Assembly: GCF_000179555.1 (NCBI RefSeq)
Contig: NZ_AECZ01000019.1
Location: 1-64,000, forward strand
DNA from: Solidesulfovibrio fructosivorans JJ]
Lineage (GTDB): Bacteria; Desulfobacterota; Desulfovibrionia; Desulfovibrionales; Desulfovibrionaceae
Reading direction: 5' to 3'
DNA length: 64,000 nt
Below are positions 1 to 64,000 of this stretch, in pieces; position 1 is the first letter of the stretch; every line of letters begins with the position of its first letter. Below the pieces are notes generated by a model, which was given only the letters and a program-made list of their open reading frames with translations, was not told the DNA's origin and did no database searches. Both the position numbers and the translations under genes were made by a program.

Positions 1-18
1 TTCCCCTCTCGCACATTC
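1..18. repeat. Edge-truncated copy of the intergenic palindromic element
   Basis: The first 12 bases match the outer end of hairpin 1 of the repeat family described at 2115-2280, in the same orientation as the copy at 48715-48875. There too the hairpin is followed by ACATTC and then the 3' end of a minus-strand gene. Here it lies just downstream of the dapB stop codon. The rest of the copy is outside the window, so the assignment depends on this short match and its position. Confidence 0.5.
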
Positions 19-30
19 TTATCTCTCTCC

Positions 31-819
31 CTAAGCCAGCATGTCGGCCATGGCGTAGAGTTTGCCGGGCTTTTGCCGCCCCACCCAGGCGGCGGCCCGC
101 AGGGCTCCCTGGGCGAAGGTTTCCCGGTTGCCCACCCGGTGGGTCACTTCGATGCGCTCGCCGGGACCGAAGAAATAGACCGTATGGTCCCCCACCACAT
201 CGCCGCCGCGAAGCGCCGCCACACCGATCTCGTCCTGGGTGCGCGGGCCGATGATGCCGTCGCGGGTATGGCGCTTGACCGCGTCGTAATCCTGGCCCCG
301 GGCCGCGGCCAGGCACTGGCCGAGCTTGATGGCCGTGCCGCTCGGCGCGTCGGCCTTCTTGTTATGGTGGATTTCCATGACCTCGAGGTTGTAGGCCGGG
401 CCGAGTTTGCGCACGAGGTCGGGCAGCACGGTGAGAAGCACGTTTAAGCCCACGCTCATATTGGGGGCGAAAAAGATAGGCGTTTTTTCCGCCGACCGGG
501 CCAGGGCGGCCGTCTGCTCGGGGGTGAGGCCCGTGGTGCCGACGACCATGGGATTGCCCGCTTTGGCCGCGATTTCCGCCGAGGCCACGCTCGCCTGGGG
601 CGCCGTGAAGTCGATGACCACCGCGCCCGGACATTTGGCCAGAACGGTCGCCAGGTCGTCGCCCACAGTGCACTCAAGCCCGGCCAGGCCGTCGGTGCAG
701 CCGCTACGTTCCAGCGCCCCGACCAGACGGTAGTTGTCCGGATCGGCCTTGGCCAGCCGGGCCAGGGTCGCGCCCATGCGCCCCATGGCCCCCATGATCA
801 CCACATCGCACACGCTCAT
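31..819 (-). CDS. dapB: 4-hydroxy-tetrahydrodipicolinate reductase
   Basis: DapB reduces 4-hydroxy-tetrahydrodipicolinate to tetrahydrodipicolinate with NAD(P)H in the cytoplasmic lysine/meso-diaminopimelate pathway. The 262-residue protein has the normal family length. The N-terminal dinucleotide site reads GAMGRMG at about residues 10-16. The family substrate motif [13 protein letters not shown] is present near the middle, including the catalytic His pair and Lys. The product feeds peptidoglycan and the LysA encoded at 33.2 kb. The gene lies 60 bp downstream of hypE on the same strand, so the two are probably co-transcribed, although they share no pathway. The stop codon is followed by a truncated copy of the palindromic repeat. 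Confidence 0.96.
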
Positions 820-879
820 GTTCGCGCTCCCATCGGGTCAAAGGTTGATATCGTCCCACTCTCTTGCCATTTGGCGGCG

Positions 880-1881
880 TCAGCAGATGCGGGGCAGTTG
901 CTCGCCTTCGAGCATGCCGAGAAGCCGTTTCCCGCCAAGGGGCGTGATCATGGCCACCTTGCCGGGATGGTCGTCGACGACCCGGCCGACGATGGCCGCC
1001 TTGCCCCCCAGGGGATCGGACCGCAAGATTTCCAGAGCAGCTTCGGCGTCGCCCCCGGGCACGATGCAGATGCATTTGCCCTCGTTGGCCAGGTACAAGG
1101 GGTCGAGGCCGAGCACGGCGCAGCCGCCGGCCACGGCCGGGTCCACGGGAATGGCGTCCTCGGTCAGCTCGATGCCGACCCCGGACTGGCCGGCGATCTC
1201 GTTTAAGGTGGTGGCCAGTCCGCCGCGCGTCGGGTCGCGCAGCACGTGCACGTCCGGCAGCCCTTCGAGCAGCCGGGACACCATGCCGGCCAGGGAGGCG
1301 CTGTCGCTGACCACCGGCGCATCAAAGGAAAGCCCCTCGCGGGTGGACAGGATGGCCAGGCCATGATCGCCCATGGAGCCGGAAATCAGCACCGCGTCGC
1401 CGACGGCGGCCCGGTGGCCGCTCGGGGCCGGATCGACCCGGATTTCGCCAATGCCGGCCGTGTTGATGAAGATCTTGTCCGCCGCGCCCTTGGGCACGAC
1501 CTTGGTGTCGCCGGCCACGATGCGCACCCCGGCCTTGCGGGCCGCCTCGCCCATGGAGGCCACGATGCGTTCGAGATCGGCCATGGGCAGGCCTTCTTCG
1601 AGGATGAAGCCGCAGGTCAGAAAAAGCGGTCGCGCGCCCATCATGGACACGTCGTTGACCGTGCCGTGCACGGCCAGTGAGCCGATGTCGCCGCCCGGGA
1701 AAAAGACCGGATCGACCACAAAGCTGTCGGTGCTCATGGCGATGGGGCCTTTGACGGAGAGTACGGCGGCGTCATCCATGCGGGCCAGGATGTCGTTGCC
1801 GAGATGGCGGAAAAACAGGTCGTTGATGATGCGTTGCGAGGCCCGCCCCCCGCTGCCGTAATCGAGCAATACCTTGTCCAT
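880..1881 (-). CDS. hypE: Hydrogenase maturation protein HypE
   Basis: HypE makes the cyanide ligands of the [NiFe]-hydrogenase active site by dehydrating a thiocarbamoylated C-terminal cysteine, working with HypF. The 333-residue protein has the PurM/AIR-synthase-like fold signature: an N-terminal GSGG segment, an MDDAA segment, and the glycine-rich ATP-binding stretches. It ends in PRIC, whose terminal Cys is the acceptor residue of the family. No other hyp gene is in the window, so its partners lie elsewhere. The ATG is preceded by AAAGG, a usable ribosome-binding site. It is followed 60 bp later by dapB. Confidence 0.96.
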   Translation of the reverse strand: MDKVLLDYGSGGRASQRIINDLFFRHLGNDILARMDDAAVLSVKGPIAMSTDSFVVDPVFFPGGDIGSLAVHGTVNDVSMMGARPLFLTCGFILEEGLPMADLERIVASMGEAARKAGVRIVAGDTKVVPKGAADKIFINTAGIGEIRVDPAPSGHRAAVGDAVLISGSMGDHGLAILSTREGLSFDAPVVSDSASLAGMVSRLLEGLPDVHVLRDPTRGGLATTLNEIAGQSGVGIELTEDAIPVDPAVAGGCAVLGLDPLYLANEGKCICIVPGGDAEAALEILRSDPLGGKAAIVGRVVDDHPGKVAMITPLGGKRLLGMLEGEQLPRIC

Positions 1882-2114
1882 AATTGGGCCTTTGAGGTGG
1901 CGGCGTACGGAAATGCGGGCATGCGGCGCGCGGGCGATCGCCCGGTCCCGCGTGCCCCACGACGATTATCGGGAAAATGCGTCCCGGCCCGCCGCCCTGG
2001 GTTGCGGTCACGACGCGAAATGCGTCGAGGCGCACCATAGCCCCAAACAAGGATTGTTTCCAGAGGGTTTCGAGAAGGGCGAGTGACGGGGGAAGCGCAT
2101 GGGAGGAAGATGGT
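1882..2114. other. Non-coding region upstream of hypE
   Basis: No convincing gene was seen here; the short ORFs in it are shadows. It holds a 14-bp perfect palindrome, CGGGCGATCGCCCG, at 1931-1944, and a small GACGC/GCGTC stem near 2009-2024. It separates hypE from the palindromic repeat downstream of cheB and must contain the hypE promoter. No clear -35/-10 pair was recognised. Confidence 0.5.
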
Positions 2115-2280
2115 GCGAGAGGGAAAACCCTTTTGTAAAGGGTTCTCCCCTCTCGCGCTCTCCCCTTCCTAAACCTTTCAACGGCTACAGGTGACGTACA
2201 ACTAACGCGCCATCATTAGAAAAGTCTTTGGAAAGGGGGTCCGGGGGGAGAACCTTTCGTAAGACAAGGTTTCCCCCCGG
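2115..2280 (+). repeat. Intergenic palindromic element, copy downstream of cheB
   Basis: Hairpin 1 spans 2115-2156, with arms GCGAGAGGG and CCCCTCTCGC around an AACCCTTT/AAAGGGTT core. Hairpin 2 spans 2241-2280 and pairs GGGGGGA-AACCTT with AAGGTT-TCCCCCC. Between them, 2162-2181 and 2216-2239 are roughly complementary arms (CCCCTTCC against GGAAAGGGG) enclosing a sequence unique to this copy. Hairpin 2 lies just beyond the cheB stop codon, so it could end the chemotaxis transcript. Related copies are near 22.2, 26.0, 37.6, 43.0 and 48.7 kb. Confidence 0.85.
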
Positions 2281-2301
2281 CGGCACGCCTCGCATCTTCA
2301 C

Positions 2302-3375
2302 TTATCCGGAGCACGATCGGACCACTTCGCCGGCGATGGCGCCGAGGGGCATGACCCTGTCCACGCCGCCGAGCTTGATGGCTTCCTGGGGCATGCCAAA
2401 GACCACGCAGGAAGCTTCGTCCTGGGCGATGGTGTGGGCCCCGGCCTCGTGCATCTCCTGCATGCCGGTGGCCCCGTCGTCGCCCATGCCGGTCATGATG
2501 ACGCCCACGGCGTTCTTGCCGGCGTAGCGGGCGGCGGAGCGAAACAGCACGTCCACGCTCGGCCTGTGGCGGCGCACCAGCGGGCCGTCCTTGATCTCGA
2601 CGTAATAGCGCGCGCCGCTGCGCTTGAGCAGCATGTGGCGGTTTCCCGGGGCGATGAGCGCCTGACCGCGCAAAATCGTGTCGTTATCCGCCGCCTCCTT
2701 GACCATGATGCGGCAGATCCCGTCCAGGCGCTTGGCAAAGGCGGCCGTGAACTGCTCGGGCATATGCTGCACGATGACGATGCCGGGACAGTTCTGGGGC
2801 ATGGCTTCAAGGAATTCGCGCAAGGCCTCGGTGCCGCCTGTGGACGCGCCCACGGCCACGACCTTCTCGGTGGTCTGGAACATGGCCTTGCCGACCGGCC
2901 CCGGCAGCACGACGTCGGCCGAAAGCTTGGGCGCGACCTTCATGGCGCTGACGGGCAAAAGCTTTTTCATCTTGGCCCGGGCCGCCGCCTTGACCGCGTC
3001 CACCACCCGGATGCGCGACTCCTCCAGAAACTGCCGGGTGCCGAGCTTGGGCTTGAGGATGATGTCCGTGGCCCCGTATTCCATGGCCCGAAGCGTGGTC
3101 TCCGAGCCGGCTTCGGTCAGCGTCGAGCAGATGACCACCGGAATGGGATGCTGGGTCATGATCTTGCGCAGGAAGGTCAGCCCGTCCATACGCGGCATTT
3201 CGATATCGAGGGTGATGACGTCCGGCGCTTCGATCTCCATGCGTTTGACAGCGGCATAGGGATCGGCGGCCGCGCCGATGACTTCGATGTCGGGATCCGA
3301 GGACAAAATATCGGTGAGCGTTTGCCGGACAAGCGCGGAATCGTCCACCACAAGGACTTTGATGGCGTTTTTCAC
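2302..3375 (-). CDS. cheB: Chemotaxis methylesterase/glutaminase response regulator CheB
   Basis: CheB removes methyl groups from chemoreceptors and is activated by CheA phosphorylation. The 357-residue protein has an N-terminal receiver domain with the VDDSA acid pocket and the [12 protein letters not shown] phosphoacceptor segment. After a linker, a C-terminal methylesterase domain begins at about residue 175. Its catalytic triad appears in order: Ser in GASTGG, His in QHMPEQF, Asp in GMGDDGA. It is the last gene of the minus-strand operon MCP-like-cheA-cheW-cheR-cheB, 32 bp after cheR. The palindromic repeat follows its stop codon. Confidence 0.97.
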
Positions 3376-3407
3376 GGACGGCCTCTTTTCACAGGTTGGA
3401 GCACCGG

Positions 3408-4268
3408 CTAGATCTTCTTATATACTGTTGGAGCATGCTGTCGCAAGGGCAAGTCCATTCCGGTGAGGCTCTCGGAATGGCCGATGAAAAGAAACCCGTC
3501 CCGGCGCAGCTGGGTGCAGAATTTCTGCAGCAGCTGTTCCTGGGTCGTCCGATCGAAATAGATCATGACGTTGCGGCAAAAGATGGTGTCGAGGGGCTCC
3601 GGAAAGCTAAAGTGCTGCATGAAGTTCAAGCGCCTGAAGTCGATGACCCGGCGCAACTCGGGCATCAGGCGCACGAGTTTTTTTGCCCGGTCCTTGCTGC
3701 GCAAAAAATAGCGGCGCTTGAGATCGAGGGACATTTTGGCGAGGCGCTCCTCGGGATAGACGCCGTTTTTGGCCATGGCCAGCACCCTGGTGGAAATATC
3801 CGTGGCCATGATGGAGAAGCGAAATCCCGGCGTGCGCTGGGCGAATTCCGACAGCACGATGGAAAGCGTATAGGGCTCCTCGCCTGTGGAACAGCCGGCG
3901 CTCCACAGGCGAAACGGACGCGAGGGGCCGTAGGCGGCGCGCCAAGTGGGAAGGACATCCTGGGTCAGGACCTCGAAATGGCGCGGCTCACGAAAAAACT
4001 CCGTGGTGTTGGTGGTGATGACATCGATGAGGTGCACGAGTTCCTCGTCCAGGCCCTGGGGGCTGAAAAGGAACTCGTAATAGTCGTGATACCCGGCCAT
4101 GCCGAGGGTACGCAGACGCTTTTGCAGTCTGGCCTCAACCATGACCTTCTTGGACGGCGGCAGCTTGATGCCGACTTCGGTATGAATGAATTCACTGAGC
4201 TTCCTGAATTCCTTCTCGGTCATGGTCGCAAGGCCGCTGGCCCTGGCCTGGACGCCGACAGCCGCCAT
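3408..4268 (-). CDS. cheR: Chemotaxis receptor methyltransferase CheR
   Basis: CheR methylates glutamates on chemoreceptors using S-adenosylmethionine. The 286-residue protein has a helical N-terminal domain and the SAM-binding segment [12 protein letters not shown]. The C-terminal CRNVMIYFD motif is typical of the family. It sits 5 bp after cheW and 32 bp before cheB on the minus strand. With cheB it supplies adaptation for the CheA/CheW module. No membrane receptor gene is in the operon, so the targets are either encoded elsewhere or include the soluble MCP-like protein at 8.8 kb. Confidence 0.97.
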
Positions 4269-4273
4269 GGGGA

Positions 4274-4786
4274 TCAGGCCTCCGCGTTTTCCGGGGTTGC
4301 CTCGCCGAGACTCTGGGCCAGCCCGGCCAGTTCCAGGGAAGTGAAAACCTTGTTGATGTCGAGGATGATGATGAACTTCTCGCCGGACTTGCCGATGCCC
4401 CGGATGAATTCCCCCCGAATCGGCGTGCCCATGCGCGGAGCCGGCTCGATCTGCCCGGCTTCCATCTCGTAGACTTCCTGGACCGAGTCGGCCAGGGCCC
4501 CGAGCACCGTGGACTCGCCTTCGAGGGCCACCTCGACGATGATGATGCAGGTGTTGACCGTGCGCTCGGTGGCGCCCATGCCGAACTTGAGCTTGAGGTC
4601 CACCACCGGCACGGCACGGCCGCGCAGGTTGATCACGCCGCGGATGTACTCCGGGGTGCGCGGCACGCGGGTGATGTTGACCAGCTCCAGAACCTCGCGC
4701 ACCGAGCTTATGTCCAGGGCGAAAAGCTCGCGTTCCAGGGTGAAGGTGAGGTATTGGTTGTCATTTGCGCTTGCGGCCTCGGCCAT
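4274..4786 (-). CDS. cheW: Chemotaxis coupling protein CheW
   Basis: CheW couples receptors to CheA through tandem SH3-like barrels. The frame is open further upstream. I chose the ATG at 4786 because it follows GGGAGGAAAAT, the best ribosome-binding site in the area, and gives a 170-residue protein of normal CheW size (MAEAASANDNQ start). Family features include FALDISSVREVL, RVPRTPEYIRGVINLRGRAVPVVDL and an IGKSGEKFIIILDINKV-like end. A longer start at 4927 would run into the end of cheA and is unlikely. The gene lies 79 bp after cheA and 5 bp before cheR. Confidence 0.95.
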   Translation of the reverse strand: MAEAASANDNQYLTFTLERELFALDISSVREVLELVNITRVPRTPEYIRGVINLRGRAVPVVDLKLKFGMGATERTVNTCIIIVEVALEGESTVLGALADSVQEVYEMEAGQIEPAPRMGTPIRGEFIRGIGKSGEKFIIILDINKVFTSLELAGLAQSLGEATPENAEA

Positions 4787-4865
4787 ATTTTCCTCCCTCA
4801 GCGGGCGACGTTCGTGACGCGTCCCTTGAAAAACAGGCCCGCCCGCGCGGTGGGCGGCCGTCCGG

Positions 4866-6992
4866 TCAGGCAGCGGCGACACGGCGGATGCCGCCGGATT
4901 CGCCCCGTCGCACCAAAGCTGACACATCCAGAATCAAGGCCATGCGGCCGTCGCCCCGGATGGTTGCCCCGGAAAATTCCCCGATGTCGCGGTACAACGG
5001 CCCCAGGCTTTTGATGACGGTCTGGTGTTCCCCGATCACCCGGTCCACGGCCAGCCCGACTCTGGACCCGTCGACGGCCACGACAACGATGGGTTCGATG
5101 GTCGGCGACGTCCCTTCGATGGCGAACAGGTCGCGCAGGCGCAGGCAGGGCACGACTTCGCCGCGCATGTTGAGCATCCCAGCCTCGCCGTCGTCATCGG
5201 GCTTGCGCGCCATCTCGAGGCACTCCTCGACCTGGGCCAGGGGCAAGACATAGTATTCCGCGCCCACCTGCACCTGCAAACCGTCGATGATGGCGAGCGT
5301 CAGGGGCAGCCGTACGGTGATGACGGTGCCCCGGCCCGGCTCGGAGTCGATCTCCACAACGCCGCGAAGCGTTTCGATGGCCCGTTTGACCACGTCCATG
5401 CCCACGCCCCGGCCGGAAATGTTGGTGACGGACTTGGCCGTGGAGAAACCGGGCAGGAAAATGAGGTTGTAAAGCTCCTTTTCGGTCATCTCCAGGCCGG
5501 GAGGAATAAGCCCCCGTTCCTCGGCCCGGGTGCGGATGGCCGAGGCATCGAGTCCGGCCCCGTCATCGGCCACGGTGATGACCACTTCGCCGCCGGCATG
5601 GGCCGCGCCAAGGCGGATGACGCCTGCCGCGGGCTTTCCCGCCGCCTCCCGGGCCTCGGGCGATTCGATGCCGTGGTCGATGCTGTTGCGCAGGAGATGG
5701 ACCAGCGGATCGCCCAAGCGCTCGATAACCGTCTTGTCGAGTTCGGTCTCCTCGCCCGTGGTCACAAGCTCGATCTCCTTGCCGAGCTCGGCGGTCAGGT
5801 CGCGTACCAGACGGCGGAATTTGCCAAAGGTGGCCCCGATGGGCAGCATACGGATGGACAGGGTGGAATCGCGCAGACTGTCGCCGAGGCGTTCCAGATG
5901 CTCGGCAAGGGAACGCAGCAGCGGATCGCCCCGCTCCTCCACGGCTTGCTTGATCTGGGCCTGAACGATGACCAGCTCGCCCACGAGGTCGACCAGGGAG
6001 TCGAGCTTGTCAGCGGCGACCCGGATGCTCGAAGCCTTCTCGGAACGCTCGTGAGCCTTGCCGGCCAGCTCGCGCACGGCGGCCTGTTCGGACAGCGCCG
6101 AAGCCACCTGCCCGTTGCTGACGACGCCCTTGTCCTTGAGGATGTCGCCCAGGCGACGCTGGGTGGCCAGAGCCTCGGCCAGATCCTCGGGGGTGATGTC
6201 GCCACGGGAAATCAGGATGTCGCCCAGGCGGCAATGGACCTGCTCCCCGTTCACGGCGCAGCCGTCGTCAAGGACTTCCACGGAAAGGTCGCAGTCGTCC
6301 TCGGCGAACACGAACACATCGGTCAGGGCCGCCGCATCGGCCGTTGTGCGGATGACGCAGTCCCACCAGGTCAGACAGGCCTCGGGGTCCAGGGCGTCGA
6401 GGGGCTCCACATCATCGATATGGGCATACAGGCGGCAATCGCCCAGCGCGATGACGTCCTCGAGCAGATGCAGGGGGTTGTTTCCCGAGGCCAGCATGCC
6501 GGGCTGGGGACGGAAGCGCAGCCGGAAAATGCGCATCACCTCGGCGGCGGGCGTCTGCGGGGCGGGCTCGGCCTGGGCAGCGGGGGCCCCTTTGGCCGCC
6601 TCACCGCCAAAGGCGCGAAACCCCTCGAGGATATCCCGCCCGTCCGCCTCCCGGGCCGCAAGGTCCTCCTCGTCGGGAGAAAGCAGGCTCTTGATGTGGT
6701 CGCAGGCGCGCAGCGAAAGGTCGAGCAGCCTCCCGTCGACCGCCAGCAGGCCGTTTCGGACGCGGTCGAAGACCGATTCCACATCGTGGGTGAAGGCGGC
6801 GATATCATCGAAGCCGAACATGGCCCCGGAGCCCTTGATGGTGTGCAGGGCGCGGAAAATCTTGTGAAGCAGATCGGCGTCGTCCGGGGTGCGCTCGAGT
6901 TCCAGCAGCGACGCTTCGAGATCGGCGAGCAGATCCCGAGCTTCTTCCAGGTACGCGGCGCGGTGGGCGTCTTCCTGCGTGTTCATGGACAA
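4866..6992 (-). CDS. cheA: Chemotaxis histidine kinase CheA with an inserted tandem RLG motif
   Basis: CheA autophosphorylates in response to receptor state and passes phosphate to CheY and CheB. The 708-residue protein has an N-terminal HPt domain with phospho-His at about residue 50 (ALHTIKGSG). A variable region follows at about 150-250. Dimerisation helices begin near 323, then come the HATPase (N box LLRNSIDHG, DDGAGLD, GRGVGMD) and a C-terminal CheW-like domain. Residues 255-278 and 280-303 are two copies of a 24-residue RLGDIL...G...AL..Q motif resembling the MshEN nucleotide-binding repeat; this is reported separately. The gene is 33 bp or more downstream of the MCP-like gene and heads the cheWRB set. 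Confidence 0.97.
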   Translation of the reverse strand: MSMNTQEDAHRAAYLEEARDLLADLEASLLELERTPDDADLLHKIFRALHTIKGSGAMFGFDDIAAFTHDVESVFDRVRNGLLAVDGRLLDLSLRACDHIKSLLSPDEEDLAAREADGRDILEGFRAFGGEAAKGAPAAQAEPAPQTPAAEVMRIFRLRFRPQPGMLASGNNPLHLLEDVIALGDCRLYAHIDDVEPLDALDPEACLTWWDCVIRTTADAAALTDVFVFAEDDCDLSVEVLDDGCAVNGEQVHCRLGDILISRGDITPEDLAEALATQRRLGDILKDKGVVSNGQVASALSEQAAVRELAGKAHERSEKASSIRVAADKLDSLVDLVGELVIVQAQIKQAVEERGDPLLRSLAEHLERLGDSLRDSTLSIRMLPIGATFGKFRRLVRDLTAELGKEIELVTTGEETELDKTVIERLGDPLVHLLRNSIDHGIESPEAREAAGKPAAGVIRLGAAHAGGEVVITVADDGAGLDASAIRTRAEERGLIPPGLEMTEKELYNLIFLPGFSTAKSVTNISGRGVGMDVVKRAIETLRGVVEIDSEPGRGTVITVRLPLTLAIIDGLQVQVGAEYYVLPLAQVEECLEMARKPDDDGEAGMLNMRGEVVPCLRLRDLFAIEGTSPTIEPIVVVAVDGSRVGLAVDRVIGEHQTVIKSLGPLYRDIGEFSGATIRGDGRMALILDVSALVRRGESGGIRRVAAA
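6084..6230 (-). other. Tandem MshEN-like motif within CheA
   Basis: CheA residues 255-278 and 280-303 each follow the pattern RLGxxL....G.......(L/V)xxxLxxQ, with one residue between copies. The same pattern defines the c-di-GMP-binding MshEN domain of type II secretion and pilus ATPases. Here the first copy has Asp, and the second copy Lys, at positions that are usually hydrophobic. Binding is an inference from the pattern only. It may equally be a fixed structural repeat of delta-proteobacterial CheA proteins. Confidence 0.55.
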
Positions 6993-7025
6993 ACGGCCCT
7001 CCCTGCCCGCGTGTTGGAATCGTGG

Positions 7026-8837
7026 TTAGAACAATTCGACATTGTCCCCGAAACCCCCTGCACCGGCCGTCGCCGCCTCGGGGGCCGGCGTGCCGGGCGC
7101 ATCCTTGTTTCCGGTCGGGGCCAGGCCGAACGCCGTTTCGTGCACGGCCCGTTCCGCCTCCATGGTGTAGCGGTCGTAGAGCTCGCGCAAACGCGCGCTG
7201 GTTCCCCGCCCGCCTTCGGGCACGATCTTCCGGGCCTTGCCCAGCTGGTCATTCAGGGTCCGCCGGATAGCGGCCAGGCGGGAGCCGATCTCGCGATCGA
7301 AGTCGATGCCCCGCCCGACCTCGGCGGCCCTGGTCCCGAGGGTATCGCTGGCATCGCGCAAATAAGCGAAAAGCGACCGGCACTTCTGCGCCGTCGCCAC
7401 GACGTCGGCCAGGACGGCGTCGAGTTCGCCCACCACGCGCCAGGCTTCGGACTGGTCGTTGTGTTTGCCGGCGTTGTCCCGCAGCGTCTCTGCGGCGTTT
7501 GAAATGTCGCCGAGGATGGCGGCCACGGCGTCGGTCTGGCGTCTGGCGTCGGCGGACAGATGCTGGATGGCCAGGGCCAACACGCCGAGCGCCGCGCCGG
7601 CCTCGCCGGTATGGGCGGCCTTGATGCTGGCGTTGAGCGCGATCAGTTCGATTTCCGCCCCGACCTCCTCGATGGCCTCGATGGAGCCGCCCATGCCGGT
7701 AATGGTGGCGGCAACCGAGTCCATGATGCCGCCAAGCGCTTCTCCCTGGGCGGCGAAATCGCCAAGTTCGGCCTTGACTGCGGCAATGCCCGCCTGCACC
7801 CGTGTCAAGGGGCTGTCAACACCGGTCACGCCGGCGATATCCCCGCCGAAGCCCCGGATACGGGAGGCAAGGGAGGAGAGGCTTTCGCGCAGCACCCCCG
7901 CCGCCTCGGAGAAATGGCGGTCGGCGCTTTTGAGTTGGGAATCCTGCAGAGTGAGGACATCGGCGACGAAGGCCAGCAAATCGCGGGCGTCCTCGCCGGC
8001 GTCGTCGTGCTTGGGATCGGTTTCGAGCACTCCGGCCACTTCGGCCAGGGCGCGCTCGGCGTGCTCGATCTGCTGGCGGACGATATCGTGGGACTGCAGC
8101 GAACGTACCGCCTGGCCGATATCGGTCTCTATCTCGCCGGCGGTCAGGGACAGCTGGCGGGAGACCTCGGCGGATCGGCCGGCCATTTCGGCCACGCTTT
8201 CGATATTGGCCGTCAGTTCCCGGGAAATGACGTCGTAGCAGTGCTCCTGGGCCTTGATGATGCCCCTGGTCCGCTCCCTGGCCGCCTGCACATGGCCGCG
8301 CAGGGTTTCGACCTTGGCGGCGATGGCCCCGCAGTGGTCCACGATCAGGTGGGCGAGCTTCTCCACGTCGTCAGCCAGGGTGGAAAAACCGCGCCCGTCA
8401 GCGCCGAGCCGGGCGCTTTCGATGCGGGTGGCAATGCCGAGCATACTCAAGTGCTTGACGATCTTGGAGAAGGCGGAGGTTATGCCGGAGAGTTCCTCGA
8501 CGATCCTGCCCACGTTTTCGATGTCGGCCAGGCTGCGGCGGCCGGCATCGTTGATCGAGACGTCGGTCAGGGTGGTCAGCTCGCCGGAGAGGCGACCGAG
8601 GGCGGCGTGCATGTCTTCGCCGGCGGTTTGCTCCACCAGCTCCTGGGCATGGCGAGAGATGTCCTCGCAGCCCGATTGCAGGGCCATGAGATTTTCCCCA
8701 AGGCCGAGAAAATCCCGCTCGCGCCCTTTCATGAGAGACGACAGGCCGTGCTCCATGCCGCCAAGGACGGCACGGCATTGTCGCAACATTTCGAGAGTGG
8801 GCTGCGCGTGGTGTATGGTATCGGCCATTGTCCCCAT
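7026..8837 (-). CDS. Soluble MCP-like signalling protein with two receptor-tip-like segments
   Basis: This 603-residue, almost entirely helical protein has no obvious membrane segment. Two regions resemble the conserved MCP cytoplasmic tip: residues 129-165 (IATRIESARLGADGRGF) and 397-430 (IALNASIKAAHTGEAGAALG). Between them, residues 247-259 contain LQSHDIVRQQIEH, with Asp and Gln spaced as in the CheZ phosphatase active site. It is the first gene of the cheA-W-R-B operon, so it may act as a cytoplasmic receptor or as an adaptor or phosphatase. I chose the ATG at 8837, preceded by GAGGCGGGG; an ATG at 8828 is also possible. The C-terminal 40 residues are low-complexity and end in DNVELF. Confidence 0.8.
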   Translation of the reverse strand: MGTMADTIHHAQPTLEMLRQCRAVLGGMEHGLSSLMKGRERDFLGLGENLMALQSGCEDISRHAQELVEQTAGEDMHAALGRLSGELTTLTDVSINDAGRRSLADIENVGRIVEELSGITSAFSKIVKHLSMLGIATRIESARLGADGRGFSTLADDVEKLAHLIVDHCGAIAAKVETLRGHVQAARERTRGIIKAQEHCYDVISRELTANIESVAEMAGRSAEVSRQLSLTAGEIETDIGQAVRSLQSHDIVRQQIEHAERALAEVAGVLETDPKHDDAGEDARDLLAFVADVLTLQDSQLKSADRHFSEAAGVLRESLSSLASRIRGFGGDIAGVTGVDSPLTRVQAGIAAVKAELGDFAAQGEALGGIMDSVAATITGMGGSIEAIEEVGAEIELIALNASIKAAHTGEAGAALGVLALAIQHLSADARRQTDAVAAILGDISNAAETLRDNAGKHNDQSEAWRVVGELDAVLADVVATAQKCRSLFAYLRDASDTLGTRAAEVGRGIDFDREIGSRLAAIRRTLNDQLGKARKIVPEGGRGTSARLRELYDRYTMEAERAVHETAFGLAPTGNKDAPGTPAPEAATAGAGGFGDNVELF

Positions 8838-9126
8838 CCCCGCCTCTTCGGCTTTTACGAAAAGCCGCACCGGACGCTCGCGCTTGATACTGCCGCGCGC
8901 ATTTCAAAACGACACCCACGGACGGTATGCCGGGGTAATGGTGAAGCTACACGTTTTTTTGCGAAGTTCAAAGAATTCCTTTGCCGACGCAAGGCTCGCG
9001 CGACAACGTCACCGAAACGGCACCGTATTTCCCCGCGCGGCCCGCGGCTACTGGCCTGCAATGCCCGGCAAAATGAACTTGTTAGGTTGCTTATAAAAAG
9101 AAAGCAAGAAGTCCGGTGGGAACGCG
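8838..9126. other. Non-coding region between dedA and the chemotaxis operon
   Basis: No gene is supported in these 289 bases. A weak minus-strand promoter candidate is TTGAAC (8966-8971) 16 bases from TAGCTT (8944-8949), which would drive the MCP-like/cheA operon. It matches the consensus only partly. No clear intrinsic terminator for dedA was found. Confidence 0.35.
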
Positions 9127-9705
9127 TCAACGGCGGCGCAGTCGCTTGACGACCCAAACGACGGCAATGACCACGGCGGCCAGCCCCAATATGGCCAGTT
9201 CGACATGATGCACGTTGTCGATCAGCCGGATCAGCACGTTTTCCAGAATGCTGCCGAAGGCATAGCCGGCCGAGGCGAAGACCACGGCCCATATGCCCGC
9301 GCCGATGGCGTTGAGCAAGAAGAACTTGTGCACGGTGATGTCGGCCGTGCCGAGGACGAAGGGCGTGAGATTGCGCAGACCGTAGAAAAACCGAAAGGAA
9401 AGGATCAGGATTTCGTGATATTTCTTGAGCATGGTGTGGACCCGCTCGGCCCGGGTCCGCCATTTCTCGCTTTTGTGGATCAGCCGGCGGCCGAAGTGGC
9501 GGCCGATGAAAAAGGCGGTCTGGTCTCCGGCCAGGCTGCCGGCAAAGGCAAAAAGGATCACATAGCGCAAATCCAGTCCGAACTGCGGCGATTGGGCGGC
9601 GAATCCGGCCAGAAGCAAAATGGTCTCCCCTTCGAGAAAGGTGCCGACAAAAAGGGCGAGGTAGCCGTATTGCTCAATGAGGTGTTTGAAGAATTCGATG
9701 GACAT
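9127..9705 (-). CDS. DedA family membrane protein
   Basis: DedA proteins are integral membrane proteins, proposed to be lipid flippases or to maintain proton-motive-force homeostasis. The 192-residue sequence has the N-terminal hydrophobic hairpin with the family motif FLEGETILLLAGFAA. It also has GDQTAFFIGRHFGRR and the FRFFYGLRNLTPFVLGTA segment with conserved Arg and Gly, followed by two more membrane helices and a basic tail. It is divergent from cheD and separated from the downstream chemotaxis operon by 289 bp. The exact substrate cannot be told from sequence. Confidence 0.92.
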   Translation of the reverse strand: MSIEFFKHLIEQYGYLALFVGTFLEGETILLLAGFAAQSPQFGLDLRYVILFAFAGSLAGDQTAFFIGRHFGRRLIHKSEKWRTRAERVHTMLKKYHEILILSFRFFYGLRNLTPFVLGTADITVHKFFLLNAIGAGIWAVVFASAGYAFGSILENVLIRLIDNVHHVELAILGLAAVVIAVVWVVKRLRRR

Positions 9706-9898
9706 CGTCGGCTCCTGACGGGCCTTTGCCCGGTGTCCGCAACGTCTGCGGAAACCTGGGGAAGGTATGCGCTTGGCCGGATTCTGTCCACAACCATGTC
9801 GCGACCTTGTCCTCGCCCGCCTTTCCGGATAGGTTTACGCCCCGGTTTTCGAAGAACCTCAACCATTTTGCCGCCAAGGACCGCGCAGGCCACAGCCC

Positions 9899-10375
9899 AT
9901 GGAGATCATCGTCAGCATCTCCGACATGAAGGTCACCCACCGGGCCAGGGATGTGCTTGTCACACATGCTTTGGGCTCATGCCTCGGGCTTGCCGCCTAC
10001 GACCCCACGACCGGCGTGGCCGGGCTCATCCATTGCCTGCTGCCCGTGGCCAGGGACGGCGCCAAGGAGCCTGTCAAAAACCCCTTCATGTATGTTAATC
10101 TGGGCGTGCCGCAAATGATGCGAGCCCTGTTCAATAGAGGGGCCACCAAGGAAAACTTGATCCTCAAGGCCGCCGGCTGCGGCCGGATGATGCATATTTC
10201 CAACCAGTTCGATACGGGAGCCAACAATTTCGCGGCACTGAAAAAACTGCTGCAGATCAATGAAATGCGCCTGTTGGCCGAGGATGTCGGCGGCACCATT
10301 CCGCGCACCATGCGCCTTTTCGCCGAAACGGGCAGGGTTGTGATCTCATCTTGCGGGAGGTCCTGGGATTTATGA
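9899..10375 (+). CDS. cheD: Chemoreceptor glutamine deamidase CheD
   Basis: CheD deamidates receptor glutamines and, in systems with CheC, regulates the phosphatase. The 158-residue protein shows the family catalytic set: Cys in ALGSCLGLAAYD, His in GLIHCLLP, and Thr in GGTIPRTMRLF. It starts a plus-strand run leading into the flagellar genes and is divergent from dedA. Its stop codon overlaps the start of the HDOD gene in an ATGA arrangement, indicating translational coupling. No cheC was recognised in the window. The upstream Shine-Dalgarno is weak. Confidence 0.95.
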   Translation: MEIIVSISDMKVTHRARDVLVTHALGSCLGLAAYDPTTGVAGLIHCLLPVARDGAKEPVKNPFMYVNLGVPQMMRALFNRGATKENLILKAAGCGRMMHISNQFDTGANNFAALKKLLQINEMRLLAEDVGGTIPRTMRLFAETGRVVISSCGRSWDL

Positions 10376-11226
10376 ACCGACGCGAGGAAATCATCCAAAA
10401 GGCCATGGCCATCCCCCAGATGCCCATGCCCGTACAGAAGGTGCTGTCCTATATCGGCAACCCGGAAGCGGATCTGCGCAAACTGGCCCGCATCATCGAA
10501 TACGACCCGGGGCTCACGGTCAACGTGCTGCGTATGGCCAATTCCTCGTTCTTCGGTTCCGGCGGCAAGGTGACCTCGGTCAAGGAGGCGCTCATGCGCC
10601 TGGGGCTGCACCGGGTTTACCAGCTCGTGATCGCCTCCGGCGTCGCGCCCATGACCCGCTTCGCCATCAAGGGCTACGGCCTGCGCCCGGGAGAGCTGCT
10701 GGAACATTCCGTGGCCGTGGCCACGGCCTCCGAAACCCTGGCCAGGGAACTGGACCTGGCCGCCCCGCCCCACACCTTCACGGCGGGCCTGCTCGTCAAC
10801 ATCGGCAAGACGGTGCTCGGCTCCTTTCTGGAGGTGGACGCGGCCCCCATCCTGGCCCTGGCCCACGAACGCCAGATTTCCTTCGAGCAGGCCGAGGAGG
10901 AAGTCCTCGGCATCAACCACGCCGAACTCGGGGCCATGCTCCTCGAGGGCTGGTCCATCCCGGTCCCCATCGTCAACGTGGTGCGCTACCGCCTGCGCCC
11001 CGACGAATGCCCCGAGCCGGACCTGGCCCTGGACCTCGTGCACGTGGGAGACGTCATCGCCAAGATGACCGGCATCGGCATGGGCATCGACGGCATGCAG
11101 TACACGCCTTCCGAGGCCGTGTTCGCCCGCCTCGACCTCACCCCCGTCCAGATGGAAAACGTCATGGCCGCCATCCTCGAGCATATCGCCGAAGTACGCG
11201 GCATTCTCATGGAAAACACCCTGTAA
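10372..11226 (+). CDS. HDOD domain protein
   Basis: HDOD proteins are relatives of HD phosphohydrolases that usually lack the metal ligands and act as signalling scaffolds. The protein has 284 residues from the ATG at 10372, which overlaps the cheD stop (ATGA) and follows GGGAGG at a usable distance. The domain shows the family opening AIPQMPMPVQKVLSYI and IIEYDPGLTVNVLRMANSSFFG, and later a GLLVNIGKTVLG segment in place of an HD motif. Linkage to cheD and the flagellar block suggests a role in motility or second-messenger signalling, but the sequence does not show which. Confidence 0.9.
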   Translation: MNRREEIIQKAMAIPQMPMPVQKVLSYIGNPEADLRKLARIIEYDPGLTVNVLRMANSSFFGSGGKVTSVKEALMRLGLHRVYQLVIASGVAPMTRFAIKGYGLRPGELLEHSVAVATASETLARELDLAAPPHTFTAGLLVNIGKTVLGSFLEVDAAPILALAHERQISFEQAEEEVLGINHAELGAMLLEGWSIPVPIVNVVRYRLRPDECPEPDLALDLVHVGDVIAKMTGIGMGIDGMQYTPSEAVFARLDLTPVQMENVMAAILEHIAEVRGILMENTL

Positions 11227-11238
11227 CCGGAAGGACCG

Positions 11239-12006
11239 ATGACGGGCGCGACACGATTCCTGCGGACCCGGGACCTGGGCTATGCCCAGCGGACCTGCGT
11301 GGCCAAGGCCGGCAAACTCATGATGCGGACCGGACAGCTGGCGCCGAAGGCCCGGGTCGGCGTGGCCGTTTCCGGCGGCGTGGACAGCCTGGTGATGCTG
11401 GCGGTCCTCGCCATCCGACGTCGCATCGTTCCCTTTCCCGTGGAGCTGATGCTGCTCCACTTAAACCCCGGCTTCGACAAGGAAAACCATTTGCCGCTCG
11501 TCGATCTGGCGGCGGAGATGGGCCTGGCCGCCCATATCGAAGTCACGGACTTCGGCCCTCGGGCCTTTTCCGAAGAGAACAAAAAAAACTCCCCTTGTTT
11601 TTATTGCGCCTGGCTGCGCCGCAAGCGGCTTTTTGACCTGTGCGCCGCCTATGGGCTCACCCACCTGGCCTTCGGCCACAACGCCGACGATCTGGCCGCG
11701 ACCTTTTTCCTCAACATGTTCCAAAACGGCCGCGTGGACGGCCTGTCCTGCCGGGAATCCTTTTTTCACGGACGGCTGACGGTCATCCGTCCGCTGCTTC
11801 TGGTCGACAAAAAAAGCATCATCCGGGCGGCCAAGGCCTGGGAACTGCCGGTCTTCGCCAATCCCTGCCCCATGGCCGGCAAGTCCATGCGCCACGAAGC
11901 CGAGGGGTGGATCGCCGGCATCTGCGCCGGCGACAAGAAACGCGCCGTCAACCTGGAGCACGCCCTGGGCCGCTGGCAGCTTGACAAGGACGCATGGCCC
12001 GGCTAG
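11239..12006 (+). CDS. TtcA/TilS-type PP-loop ATPase, probable tRNA thiolation enzyme
   Basis: The 255-residue protein has a PP-loop SGGVDSL at residues 45-51, where ATP would be bound to adenylate a tRNA base. Two cysteines form CFYC at 120-123, and a further Cys lies in NPCPMAG. This is the three-cysteine pattern of the TtcA group, which binds an Fe-S cluster and thiolates tRNA. FGHNADDLAATFFLNM matches the family helix. TtcA 2-thiolates C32, but related enzymes thiolate other positions, so the exact substrate is open. It starts 12 bp after the HDOD gene and overlaps the peptidase gene by 13 bp. Confidence 0.85.
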   Translation: MTGATRFLRTRDLGYAQRTCVAKAGKLMMRTGQLAPKARVGVAVSGGVDSLVMLAVLAIRRRIVPFPVELMLLHLNPGFDKENHLPLVDLAAEMGLAAHIEVTDFGPRAFSEENKKNSPCFYCAWLRRKRLFDLCAAYGLTHLAFGHNADDLAATFFLNMFQNGRVDGLSCRESFFHGRLTVIRPLLLVDKKSIIRAAKAWELPVFANPCPMAGKSMRHEAEGWIAGICAGDKKRAVNLEHALGRWQLDKDAWPG

Positions 12007-12920
12007 CCGCCAACAACGTCGTCATGTTTAAAAACTACCATATCGTCGTTTTCCGGGATCAGCACGGCGTGTGCCGCAAGCTGCGCCTGCGTGGCTGGCT
12101 TTTCGCGGCCATCCTTCTCCTGGCCGCCCTGCTCGTGGCCGGCAATGTCTTTTTGGTAAAATATTTTTATAATTATAAACAGATGGAACGCGACGTGACC
12201 GCCAAGGAGAAGCAGGCCACGGAGCAGACCACCCAGCTTTTGGCCCTGTCGGAAAAGGTCAAGACCCTGGAGGCCGACCTCACCAGGCTGCGCGGCTTCG
12301 ACGCCAAGCTGCGCCTCATGGTCGGCCTGGACAAGGAGCCGCGCGACGTTTCCTCGGACGGAGCCGGGGACAAGGATTTCGAAAAAAGATACCTGCCGCT
12401 CTACCGCCAGGAAATGCTCACCCGCAAGCTCCACGAATTCCTCGGCCGCCTGCGCCAGACCGCCTCCCTGGAACGCGTACGCCAGCAGGAACTTGTAAGC
12501 GCCCTGTCCAAGAAAGGAAGCCTGCCCACCTCCATGCCCATGTCCTGGCCGGTGACCGGCTGGATTTCCTCGCCTTTCGGCGAACGGGTGTCACCGTTTA
12601 CCGGAAAAAAGGAGCTGCACAAGGGCCTCGACATTTCCGCGCCCATCGGCACGCCGGTGGTGGCTCCGGCCGACGGAACGGTCACCTTCGCCGGCGAGGC
12701 CGACGACGGGGGATCCGCCGTGACCGTCGACCACGGCGGCGGCTTGACGACCTCCTACAGCCATCTGCGCGACACGGAAGTCACCGCCGGCCAGACCGTC
12801 AAGCGGGGCCAGACCATCGGCCACGTGGGCGACCTCGGCCAATCCACGGGGCCCCATCTGCACTATGAGACGCGCCTTGGCGGCATGCCCGTGGACCCCA
12901 TGCGCTACATTCTGGAATAG
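11994..12920 (+). CDS. Membrane-anchored M23 family peptidase
   Basis: M23 metallopeptidases cut peptidoglycan cross-bridges, and related proteins regulate amidases. The 308-residue protein has a short cytoplasmic N-terminus, one transmembrane helix at about residues 36-56, and a coiled-coil segment at about 65-105. The C-terminal LytM domain begins near 195, with zinc ligands visible in HKGLDISAP and HLHYE plus a central SHL His, so it looks catalytically complete. I kept the ATG at 11994, which follows AAGGA and overlaps the end of the PP-loop gene. The position just before fliR suggests a possible role in wall remodelling for the flagellum. Confidence 0.92.
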   Translation: MARLAANNVVMFKNYHIVVFRDQHGVCRKLRLRGWLFAAILLLAALLVAGNVFLVKYFYNYKQMERDVTAKEKQATEQTTQLLALSEKVKTLEADLTRLRGFDAKLRLMVGLDKEPRDVSSDGAGDKDFEKRYLPLYRQEMLTRKLHEFLGRLRQTASLERVRQQELVSALSKKGSLPTSMPMSWPVTGWISSPFGERVSPFTGKKELHKGLDISAPIGTPVVAPADGTVTFAGEADDGGSAVTVDHGGGLTTSYSHLRDTEVTAGQTVKRGQTIGHVGDLGQSTGPHLHYETRLGGMPVDPMRYILE

Positions 12921-12953
12921 GTCCCCTGGCCCGGCTTTTGCTTGCCTGTCGGC

Positions 12954-13733
12954 ATGAATCTGTTCCAGTTCGACCCCGCCACCGTGTTCAGCTTCGTGCT
13001 GACGCTCATGCGCATAAGCCTGGTGGTGTTTCTGCTGCCGTTTTTCGGGGCCAACCTCCTGCCGAACATGGTCAAGGCGGCGTTTTGCCTGATGCTGACC
13101 CTGGCCGTCTTTCCCATGCTGTCCTTTCCCGGGACCATGATGCCGGCCAACGTCTGGTCGTTGTCACTCATGCTCCTCGGCGAAGTGGTCATGGGCCTTT
13201 TGCTCAACATCCTGGTTCTGTTTCTGTTCGCGGCCGTACAGTGCGCCGGCGCCATCATGGGCTTTTCCATGGGTTTTTCGCTCATGAACAGCATGGACCC
13301 CCTGACCGGCGCCTCGGAGTCGGGCCTCGGGCACCTGATGAGCCAGGTGACCACCATGCTTTTTCTGAGCTTGAACGGGCATCTGGTCCTGCTCGGCGGA
13401 CTGGCGCAGAGCTTCAAGCTGGTGCCGCCGGGAGGGCTGCTCATAAGCCCGGCCCTGGGCGAGCATCTCATCGTCTTTTCCGGACAGATGTTCGTCATGG
13501 CGCTTAAAATCGCGGCCCCGATCATGGCCTCGATCTTCCTGGTGGACTTGGCCCTGGCCCTGGTGGCCCGGGCCGCGCCCCAGATGAACGTGCTTTTCAT
13601 CGGTTTTCCGCTCAAAATCGGCGTGGGCTTTCTCTTCATGACCCTGGTCTTCGGCGCGCTGGCGCTCTATGTCGGGCGCTATGTCGCCGAGATCGGCCCG
13701 ATGTACACGCTCATGCTCAAGGCGTCGGGATAA
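12954..13733 (+). CDS. fliR: Flagellar export apparatus protein FliR
   Basis: FliR is an inner-membrane component of the flagellar type III export gate. The 259-residue protein is largely hydrophobic with several predicted membrane helices. Family features include the early FSFVLTLMRISLVVFLLPFFG segment, the CAGAIMGFSMGFSLMNSMDP stretch, and a C-terminal region ending YVAEIGPMYTLMLK. I took the ATG at 12954; a TTG at 12942 in frame is less likely. Neither has a strong ribosome-binding site. It is followed 15 bp later by flhB, the usual partner. The preceding peptidase gene ends 33 bp upstream. Confidence 0.95.
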   Translation: MNLFQFDPATVFSFVLTLMRISLVVFLLPFFGANLLPNMVKAAFCLMLTLAVFPMLSFPGTMMPANVWSLSLMLLGEVVMGLLLNILVLFLFAAVQCAGAIMGFSMGFSLMNSMDPLTGASESGLGHLMSQVTTMLFLSLNGHLVLLGGLAQSFKLVPPGGLLISPALGEHLIVFSGQMFVMALKIAAPIMASIFLVDLALALVARAAPQMNVLFIGFPLKIGVGFLFMTLVFGALALYVGRYVAEIGPMYTLMLKASG

Positions 13734-13748
13734 ACGCCCTTTTCCGCC

Positions 13749-14822
13749 ATGGCCAGAGATCCGAGCAAAACAGAACAAGCCACCCAAAAACGGCGCGACA
13801 AAGCCCGTGAAAAAGGGTCGGTCGCCCGCAGCCAGGAACTGCCCAAGCTCACCGTGCTGTTCGCCGGGCTTTTCGTCATCCGTTTGACGATCCGCTCCCT
13901 GGGCGACGACCTCAAGGAGGTCTTCACCCTTTTTCTAGGCCAGCGCCTGCACTTCGAAGCCACGGTCGACGCGGTCAACGCCCTTTTCTGGATGCTTTCC
14001 GGCAAACTGGCCATGATGCTGCTGCCGCTTCTCGTGGTCATCGCCATCATCGCCTTCATCACCCAGCGGATCCAGGTCGGCAGCATCTGGCACTCGAAAC
14101 TGTTCGAGCCGGATTTCAGCAACCTGTTCAATCCCATAGCCGCGCTGCAAAAGCTCCTCATCAATCCGAAGACTCTCGTGCAGCTCGGCAAGCAGGTGGC
14201 CATGGCCTCGGCCATCGCCGTCGCGCCCTACCTGATTATCAAGAACAAATTCAACGAGTTCCTGCCTCTTTTTTACCAGTCGACCCAATCCCTGACGACT
14301 TTTTTGCTGGAAAACGGCTTTACCATGGTGCTCTATACCCTGTTTCCCATGGTGCTGATCGCCGTCCTCGACGTCTGGTACACGCGCTGGGACTATGAGG
14401 AAAACCTCAAGATGACCAAGGACGAGGTCAAGGACGAGACCAAGCAGGCCCTCGGCGACCCCGTCGTCAAACAGCAGCAGAGGCGCAAGATGATGGAGGT
14501 CATGCAGCGGCGCATGCTCCAGGACGTCCCGAAGGCCGACGTGGTCATCACCAACCCGACCCACCTCGCCTGCGCCCTGCGCTACGATCCCAAGGAATCA
14601 CCGGCTCCTCTGCTTTTGGCCAAGGGCGCCGATCATCTGGCCGAGAAGATCAAGGAAATCGCCCGGGAAAACCGCATTCCCATCCGGGAGAACAAGCCCC
14701 TGGCACAGGCCTTGTATAAGAACGTGGAAATCGGCCAGACCATACCCGAGGACCTCTACCAGGCAGTGGCCTCGATCCTGGCCCAGCTCGACAAGTTCAA
14801 GCGTCCCGGCCACAATCGCTGA
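13749..14822 (+). CDS. flhB: Flagellar export switch protein FlhB
   Basis: FlhB switches the flagellar type III exporter from rod/hook to filament substrates after self-cleavage. The 357-residue protein has a basic N-terminus starting KTEQATQKRRDKAREKG, four membrane helices, and a cytoplasmic C-terminal domain. The autocleavage motif NPTH is intact at residues 269-272. Its hydrophobic and charged pattern matches the flagellar rather than virulence paralogue, and its neighbours fliR and flhA agree. The upstream ribosome-binding site is weak, suggesting coupling to fliR. Confidence 0.97.
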   Translation: MARDPSKTEQATQKRRDKAREKGSVARSQELPKLTVLFAGLFVIRLTIRSLGDDLKEVFTLFLGQRLHFEATVDAVNALFWMLSGKLAMMLLPLLVVIAIIAFITQRIQVGSIWHSKLFEPDFSNLFNPIAALQKLLINPKTLVQLGKQVAMASAIAVAPYLIIKNKFNEFLPLFYQSTQSLTTFLLENGFTMVLYTLFPMVLIAVLDVWYTRWDYEENLKMTKDEVKDETKQALGDPVVKQQQRRKMMEVMQRRMLQDVPKADVVITNPTHLACALRYDPKESPAPLLLAKGADHLAEKIKEIARENRIPIRENKPLAQALYKNVEIGQTIPEDLYQAVASILAQLDKFKRPGHNR

Positions 14823-14854
14823 TCGGCCAAGGCCGGGGAAAGGGCGTCAAAATC

Positions 14855-16957
14855 ATGGCGAACACAGCCGAACCGGTCAAATTCAATTACGAGCGCTTCA
14901 CCAAGCAGGGCGACGTCATGCTGGCCGCCGGCGTGGTGCTGATCCTGTTCGTCATGCTGGTGCCCGTCCCGCCGGCGTTTATCGACCTGATGCTCACCTT
15001 CTCCATCTCGGTGAGTCTGGTGGTGCTCATCACCAGCATGTTCATGGGTTCGCCGCTGGAATTCTCCATCTATCCGACCCTGCTTTTGGTCACCACCATG
15101 CTGCGCCTGTCCATGAACGTGGCCTCCACGCGCCTGATCCTGCTCCACGGCGACGAGGGCCCCTCGGCCGCCGGCCACGTCATCCAGGCTTTCGGCCAGT
15201 TCGTGGTGGGCGGCAACTACATCGTCGGCTGCGTCATCTTTCTGGTTCTTTTCGCCATCAACAAGAAAGTCATCGTCTCCGGCACTACCCGCATCGCCGA
15301 AGTGGCCGCCCGCTTCACCCTGGACGCCATGCCGGGCAAGCAGATGGCCATCGAGGCGGACTTGAACGCCGGGATCATAAACGAAAAACAGGCCACGGAT
15401 CGTCGCGAAGCCATCCGCAAGGAGGCCGACTTCTACGGCGCCATGGACGGCGCGGGCAAGTTCGTTTCCGGAGACGTCACCGCGACCATCATCATCACGG
15501 CGATCAACATCTGCGGCGGCTTCCTCATCGGCGTCATGCAAAAGGGCATGGACTGGAAGGACGCCGCCCAGACCTATACCCTGCTCACCATCGGTGACGG
15601 CCTGGTCTCCATCATCCCGTCCATCATCATTTCCACCTCCGCCGGCCTGATCGTGTCCCGGGCCGCGGCCGAGGCCAAGATGGGCGAGGAATTCCTGGCC
15701 CAGCTCACCTTCCATCCCCGGGCCTTGCGTCTGGTCTCGGGCATCCTGCTCTTATTCGCCATCGTCCCGGGCCTGCCGACCCTGCCCTTCCTCATCATGT
15801 CGGCCCTGCTCTTCTTCGTGGCCCGCCTGTCCGGAAAGCAACAGGAGATGCTCAAGGCCGAGGCCGAGCAGCAGGAGAAAAAGCCGGCCCCGGAACTGGA
15901 AACGCCCGAAGAGGTCCAAACGCTGCTGCCCCTCGACGCCCTGGAGCTGGAAGTGGGCTACGGGCTTATTCCGCTGGTCGACGAGGAGCAAAACGGCAAC
16001 CTGCTCTCGCGCATCCGCTCCATCCGCCGCCAGTTCGCCCTGGACATGGGCGTGGTCGTCCCCTCGCTGCACCTGCGCGACAACCTGCAGTTGCGTCCCG
16101 GCCAGTACGTGGTGCTCATAAAGGGCAACGAGGTGGCCTCGGCCGAAATCCTCATCGACCACTTCCTGGCCATGGACCCTGGCGACGCCAAGCACCGCAT
16201 CAAGGGCGTGGAAACCCGCGAGCCGGCCTTCAACCTGCCCGCCTTGTGGGTGCCGGAGCTGCAAAAGGAAGAGGCCATGCTGGCCGGTTACACCGTCGTC
16301 GATCCGGCCACGGTCATCGCCACCCACCTGACCGAGGTCTTCAAGCGGCATCTGCACGAATTTCTGGGCCGCCAGGAAGTGCAGACGCTCCTCGACAACC
16401 TGGCCAAGCGCGCGCCAAAGGCCGTGGAGGATCTGGTGCCCGGGACCATGAACCTCGGCGGCGTCCAGAAGGTACTGCAAAACCTGGTCAAGGAAAACGT
16501 GTCCATCCGCGACCTGCTGACCGTGGTCGAAACCATGGCCGACTACGGGGCTTCGGTCAAAGACCCCGACCAGCTCACCGAGTACGTGCGCTCGCGCATG
16601 GGCCGCACCATCGTCAAGCCGTACCTGACGAGCGACGGCGCCCTGCCGATCCTGAACCTCGCCCCCAAGGTCGAGGGCGCCATCCAGGAAAGCGTGCGCC
16701 AGACCGACCACGGCGCCTATCTGGCCATGGAGCCGGGACTGGCCCAGCGCATCATCCAGGCCATCCAGAAAACCATGGACAAGGCCATGCTGGCCGAGGG
16801 ACAGCCGGTGCTTTTGACCACGCCGCTGGTCCGGCCGCATCTTTCCCAGCTGCTCTCGCGGTTCATCCCCAACCTGCCGGTGATCTCCCAAGCCGAGATC
16901 CCCGCCGAGATCAAGCTGCAATCCGTCGGCAACATAGGATTGACCAATGCGGGTTAA
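14855..16957 (+). CDS. flhA: Flagellar export gate protein FlhA
   Basis: FlhA is the largest membrane component of the flagellar export gate. The 700-residue protein has an N-terminal membrane half with about eight helices. The conserved cytoplasmic loop includes RIAEVAARFTLDAMPGKQMAIEAD and the INEKQATDRREAIRKEADFYGAMDGA-type stretch. The C-terminal cytoplasmic domain from about residue 355 docks chaperones and substrates. It follows flhB by 32 bp, with a GGGAAAGGG ribosome-binding site, and overlaps flhF by 11 bp. Length and motif order are normal for the family. Confidence 0.97.
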   Translation: MANTAEPVKFNYERFTKQGDVMLAAGVVLILFVMLVPVPPAFIDLMLTFSISVSLVVLITSMFMGSPLEFSIYPTLLLVTTMLRLSMNVASTRLILLHGDEGPSAAGHVIQAFGQFVVGGNYIVGCVIFLVLFAINKKVIVSGTTRIAEVAARFTLDAMPGKQMAIEADLNAGIINEKQATDRREAIRKEADFYGAMDGAGKFVSGDVTATIIITAINICGGFLIGVMQKGMDWKDAAQTYTLLTIGDGLVSIIPSIIISTSAGLIVSRAAAEAKMGEEFLAQLTFHPRALRLVSGILLLFAIVPGLPTLPFLIMSALLFFVARLSGKQQEMLKAEAEQQEKKPAPELETPEEVQTLLPLDALELEVGYGLIPLVDEEQNGNLLSRIRSIRRQFALDMGVVVPSLHLRDNLQLRPGQYVVLIKGNEVASAEILIDHFLAMDPGDAKHRIKGVETREPAFNLPALWVPELQKEEAMLAGYTVVDPATVIATHLTEVFKRHLHEFLGRQEVQTLLDNLAKRAPKAVEDLVPGTMNLGGVQKVLQNLVKENVSIRDLLTVVETMADYGASVKDPDQLTEYVRSRMGRTIVKPYLTSDGALPILNLAPKVEGAIQESVRQTDHGAYLAMEPGLAQRIIQAIQKTMDKAMLAEGQPVLLTTPLVRPHLSQLLSRFIPNLPVISQAEIPAEIKLQSVGNIGLTNAG

Positions 16958-18080
16958 GACTTTTCGCGGCGAAAGCATGGCGACCGTACTGTCGCAGGTG
17001 CGCCAGGAACTCGGCTCCGAGGCCGTCATTTTGGGCAACCAGACCGTGCGCGAAAACGGCCACTGCCTGTGCGAGGTCATGGCCGCCCTGGAGCAGCCCG
17101 AAAAGCCGTTGGTACAGCCCCAAAAGCAGGCGGAGCCCGCGCCCGCCCGAAAAAACGCCAACGGCCCGGCGCGACAGGCCGCGACAGTCGCGCCCTCCTC
17201 CCCCGCGCCGGCGGACTGGACCCGGGAATGGGACGAAATCAAGGGACACATGCTGGCGCTTCTGCGGCCGCGCATGGATTTCGGCATCCTGGCCCCGCGC
17301 CAGCGCCTGGCCCTGGAGTATCTCGAACGGGAAGGCGTGGACGAGGCGTCCATCCTGGCCCTTTTCCGCTCCATCGTCGACGGCGGCGAAGACAAGGTGA
17401 TTCCGGCCCTGTCCCGAATGGTACGCGTCAAACCACTGACGGCCGGCCAGTGGCCGCAAACCGCCCATATGTTCGTCGGGCCGAGCGGCGTGGGCAAGAC
17501 CACCGCCCTGTTGCGCCAGGCCCTGGCCGTGCGCCGCGAAGAGTCCGGCCGGCGGGTGGTGGTGGTCAACGCCGACGGCGATCGCGGCAAGGGCCGGCTG
17601 CTTCTGCGCCACTACGCGGAACTCTCTGGCCTGACCTACGCCGAGGCCGACGGCCCCGAGGATTTCCGCCGCATCCTGGACGGGGCGGCGTCCGGGGACG
17701 CGGTGTTCATCGACACGCCGGGCCTTCGCGGTGAGGGGGCCATGGCCGGCTGGTGCCGGGAGATGGGCATTGCCGGACGGACGGACCTGTGCGCCCATCT
17801 GGTTCTTTCCCCGCTTTACGCCCCGGCGCAGACGGCGCATTTCTGGCGGATCTACGCTTGTGAGCCGCTTGCCAGCATCATCTGGACGAAGCTCGACGAA
17901 GCCTGTAATTATGGTTGCCTTGTCAATATGGCGCATGCCGCATCCCTCCCCATTTCGGCCCTGGCCCATGGACCGGAGTTGACCCACGGCATGACGCCGG
18001 CCTCGGGCAAGGCCGTGTGGAAACTGCTCTTCAAACACCAGTTGCCCGGCGAGTATGCCGATGCCGCCGCCGGCGCTTAA
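16947..18080 (+). CDS. flhF: Flagellar SRP-like GTPase FlhF
   Basis: FlhF is an SRP-family GTPase that sets flagellar number and pole. The 377-residue protein begins with the family opening MRVKTFRGESMATVLSQV. A proline/alanine-rich linker follows at about residues 50-95, and the NG domain from about 130 carries the P-loop GPSGVGKTTA, then NADGDRGKG and FIDTPGLRG. The final G motif is TKLDEAC. The start overlaps the flhA end by 11 bp, and flhG follows 9 bp later. The flhF-flhG pair points to polar flagellation, which is an inference from the family. Confidence 0.96.
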   Translation: MRVKTFRGESMATVLSQVRQELGSEAVILGNQTVRENGHCLCEVMAALEQPEKPLVQPQKQAEPAPARKNANGPARQAATVAPSSPAPADWTREWDEIKGHMLALLRPRMDFGILAPRQRLALEYLEREGVDEASILALFRSIVDGGEDKVIPALSRMVRVKPLTAGQWPQTAHMFVGPSGVGKTTALLRQALAVRREESGRRVVVVNADGDRGKGRLLLRHYAELSGLTYAEADGPEDFRRILDGAASGDAVFIDTPGLRGEGAMAGWCREMGIAGRTDLCAHLVLSPLYAPAQTAHFWRIYACEPLASIIWTKLDEACNYGCLVNMAHAASLPISALAHGPELTHGMTPASGKAVWKLLFKHQLPGEYADAAAGA

Positions 18081-18089
18081 GGACTCTGC

Positions 18090-18956
18090 ATGGCTAGCCG
18101 CACATCCGAACTGCCGTCACACGCCCCGAACGGGACGGACATCCCCCGGGTGATTTCCGTCACCTCGGGCAAGGGCGGCGTCGGCAAAACCAATATTTCG
18201 GTCAATCTGGCCTATTGCCTGTCCCGAATGGGACGCAAGGTCGTACTGCTCGACGCCGACCTGGGGCTGGCCAACGTCGATATCCTGCTCGGCCTCACGC
18301 CCAAGATGAACCTGTTCCATCTCTTCCATGAGGGCGTGGACCTGCGGCAGGTGCTCATGGAGACGCCGTTCGGGTTTTCCATCCTGCCCGCCTCGTCGGG
18401 CGTGAGCGAAATGCTGGCCCTGTCCACCGGCCAAAAGCTCGACCTGCTGGAAGCCATGGACCACCTTGAAGGCCGCATCAATTATTTGCTAGTGGACACC
18501 GGGGCCGGAATTAATGACAATGTCATTTATTTCAACTTGGCCGCGCGGGAACGGCTGCTCGTGCTGACCACGGAGCCGACGTCGCTGACCGACGCCTATG
18601 CGCTGATCAAGGTCATGCACCTGCACCACGACGTGCACCGCTTCCGCGTCCTGGTGAACATGGCCCCGAGCCTCAAGGCGGCCAAAGCCGTGTATGAAAA
18701 GCTGTCCACGGCCTGCGACCATTTTCTGTCGGGCATCTCCCTGGACTTCACGGGGGCTGTGCCAAGCGACCCGGCAGTGAAAAACGCGGTTATCCGCCAA
18801 AAACCGTTCTGCCACCTGACGCCGGAGGCTCCGGCCAGCAAAAAGCTTCAAGAGCTGGCCCAAACGATCGATTCCTGGGAAGTGGACGCGAAGCTCGATG
18901 GAAACATCAAATTCTTCTGGAAAAAACTCCTCTTCCAGGAACAGCCCCTGGCTTGA
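18090..18956 (+). CDS. flhG: MinD-like ATPase FlhG
   Basis: FlhG limits flagellar number by stimulating the FlhF GTPase and, in some species, by controlling flagellar transcription. The 288-residue protein has the deviant Walker A motif SGKGGVGKTNISVNLA, switch I and II features in LLDADLGLANVDILLGL, and DTGAGI. The gene follows flhF by 9 bp with an AAGGA ribosome-binding site. Its 3' end overlaps fliA by 59 bp in another frame, so the two proteins should be co-translated. An amphipathic C-terminal helix ending FWKKLLFQEQPLA may bind membrane, as in MinD relatives. Confidence 0.96.
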   Translation: MASRTSELPSHAPNGTDIPRVISVTSGKGGVGKTNISVNLAYCLSRMGRKVVLLDADLGLANVDILLGLTPKMNLFHLFHEGVDLRQVLMETPFGFSILPASSGVSEMLALSTGQKLDLLEAMDHLEGRINYLLVDTGAGINDNVIYFNLAARERLLVLTTEPTSLTDAYALIKVMHLHHDVHRFRVLVNMAPSLKAAKAVYEKLSTACDHFLSGISLDFTGAVPSDPAVKNAVIRQKPFCHLTPEAPASKKLQELAQTIDSWEVDAKLDGNIKFFWKKLLFQEQPLA

Positions 18957-19692
18957 CCTCGAATCCGGGGCGAAGCGGTGGGACGATTTCGATGCGCGCG
19001 ATCGCCAGGAGATCGTGCGTCACTACTCGCCCAAGATCAAAATCGTGGCCACGCGGCTCAAAGCCAAGCTGCCCCAGTCCGTGGAGCTGGGCGAGCTTTT
19101 AAGCGCCGGGGCCATGGGGCTGCTCGAGGCATTGGGAAGATTCCGACCGGAACTCGGCATCAAGTTCGAAACCTACGCCGAATCCCGCATCAAGGGGGCC
19201 ATGCTCGACGACCTGCGACGCATGGACTGGTTTTCCAGGGGCCAGCGCCACCGGGTGCGCACCCTGGAAGAGGCTTCGCGGCGCATCGAAAGCGACTCGG
19301 GCCGGACGCCTTCCGTCGAGCAGCTGGCCGAGGCCACGGGACTTTCCGAACGCGAGGTGACCCAGGGCCTCGAGGCCCTGCAAAACCAGCTGTGCCTGAG
19401 CCTCGACGCCATCACCGAAAACATCTCCTCCTACCAGAAGAACCAGCTGGAAAACGAGCCCTACAAATCGGCCGAGTTCAAGGAGCTCGTCGACAAGCTC
19501 GCCTCCCTGATCGACGATTTGACTCCCCGGGAAAAGCTGGTATTGTCGCTTTATTACGGTGAGGAATTGAACATGCGGGAGACCTCCGAGGTCATGGGCA
19601 TCACCGAGGGAAGAGTATCACAATTGCACTCCCAGGCCCTGGCCAGGCTTCGCCAAAAGTTCAAGGCCCAATTCAACATCGAGCAGCACTGA
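18898..19692 (+). CDS. fliA: Flagellar sigma factor sigma-28 (FliA)
   Basis: FliA directs RNA polymerase to late flagellar and chemotaxis promoters. The 264-residue protein has sigma-70 region 2 (ELLSAGAMGLLEALGRF and the ESRIKGAMLDDLRRMDW segment typical of sigma-28), region 3 (TPSVEQLAEATGL), and region 4 (LTPREKLVLSLYYGEELNMRE followed by the helix-turn-helix). The ATG at 18898 lies inside flhG, giving a 59-bp overlap. No other ATG near the expected N-terminus was seen, but a shorter protein starting at a GTG cannot be excluded. No flgM was recognised nearby. Confidence 0.95.
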   Translation: METSNSSGKNSSSRNSPWLDLESGAKRWDDFDARDRQEIVRHYSPKIKIVATRLKAKLPQSVELGELLSAGAMGLLEALGRFRPELGIKFETYAESRIKGAMLDDLRRMDWFSRGQRHRVRTLEEASRRIESDSGRTPSVEQLAEATGLSEREVTQGLEALQNQLCLSLDAITENISSYQKNQLENEPYKSAEFKELVDKLASLIDDLTPREKLVLSLYYGEELNMRETSEVMGITEGRVSQLHSQALARLRQKFKAQFNIEQH

Positions 19693-19803
19693 CGCCGGTA
19701 TGGCCCGAAGCCGGTTTGCCCGGCAAAAAAGAATAATCCGCCATGCCGCGCGTCGCCCCGCGCCGGGCGACTGACGGGCATTTGCAAGCACAGGAGAAAA
19801 GCC

Positions 19804-20187
19804 ATGGCCGCCAACAAGGAAATGCGCATCCTGGTCGTCGACGATTTTTCCACCATGCGCAGGATCATTAAAAATATTCTCAGGCAGCTGGGGTTTAACA
19901 ACATCATCGAGGCCGACGACGGCAGCACCGCCTGGGAAACCCTCAATAAGGACAAGGTCGATTTCATCATCTCCGACTGGAACATGCCCAAGATGCCGGG
20001 CATCGAACTGCTGCGCAAGGTGCGCTCCAGCGAGGAGTTCGCCGAAACGCCCTTTCTCATGGTCACGGCCGAAGCCCAGCAGGAAAACATCATCGAAGCC
20101 GTCCAGGCCAAGGTTTCCAACTACATCGTCAAGCCCTTCACGGCGGAAACCCTCGGCCAGAAGATAGACAAGATTTTCGAAAAGTAA
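19804..20187 (+). CDS. cheY: Chemotaxis response regulator CheY
   Basis: CheY binds the flagellar switch when phosphorylated by CheA. This 127-residue single receiver domain has the acid pair in VVDDFS, the phosphoacceptor in ISDWNMPKMPG, the Thr in MVTAEA, and the Lys in VKPFTAETL. These features match CheY rather than a generic receiver. It has a good GGAG ribosome-binding site and lies 111 bp after fliA and 146 bp before fliL. It is far from the cheA operon but inside the flagellar block. Confidence 0.96.
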   Translation: MAANKEMRILVVDDFSTMRRIIKNILRQLGFNNIIEADDGSTAWETLNKDKVDFIISDWNMPKMPGIELLRKVRSSEEFAETPFLMVTAEAQQENIIEAVQAKVSNYIVKPFTAETLGQKIDKIFEK

Positions 20188-20333
20188 TCCGCTTGCCGCC
20201 GGCCATGCGCCCACGCGGTCCCGCGTGACGACGGGCCCCCGGAGCCGCCACGTCCCGCCAGGGGCAATACGGCTCCCCGGCCGCCCGCCAGACCGTTCTC
20301 GCGGCGCGAAGCGGCATACGCCACGAGGCAACC

Positions 20334-21038
20334 ATGGCTGTCGACGACGGTCTCGAGTCCCAGGTCAAGGCCAAGCTCGACGACAGCGAGCTGTCCGACG
20401 ACCTCCCCAAGGCGCTGCAAAAGGTCGACCTCGACCTCGACGACGCGCCCTTTCTCGAAGACGAGGAAGAGACTCCCGCCGCCGAAGAGGGACAGGCCGA
20501 GGAAGCCTCCCCTTTTCCGATCGAGACCGAGGGGGAAAAGCCCTCCAAAAAAAAGCTCATTCTGATCGTCGCGCCGGTGCTGCTGCTCCTCATCGGCGCG
20601 GCCGTCTATTTTTTTCTGCTGAGAAAACCCGCGCCCCCGCCGGAATCGGCCGAGGAGACGCCGCCGGCCGAGGAGGCGCCCATGCCGCCCCCGGCGCCCG
20701 TGCCGCCGCCCCCCGAACCGCCCGCGCCCAAACAGGAAATCGTCATGCCCATGGAGCCTTTTCTCGTGGAGCTGACCGACGCCCAGGGGCGCACGCGCTT
20801 TCTCACCATCCGTTTCACGGCCGTAACCCAGGAAAAACCCGTGGAGCTGGAATTCAAGCGCAACATTATTGTCGTGCGCGATGCCGTGTATTATTATCTC
20901 AAGAATAAGAAATTCGAGTTTCTGGCCGATAAGAACAATGCCGAGGTCCTGAAAAAAGACGTGTTGTCGGTCATCAACCAGTTTATCGGGGCCCAACCGT
21001 TGGATAACCTGCTTATCGAGGATTACCTGGTGAAGTAG
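20334..21038 (+). CDS. fliL: Flagellar basal-body protein FliL
   Basis: FliL surrounds the stator and supports torque. The 234-residue protein has an unusually long acidic cytoplasmic N-terminus of about 65 residues. One transmembrane helix follows at about 67-90 (IVAPVLLLLIGAAVYFFLL), then a proline/glutamate-rich periplasmic linker of about 45 residues, and a stomatin-like C-terminal domain ending NLLIEDYLVK. The family usually has about 150-180 residues, so the extra length is in the N-terminal tail and the Pro-rich linker. It is followed directly by a small gene whose ATG comes right after the fliL stop. Confidence 0.92.
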   Translation: MAVDDGLESQVKAKLDDSELSDDLPKALQKVDLDLDDAPFLEDEEETPAAEEGQAEEASPFPIETEGEKPSKKKLILIVAPVLLLLIGAAVYFFLLRKPAPPPESAEETPPAEEAPMPPPAPVPPPPEPPAPKQEIVMPMEPFLVELTDAQGRTRFLTIRFTAVTQEKPVELEFKRNIIVVRDAVYYYLKNKKFEFLADKNNAEVLKKDVLSVINQFIGAQPLDNLLIEDYLVK

Positions 21039-21353
21039 ATGTCCATCGATCTGACCACCATCTTCCAGACCATGCCCTACGTGCAAAACGTGGCGCATGC
21101 CGAGCTGGTCCAACCGGAAGCCGCCCTGGCCGCCTCGCAGGTGATGGCCCAGCAAGCCCTGGCCGAACAGCGCAAGCAGCCCCAACGCATCGAGGAACAA
21201 AGCGCCATGGATTCCGTCGGGGACGAACGCCAGCGTCAGGCCGGCGGAGAACAGCAACATCGCCAGCGCCGTCACCCGGAGCCGGAGCCCGAAGAAACCC
21301 AGGCCAGCAACACGTCGCCCTTTGCCGGCCAGATCATCAACCTGAAAATATAG
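21039..21353 (+). CDS. Small Gln-rich protein after fliL, function unknown
   Basis: I do not recognise this 104-residue protein. The N-terminus (MSIDLTTIFQTMPYVQNVAHAEL) looks amphipathic. The middle is rich in Gln, Glu, Arg and His, probably coiled coil or disordered, and the protein ends in a short hydrophobic FAGQIINLKI. There is no signal peptide or membrane helix. Its ATG directly follows the fliL stop codon, so it is almost certainly co-translated and likely works in motility. Codon use matches its neighbours. It could be a cytoplasmic factor of the basal body. Confidence 0.75.
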   Translation: MSIDLTTIFQTMPYVQNVAHAELVQPEAALAASQVMAQQALAEQRKQPQRIEEQSAMDSVGDERQRQAGGEQQHRQRRHPEPEPEETQASNTSPFAGQIINLKI

Positions 21354-21457
21354 GATGCGCGCGGCCGGGGACGTCGTCACACGCCCGGGACCGGCGGCAA
21401 CCGCCAGCGCGGCCCCGCTTTTCCCCGCCTCCCCGCGCCGGCCCGGATGTCCGCTTC

Positions 21458-21877
21458 ATGAATGGCTATTCCACCCTCGTCATCTTTCTGACCGTCTGCG
21501 AACTCGCCCTGCTCCTTTTGGTGGTCCTTTTTTTCTCGCGCCTGCGCCGCTCCGAAGACCTGCTGGCCAAGATGCAGAAAAACCAGGACGGACTGCTCAA
21601 AAAACTCGACTTCAACGCCAAGCTCGAACAAGAGCTGGTGGGCAGTTTCCGGCAACGCCAGGCCCAACTGGCCGAACTCGACCAGCAACTGGAACAGCGC
21701 CGCGACGAGTTGGAAAAACTGGTCAAAAAAGCCGAGGAATGCATCCGGTCGCCGGAGTTCTTGCGCCAGATCATCAAAAACGGCTCCCGCCGCGGCCAGT
21801 CCCCGGTGGCCCTGGCCAAGGCCACCGGCCTGTCCCGGGAAGAGGTAGAGCTGATTTTGGCCCAGGAAAAGGCATAG
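21458..21877 (+). CDS. Single-pass membrane protein with coiled coil, function unknown
   Basis: This 139-residue protein has an N-terminal transmembrane helix at about residues 6-27. A long charged coiled coil follows at about 30-95 (KLEQELVGSFRQRQAQLAEL), and then a small C-terminal helical segment resembling a helix-turn-helix (SPVALAKATGLSREEVELIL). No known family was recognised with confidence. The end of the flagellar operon is a likely place for a motility accessory, but that is inferred from position. A strong set of hairpins begins 6 bp after its stop codon. Confidence 0.75.
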   Translation: MNGYSTLVIFLTVCELALLLLVVLFFSRLRRSEDLLAKMQKNQDGLLKKLDFNAKLEQELVGSFRQRQAQLAELDQQLEQRRDELEKLVKKAEECIRSPEFLRQIIKNGSRRGQSPVALAKATGLSREEVELILAQEKA

Positions 21878-21883
21878 AGGTCA

Positions 21884-21951
21884 CCGGGGCTCTGCCCCGG
21901 ACTCCGCCAGGGCTCTGCCCTGGACCCGCCGGGGGACTTGATGTCCCCCGG
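21884..21951. repeat. Three tandem GC-rich hairpins
   Basis: Three perfect stem-loops follow one another: CCGGGGC-TCT-GCCCCGG at 21884-21900, CCAGGGC-TCT-GCCCTGG at 21907-21923, and CCGGGGGAC-TTGAT-GTCCCCCGG at 21929-21951. The first two share the same loop and differ by a compensating G-C to A-T pair. They start 6 bp after a stop codon and could act as a transcription-ending or RNA-stabilising block. There is no T-tract. Confidence 0.8.
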
Positions 21952-22040
21952 ACCCCCTTTTACCGGGTTGGGCCGGTGAGGCGGGAGAGCGGCTGGGTCG
22001 GATTGGTTTAGTGCTGTTGGGCGGTGGGACGTCGTATGTT

Positions 22041-22108
22041 CGTTGCCGCAATCGGCCCGGCGACACGAGGAGCTTCGCTCCTCGACGCCGGACACGATTG
22101 CGGCAACG
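22041..22108. repeat. 68-nt cruciform-capable inverted repeat
   Basis: A nested inverted repeat has three stems. The outer stem is 14 bp (CGTTGCCGCAATCG at 22041-22054 with its complement at 22095-22108). A 6-bp stem is CCGGCG/CGCCGG. The inner stem is 8 bp (CGAGGAGC/GCTCCTCG) around a TTC loop. In total about 28 of the pairs are perfect, with only small internal loops. A further GCGGCG/CGCCGC hairpin lies at 22118-22132. No T-tract follows. It sits between the hairpin array and the repeat half-copy. Confidence 0.8.
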
Positions 22109-22149
22109 ACCGCGCCAGCGGCGAAGCGCCGCATAAAATTAAGAACTTT

Positions 22150-22233
22150 CCCCCACCATTTAAGAGTTTTTGGGGAGGGTGGGGGTCCGGGGGAGGGAAC
22201 CCCTTTTTTGCAAAAAAGGGTTCCCTCCCCCGG
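22150..22233 (+). repeat. Partial copy of the intergenic palindromic element
   Basis: This copy has the inner arm with AGTTTTTGGGG, the GGGGGTCCGGGGG lead-in, and a very strong hairpin 2 at 22187-22233. Its arms pair over about 23 bp with one bulged base (CCGGGGGAGGGAACC and complement around TTTTTTG/CAAAAAA). A smaller CCCCCACC/GGTGGGGG stem pairs 22150-22157 with 22178-22185. No recognisable hairpin 1 is present. The hairpin ends about 10 bases before the ATG of the next gene. Confidence 0.75.
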
Positions 22234-22242
22234 TTCACAATC

Positions 22243-23091
22243 ATGCAGCACATCGCATCCAACCTCCAGGCCTTCCGGCGCGGACATACGGTCGGTCAAA
22301 CCGTAAAGGGAAGACTCCTTTCGCCCGGACCGGGCGGGCTTTTCTGGGTAGTGGTCTCCGGCATCAAGCTTCTGGCCAGCCTGGACCACGAGCCCGTGCC
22401 CGGCCGCGAGCTGATCTTTCGCATCAAGGCCCTCGAACCGGAACTGATTTTAAAGGACATTACCCCGCCGCCCAGTTCCGCCACGGAGCCGGGCCTGCTC
22501 CTGGCCGGCATCGCCGCCGCGCGGACCCGTTTCGAGCGCCATCTGAGCCGGCTTGCGCCGCCGTCCTGCCCGCCCCTCGACCTCACCGCCGCCCGTCGCC
22601 ATTTCCGCGATTGGTTGGCTGGCGATGCCCCCGCGCAGGCGGATTTTAGCGCCGTGCAGGAGCTTTTCCGGCTGGCCCGGACCTTCGTGCCCCGCATCGA
22701 AGGTCACCCGCGTTACCTCCCCTGGGTGTTTCCCGGGCTCACCCAGGCCGAAGCGTTGACGGCGCGTCTTTCCCCGGAGCAAGGCGGCCCGGGGTTCCGT
22801 TTGCGTCTTTTCGGCCACCTTTCGGGTCCGGGGCGCCTCGCCATCGAGGCCAGCCACCACCCCGCTTCCCGGAAAGCGCCGGCCCGCACCGTCTACCGGC
22901 TCATGCTCGAACACCCGCAAGAGGCCGCCGACTGCATGGCCATGCTGGCCGACCTGCGCTTCGGCAAGGCCGTCCTGGCCCCGGCCTGCCTGTCGGCCGG
23001 AGCGCTGCCCGCCCCGCTTGCCGCCGGATTCCTGGCCCGGATCGTGGCCGCGACCGCCCGGCCCTTTACGGGGCTTCGCCTTCGGGTATAA
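22243..23091 (+). CDS. Uncharacterised protein with a FliK-like N-terminal segment
   Basis: I do not recognise this 282-residue protein with confidence. Residues 10-70 read like a small beta-barrel segment seen in FliK-type or hook-length proteins (VKGRLLSPGPGGLFWVVVSG, then EPVPGRELIFRIKALEPELIL). The rest is helical and rich in Ala, Arg and Pro, with a conserved-looking RLRLFGHLSGPGRLAIEASH strand region near 180-200. There is no signal peptide or membrane helix. The frame stays open upstream only by reading through the hairpin, so I took the ATG at 22243, although it has no clear ribosome-binding site. It follows the flagellar block, which makes a motility role plausible. Confidence 0.65.
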   Translation: MQHIASNLQAFRRGHTVGQTVKGRLLSPGPGGLFWVVVSGIKLLASLDHEPVPGRELIFRIKALEPELILKDITPPPSSATEPGLLLAGIAAARTRFERHLSRLAPPSCPPLDLTAARRHFRDWLAGDAPAQADFSAVQELFRLARTFVPRIEGHPRYLPWVFPGLTQAEALTARLSPEQGGPGFRLRLFGHLSGPGRLAIEASHHPASRKAPARTVYRLMLEHPQEAADCMAMLADLRFGKAVLAPACLSAGALPAPLAAGFLARIVAATARPFTGLRLRV

Positions 23092-23144
23092 ATGTCGGGA
23101 CCGGCCGGCGCGGCCCAATCCACCGACCTTTGGAGCGTTTCCCC

Positions 23145-24590
23145 ATGGCGTACAAGGACTTGCAGGAATTTTTGCGGCTTCTGGAAAAAAAAGGCGAACT
23201 GCGGCGCGTAAAGCCCGAACTGGATCCGTATCTGGAAATCGCCGAGGTTACGGACCGGGTGTCCAAGGCCGTCGGCCCGGCCCTCTATTTCGAACAGCCC
23301 AAGGGATCACGCTTTCCGGTGGTCACCAACGCCTTCGGCTCGTTTCCCCGCATGCATCTGGCCCTTGGCTGCGATGATCTCGACGCCCTGGGGCACCGCA
23401 TCGACGCCGTGCTGGAGATGGAAAAGCCGGACGGGCTCATCGGCAAGCTCAAAATGCTGCCCAAGCTGGCCAAAATGGCCGGCATCTTCCCCAAGACCGT
23501 CAATTCCGGCCGCTGCCAGGATGTCGTCATGACCGGCGACGACGTGGACCTGTCCCTTTTGCCGGTGCTGACCACCTGGCCCGGCGATGCCGGCCCCTTC
23601 ATCACCCTGCCCGTGGTCGTGACCAAAGACCCGGAAAGCGGCAAGCGCAACGTGGGCATGTATCGCATGCAGGTCTTCGACAAAAACACCACCGGCATGC
23701 ACTGGCACCGCCACAAGGGCGGGGCCTACCACTACCATCTGGCGGAAAAACGCGGCGAACGCCTGCCCGTGGCCGTGGCCATCGGCCCGGACCCGGCCTG
23801 CACCTATGCCGCCACCGCCCCGCTGCCGGACGATATCGACGAATTTCTCTTCGCCGGGTTTCTGCGCCAGGCCCCGGTGGAATTGGTCCAGTGCAAGACC
23901 GTGGACTTGCAGGTCCCGGCCTCGAGCCAGTTCGTGCTGGAGGGCTATGTGGACCCGGGCGAACGCCGCCGCGAAGGGCCCTTCGGCGACCACACCGGCT
24001 ATTATTCCCTGGCCGACGACTATCCCGTCTTCCACGTCACGGCGCTCACCCACCGCAAGGACGCCGTCTATCCGGCGACCCTCGTCGGTCCTCCGCCTAT
24101 GGAGGACTGCTACATGGGCAAGGCCACCGAACGCCTGTTTTTGCCGCTTATAAAAAAGCAGCTTCCGGAAATCGTGGATATGAGCCTGCCCCTCGAAGGC
24201 GTGTTCCACAACTTTTGCTTCGTCTCCATCGACAAGCGCTATCCCGGCCAGACGCGCAAGATCATGTACGCCATCTGGGGCCTCGGGCAGATGATGTTCA
24301 CCAAGATCATCGTGGTGGTGGATGCCGGGGTCAACGTGCAAAACACCTCCGAGGTGCTCTGGCGGCTCGGCAACAACGTCGATCCCCGGCGCGACATCGT
24401 CATCGTGGACGGCCCCCTCGACGCCCTGGACCATGCCTCGCCGACGCCTTTTTACGGCGGCAAGATCGGCATAGACGCCACGAAGAAGGGTCCCGAGGAA
24501 GGCCATATGCGCGAATGGCCCGATTCGCTGGTCATGTCCCGGGAGGTCAAGGCCCGCATCGACGCCTTGTGGGGCGAACTGGGAATATGA
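23145..24590 (+). CDS. UbiD family (de)carboxylase
   Basis: UbiD enzymes decarboxylate aromatic or alpha,beta-unsaturated acids using prenylated FMN. The 481-residue protein has the family length. It carries DVVMTGDDVDLSLLPVLTTWPGDAG, the prFMN/metal-binding MHWHRHKGG and EGPFGDHTGYYSLADD segments, and PATLVGPPPMEDCYMGKATERL. Possible roles include menaquinone or ubiquinone-like quinone synthesis, but UbiD homologues act on many substrates and no UbiX partner is next to it. The ATG at 23145 follows GGAG at a good distance; an upstream in-frame TTG is unlikely. The stop overlaps the tag start (ATGA). Confidence 0.92.
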   Translation: MAYKDLQEFLRLLEKKGELRRVKPELDPYLEIAEVTDRVSKAVGPALYFEQPKGSRFPVVTNAFGSFPRMHLALGCDDLDALGHRIDAVLEMEKPDGLIGKLKMLPKLAKMAGIFPKTVNSGRCQDVVMTGDDVDLSLLPVLTTWPGDAGPFITLPVVVTKDPESGKRNVGMYRMQVFDKNTTGMHWHRHKGGAYHYHLAEKRGERLPVAVAIGPDPACTYAATAPLPDDIDEFLFAGFLRQAPVELVQCKTVDLQVPASSQFVLEGYVDPGERRREGPFGDHTGYYSLADDYPVFHVTALTHRKDAVYPATLVGPPPMEDCYMGKATERLFLPLIKKQLPEIVDMSLPLEGVFHNFCFVSIDKRYPGQTRKIMYAIWGLGQMMFTKIIVVVDAGVNVQNTSEVLWRLGNNVDPRRDIVIVDGPLDALDHASPTPFYGGKIGIDATKKGPEEGHMREWPDSLVMSREVKARIDALWGELGI

Positions 24591-25186
24591 CCATGACCGC
24601 GGACGCCGCCGCCCCCATCCGCTGCCCCTGGTGCGGCGACCTCGACATCTACGTGCGCTACCACGATACGGAATGGGGCGTGCCGCTGCACGACGACCGG
24701 GCGCTTTTCGAGCTGCTCATCCTCGAAGGCGCTCAGGCCGGCCTGTCGTGGCTGACCATCCTCAAGCGTCGGGAAGGCTACCGGGCCGCCTACGACGGCT
24801 TCGACCCGGCGCGCGTGGCCGGCTACGATGCGACAAAGCTCGCCGCCCTGGCGGAGGATGCCCGCATCATCCGCAACAAGGCCAAGATCAGGGCCTCGGT
24901 GGCCAACGCCAAAGGCTTCCTGGCCATCCAGGAGGCCTTCGGCTCCTTTGACGCCTACCTCTGGCGCTTTGTCGACGGCCGCCCCATCGTCAACCACTTT
25001 TCGGCGTTGCATCAGGTCCCGGCCACCACGCCCCTGTCCGAAACCATAAGCCGCGACCTCAAATCCCGGGGATTTTCCTTTGTCGGCCCCACCTGCGTCT
25101 ACGCCTTTCTCCAGTCGGCGGGGCTCGTCAACGACCACCTGACCGGCTGCTTTCGCCACAAGGAACTGGCCGGGGCGGCCAAATGA
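24587..25186 (+). CDS. tag: DNA-3-methyladenine glycosylase I
   Basis: Tag removes 3-methyladenine from DNA as the first step of base excision repair. The 199-residue protein has the family start RCPWCG, the YHDTEWGVP segment, and FELLILEGAQAGLSWLTILKRR. The zinc ligands are the N-terminal Cys and the C-terminal His/Cys region (HLTGCFRHKEL). The ATG overlaps the stop of the UbiD gene (ATGA), implying coupled translation; a second ATG two codons in is also usable. The stop overlaps the start of the next gene by 4 bp. Confidence 0.95.
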   Translation: MTMTADAAAPIRCPWCGDLDIYVRYHDTEWGVPLHDDRALFELLILEGAQAGLSWLTILKRREGYRAAYDGFDPARVAGYDATKLAALAEDARIIRNKAKIRASVANAKGFLAIQEAFGSFDAYLWRFVDGRPIVNHFSALHQVPATTPLSETISRDLKSRGFSFVGPTCVYAFLQSAGLVNDHLTGCFRHKELAGAAK

Positions 25187-25674
25187 CCCGGGAGCTCACC
25201 CGGCCGCCCATCTACACCCTGGGCCACGACAACCACGACCGGGCCGTTTTTTTGAGCCTTCTCGCCCGCCACGGCGTCAATCTGCTCATCGACGTGCGCG
25301 CCGAGCCCTACTCGCGCCATCTGCCGCATTTCTGCAAGGACGCTTTGGCGGCGTCGCTCAAATCCTGGGGCGTGGGCTATCTTTTTTTCGGCCGGGAACT
25401 CGGCGGGCGCGGGACGTCCGTGGCGGACGCGGTCTCGTTTTCCCTGGGCATCGACCGGGTGGTCTCGGCCTGGCGGCAGGCTTACCGGCTGGCCCTGGTC
25501 TGCGCCGAAGAGGACCCCAGGCGCTGTCACAGGGCCTGGCGCATAGCCCCGGCCCTGCTCTCCCAAGGCGCGCGGGTGGTGCATATCCGGGGGGACGGCC
25601 GGCTCGAACCCCACACCCCGGCCTGGGCCGATTATGCGCTGGCCGCGGCCCCCCTGCCGGGCATCCCAAGATAA
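25183..25674 (+). CDS. DUF488 family protein
   Basis: DUF488 proteins are small cytoplasmic proteins of unknown function. The 163-residue sequence has the family beginning IYTLGHDNHD, the LLIDVRAEPYSRHLPHF segment, LGGR, and the near-terminal CAEEDPRRCHR motif with two Cys and a His that may bind metal. The start overlaps tag by 4 bp, so it is co-translated with the repair gene. That linkage hints at a nucleic-acid-related role but does not establish one. Confidence 0.9.
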   Translation: MTRELTRPPIYTLGHDNHDRAVFLSLLARHGVNLLIDVRAEPYSRHLPHFCKDALAASLKSWGVGYLFFGRELGGRGTSVADAVSFSLGIDRVVSAWRQAYRLALVCAEEDPRRCHRAWRIAPALLSQGARVVHIRGDGRLEPHTPAWADYALAAAPLPGIPR

Positions 25675-25733
25675 ACGTCCCGGCGCGGTGAACGCGGCAT
25701 CGGCCCTTGCCGGCCGGGAAAAAGGAAAAAGAC

Positions 25734-25985
25734 GTGAGCGAGGACTCCAAGGAAACGCAGTGGGTGACGGTGTCGAGCTTTTACCGCCCGGCCGAGCCGG
25801 AGGCGGGCTTCGAGGATATTCTGGCTTCCGAGGAAGCAAGGTGGGCGGATACGGCTAGGCAAGCCGGGCTCGTCCCCAAGGAACACGTCCGGGTTACGCG
25901 CGGCGAAGAGGAAGTGACCATCGAAGTCAGCCCCGCCCTGGAAGCGGCCTTCACGCCCGTCCAGACCTTATGGAAGGCGCAGTAA
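25734..25985 (+). CDS. Small acidic protein, function unknown
   Basis: This 83-residue protein is not recognised. It contains TQWVTVSSFYRPAEPEAGFEDIL and EEARWADTARQAGLVPKEHVRVTRGEEEVTIEV. It is acidic, with no membrane helix, signal peptide or Cys. I chose the GTG at 25734 because it follows AAAGGAAAAAG at the right distance; an upstream TTG is possible. It is the last plus-strand gene before a convergent junction occupied by the palindromic repeat. Confidence 0.7.
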   Translation: MSEDSKETQWVTVSSFYRPAEPEAGFEDILASEEARWADTARQAGLVPKEHVRVTRGEEEVTIEVSPALEAAFTPVQTLWKAQ

Positions 25986-26004
25986 GAAAAGGAGCGAAGA
26001 AAGT

Positions 26005-26166
26005 GCGAGAGGGGAAACCCTTTTGCAAAGGGTTCTCCCCTCTCGCGCTCTCCCCTTCCTAAACTTTTTAATGGGCAACTGCCGCACGATAACAGGGCAT
26101 CACCTTTAGAAGTTTTTGGAAAGGGGGTCCGGGGGAGAACCTTTTTTCAAAAAGGTTCTCCCCCGG
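26005..26166 (+). repeat. Intergenic palindromic element, copy at a convergent junction
   Basis: Hairpin 1 is at 26005-26046, nearly identical to the 43-kb copy. Hairpin 2 at 26129-26166 pairs CCGGGGGAGAACC with GGTTCTCCCCCGG through a T6/A5 inner stem. Between them are the arms CCCCTTCCTAAA and TTTTTGGAAAGGGG, enclosing a locus-specific sequence of about 35 bases. The element fills the gap between the stop of the small acidic gene and the stop of the YwbE-like gene, so it could serve as a two-way terminator. Confidence 0.85.
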
Positions 26167-26182
26167 CGCGTTTTCAAAAAAA

Positions 26183-26386
26183 CTACCCCGGCGAGCGAAT
26201 CAGGCGCACGCGGCCGATCTGTCCGTCCGTGAGACGAACCTTGATCCCGCGTGAATGGTACGGCGATTTGGTCAGGATATCCTTGACCACGCCTTCGGTG
26301 AGCGCGCCCGTGCGCTGGTCCTTTTTGAGCACGATCGACACGGGAAGTCCCGGGCGGATGTCGGCGCGCTTGGTGCCGTCCGGCAT
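26183..26386 (-). CDS. YwbE family protein
   Basis: This 67-residue protein matches the small YwbE/DUF2196 family throughout: RADIRPGLPVSIVLKKDQRTG, then LTEGVVKDILTKSPYHSRGIKVRL and DGQIGRVRLI. It is basic and beta-rich and could bind nucleic acid, but no function is known to me. It lies 15 bp after the methyltransferase gene on the minus strand, so it is probably co-transcribed, and it ends at the palindromic repeat. Confidence 0.88.
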   Translation of the reverse strand: MPDGTKRADIRPGLPVSIVLKKDQRTGALTEGVVKDILTKSPYHSRGIKVRLTDGQIGRVRLIRSPG

Positions 26387-26401
26387 GGCGTCTCTCCCTT
26401 G

Positions 26402-27091
26402 CTACGCTGGCACGAAGCGTAAGAGCTTGCGCGGTTTTTCGTAGCCGTCGGTCAGCGGGGAAAGCGCTTCCATGCGCCAGCGCGGGGTGAAAAAATCCCG
26501 CACGTAGTCGAGGAGCCGGAAATCGCCGCCATCGATATACCGGGAGGGATAGATGTCCCGCAGGCGTCCGGGCGTGGTGCCGAGCTCCTTGCGGATCCAG
26601 TAGATCTTCTGCACCGAAACGATCAGTTCCCGGTCTGAAAGCCGCTCCAAAAACGCCAGGGCCGGAGCCACCCGGTTTTCGAGCACGAAGGTCTTGCCGA
26701 TAAATTCCACGAGCATGGCGATGTCGAATGCCCGCGACAGCAGCGGGCAAGCCGGATCGTCGAGGTCGTGGCACTCGAAGGCCACCGCATCAAGATGAAA
26801 ATGTTGGCGCAACAGCGAGCAGCCGTCGAGGACCATGGGTTCCCGGTCCACGCCAACCACCGCTGCCGCGCCAAGCCGGCGGGCCTGGAAGCTGAAAAAG
26901 CCGAAATTGCAGCCGAGATCGACCACCGTGCGGCCGGCGAAATCGATGCGCGAAAAGGCGTCGAGGGTGCCGGCGTCAATGGGTTCCTTTCCTGGCACGA
27001 GAACATGAAAATCCGCGTCATAGACCGTGCGATAGCGGTGCTCTGGCGCGATGGCGCCGGCCAAGGCCAAAAATTCCTGTAGGGGGGACAT
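26402..27091 (-). CDS. Class I SAM-dependent methyltransferase, CmoB-like
   Basis: The 229-residue protein has the SAM-binding motif VVDLGCNFGFFSFQARRLGA, with the next acidic motif in VVGVDREP. These resemble CmoB-type tRNA carboxymethyltransferases and close relatives. The C-terminal half has a conserved-looking GKTFVLENRVAPALAFLERL and a IDGGDFRLLDYVRDFF stretch. I chose the ATG at 27091, which follows GGAG; an in-frame start 17 codons upstream is less likely. Its substrate is unknown. It lies between uvrC and the YwbE-like gene on the same strand, 55 bp after uvrC. Confidence 0.8.
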   Translation of the reverse strand: MSPLQEFLALAGAIAPEHRYRTVYDADFHVLVPGKEPIDAGTLDAFSRIDFAGRTVVDLGCNFGFFSFQARRLGAAAVVGVDREPMVLDGCSLLRQHFHLDAVAFECHDLDDPACPLLSRAFDIAMLVEFIGKTFVLENRVAPALAFLERLSDRELIVSVQKIYWIRKELGTTPGRLRDIYPSRYIDGGDFRLLDYVRDFFTPRWRMEALSPLTDGYEKPRKLLRFVPA

Positions 27092-27145
27092 GCGGGCTCC
27101 GATTACAAACGATTCACTTTTGGTAGACCAAAAAGTCCGCACAAA

Positions 27146-29026
27146 TCAACCCGCAAGCCCGGCCAGGCTGTCGGCCAACTTGGCCGCCTGCTTGGGGCCA
27201 AGGCCGGCTTTGAGCGCGAGATCGGCGGGGCTTGCCGCTTTCATGGCCGCGACCGAGCCAAAGGCTTCCCACAATTTTCGCGCCGTCTTGGGGCCGACGC
27301 CGGGCAGGTCGAGCACGGCGCTTTGCAGTCCCGTTTTGGTCCTGGCCCGGCGCTGCCGGCCGATGGAAAAGTCATGGACCGTATCGCGCACGCGCTGGAG
27401 GAAAAGCAGTTCCGGCGATCCGGGCCGAAGCGCCAAGGGATTTTTGCGGCCCGGCACGTAAATGACGTCGCCCATCTCGTTTTGGCTGCGTGTGTCGCCC
27501 TTGGCGATGGAGGCCAGGGCGAAGGCCCCGCCGGCTCCGGCCTCGGTAAGCGCCCGCCCGACGGCCTCGAGCTGGCCCTTGCCGCCGTCGACAAGGAGCA
27601 GGTCCGGCCACGGCGGCCCGGAGGCGGCCCGCTTGGCGGCAAAGGAGGCCAGGGCCAGATAGTCGTCTGAGGTGCCCTCCAGTTCCGGAAAGGCATAGGC
27701 CCGGTAATCGCTCTTCTTGGGCGCGCCCGCCTCGAAAACCACCATGCCCACCCGCACGCCCTTGCCGCCCAGGTGCGAGACGTCCACGGCCTCGATGCGG
27801 TTGAGCGCCGCCAAACCGAAGGAACCGGCCAGGGACGGCAGCACGTCGCGTTCGGCCGCCTTGACCGCTTCCTCGGCGGCGCGCCGGGCATTGGCCCCGG
27901 CCAGCTCCAGCAGCTTTCGCTCCTCGCGCCCGCGCGGCGGTCCCAGCCGCACCGGCCCGCCCCGGCGCTCGGCCAGAATCTCGGCCAGGGCCGCGCCGTC
28001 GCCCGAAGCCTCTCCGGTCGCATCGGCGGCTTCGGGCTCGCCGTCCGCAACGAAACCGACGGCCGTTTGCGGGGCCAGGCTCGGCGGCACCACCACCCGG
28101 GCCGGTATGAAGCTTTCGGGCCGGTAGAACTGCACCAGGGCGCTGCCGGCCGCGCCGACCGCCTCCCCGGCCTCGATGCCCGGAAAGAAAAACGTCTTGC
28201 GGTCGAGCAGCCGCCCCTGGCGCACAAAAAGCACGCACAGCCCCACGCCGTGGTCGGTGACGGTAAAATCGGCCACGTCCATGTCGACCAGGCGCGTCAA
28301 CACCGTGGCCTGCCCTTCCACCGTGCGCCGCATGGCGAAAAGAAGATCGCGAAGCCGGGCCGCCTCCTCGAAATCGAGCCGCTCGGAAGCCTGCTCCATC
28401 TCCTTTTGCACGGACTTGAGCACCTCGGCCGAGCGGCCGGTCAGAAAGGCCTCCACCCGGTGCACCAGCGCCATGTACGTTTCGGGGTCCACGGCCTTGA
28501 CGCACGGGGCCAGGCACTGGCCGATGAAATGGTACAGGCAGGGCCGGATGCGGTTGTTGAGCGTCTTGTCGCCGCATTTGCGCAGGGCGAACACCCGGCC
28601 GAGCTCCTTCCAGGTGGTCCGGGCGGCGGCGGCCGAGGTGAACGGGCCGAAGTAGGCCGCGCCGTCGCGGGACACGCGCCGGGTGAATGCCAGGCGCGGA
28701 TAGGGAGAGCGCTTGTCGAGCTTGAAAAGAATGTAGTTTTTGTCGTCTTTGAGCACCACGTTGTAGCGCGGACGGTGCTTTTTTATCAGGCTCGACTCCA
28801 GGAGCAGCGCCTCTTTTTCCGAAGCGGTGAGAAGCACTTCCACCGCCGCGATGCGGGCGACCAGGGCGGCCGTCTTGACGCTGTGGCCGGCCTCGCCCCG
28901 GAAATAGGAACTGAGCCTGGCGCGCAGGTTCTTGGCCTTGCCGACGTAGAGGATTTTCCCCTTGCCCCCTTTCATGAGATAAACACCCGGGGAGGTTGGG
29001 AAATTTTGCGGTACGAAGTCGAACAT
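27146..29026 (-). CDS. uvrC: Excinuclease ABC subunit C
   Basis: UvrC makes both incisions in nucleotide excision repair with UvrA and UvrB. The 626-residue protein has an N-terminal GIY-YIG nuclease (GVYLMKGGKGKILYVGKAKNLRARL). The UvrB-interacting UVR motif is at about residues 205-240 (SVQKEMEQASERLDFEEAARLRDLL). The RNase H-like domain includes EAVDVSHLGG and LLVDGGKGQL, and the C-terminal helix-hairpin-helix is LPGVGPKTARKLWEAFG. The length is normal. It is divergent from the LOG-like gene across 116 bp. A Cys cluster segment (RKCGDKTLNNRIRPCLYHFIGQC.APC) matches the family. Confidence 0.97.
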   Translation of the reverse strand: MFDFVPQNFPTSPGVYLMKGGKGKILYVGKAKNLRARLSSYFRGEAGHSVKTAALVARIAAVEVLLTASEKEALLLESSLIKKHRPRYNVVLKDDKNYILFKLDKRSPYPRLAFTRRVSRDGAAYFGPFTSAAAARTTWKELGRVFALRKCGDKTLNNRIRPCLYHFIGQCLAPCVKAVDPETYMALVHRVEAFLTGRSAEVLKSVQKEMEQASERLDFEEAARLRDLLFAMRRTVEGQATVLTRLVDMDVADFTVTDHGVGLCVLFVRQGRLLDRKTFFFPGIEAGEAVGAAGSALVQFYRPESFIPARVVVPPSLAPQTAVGFVADGEPEAADATGEASGDGAALAEILAERRGGPVRLGPPRGREERKLLELAGANARRAAEEAVKAAERDVLPSLAGSFGLAALNRIEAVDVSHLGGKGVRVGMVVFEAGAPKKSDYRAYAFPELEGTSDDYLALASFAAKRAASGPPWPDLLLVDGGKGQLEAVGRALTEAGAGGAFALASIAKGDTRSQNEMGDVIYVPGRKNPLALRPGSPELLFLQRVRDTVHDFSIGRQRRARTKTGLQSAVLDLPGVGPKTARKLWEAFGSVAAMKAASPADLALKAGLGPKQAAKLADSLAGLAG

Positions 29027-29142
29027 GGAACGGAATTCTAGTCCGGCCGCCGCCCGGACTCAAGCCCCCGGGCCGCAACTTGTCGCCTTAGGCCTAACCG
29101 TCCCTTGCCCTTGGAGATAGAGGCGTGTAATACGAGGCGGAC

Positions 29143-29613
29143 ATGGACACGGCTTTGCAAAGGCGGGTCTCGGTCATCGGAGCGGGGACGTGCGACGCGG
29201 CCACTTCCGCGCTGGCCAGGCGTCTTGGCGCGCTTCTGGCCGGCCGGGGATGGACCGTGGTCTGCGGCGGACTCGGCGGGGTCATGACCGCCGTCTGCCA
29301 GGGCGCGCGCGAAGCCGGCGGACGCACCATCGGCATCCTGCCCGGCGACGATCCGGCGGCAGCCAATCCCTACGTCGACGTGCCCATCGTCACCGGCCTC
29401 GGCATTGCGCGAAACGTGTTGGTGGTCAAAAACGGCGAAGCGGCAATAGCCGTTTCCGGCGGGGCCGGAACCCTGTCGGAAATCGGCGTGGCGCTCAAAA
29501 TCGGCCGGCCCGTGGTGGCCATCGGGCACTACGCGGACCTTTCCGGCGTCCGGCCCGCCGACACGCCCGAGGAAGCCGTCGCCCTGACCGCTTCCCTTAT
29601 CGGCGCGGATTGA
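29143..29613 (+). CDS. TIGR00725/LOG-like Rossmann protein
   Basis: The 156-residue protein has the SLOG-type Rossmann pattern: VSVIGAGTCD, then VVCGGLGGVMTAVCQGAREAGGRTIGILPG and a late SGGAGTLSEIGVALK. The related lysine-decarboxylase-like LOG proteins hydrolyse cytokinin-like nucleotides, but the PGGxGT of true LOG enzymes reads SGGAGT here, so the enzymatic role is open. It begins a plus-strand run with HIT, LapA, mutS and lysA and is 22 bp from the HIT gene. The name from other genomes would be a conserved hypothetical of this group. Confidence 0.85.
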   Translation: MDTALQRRVSVIGAGTCDAATSALARRLGALLAGRGWTVVCGGLGGVMTAVCQGAREAGGRTIGILPGDDPAAANPYVDVPIVTGLGIARNVLVVKNGEAAIAVSGGAGTLSEIGVALKIGRPVVAIGHYADLSGVRPADTPEEAVALTASLIGAD

Positions 29614-29635
29614 ATTTTCGGAGTAAACGGTACGT

Positions 29636-30136
29636 ATGGAAGTTTTGTGGGCGCCTTGGCGCATGGACTACATTCTCGGCCCCAAGCCGGACGCCTGCGT
29701 GTTCTGCCTGCCCGAGAACCGAGACGAGGACAGAGAGCGGCTGGTGCTGGCCAGGGGGCGGCACACGTTCGTGATCATGAACAAGTTCCCTTACAACTGC
29801 GGGCACTTGATGGTCACGCCGTTTCGCCACGCAAGCTGCCTGACCGAACTGACGCCCGAGGAGACCCTGGAGCTGACCAAGGGCTTGACCTACTGCACGA
29901 AGGCGATGCAGGAAGCCATGCATCCTCAGGGCATCAACATCGGGCTCAACCTCGGCGCGGCGGCCGGGGCGGGCATCGCCTCCCATATCCATTTCCAGAT
30001 GGTGCCCCGTTGGAACGGCGACTCCTCGTTCATGGCCGTTTTCGGGGAGACGCGGGTCGTACCGCAGCATCTGCTCTCCACCTATGACCGGCTTCTGCCC
30101 TTTTTTACGGATTACCCCACAACCGTTACGTCGTGA
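29636..30136 (+). CDS. HIT family nucleotide hydrolase
   Basis: HIT proteins hydrolyse or phosphorolyse nucleotide phosphates such as Ap4A. The 166-residue protein carries the family triad motif SHIHFQMVPRW (H-x-H-x-Q). An N-terminal CVFC zinc-like site lies at about residues 21-24, and NKFPYNCGHLMVTPFRH resembles Ap4A phosphorylase-type HIT proteins. It lies 22 bp after the LOG-like gene with a GGAG ribosome-binding site, and 13 bp before the LapA-like gene. The substrate is inferred only. Confidence 0.92.
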   Translation: MEVLWAPWRMDYILGPKPDACVFCLPENRDEDRERLVLARGRHTFVIMNKFPYNCGHLMVTPFRHASCLTELTPEETLELTKGLTYCTKAMQEAMHPQGINIGLNLGAAAGAGIASHIHFQMVPRWNGDSSFMAVFGETRVVPQHLLSTYDRLLPFFTDYPTTVTS

Positions 30137-30149
30137 CAAGGAGGCCTCC

Positions 30150-30548
30150 ATGCGCGTGATCAAGGTGCTTTTCCTGCTTGCGTTCTTCTTTTTCTGCATG
30201 CTCTTCTTCGTGCAGAACACGGCCATATTGGAAACCCCGTTGTTGCTCAAACTCGAGGTCTTCGGCTTCCACGCCGAAACGGCCGCGGTTCCCTTCTACG
30301 TGGTGCTCCTTATGTCCTTTGTCGCCGGCGGGTTCTTTTGCACCCTGTATTTTCTGGCCGAAAAGGTCCGGTTGGCCTCTTCGGTGCGCAGTCTGCAAAG
30401 CAAGGTCAACGCCATGGAAAAGCAGTTGGCCCAGAAGAAATCCACCGTGGCCTCTCCCCTCGTGACGCCCAACTACGCCGCCGCCACCGTCAGCACGACG
30501 ACGCCCAAAAGCGAGGACACGGCTGCGGAAAAAAAGGACGACGCCTAG
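30150..30548 (+). CDS. LapA domain membrane protein
   Basis: LapA (DUF1049) proteins are small inner-membrane proteins linked to lipopolysaccharide assembly in enterics. The 132-residue sequence has two membrane helices at about residues 4-22 and 45-70, with the family stretch FVQNTA between. A cytoplasmic coiled-coil tail follows, ending in a low-complexity Thr/Ser/Lys stretch. I took the ATG at 30150 (AAGGAGG upstream) rather than the longer frame starting inside the HIT gene. It sits 36 bp before mutS. Confidence 0.85.
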   Translation: MRVIKVLFLLAFFFFCMLFFVQNTAILETPLLLKLEVFGFHAETAAVPFYVVLLMSFVAGGFFCTLYFLAEKVRLASSVRSLQSKVNAMEKQLAQKKSTVASPLVTPNYAAATVSTTTPKSEDTAAEKKDDA

Positions 30549-30584
30549 TTCGTCGCCAGTCGTTGCGCCGTGGGGGAAATCAAA

Positions 30585-33224
30585 ATGACCCCCATGCTGG
30601 AGCAATACCTGCGCCTCAAGGGAGAACATCCCGGCGCGCTGCTGTTCTATCGCATGGGGGATTTCTATGAGATGTTTTTCGAGGACGCCGAAACGGCGGC
30701 CCGGGAACTGCAACTGACGCTGACCTCGCGCAATCCCGAGGCGGAAAACCCCGTGCCCATGTGCGGAGTCCCGCATCAGGCCGTCGAGGGGTATCTGGCC
30801 CAACTGCTGGAAAAGGGGTTCAAGGTCGCGGTCTGCGACCAGATCGAGGACCCCAAGCAGGCCAAGGGGCTGGTCAAACGGGCCGTAACCCGGGTGCTCA
30901 CCCCGGGCACGGCCGTCGAGGAAGGCAACCTGCGGGCCAAGGAACACAACTTCCTGGCCGCGCTCTATTTCGACGCCGACGAGAGAGCCGGCGGGCTCGC
31001 CTGGGTCGATTTCTCCACCGGCGAATGGTCGGGGCTTTTCGCCCGCGACGCCGCCCGATTGTGGCAGTGGGCGGCGAAGATCGGCCCCCGGGAGCTGCTG
31101 CTGCCCGACGGCCTGGAGCCGCCCCGCGACTTTGCCCGCGAGGGCATGCAGATAAGCCGCTTTCCCCTGCGCCCGCATTTCGATCTGACAAGCGGCCGCG
31201 ACAAGGTCCTGAAAGCCCAGGGCGTGGCCGATCTGGCCGCCCTGGACGTCGGCGACAAGCCCCAGCTCGTACGGGCCATGGGGGCGCTTCTCACCTACCT
31301 CGCCAGCAACCAGATGCGCGACATCGGGCATCTGGCTCCCTTCAAGCCGGTCAACCTCGGCCGCCACATGCTCATCGACGAGGTGACCGAGCGCAACCTG
31401 GAGATTTTCCGCCGCCTGGACGGCCGCAAGGGCCAGGGCACGCTGTGGCACGTCCTGGACCGCACCGTCACCCCCATGGGCGGCCGGCTGCTCGAATCCT
31501 GGCTCCGCCAGCCCTGGCTCGACCTCGCCCCCATCCTCGAGACCCAGGACGCCGTGGCCTGGCTGGCGGGGGACGAGGAACGTCGCCGGGCGCTTCGCGA
31601 GGCGCTGGCCGGCGTCTACGACCTGGAGCGGCTGACCACGCGCATTTTTCTCAACCGGGCCGCGCCACGGGATTTCACCGCCCTGCGCCAGTCCCTTGCC
31701 GCCCTGCCGCGCCTGCGCGCCCTGGCCGCCGCTTCCGCCGAACCGCCCAAGGCGGCAACCGACCTCCTTTCCGGCTGGGACGACCTGGACGACGCCTGCG
31801 AACTGCTTTCGCGCGCCCTGGTCGATTCGCCGCCGGTGCTGGTCACGGAGGGCGGGCTTTTCAAGCCCGGCTACAACCCCGACCTCGACGAGCTGATGGA
31901 GTTGACCGAGCACGGCGAGGAGCGCATCCGCCAGCTGCTGGCCGAAGAGCGGGAAGGCTGCAAGCTCCCCAAGCTCAAGCTCGGCTACAACCGGGTTTTC
32001 GGCTACTATTTCGAATTGTCCAAATCCGCCGGCTATCCGCCCGAGCATTTCGAGCGCCGCCAGACCCTGGCCAACTGCGAGCGCTACGTCACCCCGAGGC
32101 TCAAGGAGCTCGAGGAAAAGCTCATGGCGGCCGGGGAAAAGCGCAAGACCCTCGAGTACAATCTTTTCGTCGCCCTGCGCGACCACATCGCCGCGCTACG
32201 CGACCGCATCATGGACACCGCCGCCCGTGTGGCCAGACTCGACGTCTGGCAGGGACTGGCCGAGGCGGCCGTGGCGAACGACTGGACACGGCCGGAACTG
32301 CGCCCGGACCTGGACATCCGCATCCGGGCCGGCCGCCATCCGGTCATCGAGGCCGTGCAAGGCGTCGGCAACTACATCCCCAACGACGTGACCCTCGACG
32401 AGGCCACGCGGGTGCTGCTCATCACCGGCCCCAACATGGCCGGCAAATCCACCGTGCTGCGCCAGACCGCCATCATCGCGCTTCTGGCCCAGATCGGCTC
32501 CTTCGTGCCGGCCACCAAGGCCGAAATCGGCCTGGTCGACCGGGTGTTCTGCCGGGTCGGGGCCTCGGACAACCTGGCCCAGGGCCAGTCCACCTTCATG
32601 GTGGAAATGATGGAAACGGCCCGCATCCTGCGCCAGGCCGGCCGGCGCAGCCTGGTCATCCTGGACGAGATCGGCCGGGGCACGGCCACTTTCGACGGCC
32701 TGGCCCTGGCCTGGGCCGTGGTGGAGGACCTGTGCGGCCGCGACGACGGCCAAGGGGTGCGCACCCTTTTCGCCACCCACTACCATGAGCTGACCGCCTT
32801 GGAAGGCAGACTCCCGCGCCTTCGCAACGCCAACATCGCGGTCAAGGAATGGAAGGGCGACATCGTCTTTTTGCGGCGGCTGTTGCCCGGACCGGCCGAC
32901 CGCAGCTACGGGGTCGAGGTGGCCAGACTGGCCGGCGTGCCCCGAAACGTGGTGCGCCGCGCCCGGCAGTTGCTCGAGGAACTGGAGCGCAGCCGCGACC
33001 CGGCCCATGCCGCGCGGGGCAGCCGTGAACGGGGCCAGCCCATCCTGCCCGGACTTTTCGGCGTATCCGCGCCCAGCCGCGAAGAACCCCAGGAAACGGC
33101 GGCGTCCCCGCTTCTTGACGAACTCTCCCGGCTCGAACTAGACCGGATTACGCCGCTCGAAGCACTCACCCTGCTGACCGACTGGAAGGCCCGTTTTGGC
33201 GGCGACGCATCCCAAGGAGACTGA
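30585..33224 (+). CDS. mutS: DNA mismatch repair protein MutS
   Basis: MutS recognises mismatches and loops. The 879-residue protein has the mismatch-binding N-terminal domain with the Phe-x-Glu motif (YRMGDFYEMFFEDA). Connector, lever and clamp domains follow, then a C-terminal ATPase with Walker A GPNMAGKS, Walker B LVILDEIGRGTATFDG, and the FATHYHEL motif. The ATG at 30585 follows a GGGGG tract at a good distance; an in-frame GTG at 30570 is less likely. lysA follows after 3 bp. No mutL was seen nearby. Length and motifs are normal. Confidence 0.98.
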   Translation: MTPMLEQYLRLKGEHPGALLFYRMGDFYEMFFEDAETAARELQLTLTSRNPEAENPVPMCGVPHQAVEGYLAQLLEKGFKVAVCDQIEDPKQAKGLVKRAVTRVLTPGTAVEEGNLRAKEHNFLAALYFDADERAGGLAWVDFSTGEWSGLFARDAARLWQWAAKIGPRELLLPDGLEPPRDFAREGMQISRFPLRPHFDLTSGRDKVLKAQGVADLAALDVGDKPQLVRAMGALLTYLASNQMRDIGHLAPFKPVNLGRHMLIDEVTERNLEIFRRLDGRKGQGTLWHVLDRTVTPMGGRLLESWLRQPWLDLAPILETQDAVAWLAGDEERRRALREALAGVYDLERLTTRIFLNRAAPRDFTALRQSLAALPRLRALAAASAEPPKAATDLLSGWDDLDDACELLSRALVDSPPVLVTEGGLFKPGYNPDLDELMELTEHGEERIRQLLAEEREGCKLPKLKLGYNRVFGYYFELSKSAGYPPEHFERRQTLANCERYVTPRLKELEEKLMAAGEKRKTLEYNLFVALRDHIAALRDRIMDTAARVARLDVWQGLAEAAVANDWTRPELRPDLDIRIRAGRHPVIEAVQGVGNYIPNDVTLDEATRVLLITGPNMAGKSTVLRQTAIIALLAQIGSFVPATKAEIGLVDRVFCRVGASDNLAQGQSTFMVEMMETARILRQAGRRSLVILDEIGRGTATFDGLALAWAVVEDLCGRDDGQGVRTLFATHYHELTALEGRLPRLRNANIAVKEWKGDIVFLRRLLPGPADRSYGVEVARLAGVPRNVVRRARQLLEELERSRDPAHAARGSRERGQPILPGLFGVSAPSREEPQETAASPLLDELSRLELDRITPLEALTLLTDWKARFGGDASQGD

Positions 33225-33227
33225 CCC

Positions 33228-34466
33228 ATGCATCATTTCCAGTACCGTGGCGGTGAGCTCTACGCCGAGGACGTGCCCGTCTCGACCCTTGTCGCCGCCT
33301 ACGGCACGCCGCTCTACATTTACAGCGCCGCCACCCTGCGCCGCCATTTCGCGGCCTTCGACTCCGCCTTCGACGGCCTGCCCCATCTCACCTGCTTCTC
33401 GGTCAAAGCCAACTCCAACCTGGCCGTGCTGCGCACCCTCGGGGCCATGGGCGCGGGCGTGGACATCGTCTCGGGCGGCGAACTCTACCGGGCGCTTGCC
33501 GCCGGCATCGACCCGGCCAAGATCGTCTATTCGGGCGTAGGCAAGCGGGGAAACGAAATCGAGGAAGCGCTTAACGCCGGCATCCTTATGTTCAACGTCG
33601 AATCCATGGGCGAACTTGAACGCATAAGCCGCATCGCCGCCCGGCTCGGCAAGAACGCCAATGTCAGCCTGCGCATCAATCCCAACGTGGACCCCAAGAC
33701 CCACCCCTATATTTCCACCGGGCTCAAAAAGAACAAGTTCGGCCTGGACATGGAAACCTCCCTGGCCGCCTATGCCCGGGCCATGGAACTTCCGGGCGTG
33801 ACGCCGGTCGGCATCGACTGCCACATCGGCTCCCAGCTCACGTCCATCGAGCCTTTCCTCGAGGCTCTGGACAAGATCCTCATCTTCCGGGAAAAGCTCG
33901 TCGCCATGGGCATATCGCCCCGCTACCTCGACCTCGGCGGCGGACTCGGCATCCAGTACAACGAGGAGGAGCCGCCCCATCCCCGCGAGTTCGGCCAAGC
34001 CCTCACCAAGGCTCTGGGCGACTTGCCGCTGACCCTCGTCCTCGAACCCGGCCGGGTCATCGTCGGCAACGCCGGCATTCTGGTCACCGAAGTCGTGTAC
34101 ACCAAAAAGACGCCGAGCAAGGATTTCGTCATCGTGGACGCGGCGATGAACGACCTCATCCGGCCTTCGCTCTACGACTCCTACCATGCCATCAGCGAGG
34201 TGCGCCCGGCCGAGCGCGATACGCTCAACGTGGATGTGGTCGGCCCCATCTGCGAATCCGGCGATTTTCTGGCCCGGGACAGGGAACTGCCGGCCGTGGC
34301 CCCGGGCGAATACCTGGCCGTCTACTCGGCCGGCGCCTACGGCTTCACCATGTCCTCCAACTACAACTCCCGGCCCCGGGCGGCCGAGGTGCTGGTGGAC
34401 GGCGACACGGTGACCCTGGCCCGACGCCGCGAAACCTACGAAGACCTGGTCGCTCTCGAGCGCTAA
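33228..34466 (+). CDS. lysA: Diaminopimelate decarboxylase
   Basis: LysA converts meso-diaminopimelate to lysine using PLP and completes the pathway served by dapB at the left end. The 412-residue protein has the PLP lysine in CFSVKANSN, the glycine-rich [10 protein letters not shown] phosphate site, and LEPGR. It also carries the CESGD substrate motif in [13 protein letters not shown], with the Cys and Glu typical of DAP decarboxylase. The gene begins 3 bp after mutS and ends before an intrinsic terminator at 34516-34547. A second, divergent family member is at 40.5-41.8 kb. Confidence 0.97.
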
Positions 34467-34515
34467 GCCGCCCAATCGCCCTGGCGCGCCGCGATTTTCG
34501 CCTGATGCCATTTCG

Positions 34516-34547
34516 AGCCCCGGTCCGCATGGTCCGGGGCTTTTTTT
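34516..34547 (+). terminator. Intrinsic terminator after lysA
   Basis: A perfect 8-bp stem AGCCCCGG/CCGGGGCT with a 10-base loop (34516-34541) is followed by a run of seven T at 34541-34547. This is a standard Rho-independent terminator 50 bp after the lysA stop. It separates the mutS-lysA operon from the ECF sigma operon. Confidence 0.9.
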
Positions 34548-34596
34548 GTCCGCTGACCGAAATCCGAACGTTTATTGCCGACCAAGCCCGAAGAAG

Positions 34597-34624
34597 GGAA
34601 CCATTTAGCCGGCGCGGTGTAGTA
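34597..34624 (+). promoter_or_regulatory. Candidate ECF-sigma promoter for the sigma operon
   Basis: GGAACC at 34597-34602 is followed after 16 bases by GTAGTA at 34619-34624, about 60 bases before the sigma-factor ATG. GGAAC-type -35 boxes with a GTA-type -10 at this spacing are typical of promoters read by ECF sigma factors, so the factor may activate its own operon. It is judged by eye. Confidence 0.45.
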
Positions 34625-34683
34625 TAGGGCAAACGCGCGCAATCTTGCCCTGGCCAGCGGCAGCAACTCATGGATCGGCATGC

Positions 34684-35223
34684 ATGAATAGTGACGCCAG
34701 TATCGTGGAAAACATCCTACGCGGCGAAAGCCGCTTATTTGAACATCTGGTGCTCAAATACCAAAAGCCCCTGTTCGTCATGATCGTCAATATGATCCAC
34801 GATCGTCATCAGGCCAATGATCTCGTCCAGGACACGTTCCTGGCGGCTTACAAGGGGCTCGCCTCCTTCGATGCCGGGCGGGGAGCCTTTTCCAGCTGGC
34901 TTTTCCGCATAGCCAGAAACACCAGCCTCAATTACCGCCGGCAACGGCGCGACCATGCGCCCTTTGCCGAGGAGACGGCCATTGGCGCTGGCGACACGGA
35001 ACGCGATGCGGCGCGGCAGGAAACCTTCCAGGCCCTCGATGCCGCCTTGGCCGCCTTGCCCGAACGGGACCGGACGGTGTTCATCCTGGCCGAGGTCCAG
35101 GGCTTGGCCTTGGCGGAAATCGCCGCCATCGAGGGCATCAAACTCGGAACGGTCAAATCGCGCCTGTCACGCTGCAAGGACAAGCTGCGCCGCCTGCTGC
35201 GGACGCGGATGGAGAAGGCATGA
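34684..35223 (+). CDS. ECF family RNA polymerase sigma factor
   Basis: This 179-residue protein is an extracytoplasmic-function sigma factor. Region 2 is at about residues 20-85 (MIHDRHQANDLVQDTFLAAYKGLASF and FSSWLFRIARNTSLNYRR) and region 4 at about 115-170, with the helix-turn-helix in LALAEIAAIEGIKLGTVKSRLSRCKDKLRRLL. Start at 34684 (MNSDAS) is chosen since the earlier in-frame codons run into the promoter region. The next gene overlaps by 4 bp (ATGA), as for a sigma/anti-sigma pair. It belongs to the RpoE-like broad group; the signal is unknown. Confidence 0.93.
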   Translation: MNSDASIVENILRGESRLFEHLVLKYQKPLFVMIVNMIHDRHQANDLVQDTFLAAYKGLASFDAGRGAFSSWLFRIARNTSLNYRRQRRDHAPFAEETAIGAGDTERDAARQETFQALDAALAALPERDRTVFILAEVQGLALAEIAAIEGIKLGTVKSRLSRCKDKLRRLLRTRMEKA

Positions 35224-35474
35224 ACGAAGAAGAACTGTACAAATGCTGGCTGGCCTACCGGCAGGACACGACCGGATTTAGCGATTGCCGGCAAGCGGTG
35301 CGGCGCGCCATCGCGCAGCACGAACCCGTCCCCCGGAGCACGCGGCCCTTTCACCGCTGGCTGGCCTGGCTGGAAGGATCCGGCGACTGGACCGCCTGGG
35401 TCTTCGGCCTGGGACTTGCCTTACTGGGATTTTGCCGCATTTCCGCCATCACCATGAATTTGCTCATCCCTTAA
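35220..35474 (+). CDS. Small single-pass membrane protein, possible anti-sigma factor
   Basis: This 84-residue protein overlaps the ECF sigma gene by 4 bp. Its N-terminal two-thirds is cytoplasmic-looking (ELYKCWLAYRQDTTGFSDC), and one membrane helix lies at about 57-80. It lacks the HxxxCxxC zinc motif of common anti-sigma proteins. Position and topology suggest an anti-sigma factor, but there is no family match that I can name. The gene is short and its function is inferred from coupling only. Confidence 0.65.
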   Translation: MNEEELYKCWLAYRQDTTGFSDCRQAVRRAIAQHEPVPRSTRPFHRWLAWLEGSGDWTAWVFGLGLALLGFCRISAITMNLLIP

Positions 35475-35489
35475 TGAGGGCAACACGCC

Positions 35490-36395
35490 ATGGATAACAA
35501 ACCCATCGAAAAACCGCGCAAGCCGCTTCTGGCCACAACCCTTTCCCTGGCGGCTCCGGGTCTGGGCCAGATATATTGCGGTCGGTTCGCCAGGGGCATG
35601 GTCTTCTTTTTTTGCAGTTTTGCCTTTGGCCCATTGCTCGTGGCCACGGCCAGCCATGCGCCGAGCACGACGGCGTTGATGGCGGCCATTGCCTCCATTT
35701 TTCTGGTCCTCGTGCTTTTTGTATACGCGGCCGTGGACGCCTACCTCTTGGCGAGAAAAACAGCGCCGGACTACCGACTCAAAGAGTATAACAAATGGTA
35801 CATCTACGCTTTTTTTATCGCATTTTCCATTTTCTACCCGGTCAGCCTGACCTCCGTCATCAAGCAGGAAGTGATTCAGGCCTATAAAATACCAAGCAAC
35901 AACATGGCGCCGAACATTGTGCGCGGCGATTATGTGCTGCTCAACAAAATAACCTACAAACAACAGCAGCCGAAAAAAGGCGACATCATCGTGTTCAGCT
36001 ATCCAAACGACCGTCGTCTTGACTACATCAAACGCATTGTGGCCATGCCCGGTGATACGATTGAAATACGCGACAACATCGTCTCCATAAACGGCACCCC
36101 GCTCTCCGATGCCGCCAACCGGTCGCCAGGCGCGTCGCCTGATGACGGCACGATTCTCACCGAAACAAATGGAGGCATCGCCTATGCCATCCGGGTCGCG
36201 GACCAGGGGCCTGGCCGGGACTATCCCAAAACCATCGTGCCCCCGGGCCATTGCTTCGTGCTCGGCGACAACCGCGCCCACAGCCACGACAGCCGTGAAT
36301 TCGGACCCATTCCCCTGGCGGATGTGAAAGGCCGGGTGGAATACATCTATTACCCGGCGGGGGATTGGAAGCGATTCGGACGCATTGCCCGCTAA
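35490..36395 (+). CDS. Signal peptidase I-like protein with catalytic serine replaced by asparagine
   Basis: The 301-residue protein has three to four N-terminal membrane helices, including an APGLGQIYCGRFARG motif as in PGLGQ-type fusions. From about residue 130 it has an S26 signal-peptidase domain with most boxes intact: the IPS.NM.P box, GDYVLLNK, the catalytic Lys in YIKRIVAMPGDT (Lys181), and GDNRAHSHDSREFG. The nucleophile box reads IPSNNMAPN where active enzymes have IPSxSMxPT, so the catalytic Ser is Asn138. It may be inactive. The coding region looks lower in GC than its neighbours. It is 15 bp after the small membrane protein gene. Confidence 0.85.
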   Translation: MDNKPIEKPRKPLLATTLSLAAPGLGQIYCGRFARGMVFFFCSFAFGPLLVATASHAPSTTALMAAIASIFLVLVLFVYAAVDAYLLARKTAPDYRLKEYNKWYIYAFFIAFSIFYPVSLTSVIKQEVIQAYKIPSNNMAPNIVRGDYVLLNKITYKQQQPKKGDIIVFSYPNDRRLDYIKRIVAMPGDTIEIRDNIVSINGTPLSDAANRSPGASPDDGTILTETNGGIAYAIRVADQGPGRDYPKTIVPPGHCFVLGDNRAHSHDSREFGPIPLADVKGRVEYIYYPAGDWKRFGRIAR

Positions 36396-36409
36396 GACGC
36401 CCGACCGAC

Positions 36410-36449
36410 CAGTCCAGGGCGGTCGCCATTTGGCCGCGGCCCTGGACTG
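36410..36449 (+). terminator. Hairpin after the signal-peptidase-like gene
   Basis: An 11-bp perfect stem CAGTCCAGGGC/GCCCTGGACTG closes an 18-base loop at 36410-36449, 15 bp after the stop codon. There is no strong T-tract (CCACGTTTTCC follows), so this could be a weak terminator or an RNA-stabilising hairpin. Confidence 0.5.
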
Positions 36450-36584
36450 CCCACGTTTTCCACGCCATATTGACCGGGCGAGGACAGGGAGTTATCTGAA
36501 AAAAGTCGGTATCAGCTTTCTTGTCCCGTCGCCCCGGTCGAAAACGTATGGCTAAGCGGGCGCAAATTGTTGGAGGAGTTCGCC

Positions 36585-37121
36585 GTGCATGCCGCTTTGC
36601 CCGTGCTCTTGGCCATGCAAATCGTCTTTTGCGGCGACAGCATTACCAAGGGTTGGGAAATCTACAACCTCTTTGACCAGCCCCAAAAGGTCTATATCAA
36701 CGGTGTCGAATCCTGCACCAGCGCCGACATTTTAAAGCGCATCGAGCCCATTGCCGCCAAAAGACCGCACAAACTTTTCCTGATGATAGGCATCAATGAG
36801 ATTCAGGCTCAAAATAGAATTATCGACAACTACGAGAAGATCATTCACAAAATACAGGAAATCTCACCCTACACGCTCATCTACGTGCAAAGCATCCTGC
36901 CCACCCGCCGCCAAAACATCGACAACGCCGACATCATCGCCACCAATGCCCGGCTCAGGGAACTGTGCGACCGGCAAAACCACTTCGTGCGCTACATCGA
37001 CCTCTACGACTCCTTTGTGGCCGACGACGGCAAGCTCGGCCCCAATTTCACCAAGGACGGCATCCATCTGACGAAAAACGCCTATTCCCTTTGGAAAAAG
37101 CTCATCGTCAGCCGGATGTGA
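36585..37121 (+). CDS. SGNH/GDSL family hydrolase
   Basis: SGNH hydrolases are esterases or lipases. The 178-residue protein carries block I FCGDSITKG, block III GINEIQ, and block V DGIHLTKNAY, so catalytic Ser, Asn and Asp-x-x-His are present. No signal peptide is evident, only a short hydrophobic start. I chose the GTG at 36585, which follows GGAGGAG; the frame has no other good start except an ATG 30 bases on. Its codon use and low GC differ from the surrounding genes, hinting at transfer. It could be separate from the sigma operon, since a hairpin intervenes. Confidence 0.82.
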   Translation: MHAALPVLLAMQIVFCGDSITKGWEIYNLFDQPQKVYINGVESCTSADILKRIEPIAAKRPHKLFLMIGINEIQAQNRIIDNYEKIIHKIQEISPYTLIYVQSILPTRRQNIDNADIIATNARLRELCDRQNHFVRYIDLYDSFVADDGKLGPNFTKDGIHLTKNAYSLWKKLIVSRM

Positions 37122-37276
37122 CCCGGAGTCCGGGGGCTACGATTTCCTGCCCGACGCCGTGGCGTCTTCCAAGCGCGACCCTTTTTTCTCACGCTCGTCA
37201 TGACAAAGACGATGGGGATGCGTATAGAGGATCAATAACCTCCGCCATCATCCACGGATCCCCAAAGGAGAACACC

Positions 37277-37540
37277 ATGAGCGACAAATCCGATCTGTTT
37301 CATTGTGATGAGAAGCTTCTCACCTACGACGCCGCCGTCGTTCTGGAAAAAATCGTGGACGGCCTGCGCCAGCGCAAGCTCGTCGCCAACGGCGAAAACG
37401 GCCCGGTCTGCATCGACCTGCCGCTTCTGGCCAATCTGGAGATCGAGTTCAAGGAGAAGATCAAACCCGGCAAGTCCAAGCGGAAACTGTCCATCGAGCT
37501 GGCCTGGAAGGAAGAGGAAGAAAAGCCTTCCCTGGATTAG
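37277..37540 (+). CDS. Amphi-Trp domain protein
   Basis: This 87-residue protein fits the small amphi-Trp family: a beginning with LTYDAAVVLEKIVDGLRQRKL, then VCIDLPLLANLEIEFKEKI and KSKRKLSIELAWKEEEE. The family's role is unknown. The ATG at 37277 follows AAAGGAG at a good distance. It stands alone between the SGNH gene and a convergent junction with the FMN oxidoreductase gene. Confidence 0.82.
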   Translation: MSDKSDLFHCDEKLLTYDAAVVLEKIVDGLRQRKLVANGENGPVCIDLPLLANLEIEFKEKIKPGKSKRKLSIELAWKEEEEKPSLD

Positions 37541-37568
37541 GGCGTAAGGCCTGTCGCAGGAACTGTGT

Positions 37569-37675
37569 GAGAGGGGGGACCCTTTGAAAGGGGTCGCCCC
37601 TCTCTTTCTGACCTCGCGAAATCCCGGCAGGTGGGCGGGCGGGGAGAAACTTCCCGTAGGACAACGTTTCCCCCC
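37569..37675 (+). repeat. Diverged copy of the palindromic element at a convergent junction
   Basis: Hairpin 1 is at 37569-37604 (GAGAGGGG paired with CCCCTCTC around ACCC/GGGT). Hairpin 2 is degenerate at 37641-37675, with CGTAGGACAACGTTTCCCCCC closely matching the 2.2-kb copy (CGTAAGACAAGGTTTCCCCCC). The arms between are short or lost. It lies between two converging stop codons, the amphi-Trp gene and the FMN oxidoreductase gene. Confidence 0.7.
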
Positions 37676-37688
37676 GGCTCATCTCCCC

Positions 37689-38720
37689 TTAGGCGCAGAT
37701 CGGCTGGGGGTTCAGGATATGCGGGGAAACCCCGCGCACCGAGGCCGTGCCGGTCAGAAGCATGGCCGAGGTGAGTTCCGTCTTGATTTTGTTGAGCAAA
37801 AAGCTCACGCCCTCGGCCCCTCCGCCGAATGCGCCGACCACCAGCGGCCGGCCGATCAGCACCGCATCGGCCCCCAAAGCGAGGTATTTGAGCACGTCGG
37901 CTCCGGTGCGCACGCCGCCGTCGGCCAAAATCACGCCCCGGTCCTTGACCGCCCGGGCGATGGCCGGCAGCACCTCGGCCGCGCCGGGCGTATGGTCGAG
38001 CACCCGCCCGCCATGGTTGGAAACCACGATGCCGGCCGCGCCGGCGTCGAAGGCGACAAGCGCCTCGTCCGGGGTCATGATGCCCTTGACGATAAACGGC
38101 AGCTTCGTGGCCTCGACCAGCTCGCGCAGCTCCGCCGGGGATTTCGGGGAAACGGGTTGGCCGTTAAGCGCCATGACGAGCAGTCCCGCGCCGTCCACGT
38201 CCATGCCGGCGGCAACGGCCCCGGCGTCCGCGGCCCGGCCGAGCATCTCCTTGACCGCATCCTGGCCGCGCGGCTTGATGAACGGAATACCCCGGCCGCC
38301 CCGGTCGCGGATGGCGGCAAGGCCGCTGCCGAAAAAGGCCGGATCGGCTCCGTCGCCGCAGGCCCCGAGCGTCCCGGCCGCGTCGGCCCCATCGATAATC
38401 ATGCGGATGAAGGCTTCCTCGGAGAGCTTGCCGCCCATGTTGTAGAGCACGCCGGTCATGGGCGCGGCCAGTACGGGCATGGACAGCTCGCGACCGAAAA
38501 GCGTGACGGTGGTGTCGGCCGCTTTCACCTCGTGCAGCGTGCGCATATTGAGGCGATAGGCGGACAGGGCGGCCAGATTGGCCTTGAAGGACGAGGCGGT
38601 GGCCATCCCCCCCATGCCCGGGGCCTCGCCGGCGCAGGCCCGTCCGTCGCAGACCGGGCACACCCGGCAAAATCCCTTGAGAGCTTCCCTGGCCTTTGTC
38701 CGAAGCGTCGTCAGATCCAT
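37689..38720 (-). CDS. FMN-dependent alpha-hydroxy-acid oxidising protein with N-terminal Cys cluster
   Basis: The 343-residue protein belongs to the LldD/glycolate oxidase-like FMN family: PVLAAPMTG, FIVKGIMTPDEA, VVSNHGGRVLD with the active-site His, ILADGGVRTGADVLKYLALGAD, and GRPLVVG. It is shorter than classic enzymes. Cys18, Cys21, Cys24 and Cys29 form a CxxCxxCxxxxC cluster before a GEAPGMGG motif, which could bind a metal or Fe-S centre. The substrate is unknown. It is divergent from the EF-hand/LysM lipoprotein gene. Confidence 0.87.
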   Translation of the reverse strand: MDLTTLRTKAREALKGFCRVCPVCDGRACAGEAPGMGGMATASSFKANLAALSAYRLNMRTLHEVKAADTTVTLFGRELSMPVLAAPMTGVLYNMGGKLSEEAFIRMIIDGADAAGTLGACGDGADPAFFGSGLAAIRDRGGRGIPFIKPRGQDAVKEMLGRAADAGAVAAGMDVDGAGLLVMALNGQPVSPKSPAELRELVEATKLPFIVKGIMTPDEALVAFDAGAAGIVVSNHGGRVLDHTPGAAEVLPAIARAVKDRGVILADGGVRTGADVLKYLALGADAVLIGRPLVVGAFGGGAEGVSFLLNKIKTELTSAMLLTGTASVRGVSPHILNPQPICA

Positions 38721-38963
38721 CGTGCGCCTCCCATGGCGGAAAGTATTACGGACCGCGCCCCGGCGGTCCGGCCAGCAGCCGTCCTACCCCGGGGGGCATG
38801 CGGCGGCAACCCTTTCAGGCAAAGACTTGCGGGCGGGCGCTCCCCCGGCTATCCAACGGAAGACGGCGGTTTTTTCACGTGACTTGGCCTTTGTCCCCAT
38901 GGTAAGCGCCACCTGCGAAAGCGACGATTACGCCGCTTGTTCAAAGCCAGAAAAGAGGAGCCT

Positions 38964-39575
38964 ATGCGGCCGACTATCGCCTGCGCGGCGTTCGTATTTT
39001 GTATCGGGCTTTGCGCCTGCTCCGGAGGGGACAAGGATTCCTTCCGCAATGTCGATCATGATAGAAACGGGGCGATATCGTACGAGGAACTGCTGTTCGT
39101 CTTCCCCGACGTCACCCCGGACGTCTTTTCCAAGCTGGACGCCGACGGCAGCGGCGACCTGTCCGAAGCGGAATACAAGGCCTTCTTGAAGGGCGAGGCG
39201 ACCGCCGGCGTGAAGAAAACCACTCCCGCCCCCGCCGCCCCGGCCGCGCCCAAGGCCCAAACGCGACCCGGCGTTTCCGAGCCCCCGGCCGCGCCGCTTA
39301 AAGGCGAGGACGTCATCGAGATCCCGGCTCCCGGTTCCGAACAAAAGGCCAAGTCCAAGCCCGAAAAAACGAAAAAGGACACCAGGGACCAAAAGTCCCG
39401 GACGGACGCCGCCAGGACCGAACCGACCCAGTACACCGTGCAGCGCGGGGATACGCTCACGCGCATCGCCCATACCTTCGGCGTGACGGTGGAGGATATC
39501 GTTCGGGCCAACGGCAACATGAACCCGGACACCTTGCGCGACGGACAGACGCTGACCATTCCGCCCCGCCAGTAA
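38964..39575 (+). CDS. EF-hand and LysM lipoprotein
   Basis: The 203-residue protein starts with a hydrophobic signal and a lipobox-like LCAC around residue 18, so it is probably a lipoprotein. Two EF-hand-like loops follow (NVDHDRNGAISYEELL and KLDADGSGDLSEAEYKAFL), then a Pro/Ala/Lys linker. A C-terminal LysM domain binds peptidoglycan (YTVQRGDTLTRIAHTFGVT and DGQTLTIPPR). Combining a calcium-binding pair with LysM suggests envelope attachment. I chose the ATG at 38964 rather than 38937 because the signal peptide starts there. The neighbour TPR gene is 34 bp later. Confidence 0.87.
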   Translation: MRPTIACAAFVFCIGLCACSGGDKDSFRNVDHDRNGAISYEELLFVFPDVTPDVFSKLDADGSGDLSEAEYKAFLKGEATAGVKKTTPAPAAPAAPKAQTRPGVSEPPAAPLKGEDVIEIPAPGSEQKAKSKPEKTKKDTRDQKSRTDAARTEPTQYTVQRGDTLTRIAHTFGVTVEDIVRANGNMNPDTLRDGQTLTIPPRQ

Positions 39576-39609
39576 CTCCGGACGGCCGGCGAACGACAGG
39601 ATCAAGATC

Positions 39610-40437
39610 ATGCTTCGAGTGCTGCGAATCATTGTGACGACGCTTGTGCTTTTGGCCTTGGCCGGAGCGGCAAGCGCCCTGACCCGGGAGGAAATCCTGC
39701 AGCGGCGTCTGGAGAAAATGCGCCAGGCCGAACCGGCCATGCATACCGAGGAACAGCAGCGCCAGGAACAAAACGAGCGCAATGCGGCCCAACTGAGCGT
39801 GCCGCAGCCGAAAGTCGACGAGGCGCCCCTGCCCATCCCCGATCCCGTACGACGCCCCTCGCCCGACCCGCGCAGCGGTTTGTGGCTGCCCAAACAGGCT
39901 CCGGCAGCGGCCAAGGCCCCCGCCCCGGCACCCGAAGCCCCCAAGCAGGCCGCCACCACGCCTCCGACGCCGCAGCACCAACAGTCGCGGCCGCCCCGGG
40001 CGAGCATGGCCCCGCCGCCGGCTTCCGCCCTGCCGACCGGCCAGCCCAAGGCCCAGCCCGAAAAAAAGGCCCCGACGCGGGATCCGGCCAGCGCCGCATC
40101 CCTGGCCGCCATGGCGGCCAAGGCCGCTTCCGCCGGCAACCGGGAAACGGCGCTCACCATGATCAACGAAGCCGTGGAGGCCGACCCTTCCGACCCGAAC
40201 CTGCTCAACAACCGGGCCAACATCCTGAGCAATATGGGCCGGCTCAAGGACGCCCTGCCCGATTACGACCGGGCCATCTCCATGAAGGCGACCGACCCGG
40301 CCTACTTCACCAACCGGGGCTATGCCTACGAGCGACTCGGCAACGAGACCCGGACCTGCGCGGATTACAAAAAGGCCTGCGATCTGGGCGACTGCGATTT
40401 CTACAAAAGCTACAAGGCCGAAGGCCACTGCAAGTAG
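39610..40437 (+). CDS. Exported TPR-domain protein
   Basis: The 275-residue protein has an N-terminal signal peptide (LVLLALAGAASALT), a charged helical part, and a long Pro/Ala linker. Tetratricopeptide repeats begin at about residue 165 (NRETALTMINEAVEADPSDPNLLNNRANILSNMG). It ends with cysteines in a CADYKKACDLGDCDFYK segment. It is probably periplasmic or lipid-linked and shares an operon with the EF-hand/LysM gene. Substrates or partners cannot be told. Confidence 0.85.
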   Translation: MLRVLRIIVTTLVLLALAGAASALTREEILQRRLEKMRQAEPAMHTEEQQRQEQNERNAAQLSVPQPKVDEAPLPIPDPVRRPSPDPRSGLWLPKQAPAAAKAPAPAPEAPKQAATTPPTPQHQQSRPPRASMAPPPASALPTGQPKAQPEKKAPTRDPASAASLAAMAAKAASAGNRETALTMINEAVEADPSDPNLLNNRANILSNMGRLKDALPDYDRAISMKATDPAYFTNRGYAYERLGNETRTCADYKKACDLGDCDFYKSYKAEGHCK

Positions 40438-40444
40438 CCAAGCC

Positions 40445-40488
40445 GTAGCGTCCGTTCGCCAGACCCGTTTCCGGCGGGCGGACGCTAC
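40445..40488. terminator. Two-way hairpin between converging genes
   Basis: GTAGCGTCCG and CGGACGCTAC with inner TTCGCC/GGCGGG pairing form a 16-bp stem around a 12-base loop, overlapping the stop codon of the minus-strand decarboxylase-like gene. No T-tract is seen on either side. It is a plausible bidirectional terminator. Confidence 0.5.
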
Positions 40489-41765
40489 TCTTCCCGACCT
40501 TGTCCGCCGCCGCCCGGCGCGACGGGCCGTCCCCGCCAAAACCGCACCAGGTCCTCGGGCTCCTCACGTTCGCGCAGCACATTGAATCGCCCCTGGCGAT
40601 AGCCCAGTATCCGGGGCATCTGGCGGCTGTTGTAACGCGACCACATGGCCAGGGTGTAGGCCCCGACGTCATGGATGGCCACAAGATCGCCGGGGGCGAC
40701 GTCCGGCAGCCGCGCCTGCCGGATCGGAAAATCCCCGGAGAAGCACAGCGGCCCGGCCAGATGCCATGTACCGCGCTCCCCGCCTTTTTCCCGGCCGTCC
40801 GGGGAGAGAAGCGTCACGCCATGGGTCCAGAGCTCCGGGTTGTAGCATTCGCGCACGAACATGTCCGCGCCAAGATGCAGCACGGCCGTATTGTGCCCGG
40901 GCTGGCGCTTGACGTACTCCACGCGGCTGACGGCCAAGCCGCAGGGCGCGTGGAGAAAGCGGCCGAATTCCGTGACCAGGTCGAACTGCCCCGAAAAAAG
41001 TCCCGGACACCGTTCCGCCAGCGCCGCCGCATATACTCCGGGCGTCGGTGGATCGTCCGTATCGCGGTAGGCCACGGGCAGGCCGCCGCCGAGGTCGAAC
41101 CGGCGCACCCGGCGCGCCCCCAGCCTGGCGTTGATTTCCAAGGCCAGATCGTAGATCGCGCCCACCCCGGCCACCAGCATATCCAGCGAACAGCCCTGGG
41201 AGCCGATGTGCACGTGGAGTCCTTCCAGCCAGGGGCAGCGAGCGAAGGCGGCCAGGATGGCCTCGCGGTCGGCCAGAGGCACGCCGAATTTCGAATAGAC
41301 CCCGGCCACGCTGGTCGCCTTGATGCGGCCAAGGCCCACCTGCGGGTTGACGCGAAGCCCGGCCCGGGGCGCGCGGCCAAGGGAAGCGCCGACCGTCCCC
41401 AACCGCTCCACTTCGTCCAGATTGTCGGCATTGACGTTAAGGCCCAAGGAGACGGCCAAGCGCAGTTCTTCGAACGTCTTGGCCGGGGAATCAAACACGA
41501 TGCGCCCGGCCGTGAAACCGGCGTCCAGGGCCAGCCGGACCTCCGGCAAGGAAGCGGCCTCGGCACCGGCCCCAAGCCCGGCCAGAAAGGCCAAGACCGG
41601 CGGCAGCGGATTGGCCTTGATCGCCGCCGCGGCCAGGGCGGCCGGGCCAAAGGCCGTCGTCACCTCGCCCAGCCGACGTTCCAGCATATCCAGATCGTGA
41701 AACACCACGGCCGTGTCCGCTTCCCGGATCATGCCGGCGGCGATCCCCTTTTCCACCATTTCCAT
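40485..41765 (-). CDS. PLP-dependent decarboxylase, LysA-like paralogue
   Basis: This 426-residue protein is in the fold-III PLP (LysA/ornithine decarboxylase) family. The PLP Lys is in AAIKANPLP at about residue 50. HIGSQ, DLGGGLP and EFGR match other cofactor sites, and DVGAYTLAMWSRYN is conserved near the end. The substrate motif reads GPLCFSGD (CFSGD), whereas LysA has CESGD, so its substrate is likely not meso-DAP. I chose the ATG at 41765 (the frame opens at 41801). It lies 45 bp from the transporter-like gene upstream on the same strand, suggesting a shared unit. Confidence 0.85.
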   Translation of the reverse strand: MEMVEKGIAAGMIREADTAVVFHDLDMLERRLGEVTTAFGPAALAAAAIKANPLPPVLAFLAGLGAGAEAASLPEVRLALDAGFTAGRIVFDSPAKTFEELRLAVSLGLNVNADNLDEVERLGTVGASLGRAPRAGLRVNPQVGLGRIKATSVAGVYSKFGVPLADREAILAAFARCPWLEGLHVHIGSQGCSLDMLVAGVGAIYDLALEINARLGARRVRRFDLGGGLPVAYRDTDDPPTPGVYAAALAERCPGLFSGQFDLVTEFGRFLHAPCGLAVSRVEYVKRQPGHNTAVLHLGADMFVRECYNPELWTHGVTLLSPDGREKGGERGTWHLAGPLCFSGDFPIRQARLPDVAPGDLVAIHDVGAYTLAMWSRYNSRQMPRILGYRQGRFNVLREREEPEDLVRFWRGRPVAPGGGGQGREE

Positions 41766-41810
41766 GCCGAATCCCCAATGCCTCGCCACGGCAAGGCGCA
41801 TGTTGACAAG

Positions 41811-43016
41811 CTACCGCAAGAGCCACCAGCCCGAAGCTGCGAGCCCGATCAAGGCCGCCGGCACGCCCACCCGGGCATGCTCCCAAAAGCCCAGGCGCAC
41901 CCCGGGCCCTTCCGCCTGGCCGGCCACGATCAGATTGGCGATGCTCCCGGGCAGCAGCAGATTGCCGGCCAGGGTGCTCGAAACGGCGAGCAAGGTGGCC
42001 TGTCCCGGACTCTCGTGCCCCGGCAGCAGGAGCATGACCGCCGGCACGTTGGAAACCACATTGGAAAGGGCGGCGGTGACGGCATAGAGCCAGGCCGGAC
42101 GGGCCAAATCGATGCCCCAGGCCAGAAGCCCACGGTGCAGGTCGTCCAGAAATCCCGCCGCCGCCACCTCTTTATTGACCACGAACAGACCGAGAAAAAG
42201 CAGCAGCAACTGCCAGTCGACAAGCGCCAGCGTCTCCCGGGAGGCCATGCGCCGGCTGAGAAGCAATGCCCCGGCGCAGGCCAGGGCCACGTTCTCCCGG
42301 GGCACGCCGCCCCAGACGAAGGCGGACAGGCAGACAGCCAGGGCGGCCAGCCCCTTGGCCGACTGCCACGGATTCCAGGCGGGAGCGTCGACGCGAAGGG
42401 AAATCACCGGCCCGGCGAATCGTCCCCGCCAGGCCCACACGGTAAGGCCCCAGGCCATGATCAGGGAAACGGCCACGCAGGGCCAGACCTCCGCCGCATA
42501 GCCGGAAAAGGACAAATGGGCGACCTGTCCGAGCAGCATGTTTTGCGGGTTGCCGATCAAGGTGCCCGCCGAGCCGATGTTGGCGGCCATGGCCACCCCG
42601 ATCAGGTACGGCAGCGGATTGAGTCCCCGGCCCCGGGTCGCCTCGACCACGATGGGGGCCATGGCCAGACAGACAATGTCGTTGGCCAGAAACGCCGAAA
42701 GGACGGCCACGGCGAGCATGATCCGGGCGAGCAGCCCGACCGGGGAAGCGGCGGCGGTGACCAGGGAACGGCTGACGGCCGTGTAAAAGCCGCCGAGTCG
42801 CAACTGGGCGGAGACGACCATGAGCCCGAACAGCAGGGCCAAGGTCGGCACGTCGGCCGCGTTCCAGGCCGCCTGCACCGGCATGAGCCCGCTTGCGACC
42901 AGCACGATGGCCCCAAGCACGGCCGCGCCGCAACGGTCCAAGGCCAGCCCCGGCAGCCGGCCCAACGCCATGGCGGCGTAGACCAGCAAAAAAACACAAA
43001 CAACAACGGCCCGCAT
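41811..43016 (-). CDS. ArsB/NhaD-like permease (ion transporter superfamily)
   Basis: The 401-residue protein is highly hydrophobic, with about ten to eleven membrane helices. It resembles the ArsB/NhaD/SLC13 group of ion transporters, with a conserved AFLANDIVCLAMAPIV, SAGTLIGNPQNML and late NVVSNVPAVMLLLPG segments. The substrate may be an anion, organic acid or sodium; the sequence does not decide. It sits immediately upstream of the LysA-like decarboxylase gene and may export or import its product. The palindromic repeat lies upstream. Confidence 0.85.
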   Translation of the reverse strand: MRAVVVCVFLLVYAAMALGRLPGLALDRCGAAVLGAIVLVASGLMPVQAAWNAADVPTLALLFGLMVVSAQLRLGGFYTAVSRSLVTAAASPVGLLARIMLAVAVLSAFLANDIVCLAMAPIVVEATRGRGLNPLPYLIGVAMAANIGSAGTLIGNPQNMLLGQVAHLSFSGYAAEVWPCVAVSLIMAWGLTVWAWRGRFAGPVISLRVDAPAWNPWQSAKGLAALAVCLSAFVWGGVPRENVALACAGALLLSRRMASRETLALVDWQLLLLFLGLFVVNKEVAAAGFLDDLHRGLLAWGIDLARPAWLYAVTAALSNVVSNVPAVMLLLPGHESPGQATLLAVSSTLAGNLLLPGSIANLIVAGQAEGPGVRLGFWEHARVGVPAALIGLAASGWWLLR

Positions 43017-43038
43017 AATAGAGAGTTGAAAAGAAAGT

Positions 43039-43199
43039 GCGAGAGGGGAAACCCTTTTGCAAAGGGTTCTCCCCTCTCGCGCTCTCCCCTTCCTAAATTT
43101 TCTAACGTTACGAGTGTTACACCAACAACACGTTACTATTAAAAGTCTTTTGAAAGGGGGGCTGGGGGGAAACTTTTCTTCAGAAAAGTTTCCCCCCAG
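43039..43199 (+). repeat. Intergenic palindromic element, copy downstream of carbonic anhydrase
   Basis: Hairpin 1 at 43039-43080 is the consensus form. Hairpin 2 at 43162-43199 is a perfect 18-bp stem CTGGGGGGAAACTTTTCT with its complement around a TC loop. Bases changed relative to the 26-kb copy are matched by compensating changes on the other arm. The arms CCCCTTCCTAAA and CTTTTGAAAGGGG enclose a unique sequence rich in ACGTT and GTGTT. Hairpin 2 is just after the carbonic-anhydrase stop and hairpin 1 is just before the permease start. Confidence 0.88.
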
Positions 43200-43216
43200 T
43201 CTCTTTTAAAACATCT

Positions 43217-43933
43217 TTATTTGCCAAGTAAAATGGCGTTGTTGGGGTGTTCCCCGAGCCAGTGCACCTCGCCCGAATCGATATCGTAAAGAGCGCCCAC
43301 GACCTTTACCTTGCCGGCGGCGGCCATCTTCTTGATCAGTGGGCTTTTGGCGTAGATGTCGCTTATGGCCTGCCACACGTTGGCCTCGATGGACTTTGCG
43401 ATGAGCTCATCGGTGTTGGCCGTGGCGAACCGGGCTTTGACGCTCTTGACCGCCGGCACGATGGGAGCCACCAGCTTGCCGATATTTTCCGTGACCGGCT
43501 CGTTTTTGACCACCGCCGACACCGCGCCGCACTTGGTGTGCCCCATGACCACGATCAGCGGCACGCCGAGGTGTTCGGCCCCGTATTCCATGGTACCGAT
43601 CTCATCGGTAGCGGCCACGTTGCCGGCCACGCGCACCACGAAGATATCGCCAACACCCTGGTCGAAGACCACCTCGACCGGCACGCGGGAATCGGAGCAG
43701 GCGAGCACTGTGGCAAAGGGGTGCTGGCCGCCGGTCGCGGTCTCATGACGCCGGGCGGCGTCCCGGCGCGGCGCGACGCTAGCCTTGGCCACGTAGCGAT
43801 CGTTGCCTTCCTTGAGTTTGGCCAGGGCCTCGTCCGAAGTCAGTCCCGGGCCCGCCGAGGAGGCCAGGGCCAGGGCACAGGTCGCAGCCACAAACACCGC
43901 CGCGGCAAACGCGGCAAACGCACGTTTCATCAT
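43217..43933 (-). CDS. Exported beta-class carbonic anhydrase
   Basis: Beta-carbonic anhydrases interconvert CO2 and bicarbonate using zinc. The 238-residue protein has an N-terminal signal peptide (AAFAAAVFVAATCALALASSAG), so it is probably periplasmic. Zinc ligands and catalytic features are seen in ACSDSRVPVE and GHTKCGA. It stands alone on the minus strand with a strong promoter at 43967-43994 and a GGGAGGA ribosome-binding site before MM; the palindromic element follows its end. Confidence 0.95.
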   Translation of the reverse strand: MMKRAFAAFAAAVFVAATCALALASSAGPGLTSDEALAKLKEGNDRYVAKASVAPRRDAARRHETATGGQHPFATVLACSDSRVPVEVVFDQGVGDIFVVRVAGNVAATDEIGTMEYGAEHLGVPLIVVMGHTKCGAVSAVVKNEPVTENIGKLVAPIVPAVKSVKARFATANTDELIAKSIEANVWQAISDIYAKSPLIKKMAAAGKVKVVGALYDIDSGEVHWLGEHPNNAILLGK

Positions 43934-43966
43934 ATATCCTCCCGGGGAATAGAGAGATGGAGTCTT

Positions 43967-43994
43967 GTTATAGCAAAAAAACGCTTACGGTCAA
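43967..43994 (-). promoter_or_regulatory. Sigma-70-type promoter for carbonic anhydrase
   Basis: On the minus strand TTGACC (43989-43994) lies 16 bases from TATAAC (43967-43972), a strong match to the sigma-70 consensus, ending 33 bases before the ATG at 43933. The spacer is T-rich. Confidence 0.75.
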
Positions 43995-44028
43995 AACAAA
44001 TCGGATCTTTTCCCTGGCTGGCCCCGCG

Positions 44029-44793
44029 TCACGAGGCGTCCAAATCGAGTCCCACCGGACAGTGGTCCGAGCCCATGACGGCGGAATCGATCCAGGCCCG
44101 GCGCACCTTGCCGCGCAGTTCCTCGGACACGAAGAAATAGTCGATCCGCCATCCGACGTTGCGGTCGCGCGCCTTGAAGCGATAATCCCACCAAGTGTAG
44201 TGCCCGCCTTCCGGCTCGAACATGCGGAAAGTGTCCACGTAGCCGGCGGCGATGAAGCGGTCGAGCCAGGCGCGTTCCTCGGGCAAGAAACCTGATGTCT
44301 TCTCGTTGGACTTGGCATTTTTGAGGTCCAGGGCGGTATGGGCGGTATTGAAGTCGCCGCAAACCACGATGGGCTTTTTCCGGCGCAGGGTTTCGGCATG
44401 GGCCAGAAAGGCATCGTAATAGCCGAACTTGTAGGCCAGACGGTCGGGGCCGCGTCCGCCGTTGGGAAAATAGACATTGAAGAAATAGAAGTCGTCAAAT
44501 TCCATCTGGATCAGCCGGCCTTCCCCGACGTAGGCTTCGTCGGGCAATTCCAGGCTGATGTCATGGGGTTCGACGCGGTAGAAGCAGCCCACACCGGAAT
44601 AGCCCTTCTTGACGGTGGCGCTGGACCAGACCGTGCGATAGACCTCCGTGCCGCCAAAATCCGCCTCGTGCCCGGGCTGAATCTTGGACTCCTGGATGCC
44701 GACCACATCCGCCCCACAGCCCGAAAGCCAGTCCCAGAAATTCTTCTGTACCACGGCCCGCAGTCCATTAACATTCCAACTCATCAAAATCAT
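44029..44793 (-). CDS. xthA: Exodeoxyribonuclease III / AP endonuclease
   Basis: XthA cuts DNA at abasic sites in base excision repair. The 254-residue protein has the family start MSWNVNGLRAV, GIQESKIQPG, VYFPNGGRGPDRLAYK, CGDFNTAHTALDL, WWDYRFKARDRNVGWRIDYFFVSEEL and GSDHCPVGL-like end with catalytic residues. The start overlaps the HD-GYP gene by 4 bp, so translation may be coupled. This joins tag and nth as repair genes in the window. Confidence 0.96.
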   Translation of the reverse strand: MILMSWNVNGLRAVVQKNFWDWLSGCGADVVGIQESKIQPGHEADFGGTEVYRTVWSSATVKKGYSGVGCFYRVEPHDISLELPDEAYVGEGRLIQMEFDDFYFFNVYFPNGGRGPDRLAYKFGYYDAFLAHAETLRRKKPIVVCGDFNTAHTALDLKNAKSNEKTSGFLPEERAWLDRFIAAGYVDTFRMFEPEGGHYTWWDYRFKARDRNVGWRIDYFFVSEELRGKVRRAWIDSAVMGSDHCPVGLDLDAS

Positions 44794-46547
44794 TTTGTAA
44801 ATTCAACCTCCACAGCGGATTTTTGCATGTCGCCGCCGTCATGCATCATAGCCAAAAACGCCTTTGCGCACATCGGGCAAAACTGCCGCCCAGCTTCTTC
44901 CTCAATGATGCCGAGCGCCTTGGCAAGCGGCATTCCCCTTCTGTAGGGCCGGTCCGTGGTCATGGCGTCAAAGGCGTCGGCAATGGCGATGATGCGCGCG
45001 CCCAGGGGAATGTCCTCGCCCATGATGGCCGTGGGATAGCCATGCCCGTCCCAGCGCTCGTGGTGCAGGAGAATAAGCGGCAGCACCGGAGTCAGGGAGA
45101 CGATGGGACGCAGGATTTCCGCGCCGATAATGGCGTGCTCCTGGATCTTGGCGTATTCCTCGGGGGTGAGCTTGCCGGGCTTTAGGAGCACGGCGTCGCG
45201 CACGCCGATCTTGCCGATGTCATGAAGATTGGCCGCGATCTCCAGTTCCCGCAGATCCCTATCGCCAAGCTCCATGGCCCGGCCCAGGCGCATGGCCATG
45301 CGCGAAACCCGGGCGGTATGGCCCTTGGTGTATTCGTCGCGCGCCTCGAGGGCCGTAATGAGGGCCGACATGCTGGCCAGGACGTGCTCGTGCTCTTTCT
45401 TGATGTGCCGATAGCTCTCGGTCAGCAACTGCTCCACCACGAGCTGCATTTTCTCGACATCGAAGGGTTTGACGAAATAACGCGAGATGCCCAGGCGTTC
45501 GCCGCGAAGGATATCGCTTTGCCGGTCGCGACCGCTCATCATCACGACCAGGGTGTTGCGCAAATCCGGCTCGTCCCGCAGCTTCTCGCACAGCGTATAG
45601 CCGTCCATCTCCGGCATCTCGATATCGGTCACCACCACGTCGGGCAGATGCTCCTTGGCCAGCTCGAGGGCGCTTTTGCCGTTCTCGGCGGTCAGCACGC
45701 AATGCCCGCCCTTGATAAAGCTGTGGCGCAACAGCTCCCGGATAAGCTTGTTGTCGTCGGCGACCAGAATCTTATTGTGGCGTTTGCGCTCGACCAGGTC
45801 GAGATGCTCCGACACCTTGGCCGCCAGCATCTCCGGGGTGAAGGCCTTGAGCAGATAGTCGTCGGCCCCGCAGTTAAACGCCGTATCCATGTCCAGGCTG
45901 CTGTCGCTGCTGGAAAGAATGATGACCGGCAGATAGCGCCCCGGGTTGTCCTCCTTGATCCGGCGGCATAAATCGAGACCGGACAGTCCCGGCAACAGCA
46001 CGCTCGTAAGCACCAGCTCGAAGTCGTGCTTGCGGCAGAAGGCCAGGGCCTGCTCGGCGTTGTGGGCGGCCACCACGCGAAAACCGGCCGGGGTGAGCGC
46101 CGCGCGCACCACGTGGAGCAGCGTCTTGCCGGCGTCCACGAAAAGGATGGAACGGCGCGACGAGACGCTTTGCCGCGGCTTTTCCTGAATCTCCCGCAGC
46201 ACGTCGGTCAGGTTTATACGGTTGACGGGATAGATGTCCTGACCGGGGGGAAGGGGCACGGCGACATCATCCTCGCTGCCGGCGTCGAAGGGGCGCAGGC
46301 AAAGGATGGGAATGATTTTTCCCGCCGCGTTGGCCGTCTCCCGAATACGCTCGATCAACGCGACGCTGTCGCAATTGATGTAGGAGTCCTGGATCAGGAC
46401 GGCATCGGGCGTGGGATCGCCCAAGGCCTGGGAAACCTCGCCGTCCTCCGGAAAGGCGAAAACATAGTCGATGCCGGCCGTCAGATAAAGCTTGGACAGG
46501 AAGGCCCGATAAAAGACGATGTCGATGATATTTATGACGCGCATCAA
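44790..46547 (-). CDS. Response regulator with three receiver-like domains and HD-GYP
   Basis: HD-GYP domains usually degrade cyclic di-GMP. The 585-residue protein has an N-terminal receiver-like domain (about 1-110), a second (about 130-250) whose expected phosphoacceptor Asp reads Ser in LVLTSVLLPGLSG, and a third canonical receiver (about 258-375, ADDN and VVVTDIEMPEMDG). A C-terminal HD-GYP domain shows LHDIGKIGV and HHERWDGHGYP. The second receiver should not be phosphorylated. It is upstream of xthA, overlapping by 4 bp. Confidence 0.92.
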   Translation of the reverse strand: MMRVINIIDIVFYRAFLSKLYLTAGIDYVFAFPEDGEVSQALGDPTPDAVLIQDSYINCDSVALIERIRETANAAGKIIPILCLRPFDAGSEDDVAVPLPPGQDIYPVNRINLTDVLREIQEKPRQSVSSRRSILFVDAGKTLLHVVRAALTPAGFRVVAAHNAEQALAFCRKHDFELVLTSVLLPGLSGLDLCRRIKEDNPGRYLPVIILSSSDSSLDMDTAFNCGADDYLLKAFTPEMLAAKVSEHLDLVERKRHNKILVADDNKLIRELLRHSFIKGGHCVLTAENGKSALELAKEHLPDVVVTDIEMPEMDGYTLCEKLRDEPDLRNTLVVMMSGRDRQSDILRGERLGISRYFVKPFDVEKMQLVVEQLLTESYRHIKKEHEHVLASMSALITALEARDEYTKGHTARVSRMAMRLGRAMELGDRDLRELEIAANLHDIGKIGVRDAVLLKPGKLTPEEYAKIQEHAIIGAEILRPIVSLTPVLPLILLHHERWDGHGYPTAIMGEDIPLGARIIAIADAFDAMTTDRPYRRGMPLAKALGIIEEEAGRQFCPMCAKAFLAMMHDGGDMQKSAVEVEFTK

Positions 46548-46640
46548 CGACTCCCGGGTGTCATCATTCCGGTCGACGCCACAACGGCCGGTCGGACCGT
46601 CCCTGGAAAACGGCCGGACGCAAGGGCCGCGTCACCACAT

Positions 46641-47309
46641 TCAAAACGCCAGCAGGCTGGCCGCGATCCCCTCCGGCCCAAGAGCCAGGCGCGCGTAGCC
46701 GCCTCCCGAAAGCGCCCCGGGATTGATGACGACGGTCTTGCCCAGGGTATCCACCGCCCGGGATTCGTGGATATGCCCTGTCAGGCACACGGCCGGCTGG
46801 GTACGTTCGATAAAATCCCGCACCGCCTTGCTCCCGACATGAACGCCGGAACCGACCACGTCCGTGGCTGTGCCGAAAGGCGGCGTATGGCAAACCATGA
46901 CCAGATGCGGGCAATGGGCGACCACGGCATGGGCGGTGGCGAGCCAGTCGGCGATACGCTCCTCGCCGGCCTCGCTCGGCGTGTGAAAGGGGGTCGGCGT
47001 GGACCAGCCGCAGCCGAAAAACCCCACGCCCTCGGGCATGACCCGGCCTGTGGCGTGGATGTTGATGCCTTCGGCGGTAAGGTAGGCGTCGACGCTTGCG
47101 GTGTCCATATTGCCGATCTGGGCCAGGATGACGGGATTGCGCCGCCTCAGGGCCGCAATGACAGGTTTGGCCGCGGCGGCCGCGCCCTTTATGGTCAGAT
47201 CGCCGCTGATAACGACACCGGCCGCCCGCTCCAGGTCGGGTATGCGTTCAAGAGACGCGATATCGTCGTGAATATCCCCGATTCCGATGAAAAACGTTTC
47301 CTCGGCCAT
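46641..47309 (-). CDS. Calcineurin-like metallophosphoesterase
   Basis: The 222-residue protein has the metallophosphatase motifs GIGDIHDD, VISGDLTIKG, GNMD and TGHIHESRAV, with metal-binding His/Asp/Asn. It resembles the YfcE/MJ0936-type phosphoesterase group; its substrate is unknown. I chose the ATG at 47309, preceded by GGGAGAGGGC; the frame is open further upstream but without support. It is divergent from the cyclo-ligase gene across about 81 bp. Confidence 0.88.
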   Translation of the reverse strand: MAEETFFIGIGDIHDDIASLERIPDLERAAGVVISGDLTIKGAAAAAKPVIAALRRRNPVILAQIGNMDTASVDAYLTAEGINIHATGRVMPEGVGFFGCGWSTPTPFHTPSEAGEERIADWLATAHAVVAHCPHLVMVCHTPPFGTATDVVGSGVHVGSKAVRDFIERTQPAVCLTGHIHESRAVDTLGKTVVINPGALSGGGYARLALGPEGIAASLLAF

Positions 47310-47390
47310 GCCCTCTCCCTCGATTTCGATCCCCGGCGCGCCCTTCCCCTGACGCCACCTCCTTGCTACTATGCTGTGGTTGTGCAAACA

Positions 47391-47993
47391 ATGCAACCAT
47401 CTCCCGCCGCAACCATCGACAAGGACGCCCTGCGCCGCCGCATGCTCGGCAGGCGCAACGCCCAGGAGCCGGAGCTCGCGGCCCGGGCCAGCCAGGCCGT
47501 GGCCAGTCGGGTGGAAGCCCTGCCCCGCTATGCGGCGGCCCGGGAAGTACTGGCCTATCTGCCTATCCGGGGCGAGGTGGACGCCGGCATCCTGGTCCGT
47601 TCGCTTTTGGCATCGGGCCGACGGGTGCTTTTGCCCCGCTGCCGCCCCGACGCGCCCGGGGAACTCGACGTCGGCTGTCTGACCAGCCTGGACGCGGCCG
47701 TGCCGGGTCGCTACGGCATCCTGGAACCGCCGCGGGCCGCCTGTCTGCCGCCGAGCGCCTATTCACCGGACGTCATCCTGGTGCCGGGCGTGGCCTTTGA
47801 CGCGAAAGGCGCGCGCCTGGGCTTCGGCGGCGGCTATTACGACCGCCTGCTTGCCCTGCCCATGGCGGCATCGGCCCTGACCATCGGCTTGGCCTACGCG
47901 TTCCAGGTGGTGCCGCAATTGCCGGCCGACCCCTGGGACAGGCCCGTGGACATCGTGGTGACCGAACTTCAAACATACCGGTTTGACACATGA
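47391..47993 (+). CDS. ygfA: 5-formyltetrahydrofolate cyclo-ligase
   Basis: The enzyme converts 5-formyl-THF to 5,10-methenyl-THF with ATP. The 200-residue protein has a basic N-terminus (DKDALRRRMLGRR), the AYLPIRGEVD segment, and the ATP site GFGGGYYDRLL with DVILVPGVAFDAKGARLG. I took the ATG at 47391; an in-frame GTG at 47382 is possible. The frame remains open for over 1 kb upstream, but that part is antisense to the phosphoesterase and HD-GYP genes and is not coding. The stop overlaps the start of the next gene by 4 bp. Confidence 0.94.
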   Translation: MQPSPAATIDKDALRRRMLGRRNAQEPELAARASQAVASRVEALPRYAAAREVLAYLPIRGEVDAGILVRSLLASGRRVLLPRCRPDAPGELDVGCLTSLDAAVPGRYGILEPPRAACLPPSAYSPDVILVPGVAFDAKGARLGFGGGYYDRLLALPMAASALTIGLAYAFQVVPQLPADPWDRPVDIVVTELQTYRFDT

Positions 47994-48706
47994 ATTACAT
48001 CCCTTTTGCATTTCCCGGACTACCCGGCGTCGGCTGCGCCTTTGGCTGCGGCCCGGACACCATGGCCTTTACCGGCGCGTCCGACCCGGAAGCGGTCATC
48101 GCCACCCGGCGCGCCCTGCGCGAGGAACTGGGGTTTTCTGTCTGGCATTCGCTCAAGCAGGAGCACGGCGTCTATATGGTGTTCGAACCGGAATTCGACA
48201 CCCTCGACCAGCCGAGCATCGAAGCGGGCGACGGCATGGCCGAAAGCCGGCCCGGCCGGGCCCTGGCCATCAAGACCGCCGATTGCCAGCCGGTGCTTCT
48301 CGCCCACGAATCGGGAAAGTTCATCGCCGCGCTGCACGTGGGCTGGCGCGGCAACGTGGCCGACATGTGCGGCCGGTCCGTGCGCTCGTTTTGCGTGCGC
48401 TACGGGCTCGACCCGCGTGAGCTTTTGGCGGTTCGCGGCCCGAGCCTCGGGCCGGGGGAAGCGGAGTTCACCGCTTTCGAACGCGAATTCGGGGAAAAAT
48501 TCCGTCCCTGGTACGACTACCGCACACAACGCGTGGACCTGTGGCGGCTCACGCGGGACCAGCTCGTCGCGGCCGGCCTCGACCGGGACCGCATCTACGG
48601 CCTCGATCTGTGCACCCAAAGCCTGCCGCTCTTTTTCTCCTACCGGCGCGACAAGACCACCAGCCGCCAAGCCAGCCTGATCTGGATCAAAAAAGAAGGC
48701 GTGTAA
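47990..48706 (+). CDS. pgeF: Polyphenol oxidase/purine nucleosidase family protein (YfiH/PgeF)
   Basis: YfiH/PgeF proteins of the laccase-domain (DUF152) family act on purine nucleosides or on UDP-MurNAc-Ser errors in peptidoglycan synthesis. The 238-residue protein has SLKQEHGVYMVF, AIKTADCQPVLLAHE, the metal-binding HVGWRGNVADM, and late LDLCTQSLPLFFSYRRD. The start overlaps the cyclo-ligase gene by 4 bp. The palindromic repeat lies immediately downstream in inverted orientation. Confidence 0.9.
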   Translation: MNYIPFAFPGLPGVGCAFGCGPDTMAFTGASDPEAVIATRRALREELGFSVWHSLKQEHGVYMVFEPEFDTLDQPSIEAGDGMAESRPGRALAIKTADCQPVLLAHESGKFIAALHVGWRGNVADMCGRSVRSFCVRYGLDPRELLAVRGPSLGPGEAEFTAFEREFGEKFRPWYDYRTQRVDLWRLTRDQLVAAGLDRDRIYGLDLCTQSLPLFFSYRRDKTTSRQASLIWIKKEGV

Positions 48707-48714
48707 AAAGCCTC

Positions 48715-48875
48715 CCGGGGGGAAACCTTTCTGAAGAAAGGTTATCCCCCGGCCCCCTTTCCAAAGACTATCATCGGGATGCAGTGTGATTCGTATCACA
48801 CTGCAGAAATTAAGAAGTTTAGGAAGGGGAGAGCGCGAGAGGGGAGAACCCTTTTCAAAGGGTTTCCCCTCTCGC
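48715..48875 (-). repeat. Intergenic palindromic element, inverted copy at a convergent junction
   Basis: Reading on the minus strand, hairpin 1 is at 48835-48875 and hairpin 2 at 48715-48752 (CCGGGGGGAAACC with complement). The enclosed locus-specific segment carries its own perfect 10-bp hairpin, GCAGTGTGAT-TCGT-ATCACACTGC at 48781-48804. It fills the junction between the convergent pgeF and HD-GYP genes. Confidence 0.85.
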
Positions 48876-48891
48876 ACATTCCTTTCCCAAC

Positions 48892-50262
48892 CTAAAACCG
48901 AAAATCGCCACGCTCGAAGAGCGAGAGGCAGGCGTCGACCACGTCGGCGTCATAGAGGCGGCCCCGGCCTTTCGCCAGTTCGGCCAGCGCGTGCTCAAGG
49001 CTCCAGGCGGAACGGTAGGGCCGGTGGGCGGTCATGGCCTCGACCACGTCGGCCACGGCCAGGATGCGCGACCCGGGGTGCATGTCCTCGCGCCTGAGCC
49101 CGGCCGGGTAGCCGGAACCGTCGCACCGCTCATGGTGTTCGAGCACCATGCGGGCCAGGGGCCAGGGGAAAGGGACATCCTTCAGGATGTCGAAGCCGAC
49201 GGTGCTGTGGTCCCGCACAATGCCCATTTCCATGGCGGAAAGCGCCTCGGGCTTGGTCAGGATTTCCGAAGGCACATGGATCTTGCCAATATCGTGGACC
49301 AGCCCGGCCATGCGCACGCCTTCCCGCTCCTCGTCGGAGAACCCGAGGGCCTTGGCCAAGGCCTCGGCCAGCCGGGACACGCGTTCCTGGTGGCCGGCGG
49401 TGAAGGGGTCGCGCGTTTCCGATGTCACGGTCAAAGCGTTGACGGTTTCCGTAAGCGCCAGGCGCAGGCCGGCCACGGAATCCCGAAGCGCCCGCTCCAC
49501 ATCCCGGCGGCGGCTGATGTCCCGAAAGACGAGTACCGTTCCGAGCGCCCGCCCCCTGTCGTCCAAAATGGACGACAGGGTCTGCTCCACGGGCAAGCGG
49601 CTCCCGTCCTCCCGGCACAAGATCGCCACTTCCCGAGCGCCCTCCAGCCCGTCGGGGATATCGCCTTGCTCGGGGTCCCGAAGCGTCTTGTAAAGCGTCG
49701 CCAAGTCACGGCCGAGCAGACGCGCTGCCGACACTCCAAGCAGCGTTTCGGCCATGGGGTTGGCGAAGCGCACCAACCCCTGGGGATCGGCGGTGATCAC
49801 CCCTTCCCCAAGATAGTGCAGGGTCATGGCCGTCCACTGTTCGTTATCGCGCAGTCGCCGCTCCATCCGGGACTTGTACAGGGCGATGTCCAGGGTCGTG
49901 GTCAGGTCCCGGTTCTCGAAGGGCTTGGTGATGTAGCCGTAAGGACCGGCCGCGCCGGCGCGCCGCAGAGTTTCCGGATCGGCGTGGGCGGTGAGAAAAA
50001 CCACCGGCACGGCCAACTCGTCGCGGATGCGCCCGGCCGCGTCCACCCCGTCCAGGGCGCCGTCCAGCACGATGTCCATGAGCACGATGTCGGGAGAGAG
50101 ATCCCGGGCCAGGCGCAAGGCATCCTCGCCACGGTCCGTCGGGCCGCAGACGGCATAGCCGAGCTGGGAGAGGCGTCTGGCCAGATCCAAGGCCACCACT
50201 CCCTCGTCCTCGACGATGAGCACGCGCGGGTTTTCGGGGGATGTCGCCGCTTCCTCAGGCAT
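48892..50262 (-). CDS. Response regulator with PAS and HD-GYP domains
   Basis: This 456-residue protein has an N-terminal receiver (VLIVEDEG and VLMDIVLDG phosphoacceptor, with Lys in YITKPFEN), a PAS domain at about residues 140-260 (ADPQGLVRFANPMAETLLGV), and a C-terminal HD-GYP domain (VHDIGKIHVPSEIL, EHHERCDGSGYPAG). It likely degrades cyclic di-GMP in response to a histidine kinase. It overlaps the 3' end of the epimerase gene by 8 bp. Reading frame and length are normal. Confidence 0.94.
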   Translation of the reverse strand: MPEEAATSPENPRVLIVEDEGVVALDLARRLSQLGYAVCGPTDRGEDALRLARDLSPDIVLMDIVLDGALDGVDAAGRIRDELAVPVVFLTAHADPETLRRAGAAGPYGYITKPFENRDLTTTLDIALYKSRMERRLRDNEQWTAMTLHYLGEGVITADPQGLVRFANPMAETLLGVSAARLLGRDLATLYKTLRDPEQGDIPDGLEGAREVAILCREDGSRLPVEQTLSSILDDRGRALGTVLVFRDISRRRDVERALRDSVAGLRLALTETVNALTVTSETRDPFTAGHQERVSRLAEALAKALGFSDEEREGVRMAGLVHDIGKIHVPSEILTKPEALSAMEMGIVRDHSTVGFDILKDVPFPWPLARMVLEHHERCDGSGYPAGLRREDMHPGSRILAVADVVEAMTAHRPYRSAWSLEHALAELAKGRGRLYDADVVDACLSLFERGDFRF

Positions 50263-51187
50263 GGTGGGATTCCCGTGAAGGCCGAAGGATGTCCGACAAG
50301 GCGTCGGGCAAGGTTTCGAAACAAAAGCGAAAGCCGAGTTCCGTCAAACGGCCGGGCACGGCGCGCACCCCGCCCAGAAAGAGTTCCCGGGCCATTTCGC
50401 CAAGGGCCAGACGCATGACCGGCCCGGGCAGGCGCAGCCAAGCCGGGCGGGCAAGAGCCCTGCCCGCGGCGGCGGCGAACCCGTCCTGGGTGACGGCTTC
50501 CGGCGCGGCCAGGTTGAAGGGACCGGCGGCCGCTTCATGGTCGATCAGAAAGCGGATGGCCGCCACCTCGTCGGCAAGGTGAATCCAGGGCAAATACTGT
50601 CGGCCGGACCCGAGCGGACCGCCCAGGAAAAACCGAAACGGCGCAAGCATACGAGGCAACGCCCCGCCTCCCGCGCCAAGGACCACCGCCGTGCGGATGA
50701 CGGCCCGGCGCAGCCCCAAAGCCTCGGCCCCGGCCGTGGACGCCTCCCAACGGCACGCCACCTCGGCCAAAAAGCCCGCTCCGGCCGGGGCATCCTCGGC
50801 GATCGGCACATCGCCCCGGTCGCCGTAATAGCCCGTGGCCGAACCTTGAATGAGGACATCCGGAAGCGCGGGCGCGCGGGACAGGGCGTCCATGACCGCC
50901 TGTCCGGCGTCAAGGCGGCTTCCGAGGATGCGGGCCTTTCGCGTCTTGGTCCAGTAGCCCGAGGCGATGTTTTCACCGGCCAGGTTGACCAGGGCCCGGG
51001 CGCCGCCCAGCAGATGCGCCCACCCCTCTCCGGTGCGGCCGTCATAGGGAGCATAGGTGATTCCCGGAGCGGGCTTACGCCCCGAAGCCCCCCGGGAAAG
51101 CACGACAACCTCGTGCCCGTCCCGGACAAGGGACCGGGTCAGCGCCCGGCCGATAAAGCCCGTTCCGCCGGCGATCACAACCCGCAT
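50255..51187 (-). CDS. TIGR01777 family NAD-dependent epimerase/dehydratase
   Basis: The protein has an N-terminal NAD(P)-binding motif AGGTGFIGRALTRSL, the ALVNLAGENIASG segment, GSATGYYGDRG and a C-terminal DUF1731-like stretch. It is a YfcH-type extended short-chain dehydrogenase-like protein. I chose the ATG at 51187 (MRVVIAGG), giving 310 residues; the frame opens 14 codons earlier. The substrate is unknown. The 3' end overlaps the HD-GYP gene by 8 bp, so the two are probably co-transcribed. Confidence 0.9.
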   Translation of the reverse strand: MRVVIAGGTGFIGRALTRSLVRDGHEVVVLSRGASGRKPAPGITYAPYDGRTGEGWAHLLGGARALVNLAGENIASGYWTKTRKARILGSRLDAGQAVMDALSRAPALPDVLIQGSATGYYGDRGDVPIAEDAPAGAGFLAEVACRWEASTAGAEALGLRRAVIRTAVVLGAGGGALPRMLAPFRFFLGGPLGSGRQYLPWIHLADEVAAIRFLIDHEAAAGPFNLAAPEAVTQDGFAAAAGRALARPAWLRLPGPVMRLALGEMARELFLGGVRAVPGRLTELGFRFCFETLPDALSDILRPSRESHHA

Positions 51188-51270
51188 GAAGGCCTCCTTG
51201 CCGCGATTTCTCGGGAAATCCTGGCCCATTATACGAAAAGCGGCGGCAAAGGCAACCGATGCGAAGGGTT

Positions 51271-51855
51271 TTAATATGTAAAGTCAAGCTGGTAGGAAAC
51301 AGGCGTGGCGGGGTCAAAGGGCCAGAAGAAAAGTCCTTTTTTGACCCAGGGCGAAACATCCAGGCGGGCCAGCGACAGCTCCAGGGTCAGCACGTACGTC
51401 TGGCCGCGTTCCAGGCGGTCCCAGGAGCCGAGGTCGATGAGGATTTCGTTCCAGGCCTTGCGGAAAAGCGCGGACAGGTCCCGGTCCGCCATGGAGCCCT
51501 GGCCGGGCAGGCTGACGGCGAAGTCGCCGCCCTTGAGCCGGCGCAGCTCACTTTCGAAGCGCGCGTGGCTGACTTCCTTGTTCCAGACGTAATCGCGTTT
51601 GACGGCGAGTCTGGCCTTGCAGACGAGCGCCAACCGCTCGCCCTCCAAAAGCGCCTGCCGGATGTGTTCGATCCCTGTCGGCTCCACGCCGAAGCGCACC
51701 CGGATCTTCCCTTCGAAATTGTTGAGCACCAGGTTGCTCAAAAGCAATTCCTGGGCGAACGCCGTTCCCCCGGCCAGGGCCGAGGCCACGAGGACCGCCG
51801 TCAGCAAAAAGACGCATTGCCGCAGGCGGCGGTGAACGGTGTTACAAGACGGCAT
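51271..51855 (-). CDS. Exported DUF4390 protein
   Basis: The 194-residue protein has a signal peptide (LRQCVFLLTAVLVASALAGGTAFAQ). A beta-rich mature part follows with LLLSNLVLNNFEGKIRVRFGV, RRLKGGDFAVSLPG, SWDRLERGQTYVLTLELSLARL and a C-terminal SYQLDFTY typical of DUF4390. It is probably periplasmic; its role is unknown. I chose the ATG at 51855 after GGGAGAGGC; the frame is open further upstream. It is divergent from rlmH. Confidence 0.85.
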   Translation of the reverse strand: MPSCNTVHRRLRQCVFLLTAVLVASALAGGTAFAQELLLSNLVLNNFEGKIRVRFGVEPTGIEHIRQALLEGERLALVCKARLAVKRDYVWNKEVSHARFESELRRLKGGDFAVSLPGQGSMADRDLSALFRKAWNEILIDLGSWDRLERGQTYVLTLELSLARLDVSPWVKKGLFFWPFDPATPVSYQLDFTY

Positions 51856-51917
51856 GCCTCTCCCTATCGGGTTGTGATACAGTGATGCGCCATTTGGCCT
51901 AATCCAAGCCGACCGCT

Positions 51918-51945
51918 TTGACAATAAGCGCGCCCCTGGGCTAAC
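51918..51945 (+). promoter_or_regulatory. Possible sigma-70 promoter for rlmH
   Basis: TTGACA at 51918-51923 is a perfect -35 box. A weak -10, GCTAAC, lies 16 bases later at 51940-51945. The pair precedes the rlmH ATG at 51984. Confidence 0.4.
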
Positions 51946-51983
51946 AGCCGGCCCACACCCGGCCGCTTCCGGGGAATGCGCCC

Positions 51984-52448
51984 ATGAAACCCGTACGCCT
52001 TTTCGTCGTCGGAGCCGCCAAGGCCCCTTATTTCCGCGATGCCGCCGCCCACTACCTGACGGCGCTACGGCGCTATCTGCCGGTCGAGGAACATGTGGTG
52101 CGCGACGCCAAGGCGTCCGACCACGAGCGGCGCAAGGCCGAGGAAGGCAAGTCCCTTTTGGCGAAGCTTTCCCCGCGCGACTTCGTGGTCGTGCTGGACG
52201 AGGGCGGCCGGTCGCTGCCCTCGCGCGAACTGGCGGCGCGGCTGGCGGCCTTTATCGAGGACCCCGGCCGGGCTCCCAGCTTCGTCGTCGGCGGCGCGTT
52301 CGGCCTCTCGCCGGAGGTGCTCGCCCGCGCCGATATGACTCTGGCCCTCGGTCCCGGCACGCTGCCCCACGAACTGGCCCGGGTGGTCCTTTACGAGCAA
52401 CTCTACCGGGCGGCGGCCATCAACGCCGGCGCACCGTACCACCACTGA
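51984..52448 (+). CDS. rlmH: 23S rRNA (pseudouridine1915-N3)-methyltransferase RlmH
   Basis: RlmH methylates pseudouridine 1915 in 23S rRNA using SAM. The 154-residue protein has the SPOUT-family knot features: LVVVLDEGGR-like FVVVLDEGG, VVGGAFGLSPEVL and a C-terminal ARVVLYEQLYRAAAINAGAPYHH. Length is normal. It is followed 27 bp later by a small gene and lies in a divergent pair with the DUF4390 gene. Confidence 0.96.
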   Translation: MKPVRLFVVGAAKAPYFRDAAAHYLTALRRYLPVEEHVVRDAKASDHERRKAEEGKSLLAKLSPRDFVVVLDEGGRSLPSRELAARLAAFIEDPGRAPSFVVGGAFGLSPEVLARADMTLALGPGTLPHELARVVLYEQLYRAAAINAGAPYHH

Positions 52449-52475
52449 CCTCTCCCAGGCAAAAGGCGGTTTCGT

Positions 52476-52706
52476 ATGCCCTTCCCCCTTCTCGACCAGA
52501 CGTATCTCGACAAGTTGCGGCGCTATTTCGAATCCGGCGACCTGGCCTTCGAATTCGAAAACGCCTCGGAAGCCGACAAAGGGGAAATCCTCGATTTCCT
52601 GGAATCCCTCATGGACCTGGCCGATGTCGCCGACGCCACGGCCACGCGGCTTATTTTCAAGGACGCCTACATGGACGTCGCGGAGCCGGAAAAAAGCGAC
52701 ACGTGA
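52476..52706 (+). CDS. Small acidic protein, function unknown
   Basis: The 76-residue protein has no recognised family. It is acidic and helical (LDKLRRYFESGDLAFEFENASEADKGEILDFLESLMDLADV) with no membrane segment. It is 27 bp from rlmH and overlaps the converging rsmG gene by 40 bp at the 3' end. The reading frame is consistent with a real gene through its coding start and neighbour spacing, but evidence is limited. Confidence 0.65.
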   Translation: MPFPLLDQTYLDKLRRYFESGDLAFEFENASEADKGEILDFLESLMDLADVADATATRLIFKDAYMDVAEPEKSDT

Positions 52707-53365
52707 CGCGTCCTGCCGGCGACGGGGTAGCTCGCGGCAGCGGCCAGCGCCCAGCCCGGCGGCGTTTCCTCCACGGTCGTGGCCTCGCCGGTCATGGTCA
52801 CAACCGCCAGGGGCTCCCGCACCAGTTCCCGGCACAGCGTCAAAAACCGCGGCCAGGGGGCGAAGGCGCGGCTTAGGCACAAGACGAACGCGCCCGGATG
52901 CCCGGCCAGGATGTCCGGCACGGTGCGCTCCACCCGCCCTTCGGCCACATGCACCCCGGAAAGATGCAGCCTTGCCGTCGCCTCGGCCAGAAACACGCAG
53001 CGTTTTTGCCGGGACTCGAGCAGGTAGTACGGTCCCCGATTGAAAAAAGCCCGCAGGCCGATGCCGGGCAGCCCCGCCCCGGCCCCGAAATCCAGGCCCA
53101 ACACAAGCGCATCCCCAGGCGGCAGCACGCGTTTCGCTTCCGGACCGGCCAGAAAATCGGCCAGGTGCCAGGAGTCGGCCACGAGCGTTTCGAGCATGGT
53201 CGGCCAATCCTGCGGTCCGACCAGGTTGATCTTGCGCCGAAAGCGCGTGAGAAGTTGCAGGTAGCCGGCGAGCAGGGCCGCCTGATCCGGCGCAAGCGCC
53301 CGTCCGAGCGCCGTGGCGGCCTTGGCCACGGCGGCGGCATCGGGCATCGTATCGCTTTGCGGCAT
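52667..53365 (-). CDS. rsmG: 16S rRNA m7G527 methyltransferase RsmG
   Basis: RsmG methylates G527 of 16S rRNA. The 232-residue protein has the SAM site LGLDFGAGAGLPGIGLRAFF and the family segments RKINLVGPQDWPTMLETLVADSW and LLESRQKRCVFLAEATARL. It ends at 52667, overlapping the small acidic gene by 40 bp in the opposite direction. The ATG at 53365 follows GGGGGA. fabD starts divergently 97 bp away. Confidence 0.93.
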   Translation of the reverse strand: MPQSDTMPDAAAVAKAATALGRALAPDQAALLAGYLQLLTRFRRKINLVGPQDWPTMLETLVADSWHLADFLAGPEAKRVLPPGDALVLGLDFGAGAGLPGIGLRAFFNRGPYYLLESRQKRCVFLAEATARLHLSGVHVAEGRVERTVPDILAGHPGAFVLCLSRAFAPWPRFLTLCRELVREPLAVVTMTGEATTVEETPPGWALAAAASYPVAGRTRHVSLFSGSATSM

Positions 53366-53461
53366 GCGTATCCCCCGTTAAATTGACCGTTGCACATTTG
53401 AGCCCATTGCTCTACCAATCGCGGCCGAAATGACGCGAAAAATCTCTAAGGAGAGGCGAAC

Positions 53462-54412
53462 GTGAGCGCAACCGAAAACCGCCTGGCCGTGCTTTTTCCC
53501 GGCCAGGGTTCGCAGGAAAAGGGCATGGGCCGAGTCCTGGCCGAAGCTTCCGCCGACGCGGCCGAACTGTGGCGTCTGGCCGAAAAGGCCTCGGGGCTGC
53601 CCCTGCGCGAAATCTATTGGGAGGGCGACGAGGCGGCCATGGCCGACACCCGCGCCCTGCAACCGGCCATGACCGCCGTCACCCTGGGCTTGTGGCTGGC
53701 GCTGCGCGACAAACTTTCCGGCGTGGTCGGCTTTGCCGGGCACAGCCTTGGCGAATATGCCGCCCTGGCCGCCTCGGGCATGCTCGAGGTGGCGGCGGCG
53801 CTGGAGCTTACCAGCCTGCGCGGCCGGCTCATGGCCGAGGCCGCCGGCGGCGAGGGCAAGATGGCCGCCGTGCTCAAGCTTTCCCTCGAGGCCATCGAGG
53901 ACGTGGTGGCCACGGCCAAAAACGATACGGGCAAGCTGCTGGTGATCGCCAACTACAATTCCCCGGGCCAGTACGTCATCTCCGGCGAGGGGCCGGCCGT
54001 CGCGGCGGCCGCCGAGCTGGCCAAGGCGCGCAAGGGCCGGGCCATTCCCCTGGCCGTCAGCGGCGCGTTCCACAGCCCGCTTATGGCCGAGCCGGCCAAG
54101 GAGCTGGAAAAGGCCCTGCGCAAGGCCGGACTTCGCGCGCAAACCACGGCCCCGGTCTTTTTCAACGTGACCGGCGCGGCCGAGAGCGATCCCGACAAGG
54201 CGCTCGATCTCATTTGTCGCCAGATGACCTCGCAGGTGCGCTGGATCGACACCATGACCGCCTTGCACGCGGCCGGGGCGCGCACCTTTGTCGAGCTTGG
54301 TCCCAAAACCGTCCTGACCAAGCTCGTTTCCGCCAACCTCAAAGACGCCGGCGGCGAATACGCCGCCGTGTCCGTAAGCGATCCGGCCGGCGCGGCCGCC
54401 TTGGGAGCTTGA
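53462..54412 (+). CDS. fabD: Malonyl CoA-acyl carrier protein transacylase
   Basis: FabD transfers malonyl groups to ACP for fatty acid synthesis. The 316-residue protein has the family start LFPGQGSQEKGMG, the GHSLGEYAALAASG active-site Ser, AAVLKLS and the late AFHSPLM His region. I kept the GTG at 53462, which follows AAGGAGAGG. argS starts 3 bp after its stop. The usual fab cluster genes are not seen, so it stands apart from the pathway here. Confidence 0.96.
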   Translation: MSATENRLAVLFPGQGSQEKGMGRVLAEASADAAELWRLAEKASGLPLREIYWEGDEAAMADTRALQPAMTAVTLGLWLALRDKLSGVVGFAGHSLGEYAALAASGMLEVAAALELTSLRGRLMAEAAGGEGKMAAVLKLSLEAIEDVVATAKNDTGKLLVIANYNSPGQYVISGEGPAVAAAAELAKARKGRAIPLAVSGAFHSPLMAEPAKELEKALRKAGLRAQTTAPVFFNVTGAAESDPDKALDLICRQMTSQVRWIDTMTALHAAGARTFVELGPKTVLTKLVSANLKDAGGEYAAVSVSDPAGAAALGA

Positions 54413-54415
54413 GCC

Positions 54416-56074
54416 ATGCGGGCTACGGAGCATCTGCGCGGGCTTTTGGAAGAAGCGCTGCAAAAGCGCGGCATCGCCTGGCCGGCCAAGACCACCATCG
54501 AGGCGCCCCGGGACAAGTCCCACGGCGACCTGGCCACCAACGTGGCCATGATGGCGACCAAGGCGGCCAAGATGCCGCCCCGCCAACTGGCCGGGGAACT
54601 GCGCGAGGAACTGCTGGCGGCAAGCCCCGATCTGGCCGACGTGGCCGTCGCCGGACCGGGCTTTATTAACGTCACCTTCACGCCGGGCTTCTGGCAACGC
54701 ACCGTCCTCGACGTGGCGGGGAGCGGCGATCGTTACGGCCGCCTCAATATCGGCGAGGGGACGAGAATCCAGGTCGAATTCGTTTCGGCCAACCCGACCG
54801 GCCCCCTGCACATCGGCCATGGCCGGGGCGCGGCCGTGGGCGACAGTCTGGCCCGGGTGCTTCGCGCGGCCGGATTCGCCGTCGAGACCGAGTATTATAT
54901 TAATGATGCCGGCCGCCAGATGCGCATCCTCGGCCAGTCCATCCTCTACCGCTGCCGGGAGCTGGCCGGAAAGGACGTGACCGAGCCCGAGGATTACTAC
55001 CGGGGCGACTACGTCAAGGAGCTGGCCAGGGAACTGCTCGACCGCGAGGGCGAAGGCCTCCTCGACCTGCCCGAGGACAAGGCCACCGACATCTGCCGCC
55101 TGTACGGCGAAAAAGAGATCCTGGACGGCATCAAGAAGGATTTGCGGGAATTCCGGGTTGGCCACGACGTCTGGTTTCCCGAATCCAAACTTTTTGCCGC
55201 CGGGGCCGTGGCCCGCACCTTCGACGACCTGCGGGCGAAAAACCTCGCCTACGACAAGGACGGGGCCCTGTGGTTCGCCACCACCAACTTCGGCGACGAC
55301 AAGGACCGCGTGCTGGTCAAATCCGGCGGCGACCTCACCTATTTCGCCTCGGACATCGCCTACCACGACGACAAGTTCCGCCGGGGCTTCGACGTGGTGG
55401 TGGACATCTGGGGCGCGGACCATCACGGCTACGTGCCGCGCATGAAGGCCTGCGTGGCCGCCTTGGGCCGCGATCCCGAAACGAGCCTCAAGGTCATCCT
55501 GGTCCAACTCGTCAACCTGCTCAAAGGCGGCGAGCAGATCGCCATGTCCACAAGGGCCGGCAAGTTCGAAACGCTCGCCGACGTGGTGGCCGAGGTCGGG
55601 GCCGACGCGGCCCGGTTCATGTTCCTGTCGCGCAAATCGGACAGCCACCTGGACTTCGACCTGGACGCCGTGAAAGAAAAGTCGATGGACAATCCGGTCT
55701 ACTATGTCCAATATGCCCATGCCAGGGTCAAATCGCTTTTCGCCAAGGCGGCCGAGCGCGGCGTGACGCCCCGGGAGGCTACGCCGGAACTGCTTAGCAA
55801 GCTCGATACGCCCGAGGACCTGGAACTTTTAAAGCTCCTCGAACAGTATCCCGACACCGTGGCCTCGGCGGCCCGGACCTTCGCGCCGCATCTGGTCAGC
55901 TTTTACCTGCGCGACCTGGCCGGCCAGTTGCACCGCTACTACACGGTCAACCCGGTCCTGGCTTCCGGGGATGCGGAGCTGACCGTGGCGCGGCTGGCCC
56001 TGCTCGATGCCGTGGCCACGGTGGTGCGAAACGGGCTCGATCTCCTCGGCGTGTCGGCCCCGGACAAAATGTAG
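54416..56074 (+). CDS. argS: Arginyl-tRNA synthetase
   Basis: ArgS charges tRNA-Arg. The 552-residue protein has an N-terminal additional domain and the class I HIGH motif in PLHIGHGRGAAVGDSLARVL. It also has TEYYINDAGRQM and MSTRAGKFETL in the KMSKS region. The C-terminal anticodon-binding domain includes VNPVLASGDAELTVARLALLDAVATVVRNGLDLLGV. It begins 3 bp after fabD and is followed by the SPOR gene. The length is normal for the family. Confidence 0.97.
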   Translation: MRATEHLRGLLEEALQKRGIAWPAKTTIEAPRDKSHGDLATNVAMMATKAAKMPPRQLAGELREELLAASPDLADVAVAGPGFINVTFTPGFWQRTVLDVAGSGDRYGRLNIGEGTRIQVEFVSANPTGPLHIGHGRGAAVGDSLARVLRAAGFAVETEYYINDAGRQMRILGQSILYRCRELAGKDVTEPEDYYRGDYVKELARELLDREGEGLLDLPEDKATDICRLYGEKEILDGIKKDLREFRVGHDVWFPESKLFAAGAVARTFDDLRAKNLAYDKDGALWFATTNFGDDKDRVLVKSGGDLTYFASDIAYHDDKFRRGFDVVVDIWGADHHGYVPRMKACVAALGRDPETSLKVILVQLVNLLKGGEQIAMSTRAGKFETLADVVAEVGADAARFMFLSRKSDSHLDFDLDAVKEKSMDNPVYYVQYAHARVKSLFAKAAERGVTPREATPELLSKLDTPEDLELLKLLEQYPDTVASAARTFAPHLVSFYLRDLAGQLHRYYTVNPVLASGDAELTVARLALLDAVATVVRNGLDLLGVSAPDKM

Positions 56075-56127
56075 GCGATGATTGACGCCAGGCTACGGCG
56101 GCGTCTTCGGTCAAGGAACCGCATCTC

Positions 56128-56919
56128 ATGAAGCTGCTCAACAGATTAAGCGTCACCCAGGAACGCGGCGGCCCGCGCAAATTCTCCTTCGAGATGAGCA
56201 TGTCCGGCCTTATTTCCGTCGGCATCGTGGTCGTGCTCGGCATGTGCTGGGTGTTCATCCTCGGCATCCTGGTCGGACGGGGCTACCGCCCGGAAGCGGC
56301 CGTGCCCCAGATCGCCCAGATGATGCCCACCACCGAAACCGCCCAGCCGGAAGGAGCGAAACCCGCCGAACCGCCCAAGGTGCTCAAGCCCGAGGAACTC
56401 CAGTTCATGGACGGGCTGCAGGGCAAGGACGGCACGGTGGTGGCGGACTCCACCCAGAAATCCCCGGCTGACGGAAAAAAGGCGGCCGGCCTCCAGGGCC
56501 ATGACCTGCCCGACGCCAAGACCGTGCCCATGGGGACCGCCACGGCGGCCACGTCCATTCCCGCGCCGCCCCCGGTTCCCGCGGCGGCCAAGGTCGTGCC
56601 GCCCGCGCCGCCGCGGGTCAAGGCGGAGCCGGCCAAGGCCAAAACCAAGGCCGAACGCGCCGCCACCGACAAGAAGGAGTCCGGCCGGTTCGCCGCCACC
56701 TACCAGGTGGCCTCCTTCAAGACCAAGGAGCAGGCGGACACCATGATCAAGGAACTTTCCCGCAAAGGCCTGTCGGCCTCCCTTCGTGAGGGATCGGCCG
56801 GCAATCGCAAGCTTTTTCGGGTGGATGTACGGCTCAAAGGGACCGAGTCGGAAATCGCCGCCGAGCTCAAGCGCACAGGCGAAAAAGGTCCTATACTTCT
56901 CGGCAAAAAACCCTTATGA
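56128..56919 (+). CDS. SPOR domain membrane protein
   Basis: The 263-residue protein has a basic cytoplasmic N-terminus, one membrane helix at about residues 30-52 (LISVGIVVVLGMCWVFILGI), a long Pro/Ala/Lys-rich linker, and a C-terminal SPOR domain from about residue 188 (YQVASFKTKEQADTMIKEL and LFRVDVRL). SPOR domains bind denuded peptidoglycan at septa. It follows argS by 53 bp and is probably part of the cell-envelope or division machinery. Confidence 0.9.
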   Translation: MKLLNRLSVTQERGGPRKFSFEMSMSGLISVGIVVVLGMCWVFILGILVGRGYRPEAAVPQIAQMMPTTETAQPEGAKPAEPPKVLKPEELQFMDGLQGKDGTVVADSTQKSPADGKKAAGLQGHDLPDAKTVPMGTATAATSIPAPPPVPAAAKVVPPAPPRVKAEPAKAKTKAERAATDKKESGRFAATYQVASFKTKEQADTMIKELSRKGLSASLREGSAGNRKLFRVDVRLKGTESEIAAELKRTGEKGPILLGKKPL

Positions 56920-56963
56920 GGATTGCCCGCTTTCGCGGCAAAACAGATTAAAGAGGACCGCCC

Positions 56964-57518
56964 ATGATCCCAGGCTCTTTCGTCCCCACCAAGGCGTTTT
57001 TCACCAAAGGTGTCGGCCGCCACAAAAACAAGCTGCAATCTTTCGAGCTTGCCCTGCGTGAAGCCGGTATCGAAAAACTCAATCTGGTCTATGTGTCGAG
57101 TATTTATCCGCCGCACTGCCAGTTGATCACCTTGGACGAAGGCGTCAAACTGCTCAATCCCGGCCAGATCACCTTTTGCGTCATGGCCAGAAACGCCACC
57201 GACGAGAAGAACCGCCTCGTCGGCTCGGCCGTCGGCATGGCCTTCCCCGCCGACAAATCCAACTACGGCTACATCTCCGAGCACACCGCCTTCGGCGCGG
57301 AGGAGCAGGAAATCGGCGACTTCGCCGAGGACCTCGCCTCCACCATGCTCGCCACCACGCTCGGCATCGACTTCGATCCGGAGACCGCCTACGACGAGCG
57401 CCGCCAGATTTACCTCATGAGCGGCAAGATCATCGATTCGGCCTCCATGCCCTGTGTGACCACCGGCGACTCCGGCATGTGGACCACGACCATCTCGGCG
57501 GTGGTGTTCATTCCCTAA
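56964..57518 (+). CDS. pdaD: Pyruvoyl-dependent arginine decarboxylase
   Basis: PdaD makes agmatine from arginine, the first step of one polyamine route, using a pyruvoyl group from self-cleavage. The 184-residue protein has the family cleavage site in VYVSSIYPP at about residues 42-50 (Ser45-Ser46), and later [24 protein letters not shown]. The enzyme is common in archaea and some delta-proteobacteria. It stands 44 bp after the SPOR gene. Neither agmatinase nor agmatine deiminase was seen. Confidence 0.94.
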
Positions 57519-57583
57519 CCCATGCGTTCCCTGGGACTTCATCCCTTCGGACCGGCGGCCGCGCCTTCGCTGGAGATCCAGTG

Positions 57584-58216
57584 ATGGACACGGCCGCCCG
57601 GGCCCGGGAAATCATCCGCCGGCTGCGCCCCCTCTACCCCGACCTGACGCCGGCCCTCCACTACGTCAGCGCCTACCAGTTGCTCGTGGCCACGGTCCTG
57701 GCCGCCCAATGCACGGACGCCCGCGTCAATCTGGTCACCCCGGCCTTTTTCGACCGTTGGCCCGATCCGGCCGCCCTGGCCCGGGCCGATGTGGCCACTG
57801 TGGAAGAAGTCGTGCGTTCCACCGGCTTTTTCCGCCAGAAGGCCAAGAACCTGGTGGCTGCGGCGGGGCGTATGGTCGAGCACTACGGCGGAGCCGTTCC
57901 CGACACCATGGAGGCCCTGACCTCGCTTCCGGGCGTTGCCCGCAAGACCGCCAACATCGTGCTCTCCAACGCCCTGGGCAAACACGAGGGCATCGCCGTG
58001 GACACCCACGTCCGCCGGCTGTCCTTTCGCCTGGGCTTGACGTCCTCGGACAACCCGATCATCATTGAAAAAGATATGATGCCGCTTTTCGACCGCAAGG
58101 ATTGGGGGGACGTCAACCACCTGCTCGTCCTGCACGGCCGGGCGGTGTGCAAGGCCCGCAAACCGCTTTGCGACACCTGTGTCCTGGATGCCATCTGCCC
58201 CAAAAAAGGACTTTGA
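57584..58216 (+). CDS. nth: Endonuclease III
   Basis: Nth removes oxidised pyrimidines from DNA and cuts at the abasic site. The 210-residue protein has the helix-hairpin-helix LPGVARKTANIVL with catalytic Lys upstream, the VDTHVRRLSFRLG Asp, and a C-terminal [4Fe-4S] cluster motif C-x6-C-x2-C-x5-C (KARKPLCDTCVLDAIC). It starts at the ATG at 57584; the frame is open further back but inside pdaD. It lies 65 bp from the pdaD stop. Confidence 0.96.
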   Translation: MDTAARAREIIRRLRPLYPDLTPALHYVSAYQLLVATVLAAQCTDARVNLVTPAFFDRWPDPAALARADVATVEEVVRSTGFFRQKAKNLVAAAGRMVEHYGGAVPDTMEALTSLPGVARKTANIVLSNALGKHEGIAVDTHVRRLSFRLGLTSSDNPIIIEKDMMPLFDRKDWGDVNHLLVLHGRAVCKARKPLCDTCVLDAICPKKGL

Positions 58217-58281
58217 CCCAACGCGTCCACTCGCCGCCGCCCCCTTTCGCGCCTGCGGGAAGTGACGTTTGAGGCGCAAAC

Positions 58282-61158
58282 ATGCCAGCCGCTCCCGTGC
58301 TTTCGCCATCTTCCGGCCGTGACCGCCTGATCCTCGGCATTGTCTTCCTCCTCTCCGGCGCGTCGGCCCTGCTTTTCGAAACGTTGTGGCTCCATCTGGC
58401 CGGACTGGTTTTCGGCGTCAGCGTCTACGCCAGCGCCCTGGTCCTTTCGAGCTTCATGGGCGGCCTCGCCCTCGGCAACGCGCTCATCTCCCGCTTCGGC
58501 CGCGACGTGCTCGACCCGGTGCGCTTTTACGCCGCCATGGAACTGCTGGTCGGGGTCTGGGGGCTGCTCCTTGTTTTGTGCTTTCCCATGCTGTCGGTCT
58601 GGCTCGGGGCCATGCTGAGCCCGGCGCTAAACAAGCCCTTTTTGCTCAACACCCTGCGTTTTTCCTTTTCCTTCCTGCTCTTTTTGCTGCCGGCCACGGC
58701 CATGGGCGCCACGCTGCCGCTTCTGGTCAAGGCGCTCACCCGCCGCCCCGGGGAGTTCGGCCGGGTGCTCGGCCGGCTCTACGGCGTCAACACCCTTGGG
58801 GCCTGCCTGGGGGCCCTGGCCGGGGAAACGCTGCTCATCGCGCCCCTGGGCCTTTCCGGCACCGGCATGGTCGCGGCCGGGCTCAACGTGCTGGCCGCGG
58901 CCGGCGCGATCGGCGTGTCCCGGCGCTTCCGGGAAGAGCCGGTCCGGGAGGACGCCTCCGGCCAGCGCCCTGAGATCAGGCCGTTGACGAACCGGGCCAA
59001 GCGGCTGCTTGCCGCCGGATTCCTGGCCGGCGGGGCCTTTTTGGCCCTGGAGGTCGTCTGGACGCGGTTTCTTCAGCTCTTCGTGCGTTCGACCAGTCTG
59101 GCCTTTGCCGTGATGCTGGCCGTGATCCTGGCCGGCATCGGCCTTGGCGGCGTGTTCGCCGGCTGGTGGCTGCGCCGCGAGGCCGATGGACGCCGGATCA
59201 CGGCCCCTCTGGTCCTGCTGGTCGGCGCGTCCGCGCTGCTTTCCTTTCGCCTGTTCGAGTCCGCCGCCGACCTTTCGTTTAGCGTCTACCAGACCCTGGA
59301 CTGGCGCTATATGACCGTCCTCTCCCTGACCCTCATGTTTCCGGCGGCCTTCATCTCGGGCATGGTCTTCACCACCCTCGGCGAGGCCTTTCACCGGGAG
59401 GTGGGCGACCGGGCCCGGTCGGCCGGGCTGGTGGCCATGGCCAACACCCTCGGGGCCATGGCCGGCCCGCTCGTGGCCGGGTTTGTCCTCATTCCGGCCG
59501 TGGGCATGGAACTGAGCCTTTTTATCCTGTGCGCCCTCTACATCCTGCCGGCGCTCCTGTGCGCCGGACGAAGCGGTCCCTGGCCGTCGCCGCGCACCAG
59601 CCGCTTCCTGCTGGCATCCGGATTCGCCTTCGTGCTTTTCCTGGCCATCTTTCCCTTCGGGGCCATGCGCGGCTACTTGAACCGCGCCTGCGCCGACTTC
59701 ATCAAGGACGGGGAAAAGGTGGTGGCCACCATCGAGGGCGTCACCGGCACGTTGCAATACCTCCGCCAGGACTACCTGGGCGAGCCCTACGCGTACCGGC
59801 TCGTCACCGACGGCTACTCCATGTCCTCCACGGACCGCAGCGCCAAACGCTACATGAAGCTTTTCGGCTACTTCCCGGAAGCCACCCTGCAAAACCCGAA
59901 ATCGGCGCTACTCATCTGCTTCGGCACGGGCTCCACGGCCTCGGCCCTGGTCGAGGATCGCCGGCTCAGCTCCATCGACGTGGTGGACATCTCCCGCGAC
60001 GTGCTGCGAGGGGCGAGCATCGTCTACCCCAAGCCGGAACGAAATCCCCTGGAAGACCCCCGCGTGGCCACCCACGTGGAGGACGGCCGGTTTTACCTGC
60101 TCGCCGCGCCCAAGAAATACGACATCATCACGGCCGAGCCGCCGCCTCCCATGATGGCCGGCGTGGTGAACCTCTACTCGCGCGAATACTTCCAGCTCAT
60201 GCGCGACCGCTTAAACGACGGCGGCATGGTCACCTACTGGCTGCCGGTCTTCGAGATATCCCCGGCCGACGCCAAGGCGATTCTCAAGGCTTTCTCCGAA
60301 GTCTTCGAACACACCTCGCTTTGGACCGGAGACAATTTCAACTGGATGATGGTGGGCGTCAAAAAGCCCAAGGGCCCCAAGCCGGCCGAGGATTTTTCCC
60401 GGCCCTGGGAGGCCCCGGGCACAGGACCTGGACTGCGCCACATCGCCGTTGAAAAGCCGGGCCAGCTCGGCGCGCTGTTCATGCTCGACGGGAAAGCGCT
60501 CGCCGACTATCTCGGCGACGCCAAGCCGCTGACCGACAACTACCCCAAGCGCCTGCGCGGCTATCCCGAAAGCCCGCAAATGCAGCAGCAATACCTGGCC
60601 GCCCACAACAAGCTCCTCGACGCCCTGGCCGCCAAGGAGCGTTTCGAGCATTCCGCCGAAGCGGCGCTGCTTTTGCCCCAAGAAATACGGGAGAAGGCCG
60701 ATGGCTGGTTCGAGACCCAGCAGATCATGAATACCTACCTCAACAACATGCTCACCCCGCCGCCGCCGCTGCCGGCCGTCAATTACATCCTGTCCGGGAC
60801 GGACCTGCGCGTGCTGCCCTTGTGGCTCATGAAATCCGACGCCAAAAAGCAGGCCATCGTCGCCCGGGTGCTGGAGCAGGGCGCGGAGCCCACGGCGGAA
60901 ACGGAATTCCAGCTCGGCATCAAGGCTCTGGCCGACCGCGATTACCTGCTGGCCGACGCCAAGCTCAAACGCGCCCAGGAAATGGGCTATCCGAGCAATC
61001 TGGCCCCGGCCCGGGTGTACGTGCTGTGCATGGCCGGGTTGCTCTCCGAGGCCGAGGATCTGGCCGGCAGAGCCTTCCAGACCGCGAAGGCCACGGCCGG
61101 GGCGCGCCGGTACATGGAATGGCTGGCCCAGACGTTCGGCTTCAAAAGCCCGTTTTAG
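58282..61158 (+). CDS. Large membrane protein fused to a spermidine-synthase-like domain
   Basis: The 958-residue protein has an N-terminal region of about 450 residues with 12 or more membrane helices (MFS-like, including ALLFETLWLHLAGLVFGVSVYASALVLSSFMGG). A Rossmann domain at about 480-720 has spermidine-synthase-like motifs: LICFGTGSTAS, VVDISRDVL, DGRFYLL, and ITAEPPPPMMAGVVNLYSREYFQ. Helical repeats follow in the last 200 residues. It resembles MFS/spermidine-synthase fusions of unknown substrate and lacks the GGGDG of true enzymes, so aminopropyl transfer is not shown. pdaD is two genes upstream. Confidence 0.85.
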   Translation: MPAAPVLSPSSGRDRLILGIVFLLSGASALLFETLWLHLAGLVFGVSVYASALVLSSFMGGLALGNALISRFGRDVLDPVRFYAAMELLVGVWGLLLVLCFPMLSVWLGAMLSPALNKPFLLNTLRFSFSFLLFLLPATAMGATLPLLVKALTRRPGEFGRVLGRLYGVNTLGACLGALAGETLLIAPLGLSGTGMVAAGLNVLAAAGAIGVSRRFREEPVREDASGQRPEIRPLTNRAKRLLAAGFLAGGAFLALEVVWTRFLQLFVRSTSLAFAVMLAVILAGIGLGGVFAGWWLRREADGRRITAPLVLLVGASALLSFRLFESAADLSFSVYQTLDWRYMTVLSLTLMFPAAFISGMVFTTLGEAFHREVGDRARSAGLVAMANTLGAMAGPLVAGFVLIPAVGMELSLFILCALYILPALLCAGRSGPWPSPRTSRFLLASGFAFVLFLAIFPFGAMRGYLNRACADFIKDGEKVVATIEGVTGTLQYLRQDYLGEPYAYRLVTDGYSMSSTDRSAKRYMKLFGYFPEATLQNPKSALLICFGTGSTASALVEDRRLSSIDVVDISRDVLRGASIVYPKPERNPLEDPRVATHVEDGRFYLLAAPKKYDIITAEPPPPMMAGVVNLYSREYFQLMRDRLNDGGMVTYWLPVFEISPADAKAILKAFSEVFEHTSLWTGDNFNWMMVGVKKPKGPKPAEDFSRPWEAPGTGPGLRHIAVEKPGQLGALFMLDGKALADYLGDAKPLTDNYPKRLRGYPESPQMQQQYLAAHNKLLDALAAKERFEHSAEAALLLPQEIREKADGWFETQQIMNTYLNNMLTPPPPLPAVNYILSGTDLRVLPLWLMKSDAKKQAIVARVLEQGAEPTAETEFQLGIKALADRDYLLADAKLKRAQEMGYPSNLAPARVYVLCMAGLLSEAEDLAGRAFQTAKATAGARRYMEWLAQTFGFKSPF

Positions 61159-61269
61159 CCCGCGCCTCCATAGGCCACACCTATCAAAACATACCAACGG
61201 CATTAAATCATTCGATTTGACCAGCCCGGGGCTGACGGGGCTATGTTCCTTGTCAAAAGGAGCATCGTC

Positions 61270-61884
61270 ATGGAAGTCACGCTCGATTGCCGGGGACTGG
61301 CCTGTCCGGGACCGGTGTTGCGCTGCAAGGAATGTGTGGAGGCCCCGGACCGGCCGCAGACGCTTACCGTCACCGTGGACAATCAGGCGGCCCGGGAAAA
61401 CGTCACCCGTTTTCTGGGCATGCGCGGTTACGCCGTCACGGGAAGCGAGCAGGATGGCCTTTTCGTGCTGCGAGCCACGGCCACGGGCGAGGCGATTACT
61501 CCGCCCCAGCCCGCTTCCGCCGGCGCTCCCCGGGAAAAAGTCGACAATGCCAAGACCGCCGTCTTCATCACGGCCGACACCGTGGGCCGGGGCGATCCGG
61601 AACTGGGCGCCAAGCTCATGGTCAACTTCATCGCCACCCTGCCGGAACTGGGCGAAGGGCTTTGGCGCATCATCCTGGTCAACGGCGGGGTCAAACTGGC
61701 CGTTGCCGGCAGCCCGGTTTTGCCCATGCTCAAGGAACTGGCCGCGGCCGGTGTCTCCATCCTGGTCTGCGGCACCTGCCTGGACTTTTTTGGCATCCTG
61801 GAGCAAAAGGAAGTCGGCGAAACGACGAACATGCTCGACGTGGTCACAAGCCTCGATCTGGCGGACAAGGTCATCCAGATGTAG
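61270..61884 (+). CDS. yedF: Selenium-related sulfurtransferase-like protein YedF
   Basis: The 204-residue protein has a TusA-like N-terminal domain with the active Cys in LDCRGLACPGPVLRCKE. A linker and a DsrE-like domain follow from about residue 95 (KTAVFITADTVGRGDPELGAKLMVNF), with Cys in ILVCGTCLDFFGI. YedF of this architecture is linked by gene association to selenium metabolism. I chose the ATG at 61270, preceded by AAAGGAGC; an ORF start at 61243 is less likely. A Cys-rich PAS histidine kinase follows after 103 bp. Confidence 0.92.
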   Translation: MEVTLDCRGLACPGPVLRCKECVEAPDRPQTLTVTVDNQAARENVTRFLGMRGYAVTGSEQDGLFVLRATATGEAITPPQPASAGAPREKVDNAKTAVFITADTVGRGDPELGAKLMVNFIATLPELGEGLWRIILVNGGVKLAVAGSPVLPMLKELAAAGVSILVCGTCLDFFGILEQKEVGETTNMLDVVTSLDLADKVIQM

Positions 61885-61987
61885 TCGCTTGGGCGGCCTT
61901 GCCGCTACCCTGAGCCCCCTTCCGGACATGCGGTCGTCTCGCTTTGCATCCCTCATGCGACGACGCAACAGCCCTACCGGACAGTCC

Positions 61988-63124
61988 ATGCAGGAAGAGG
62001 CGACAACGACATATTTTTTGCCGGCAGAGCGTCTGGGACAGGACGCGATCAACCGCATCGCCAAGGAGATCGCCGTTTCTCCCGCCGCGCTTTCGCTGGC
62101 GCTCGTTCCATTGGCGGTGACCATCTTAAACGATACCCGGCAGATCGTTTACGCCAACATGCGGTTCGTGCGCATGGTCGGAGCCAAGGCACAGGAAGAA
62201 ATACTCGGCAAGCGCCTGGGCGAGGCACTGGGCTGCGCCCATTCCGTCGAACTTCCGGGCGGCTGCGGCACCACGCGATTTTGCCTGTACTGCGGCGCGG
62301 CCAAAGCCATTGTCAAAGGCCTCGAAGGGGAATCCGCCACCCAGGAGTGCTCCATCGACCGCCTGACGCCCGCGCCTCTCGAAGCCCTCAACCTCCAGGT
62401 TTGGACAGCCCCCATGCAACAGGGGCAGCACCAGCTGGTGCTGAGTTCCGCCCTCGACATCGCCCACGAAAAGGCGTTGCGCAATTTCGAGCGCCTCTTT
62501 TTCCATGATATCTTGAATGCCGTGTCCGGCATCAAGGGCATCCACGACCTCATCGCCCTGGAGTTGCCGGAAAACCAGGTTCAGGACCTCGATCTGCTGC
62601 GCCGGGCCATAAACGACATCCAGGACATCGTGGAAACGCAAAAGGATTTCCTGACTGTGGAAGCCAGGGAATACCAGCATGTCCGCACGAGGCTCGACAC
62701 GCTCGAACTCCTGCATTACCTGGCCGCCTACTGCCAGTCCTTCAATCACGAACCCAAGCGGGTGCTGTGCGTGGACCCCGAGGCACCCTCGATCGATGTT
62801 TCCTCGGACGCCCGCATCATCCAGCGCATCATGGTCAACATGGTCAAAAACGCCCTGGAAGCCTCGGGCCCGGGCGAGTCCGTGACGCTCGGCTGCGAAG
62901 GCGACGAGGCTGGCGACGTGGCTTTCTGGGTCCACAATCCGGCCGTCATGCCCGAAGAGACCCGCATGCGCCTTTTCCAGAGGGGCTTTACGACCAAGGG
63001 CGTCGGCCGTGGCTTCGGCGCTTACGGCATGCGGCTCTTCGCCCGGGAATGCCTGGACGGCGACGTGGATTTTTCCTCGAGGCCGGGGGAAGGCACTCGT
63101 TTTTTCCTGCGGCTCCCGGGCTGA
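61988..63124 (+). CDS. Sensor histidine kinase with Cys-rich PAS domain
   Basis: The 378-residue soluble kinase has a PAS domain at about residues 36-135 carrying Cys83, Cys93, Cys99 and Cys102 (GCAHSVELPGGCG and FCLYCGAAKAIVKG). A dimerisation segment with His173 in FFHDILNAVSG follows, then a HATPase domain (MVKNALEASG, GFTTKGVGRGFGAYGM). The Cys cluster suggests redox or metal sensing. I took the ATG at 61988; another ATG at 61928 is possible and neither has a strong ribosome-binding site. It lies between yedF and the pseudouridine synthase gene. Confidence 0.88.
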   Translation: MQEEATTTYFLPAERLGQDAINRIAKEIAVSPAALSLALVPLAVTILNDTRQIVYANMRFVRMVGAKAQEEILGKRLGEALGCAHSVELPGGCGTTRFCLYCGAAKAIVKGLEGESATQECSIDRLTPAPLEALNLQVWTAPMQQGQHQLVLSSALDIAHEKALRNFERLFFHDILNAVSGIKGIHDLIALELPENQVQDLDLLRRAINDIQDIVETQKDFLTVEAREYQHVRTRLDTLELLHYLAAYCQSFNHEPKRVLCVDPEAPSIDVSSDARIIQRIMVNMVKNALEASGPGESVTLGCEGDEAGDVAFWVHNPAVMPEETRMRLFQRGFTTKGVGRGFGAYGMRLFARECLDGDVDFSSRPGEGTRFFLRLPG

Positions 63125-63128
63125 TCCC

Positions 63129-63932
63129 ATGACCGACGACAACGGGGTACGCCTCAACAAGGCCCTGGCCGAGGCCGGGGTCTGTTCCAGACGGCAGGCC
63201 GACGCGCTGATCGCCGCCGGCCGGGTCGCGGTCGACGGGAGCGTGGTTACGGAACTCGGGCGCAAAATCGACCCGGCCAGGTCGCGCCTGAGCGTGGACG
63301 GCAAGGACGTCGTCAAGCCCGATACCGCCGGGACGCTCACCCTCATGCTCCACAAAAAGCCGGGCTGCGTCACCACGGCCCGCGATCCCGAGGGCCGCCC
63401 CACCGTCTTCGACGCCCTGCCGGACCCCTACCGGAAACGACGCCTTTTTTCCGTGGGCCGGCTGGATTTTTTCTCCGAAGGGCTGTTGCTTTTGACCACC
63501 GACGGCGAACTGGCCTACCGCCTGGCCCATCCCCGCTGGCACGCGCCCAAGCGCTATCTGGTCACCGTGCGCGGCCACGTCGGCCCCGAGGCGATCGAAG
63601 CGATGGGGCGCGGCATGCGGCTGGCCGAGGGGGAGCCCCTCGCCCCGGTTGCGGCGCGCATCGTCAAACGGCTGGCCGCCGACCGCTTCGTCCTGGAGAT
63701 GGAGCTGCGCCAGGGAATCAACCGCCAGGTGCGGCGCATGTGCCGCGATTTGGGGCTTACCGTGCTCAAGCTCGTGCGCGTCGCCCAAGGCCCTCTGGAA
63801 CTGGGCGGGCTGGCTCCGGGAAAATGCCGGGAACTGGCCGGCGAGGAACTGGCCGCCCTGCGCCGGTCCGTCGGCCTGCCCGCGGGCGATGCCGCCCCCT
63901 CCCCCCGAACCGGACGCCACCGCGCTACTTGA
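63129..63932 (+). CDS. RsuA/RluB family pseudouridine synthase
   Basis: The 267-residue protein has an N-terminal S4 domain (VRLNKALAEAGVCSRRQADALIAAGRVAVDG), the catalytic Asp in SVGRLDFFSEGLLLLTTDGELA, and the late GINRQVRRMCRDLGLTVLKLVR region. These features fit the RsuA/RluB/RluE/RluF group that modifies rRNA; the exact site (16S U516, 23S U2605 or other) cannot be decided from sequence. The ATG is 4 bp after the histidine-kinase stop. Its 3' end overlaps a gene truncated by the window edge. Confidence 0.94.
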   Translation: MTDDNGVRLNKALAEAGVCSRRQADALIAAGRVAVDGSVVTELGRKIDPARSRLSVDGKDVVKPDTAGTLTLMLHKKPGCVTTARDPEGRPTVFDALPDPYRKRRLFSVGRLDFFSEGLLLLTTDGELAYRLAHPRWHAPKRYLVTVRGHVGPEAIEAMGRGMRLAEGEPLAPVAARIVKRLAADRFVLEMELRQGINRQVRRMCRDLGLTVLKLVRVAQGPLELGGLAPGKCRELAGEELAALRRSVGLPAGDAAPSPRTGRHRAT

Positions 63933-64000
63933 GGTCGCGCTCCTTGGCCGGCGCGTTGTCGTGGACCTTGGCGTCCTTCGGCGGCGTGAACGTGAAGAGC
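63925..64000 (-). CDS. C-terminal fragment of a gene truncated by the window edge
   Basis: A minus-strand frame ends with a stop at 63925-63927 and stays open to the edge, giving 24 codons that end in KVHDNAPAKERDLK. It overlaps the pseudouridine-synthase stop by 8 bp. No function can be assigned from so few residues. It is a likely but unproven gene. Confidence 0.4.
   Translation of the reverse strand, partial: LFTFTPPKDAKVHDNAPAKERDLK

Follow-up and report, generated by a model that had tools for sequence, protein, structure and literature searches.

Does the chemotaxis kinase CheA of Solidesulfovibrio fructosivorans JJ carry a receptor module for cyclic di-GMP (c-di-GMP), and of what kind? 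The question is raised by a stretch of 64,000 nucleotides (the window), in which a tandem repeat stands between the variable region and the kinase core of CheA. An earlier note, made from the letters of the window, had read the repeat as MshEN-like and had proposed that it couples the kinase to c-di-GMP or, having lost ligand binding, serves as a structural element of delta-proteobacterial CheA. The repeat was found where that note had placed it, at 6084-6230 on the minus strand (residues 255-303), with two 24-residue MshEN-type motifs and a single residue between them, 49 residues in total; the NCBIfam model, the profile comparison and the shuffled controls described below agree on it.

Position of the repeat in CheA

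The protein is a CheA by its domain content, with Hpt, H-kinase_dim, HATPase_c and CheW in this order and each above its Pfam cut-off (Table 1). Its frame starts with TTG at 6992, with an alternative ATG two codons on at 6986, and its neighbours encode an MCP-signal protein, CheW, CheR and CheB. The longest cheW frame (4277-4927, minus strand) overlaps the end of cheA, and an internal ATG at 4786 (MAEAASANDNQ...) is its likelier start. The Pfam P2 domain had no match in the CheA protein. The model of the P2-like region superposed on P2 of Thermotoga CheA (1u0s_A; VIA Z 7.4, 2.5 A over 73 residues), a score with which unrelated rows tied, and the P3 model superposed on Thermotoga CheA 1b3q_A (VIA Z 9.1, 1.3 A over 61 residues).

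Table 1. Features of cheA in the window (positions count from the first letter of the window, residues from the start of CheA)
Feature	Position	Strand	Remarks
cheA coding frame	4869-6992	-	708 aa; Pfam domains; stop codon 4866-4868
P1 (Hpt), residues 12-95	6708-6959	-	Pfam PF01627, 60 bits
P2-like domain, residues ~155-245	6258-6530	-	AF2: alternating strands and helices
MshEN-type motif I, residues 255-278, RLGDILISRGDITPEDLAEALATQ	6159-6230	-	NF053729 match
One-residue spacer, R279	6156-6158	-	canonical MshEN: 5 residues
MshEN-type motif II, residues 280-303, RLGDILKDKGVVSNGQVASALSEQ	6084-6155	-	second helix runs on towards P3 in models
Variable junction, residues 304-320	6033-6083	-	highest pN/pS (0.655) among seven regions compared
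P3 dimerisation helices, residues 321-377	5862-6032	-	Pfam PF02895
P4 ATP-binding domain, residues 428-565	5298-5711	-	Pfam PF02518
P5 CheW-like domain, residues 571-696	4905-5282	-	Pfam PF01584

Homology to MshEN_N

The profile comparison that the earlier note had proposed bears out its reading. The NCBIfam model NF053729 (c-di-GMP_motif, MshE-related; cut-off 38 bits) scored 50.8 bits on the whole protein and 57.4 bits on the segment alone, returned 6084-6230 at 56.8 bits when run against the whole genome, and matched all 81 aligned CheA elements at E<=1e-3. When a 72-residue stretch of CheA was searched with phmmer against all PDB sequences, 13 of the 14 matches at E<=10 were MshEN-type pilus or secretion ATPases (PilF 8e-13, MshE (5htl) 2.6e-4, PilB 0.007), the only other being a ribosomal protein at E 1.4; the profile of the CheA-element family gave 2.3e-29 for PilF, 5e-11 for PilB and 7e-10 for MshE. 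Alignment of the profile of 70 CheA elements to that of 12 MshEN_N domains from this and related genomes (hhalign) gave a probability of 98.7 and an E-value of 3.2e-16, with all 49 columns aligned and a four-column gap exactly at the spacer, and its score of 70.2 compares with 6.3-16.5 in 30 column-permuted controls. The strict half-motif arose in 2 of 5000 shuffles of CheA and the strict tandem of period 25 in none, while a much looser pattern found the half-motif in 2238 and the tandem in 4 of 5000. Homology of the CheA element to MshEN_N is thus close to certain on sequence grounds. That its helices repeat by chance or convergence, with no kinship to MshEN, is very improbable: the missing match to Pfam PF05157 and the weak hits of single elements in Pfam families of unrelated helical proteins (at E<=1, FumaraseC_C for 44 of the 81) would favour this, yet the former model cannot test it, as explained next, and the NCBIfam model, PDB sequence searches, profile comparison, shuffles and permuted controls all speak against it.

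The Pfam MshEN model PF05157 (gathering cut-off 23.1) had no match in CheA at E<=10. As it models the part that follows the tandem motifs, a part of which CheA shows no counterpart, its silence here is not evidence, and we dropped it as a test of MshEN_N membership. In a glycosyltransferase of this genome (locus L161, on G000:C33), NF053729 covers residues 491-543 and PF05157 residues 545-625; the two are placed likewise at G000:C30 and G000:C33 of the same genome, and in the MshEN loci no proper tandem lay in or around the PF05157 matches, the tandems being found further upstream. Counts of MshEN domains based on Pfam can consequently miss proteins that, like this CheA, have MshEN_N only.

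A second family, DUF4388 (PF14332; gathering cut-off 25), overlaps motif I weakly in the window (6144-6251, minus strand), where it stays below its cut-off with 22.6 bits on the segment and 14.7 bits on the whole protein. At E<=1 it matched 74 of the 81 elements from CheA, the lowest E-value being 2.2e-6, and the C-terminal copies of the L161 glycosyltransferase reached 29.3 bits, above the family cut-off. As these copies match DUF4388 and CheA motif I is weakly similar to it, DUF4388 may share the half-motif.

Spread among CheA proteins

To the window's CheA we added its 4 paralogues from the same genome, 29 CheA from related genomes and 80 from GTDB contigs (80 of at least 519 relatives), giving 114 proteins picked by similarity to the window CheA; the kinase core is identical within two pairs of them (L043/L020 and L044/L018), and L010 and L013 were left out as copies of the window. 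The tandem is present in 81 of the 114, among the matches listed, by a pattern that makes no hydrophobic demand at position 7; with that demand the count is 61 of 114 and the window CheA itself is excluded. The other 33 were inspected by eye, with a half copy seen in 1 and none recognised in 32, and many CheA without the element have Pro/Ala-rich linkers. The four other CheA of this genome are without it, and an element-profile search of the genome gave no second CheA copy.

By record title, the carriers include Nitrospira, Desulfoluna, Paramagnetospirillum, Telmatospirillum, Nitrospirillum, Methylovorus, Methylophilus, Bordetella, Seleniivibrio and spirochaetes, and many are metagenome-assembled genomes. 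The named records span several phyla and include alpha-, beta- and gammaproteobacteria; many of the non-carriers are alphaproteobacteria whose linkers look Pro/Ala-rich by eye. The label delta-proteobacterial was therefore too narrow, given Nitrospira, Seleniivibrio and spirochaetes among the titles. Within the window's own phylum, the element profile found matches at E<=1e-10 in 42 of 59 genomes. A second CheA set was drawn by this profile and covers loci L170-L198, a part of all matches; these 29 loci comprise 24 CheA with a kinase core and 5 other proteins.

Length of the spacer

MshEN has been defined by two 24-residue motifs, RLGxx(LVI)(LVI)xxG(LVI)(LVI)xxxxLxxxLxxQ, in tandem, with a spacer of 5 residues and 53 residues overall in the canonical form, as given in the part of Wang et al. 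2016 (PMC5013675) cited here. The CheA spacer is four residues shorter than in MshE, and as it has 1 residue in place of 5, we class the element as an MshEN variant and not as a canonical MshEN domain. The same spacer recurs in 74 of the 81 tandems of the first CheA set, among the matches listed, the others having 0 residues (1 protein) or 6-10 (6 proteins). In the second set (n=24) the spacer has 1 residue in 8, 2 in 4, 3 in 1, 4 in 1, 6 in 2, 7 in 7 and 10 in 1, so that within the phylum the window's value is the commonest and not the sole one. Over both sets, again among the matches listed, spacer 1 occurs in 82 of 105 and spacer 5 in none. By comparison, 13 of 34 MshEN loci from this and related genomes had tandems readable by the motif pattern used, 12 with spacer 5 and one with spacer 4; the five non-CheA loci of the phylum set have spacer 5 too, four by script and L193 by eye.

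On a tree of kinase cores, the split between short (<=4) and long (>=6) spacers needs 2 changes, and presence versus absence of the element needs at least 10; the tree was a quick one without mixture model, holds 136 of 138 CheA (two short ones dropped) and gave long-branch warnings. Set against the turnover of the element itself, the spacer class looks stable. The MshEN-type copies borne by CheA thus look, from their sequences, to form spacer classes of their own.

Ligand-contact residues

We compared the motif positions that contact the ligand in MshEN across the CheA elements. In the window, 11 of the 12 carry the strict consensus residue (R255, L256, G257, L271, L275 and Q278 in motif I; R280, L281, G282, L300 and Q303 in motif II), the sole departure being V296 in place of leucine. 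Of the 74 spacer-1 copies, 11 have this number and none exceeds it; among the 13 MshEN domains that could be read in this and related genomes, one has 8 strict contacts, 11 have 9 and one has 11. When K, L or P is allowed at position 1 and L, I or V at the hydrophobic contacts, 60 of the 74 copies keep all 12. The earlier note had remarked that several hydrophobic positions differ and had suggested degeneration. The remark holds for two core positions with polar residues, position 7 of copy II (K286) and position 11 of copy I (D265), and fails for the contacts, where V296 alone departs; with the contacts nearly strict here and largely kept across the family, degeneration argued from the hydrophobic positions is a weak case. 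The short spacer, a larger departure than these residues, is together with the fold search reported below the better reason for doubt.

Among 42 non-redundant spacer-1 elements, mean entropy in motifs I and II was 0.98 and 0.81 at contact positions, 1.16 and 1.47 at core positions and 2.20 and 2.14 elsewhere, conservation that is partly built in because elements were detected only with G3 and with a hydrophobic residue at each of positions 2, 6, 17 and 21. What is informative is accordingly the choice of letter within each class, along with position 1 and Q24. It is Q24 that stands out, being kept in 38 of 42 (motif I) and 42 of 42 (motif II), although R, K, H, N or E would have passed the pattern there as well. 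Across 13 congeneric cheA genes, pN/pS was 0.365 in the element, 0.405 in P2, 0.655 in the adjoining junction and 0.182 in P3.

At position 1, proline is common among the CheA elements. Thermus thermophilus PilF offers a comparison here, since some motif copies in its GSPII-A, -B and -C subdomains begin with K, L or P, as in the CheA family (parts of PMC11731258 and PMC12002112). GSPII-B, a tight c-di-GMP binder, has K and L at position 1, and GSPII-C, with P there in 1 of its 3 motifs, binds as well, so that according to the same portion of PMC11731258 tight binding is possible without arginine at this position. GSPII-A does not bind, even when its full consensus was restored and its other structural features stayed; by the part of PMC12002112 cited here, consensus motifs alone are insufficient for c-di-GMP binding. 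XpsE, a non-binder, has lost G11, R38, G40 and Q61 among others, and isolated MshEN_N binds c-di-GMP without MshEN_C (both from the cited part of PMC5013675). PilF differs from the CheA element in that its copies stand at the N-terminus of an ATPase, are accompanied by C-terminal GSPII subdomains and have longer spacers (alignments to 6f8l).

Predicted structure

In the structure prediction that had been proposed, AF2 modelled the element alone as four helices, two per motif (model residues 11-17, 23-32, 36-42 and 48-70), with block-mean pLDDT of 96-98 over model residues 11-60. A model of residues 140-385 (mean pLDDT 80.5) placed the P2-like domain, the four element helices and the P3 helices in one chain, the fourth element helix being part of a long helix towards P3. 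Foldseek with the element model against PDB returned 27 matches at E<=10, none below 0.001 and no MshEN entry, in a search that had no MshEN positive control; the best row was MltA at E 1.8, and of 39 chains compared by VIA one was kept, at Z 2.2. The fold search with the model spanning P2, element and P3 returned P2-like and P3 rows and was uninformative on the element. Set beside the clear kinship in sequence, the Foldseek result (without positive control) hints that the hairpins of the CheA element may be packed otherwise than those of MshEN_N. The part of Wang et al. 2016 (PMC5013675) cited here describes the alpha2 helix of c-di-GMP-bound MshE as two turns longer than that of the non-binder XpsE, and the shorter alpha2-alpha3 connection predicted for CheA goes the opposite way, which by analogy would count against binding.

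Cyclic di-GMP context and other MshEN-type proteins

The earlier note had drawn on two HD-GYP proteins of the window as degraders of the ligand. Both are present (HD_5 domains at 44880-45362 and 48940-49416, minus strand); they lie about 38 to 43 kb from the element, and with totals of 18 HD_5 and 32 GGDEF matches in the genome no specific link to CheA can be drawn from them, so we rejected this route as unspecific.

Two further proteins of the genome carry MshEN-type copies. A 404-residue frame (L164:838-2049, minus strand; G000:C2, about 156361-156687) has four copies when read from an internal methionine (LGRFLVEQG, IGEMAVDRG, FGDIAVEER and LGEALLLRG), one pair of which exceeds the NF053729 cut-off. 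The rest of this protein had no Pfam match at E<=0.01, which includes the CheX-type domain that we considered for it. The L161 glycosyltransferase (L161:841-3129, minus strand; G000:C33:9275-10054) scores 699 bits against NF012033 (cut-off 537 bits), and its C-terminus has a spacer-5 MshEN pair and further copies, one of them above the NF053729 cut-off. It belongs beside the NfrB-type glycosyltransferases activated by c-di-GMP (NF008411, NF012033), to whose MshEN part the secondary matches of the CheA element correspond; unlike CheA, these are glycosyltransferases, and in the example of this genome at G000:C33 the first pair has spacer 5.

Discussion

Among known systems the closest is the MshEN_N subdomain of MshE (VC0405, PDB 5HTL; part of PMC5013675), a c-di-GMP-binding four-helix subdomain that shares with the CheA element the tandem RLG..L...G......L...L..Q, the 24-residue motifs and, by prediction, the four helices. 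The element differs in its spacer, in standing inside CheA without an MshEN_C and in finding no Foldseek fold match. The association itself is already in print: Wang et al. 2016 name CheA-MshEN and CheX-MshEN associations and refer for them to Supplementary Table 4; the main text, in the part cited here, says nothing of the length of the spacer or the place of the repeat in CheA and describes no binding experiment with it. In what our literature search covered, only PMC5013675 links MshEN to CheA, and neither a binding assay on a CheA copy nor a description of short-spacer elements as a class was found. What is new here is this class and its spread. The element is widespread and, it seems, an uncharacterised variant of the MshEN receptor module in a chemotaxis kinase.

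Judged from its sequence, the element is most likely a module that senses c-di-GMP, or once did so, where P2 joins P3. Whether it still binds a cyclic dinucleotide is finely balanced, with the contact residues for binding and the spacer and fold search against, and we put the chance a little short of even. Polar K286 and D265, the frequent proline at position 1 and the fact that 4 of the 5 CheA encoded here and 32 of all 114 in the comparison (among the matches listed) do without the element also count against it. The reading that we tentatively prefer, at nearly even chances, is that a short-spacer MshEN_N repeat in the P2-P3 linker binds c-di-GMP and tunes CheA output. In this mechanism the last helix of the repeat would continue towards the P3 dimerisation helices, and c-di-GMP or a close cyclic dinucleotide would be held through the conserved R/L-G and L...L..Q positions. 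Binding would alter the stiffness or orientation of the linker and, with it, the reach of P1 and P2 to the kinase core, and c-di-GMP would thereby tune the output of CheA.

A structural remnant is a serious possibility, though less likely than not. By this account the element is a helical spacer derived from MshEN_N that binds no nucleotide and only determines how long and how stiff the linker between P2 and P3 is. The short spacer, the Foldseek search (without positive control), the absence of the element from 32 of the 114 CheA, many with linkers that look Pro/Ala-rich by eye, and the at least 10 changes between presence and absence on the quick kinase-core tree speak for it. Against it, the residues that contact ligand are the most conserved, above all Q24, for which a pure spacer has no obvious need, and the tandem has been retained in several phyla.

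Less likely, indeed unlikely, is a docking site for a protein such as a receptor, CheW or a polar landmark protein. It has a precedent in the 'landing pad' proposed for the non-binding GSPII-A of PilF (part of PMC12002112), and the element does adjoin P3; on the other hand, the residues under the strongest conservation are those that contact ligand in MshEN. Still more doubtful is an arrangement in trans, in which the short spacer stops the two hairpins of a chain from closing on each other and the c-di-GMP pocket is made up by motif I of one subunit and motif II of its partner beside P3; c-di-GMP would then tie together the two subunits of a CheA dimer, or one dimer of the array and the next. 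Such a receptor geometry is not described for MshEN domains in the literature examined.

For the module as a putative sensor of c-di-GMP, the present analysis establishes homology, conservation, position and spread; ligand binding and an effect on the kinase are what we infer. Should the element bind c-di-GMP, a messenger on which the decision between swimming and biofilm depends would act directly on the chemotaxis kinase, and would do so in several phyla. Should it not, CheA would be a clear natural example of over-prediction, the MshEN signature and a curated NCBI model both pointing to a c-di-GMP receptor where there is none, a point of importance for annotation.
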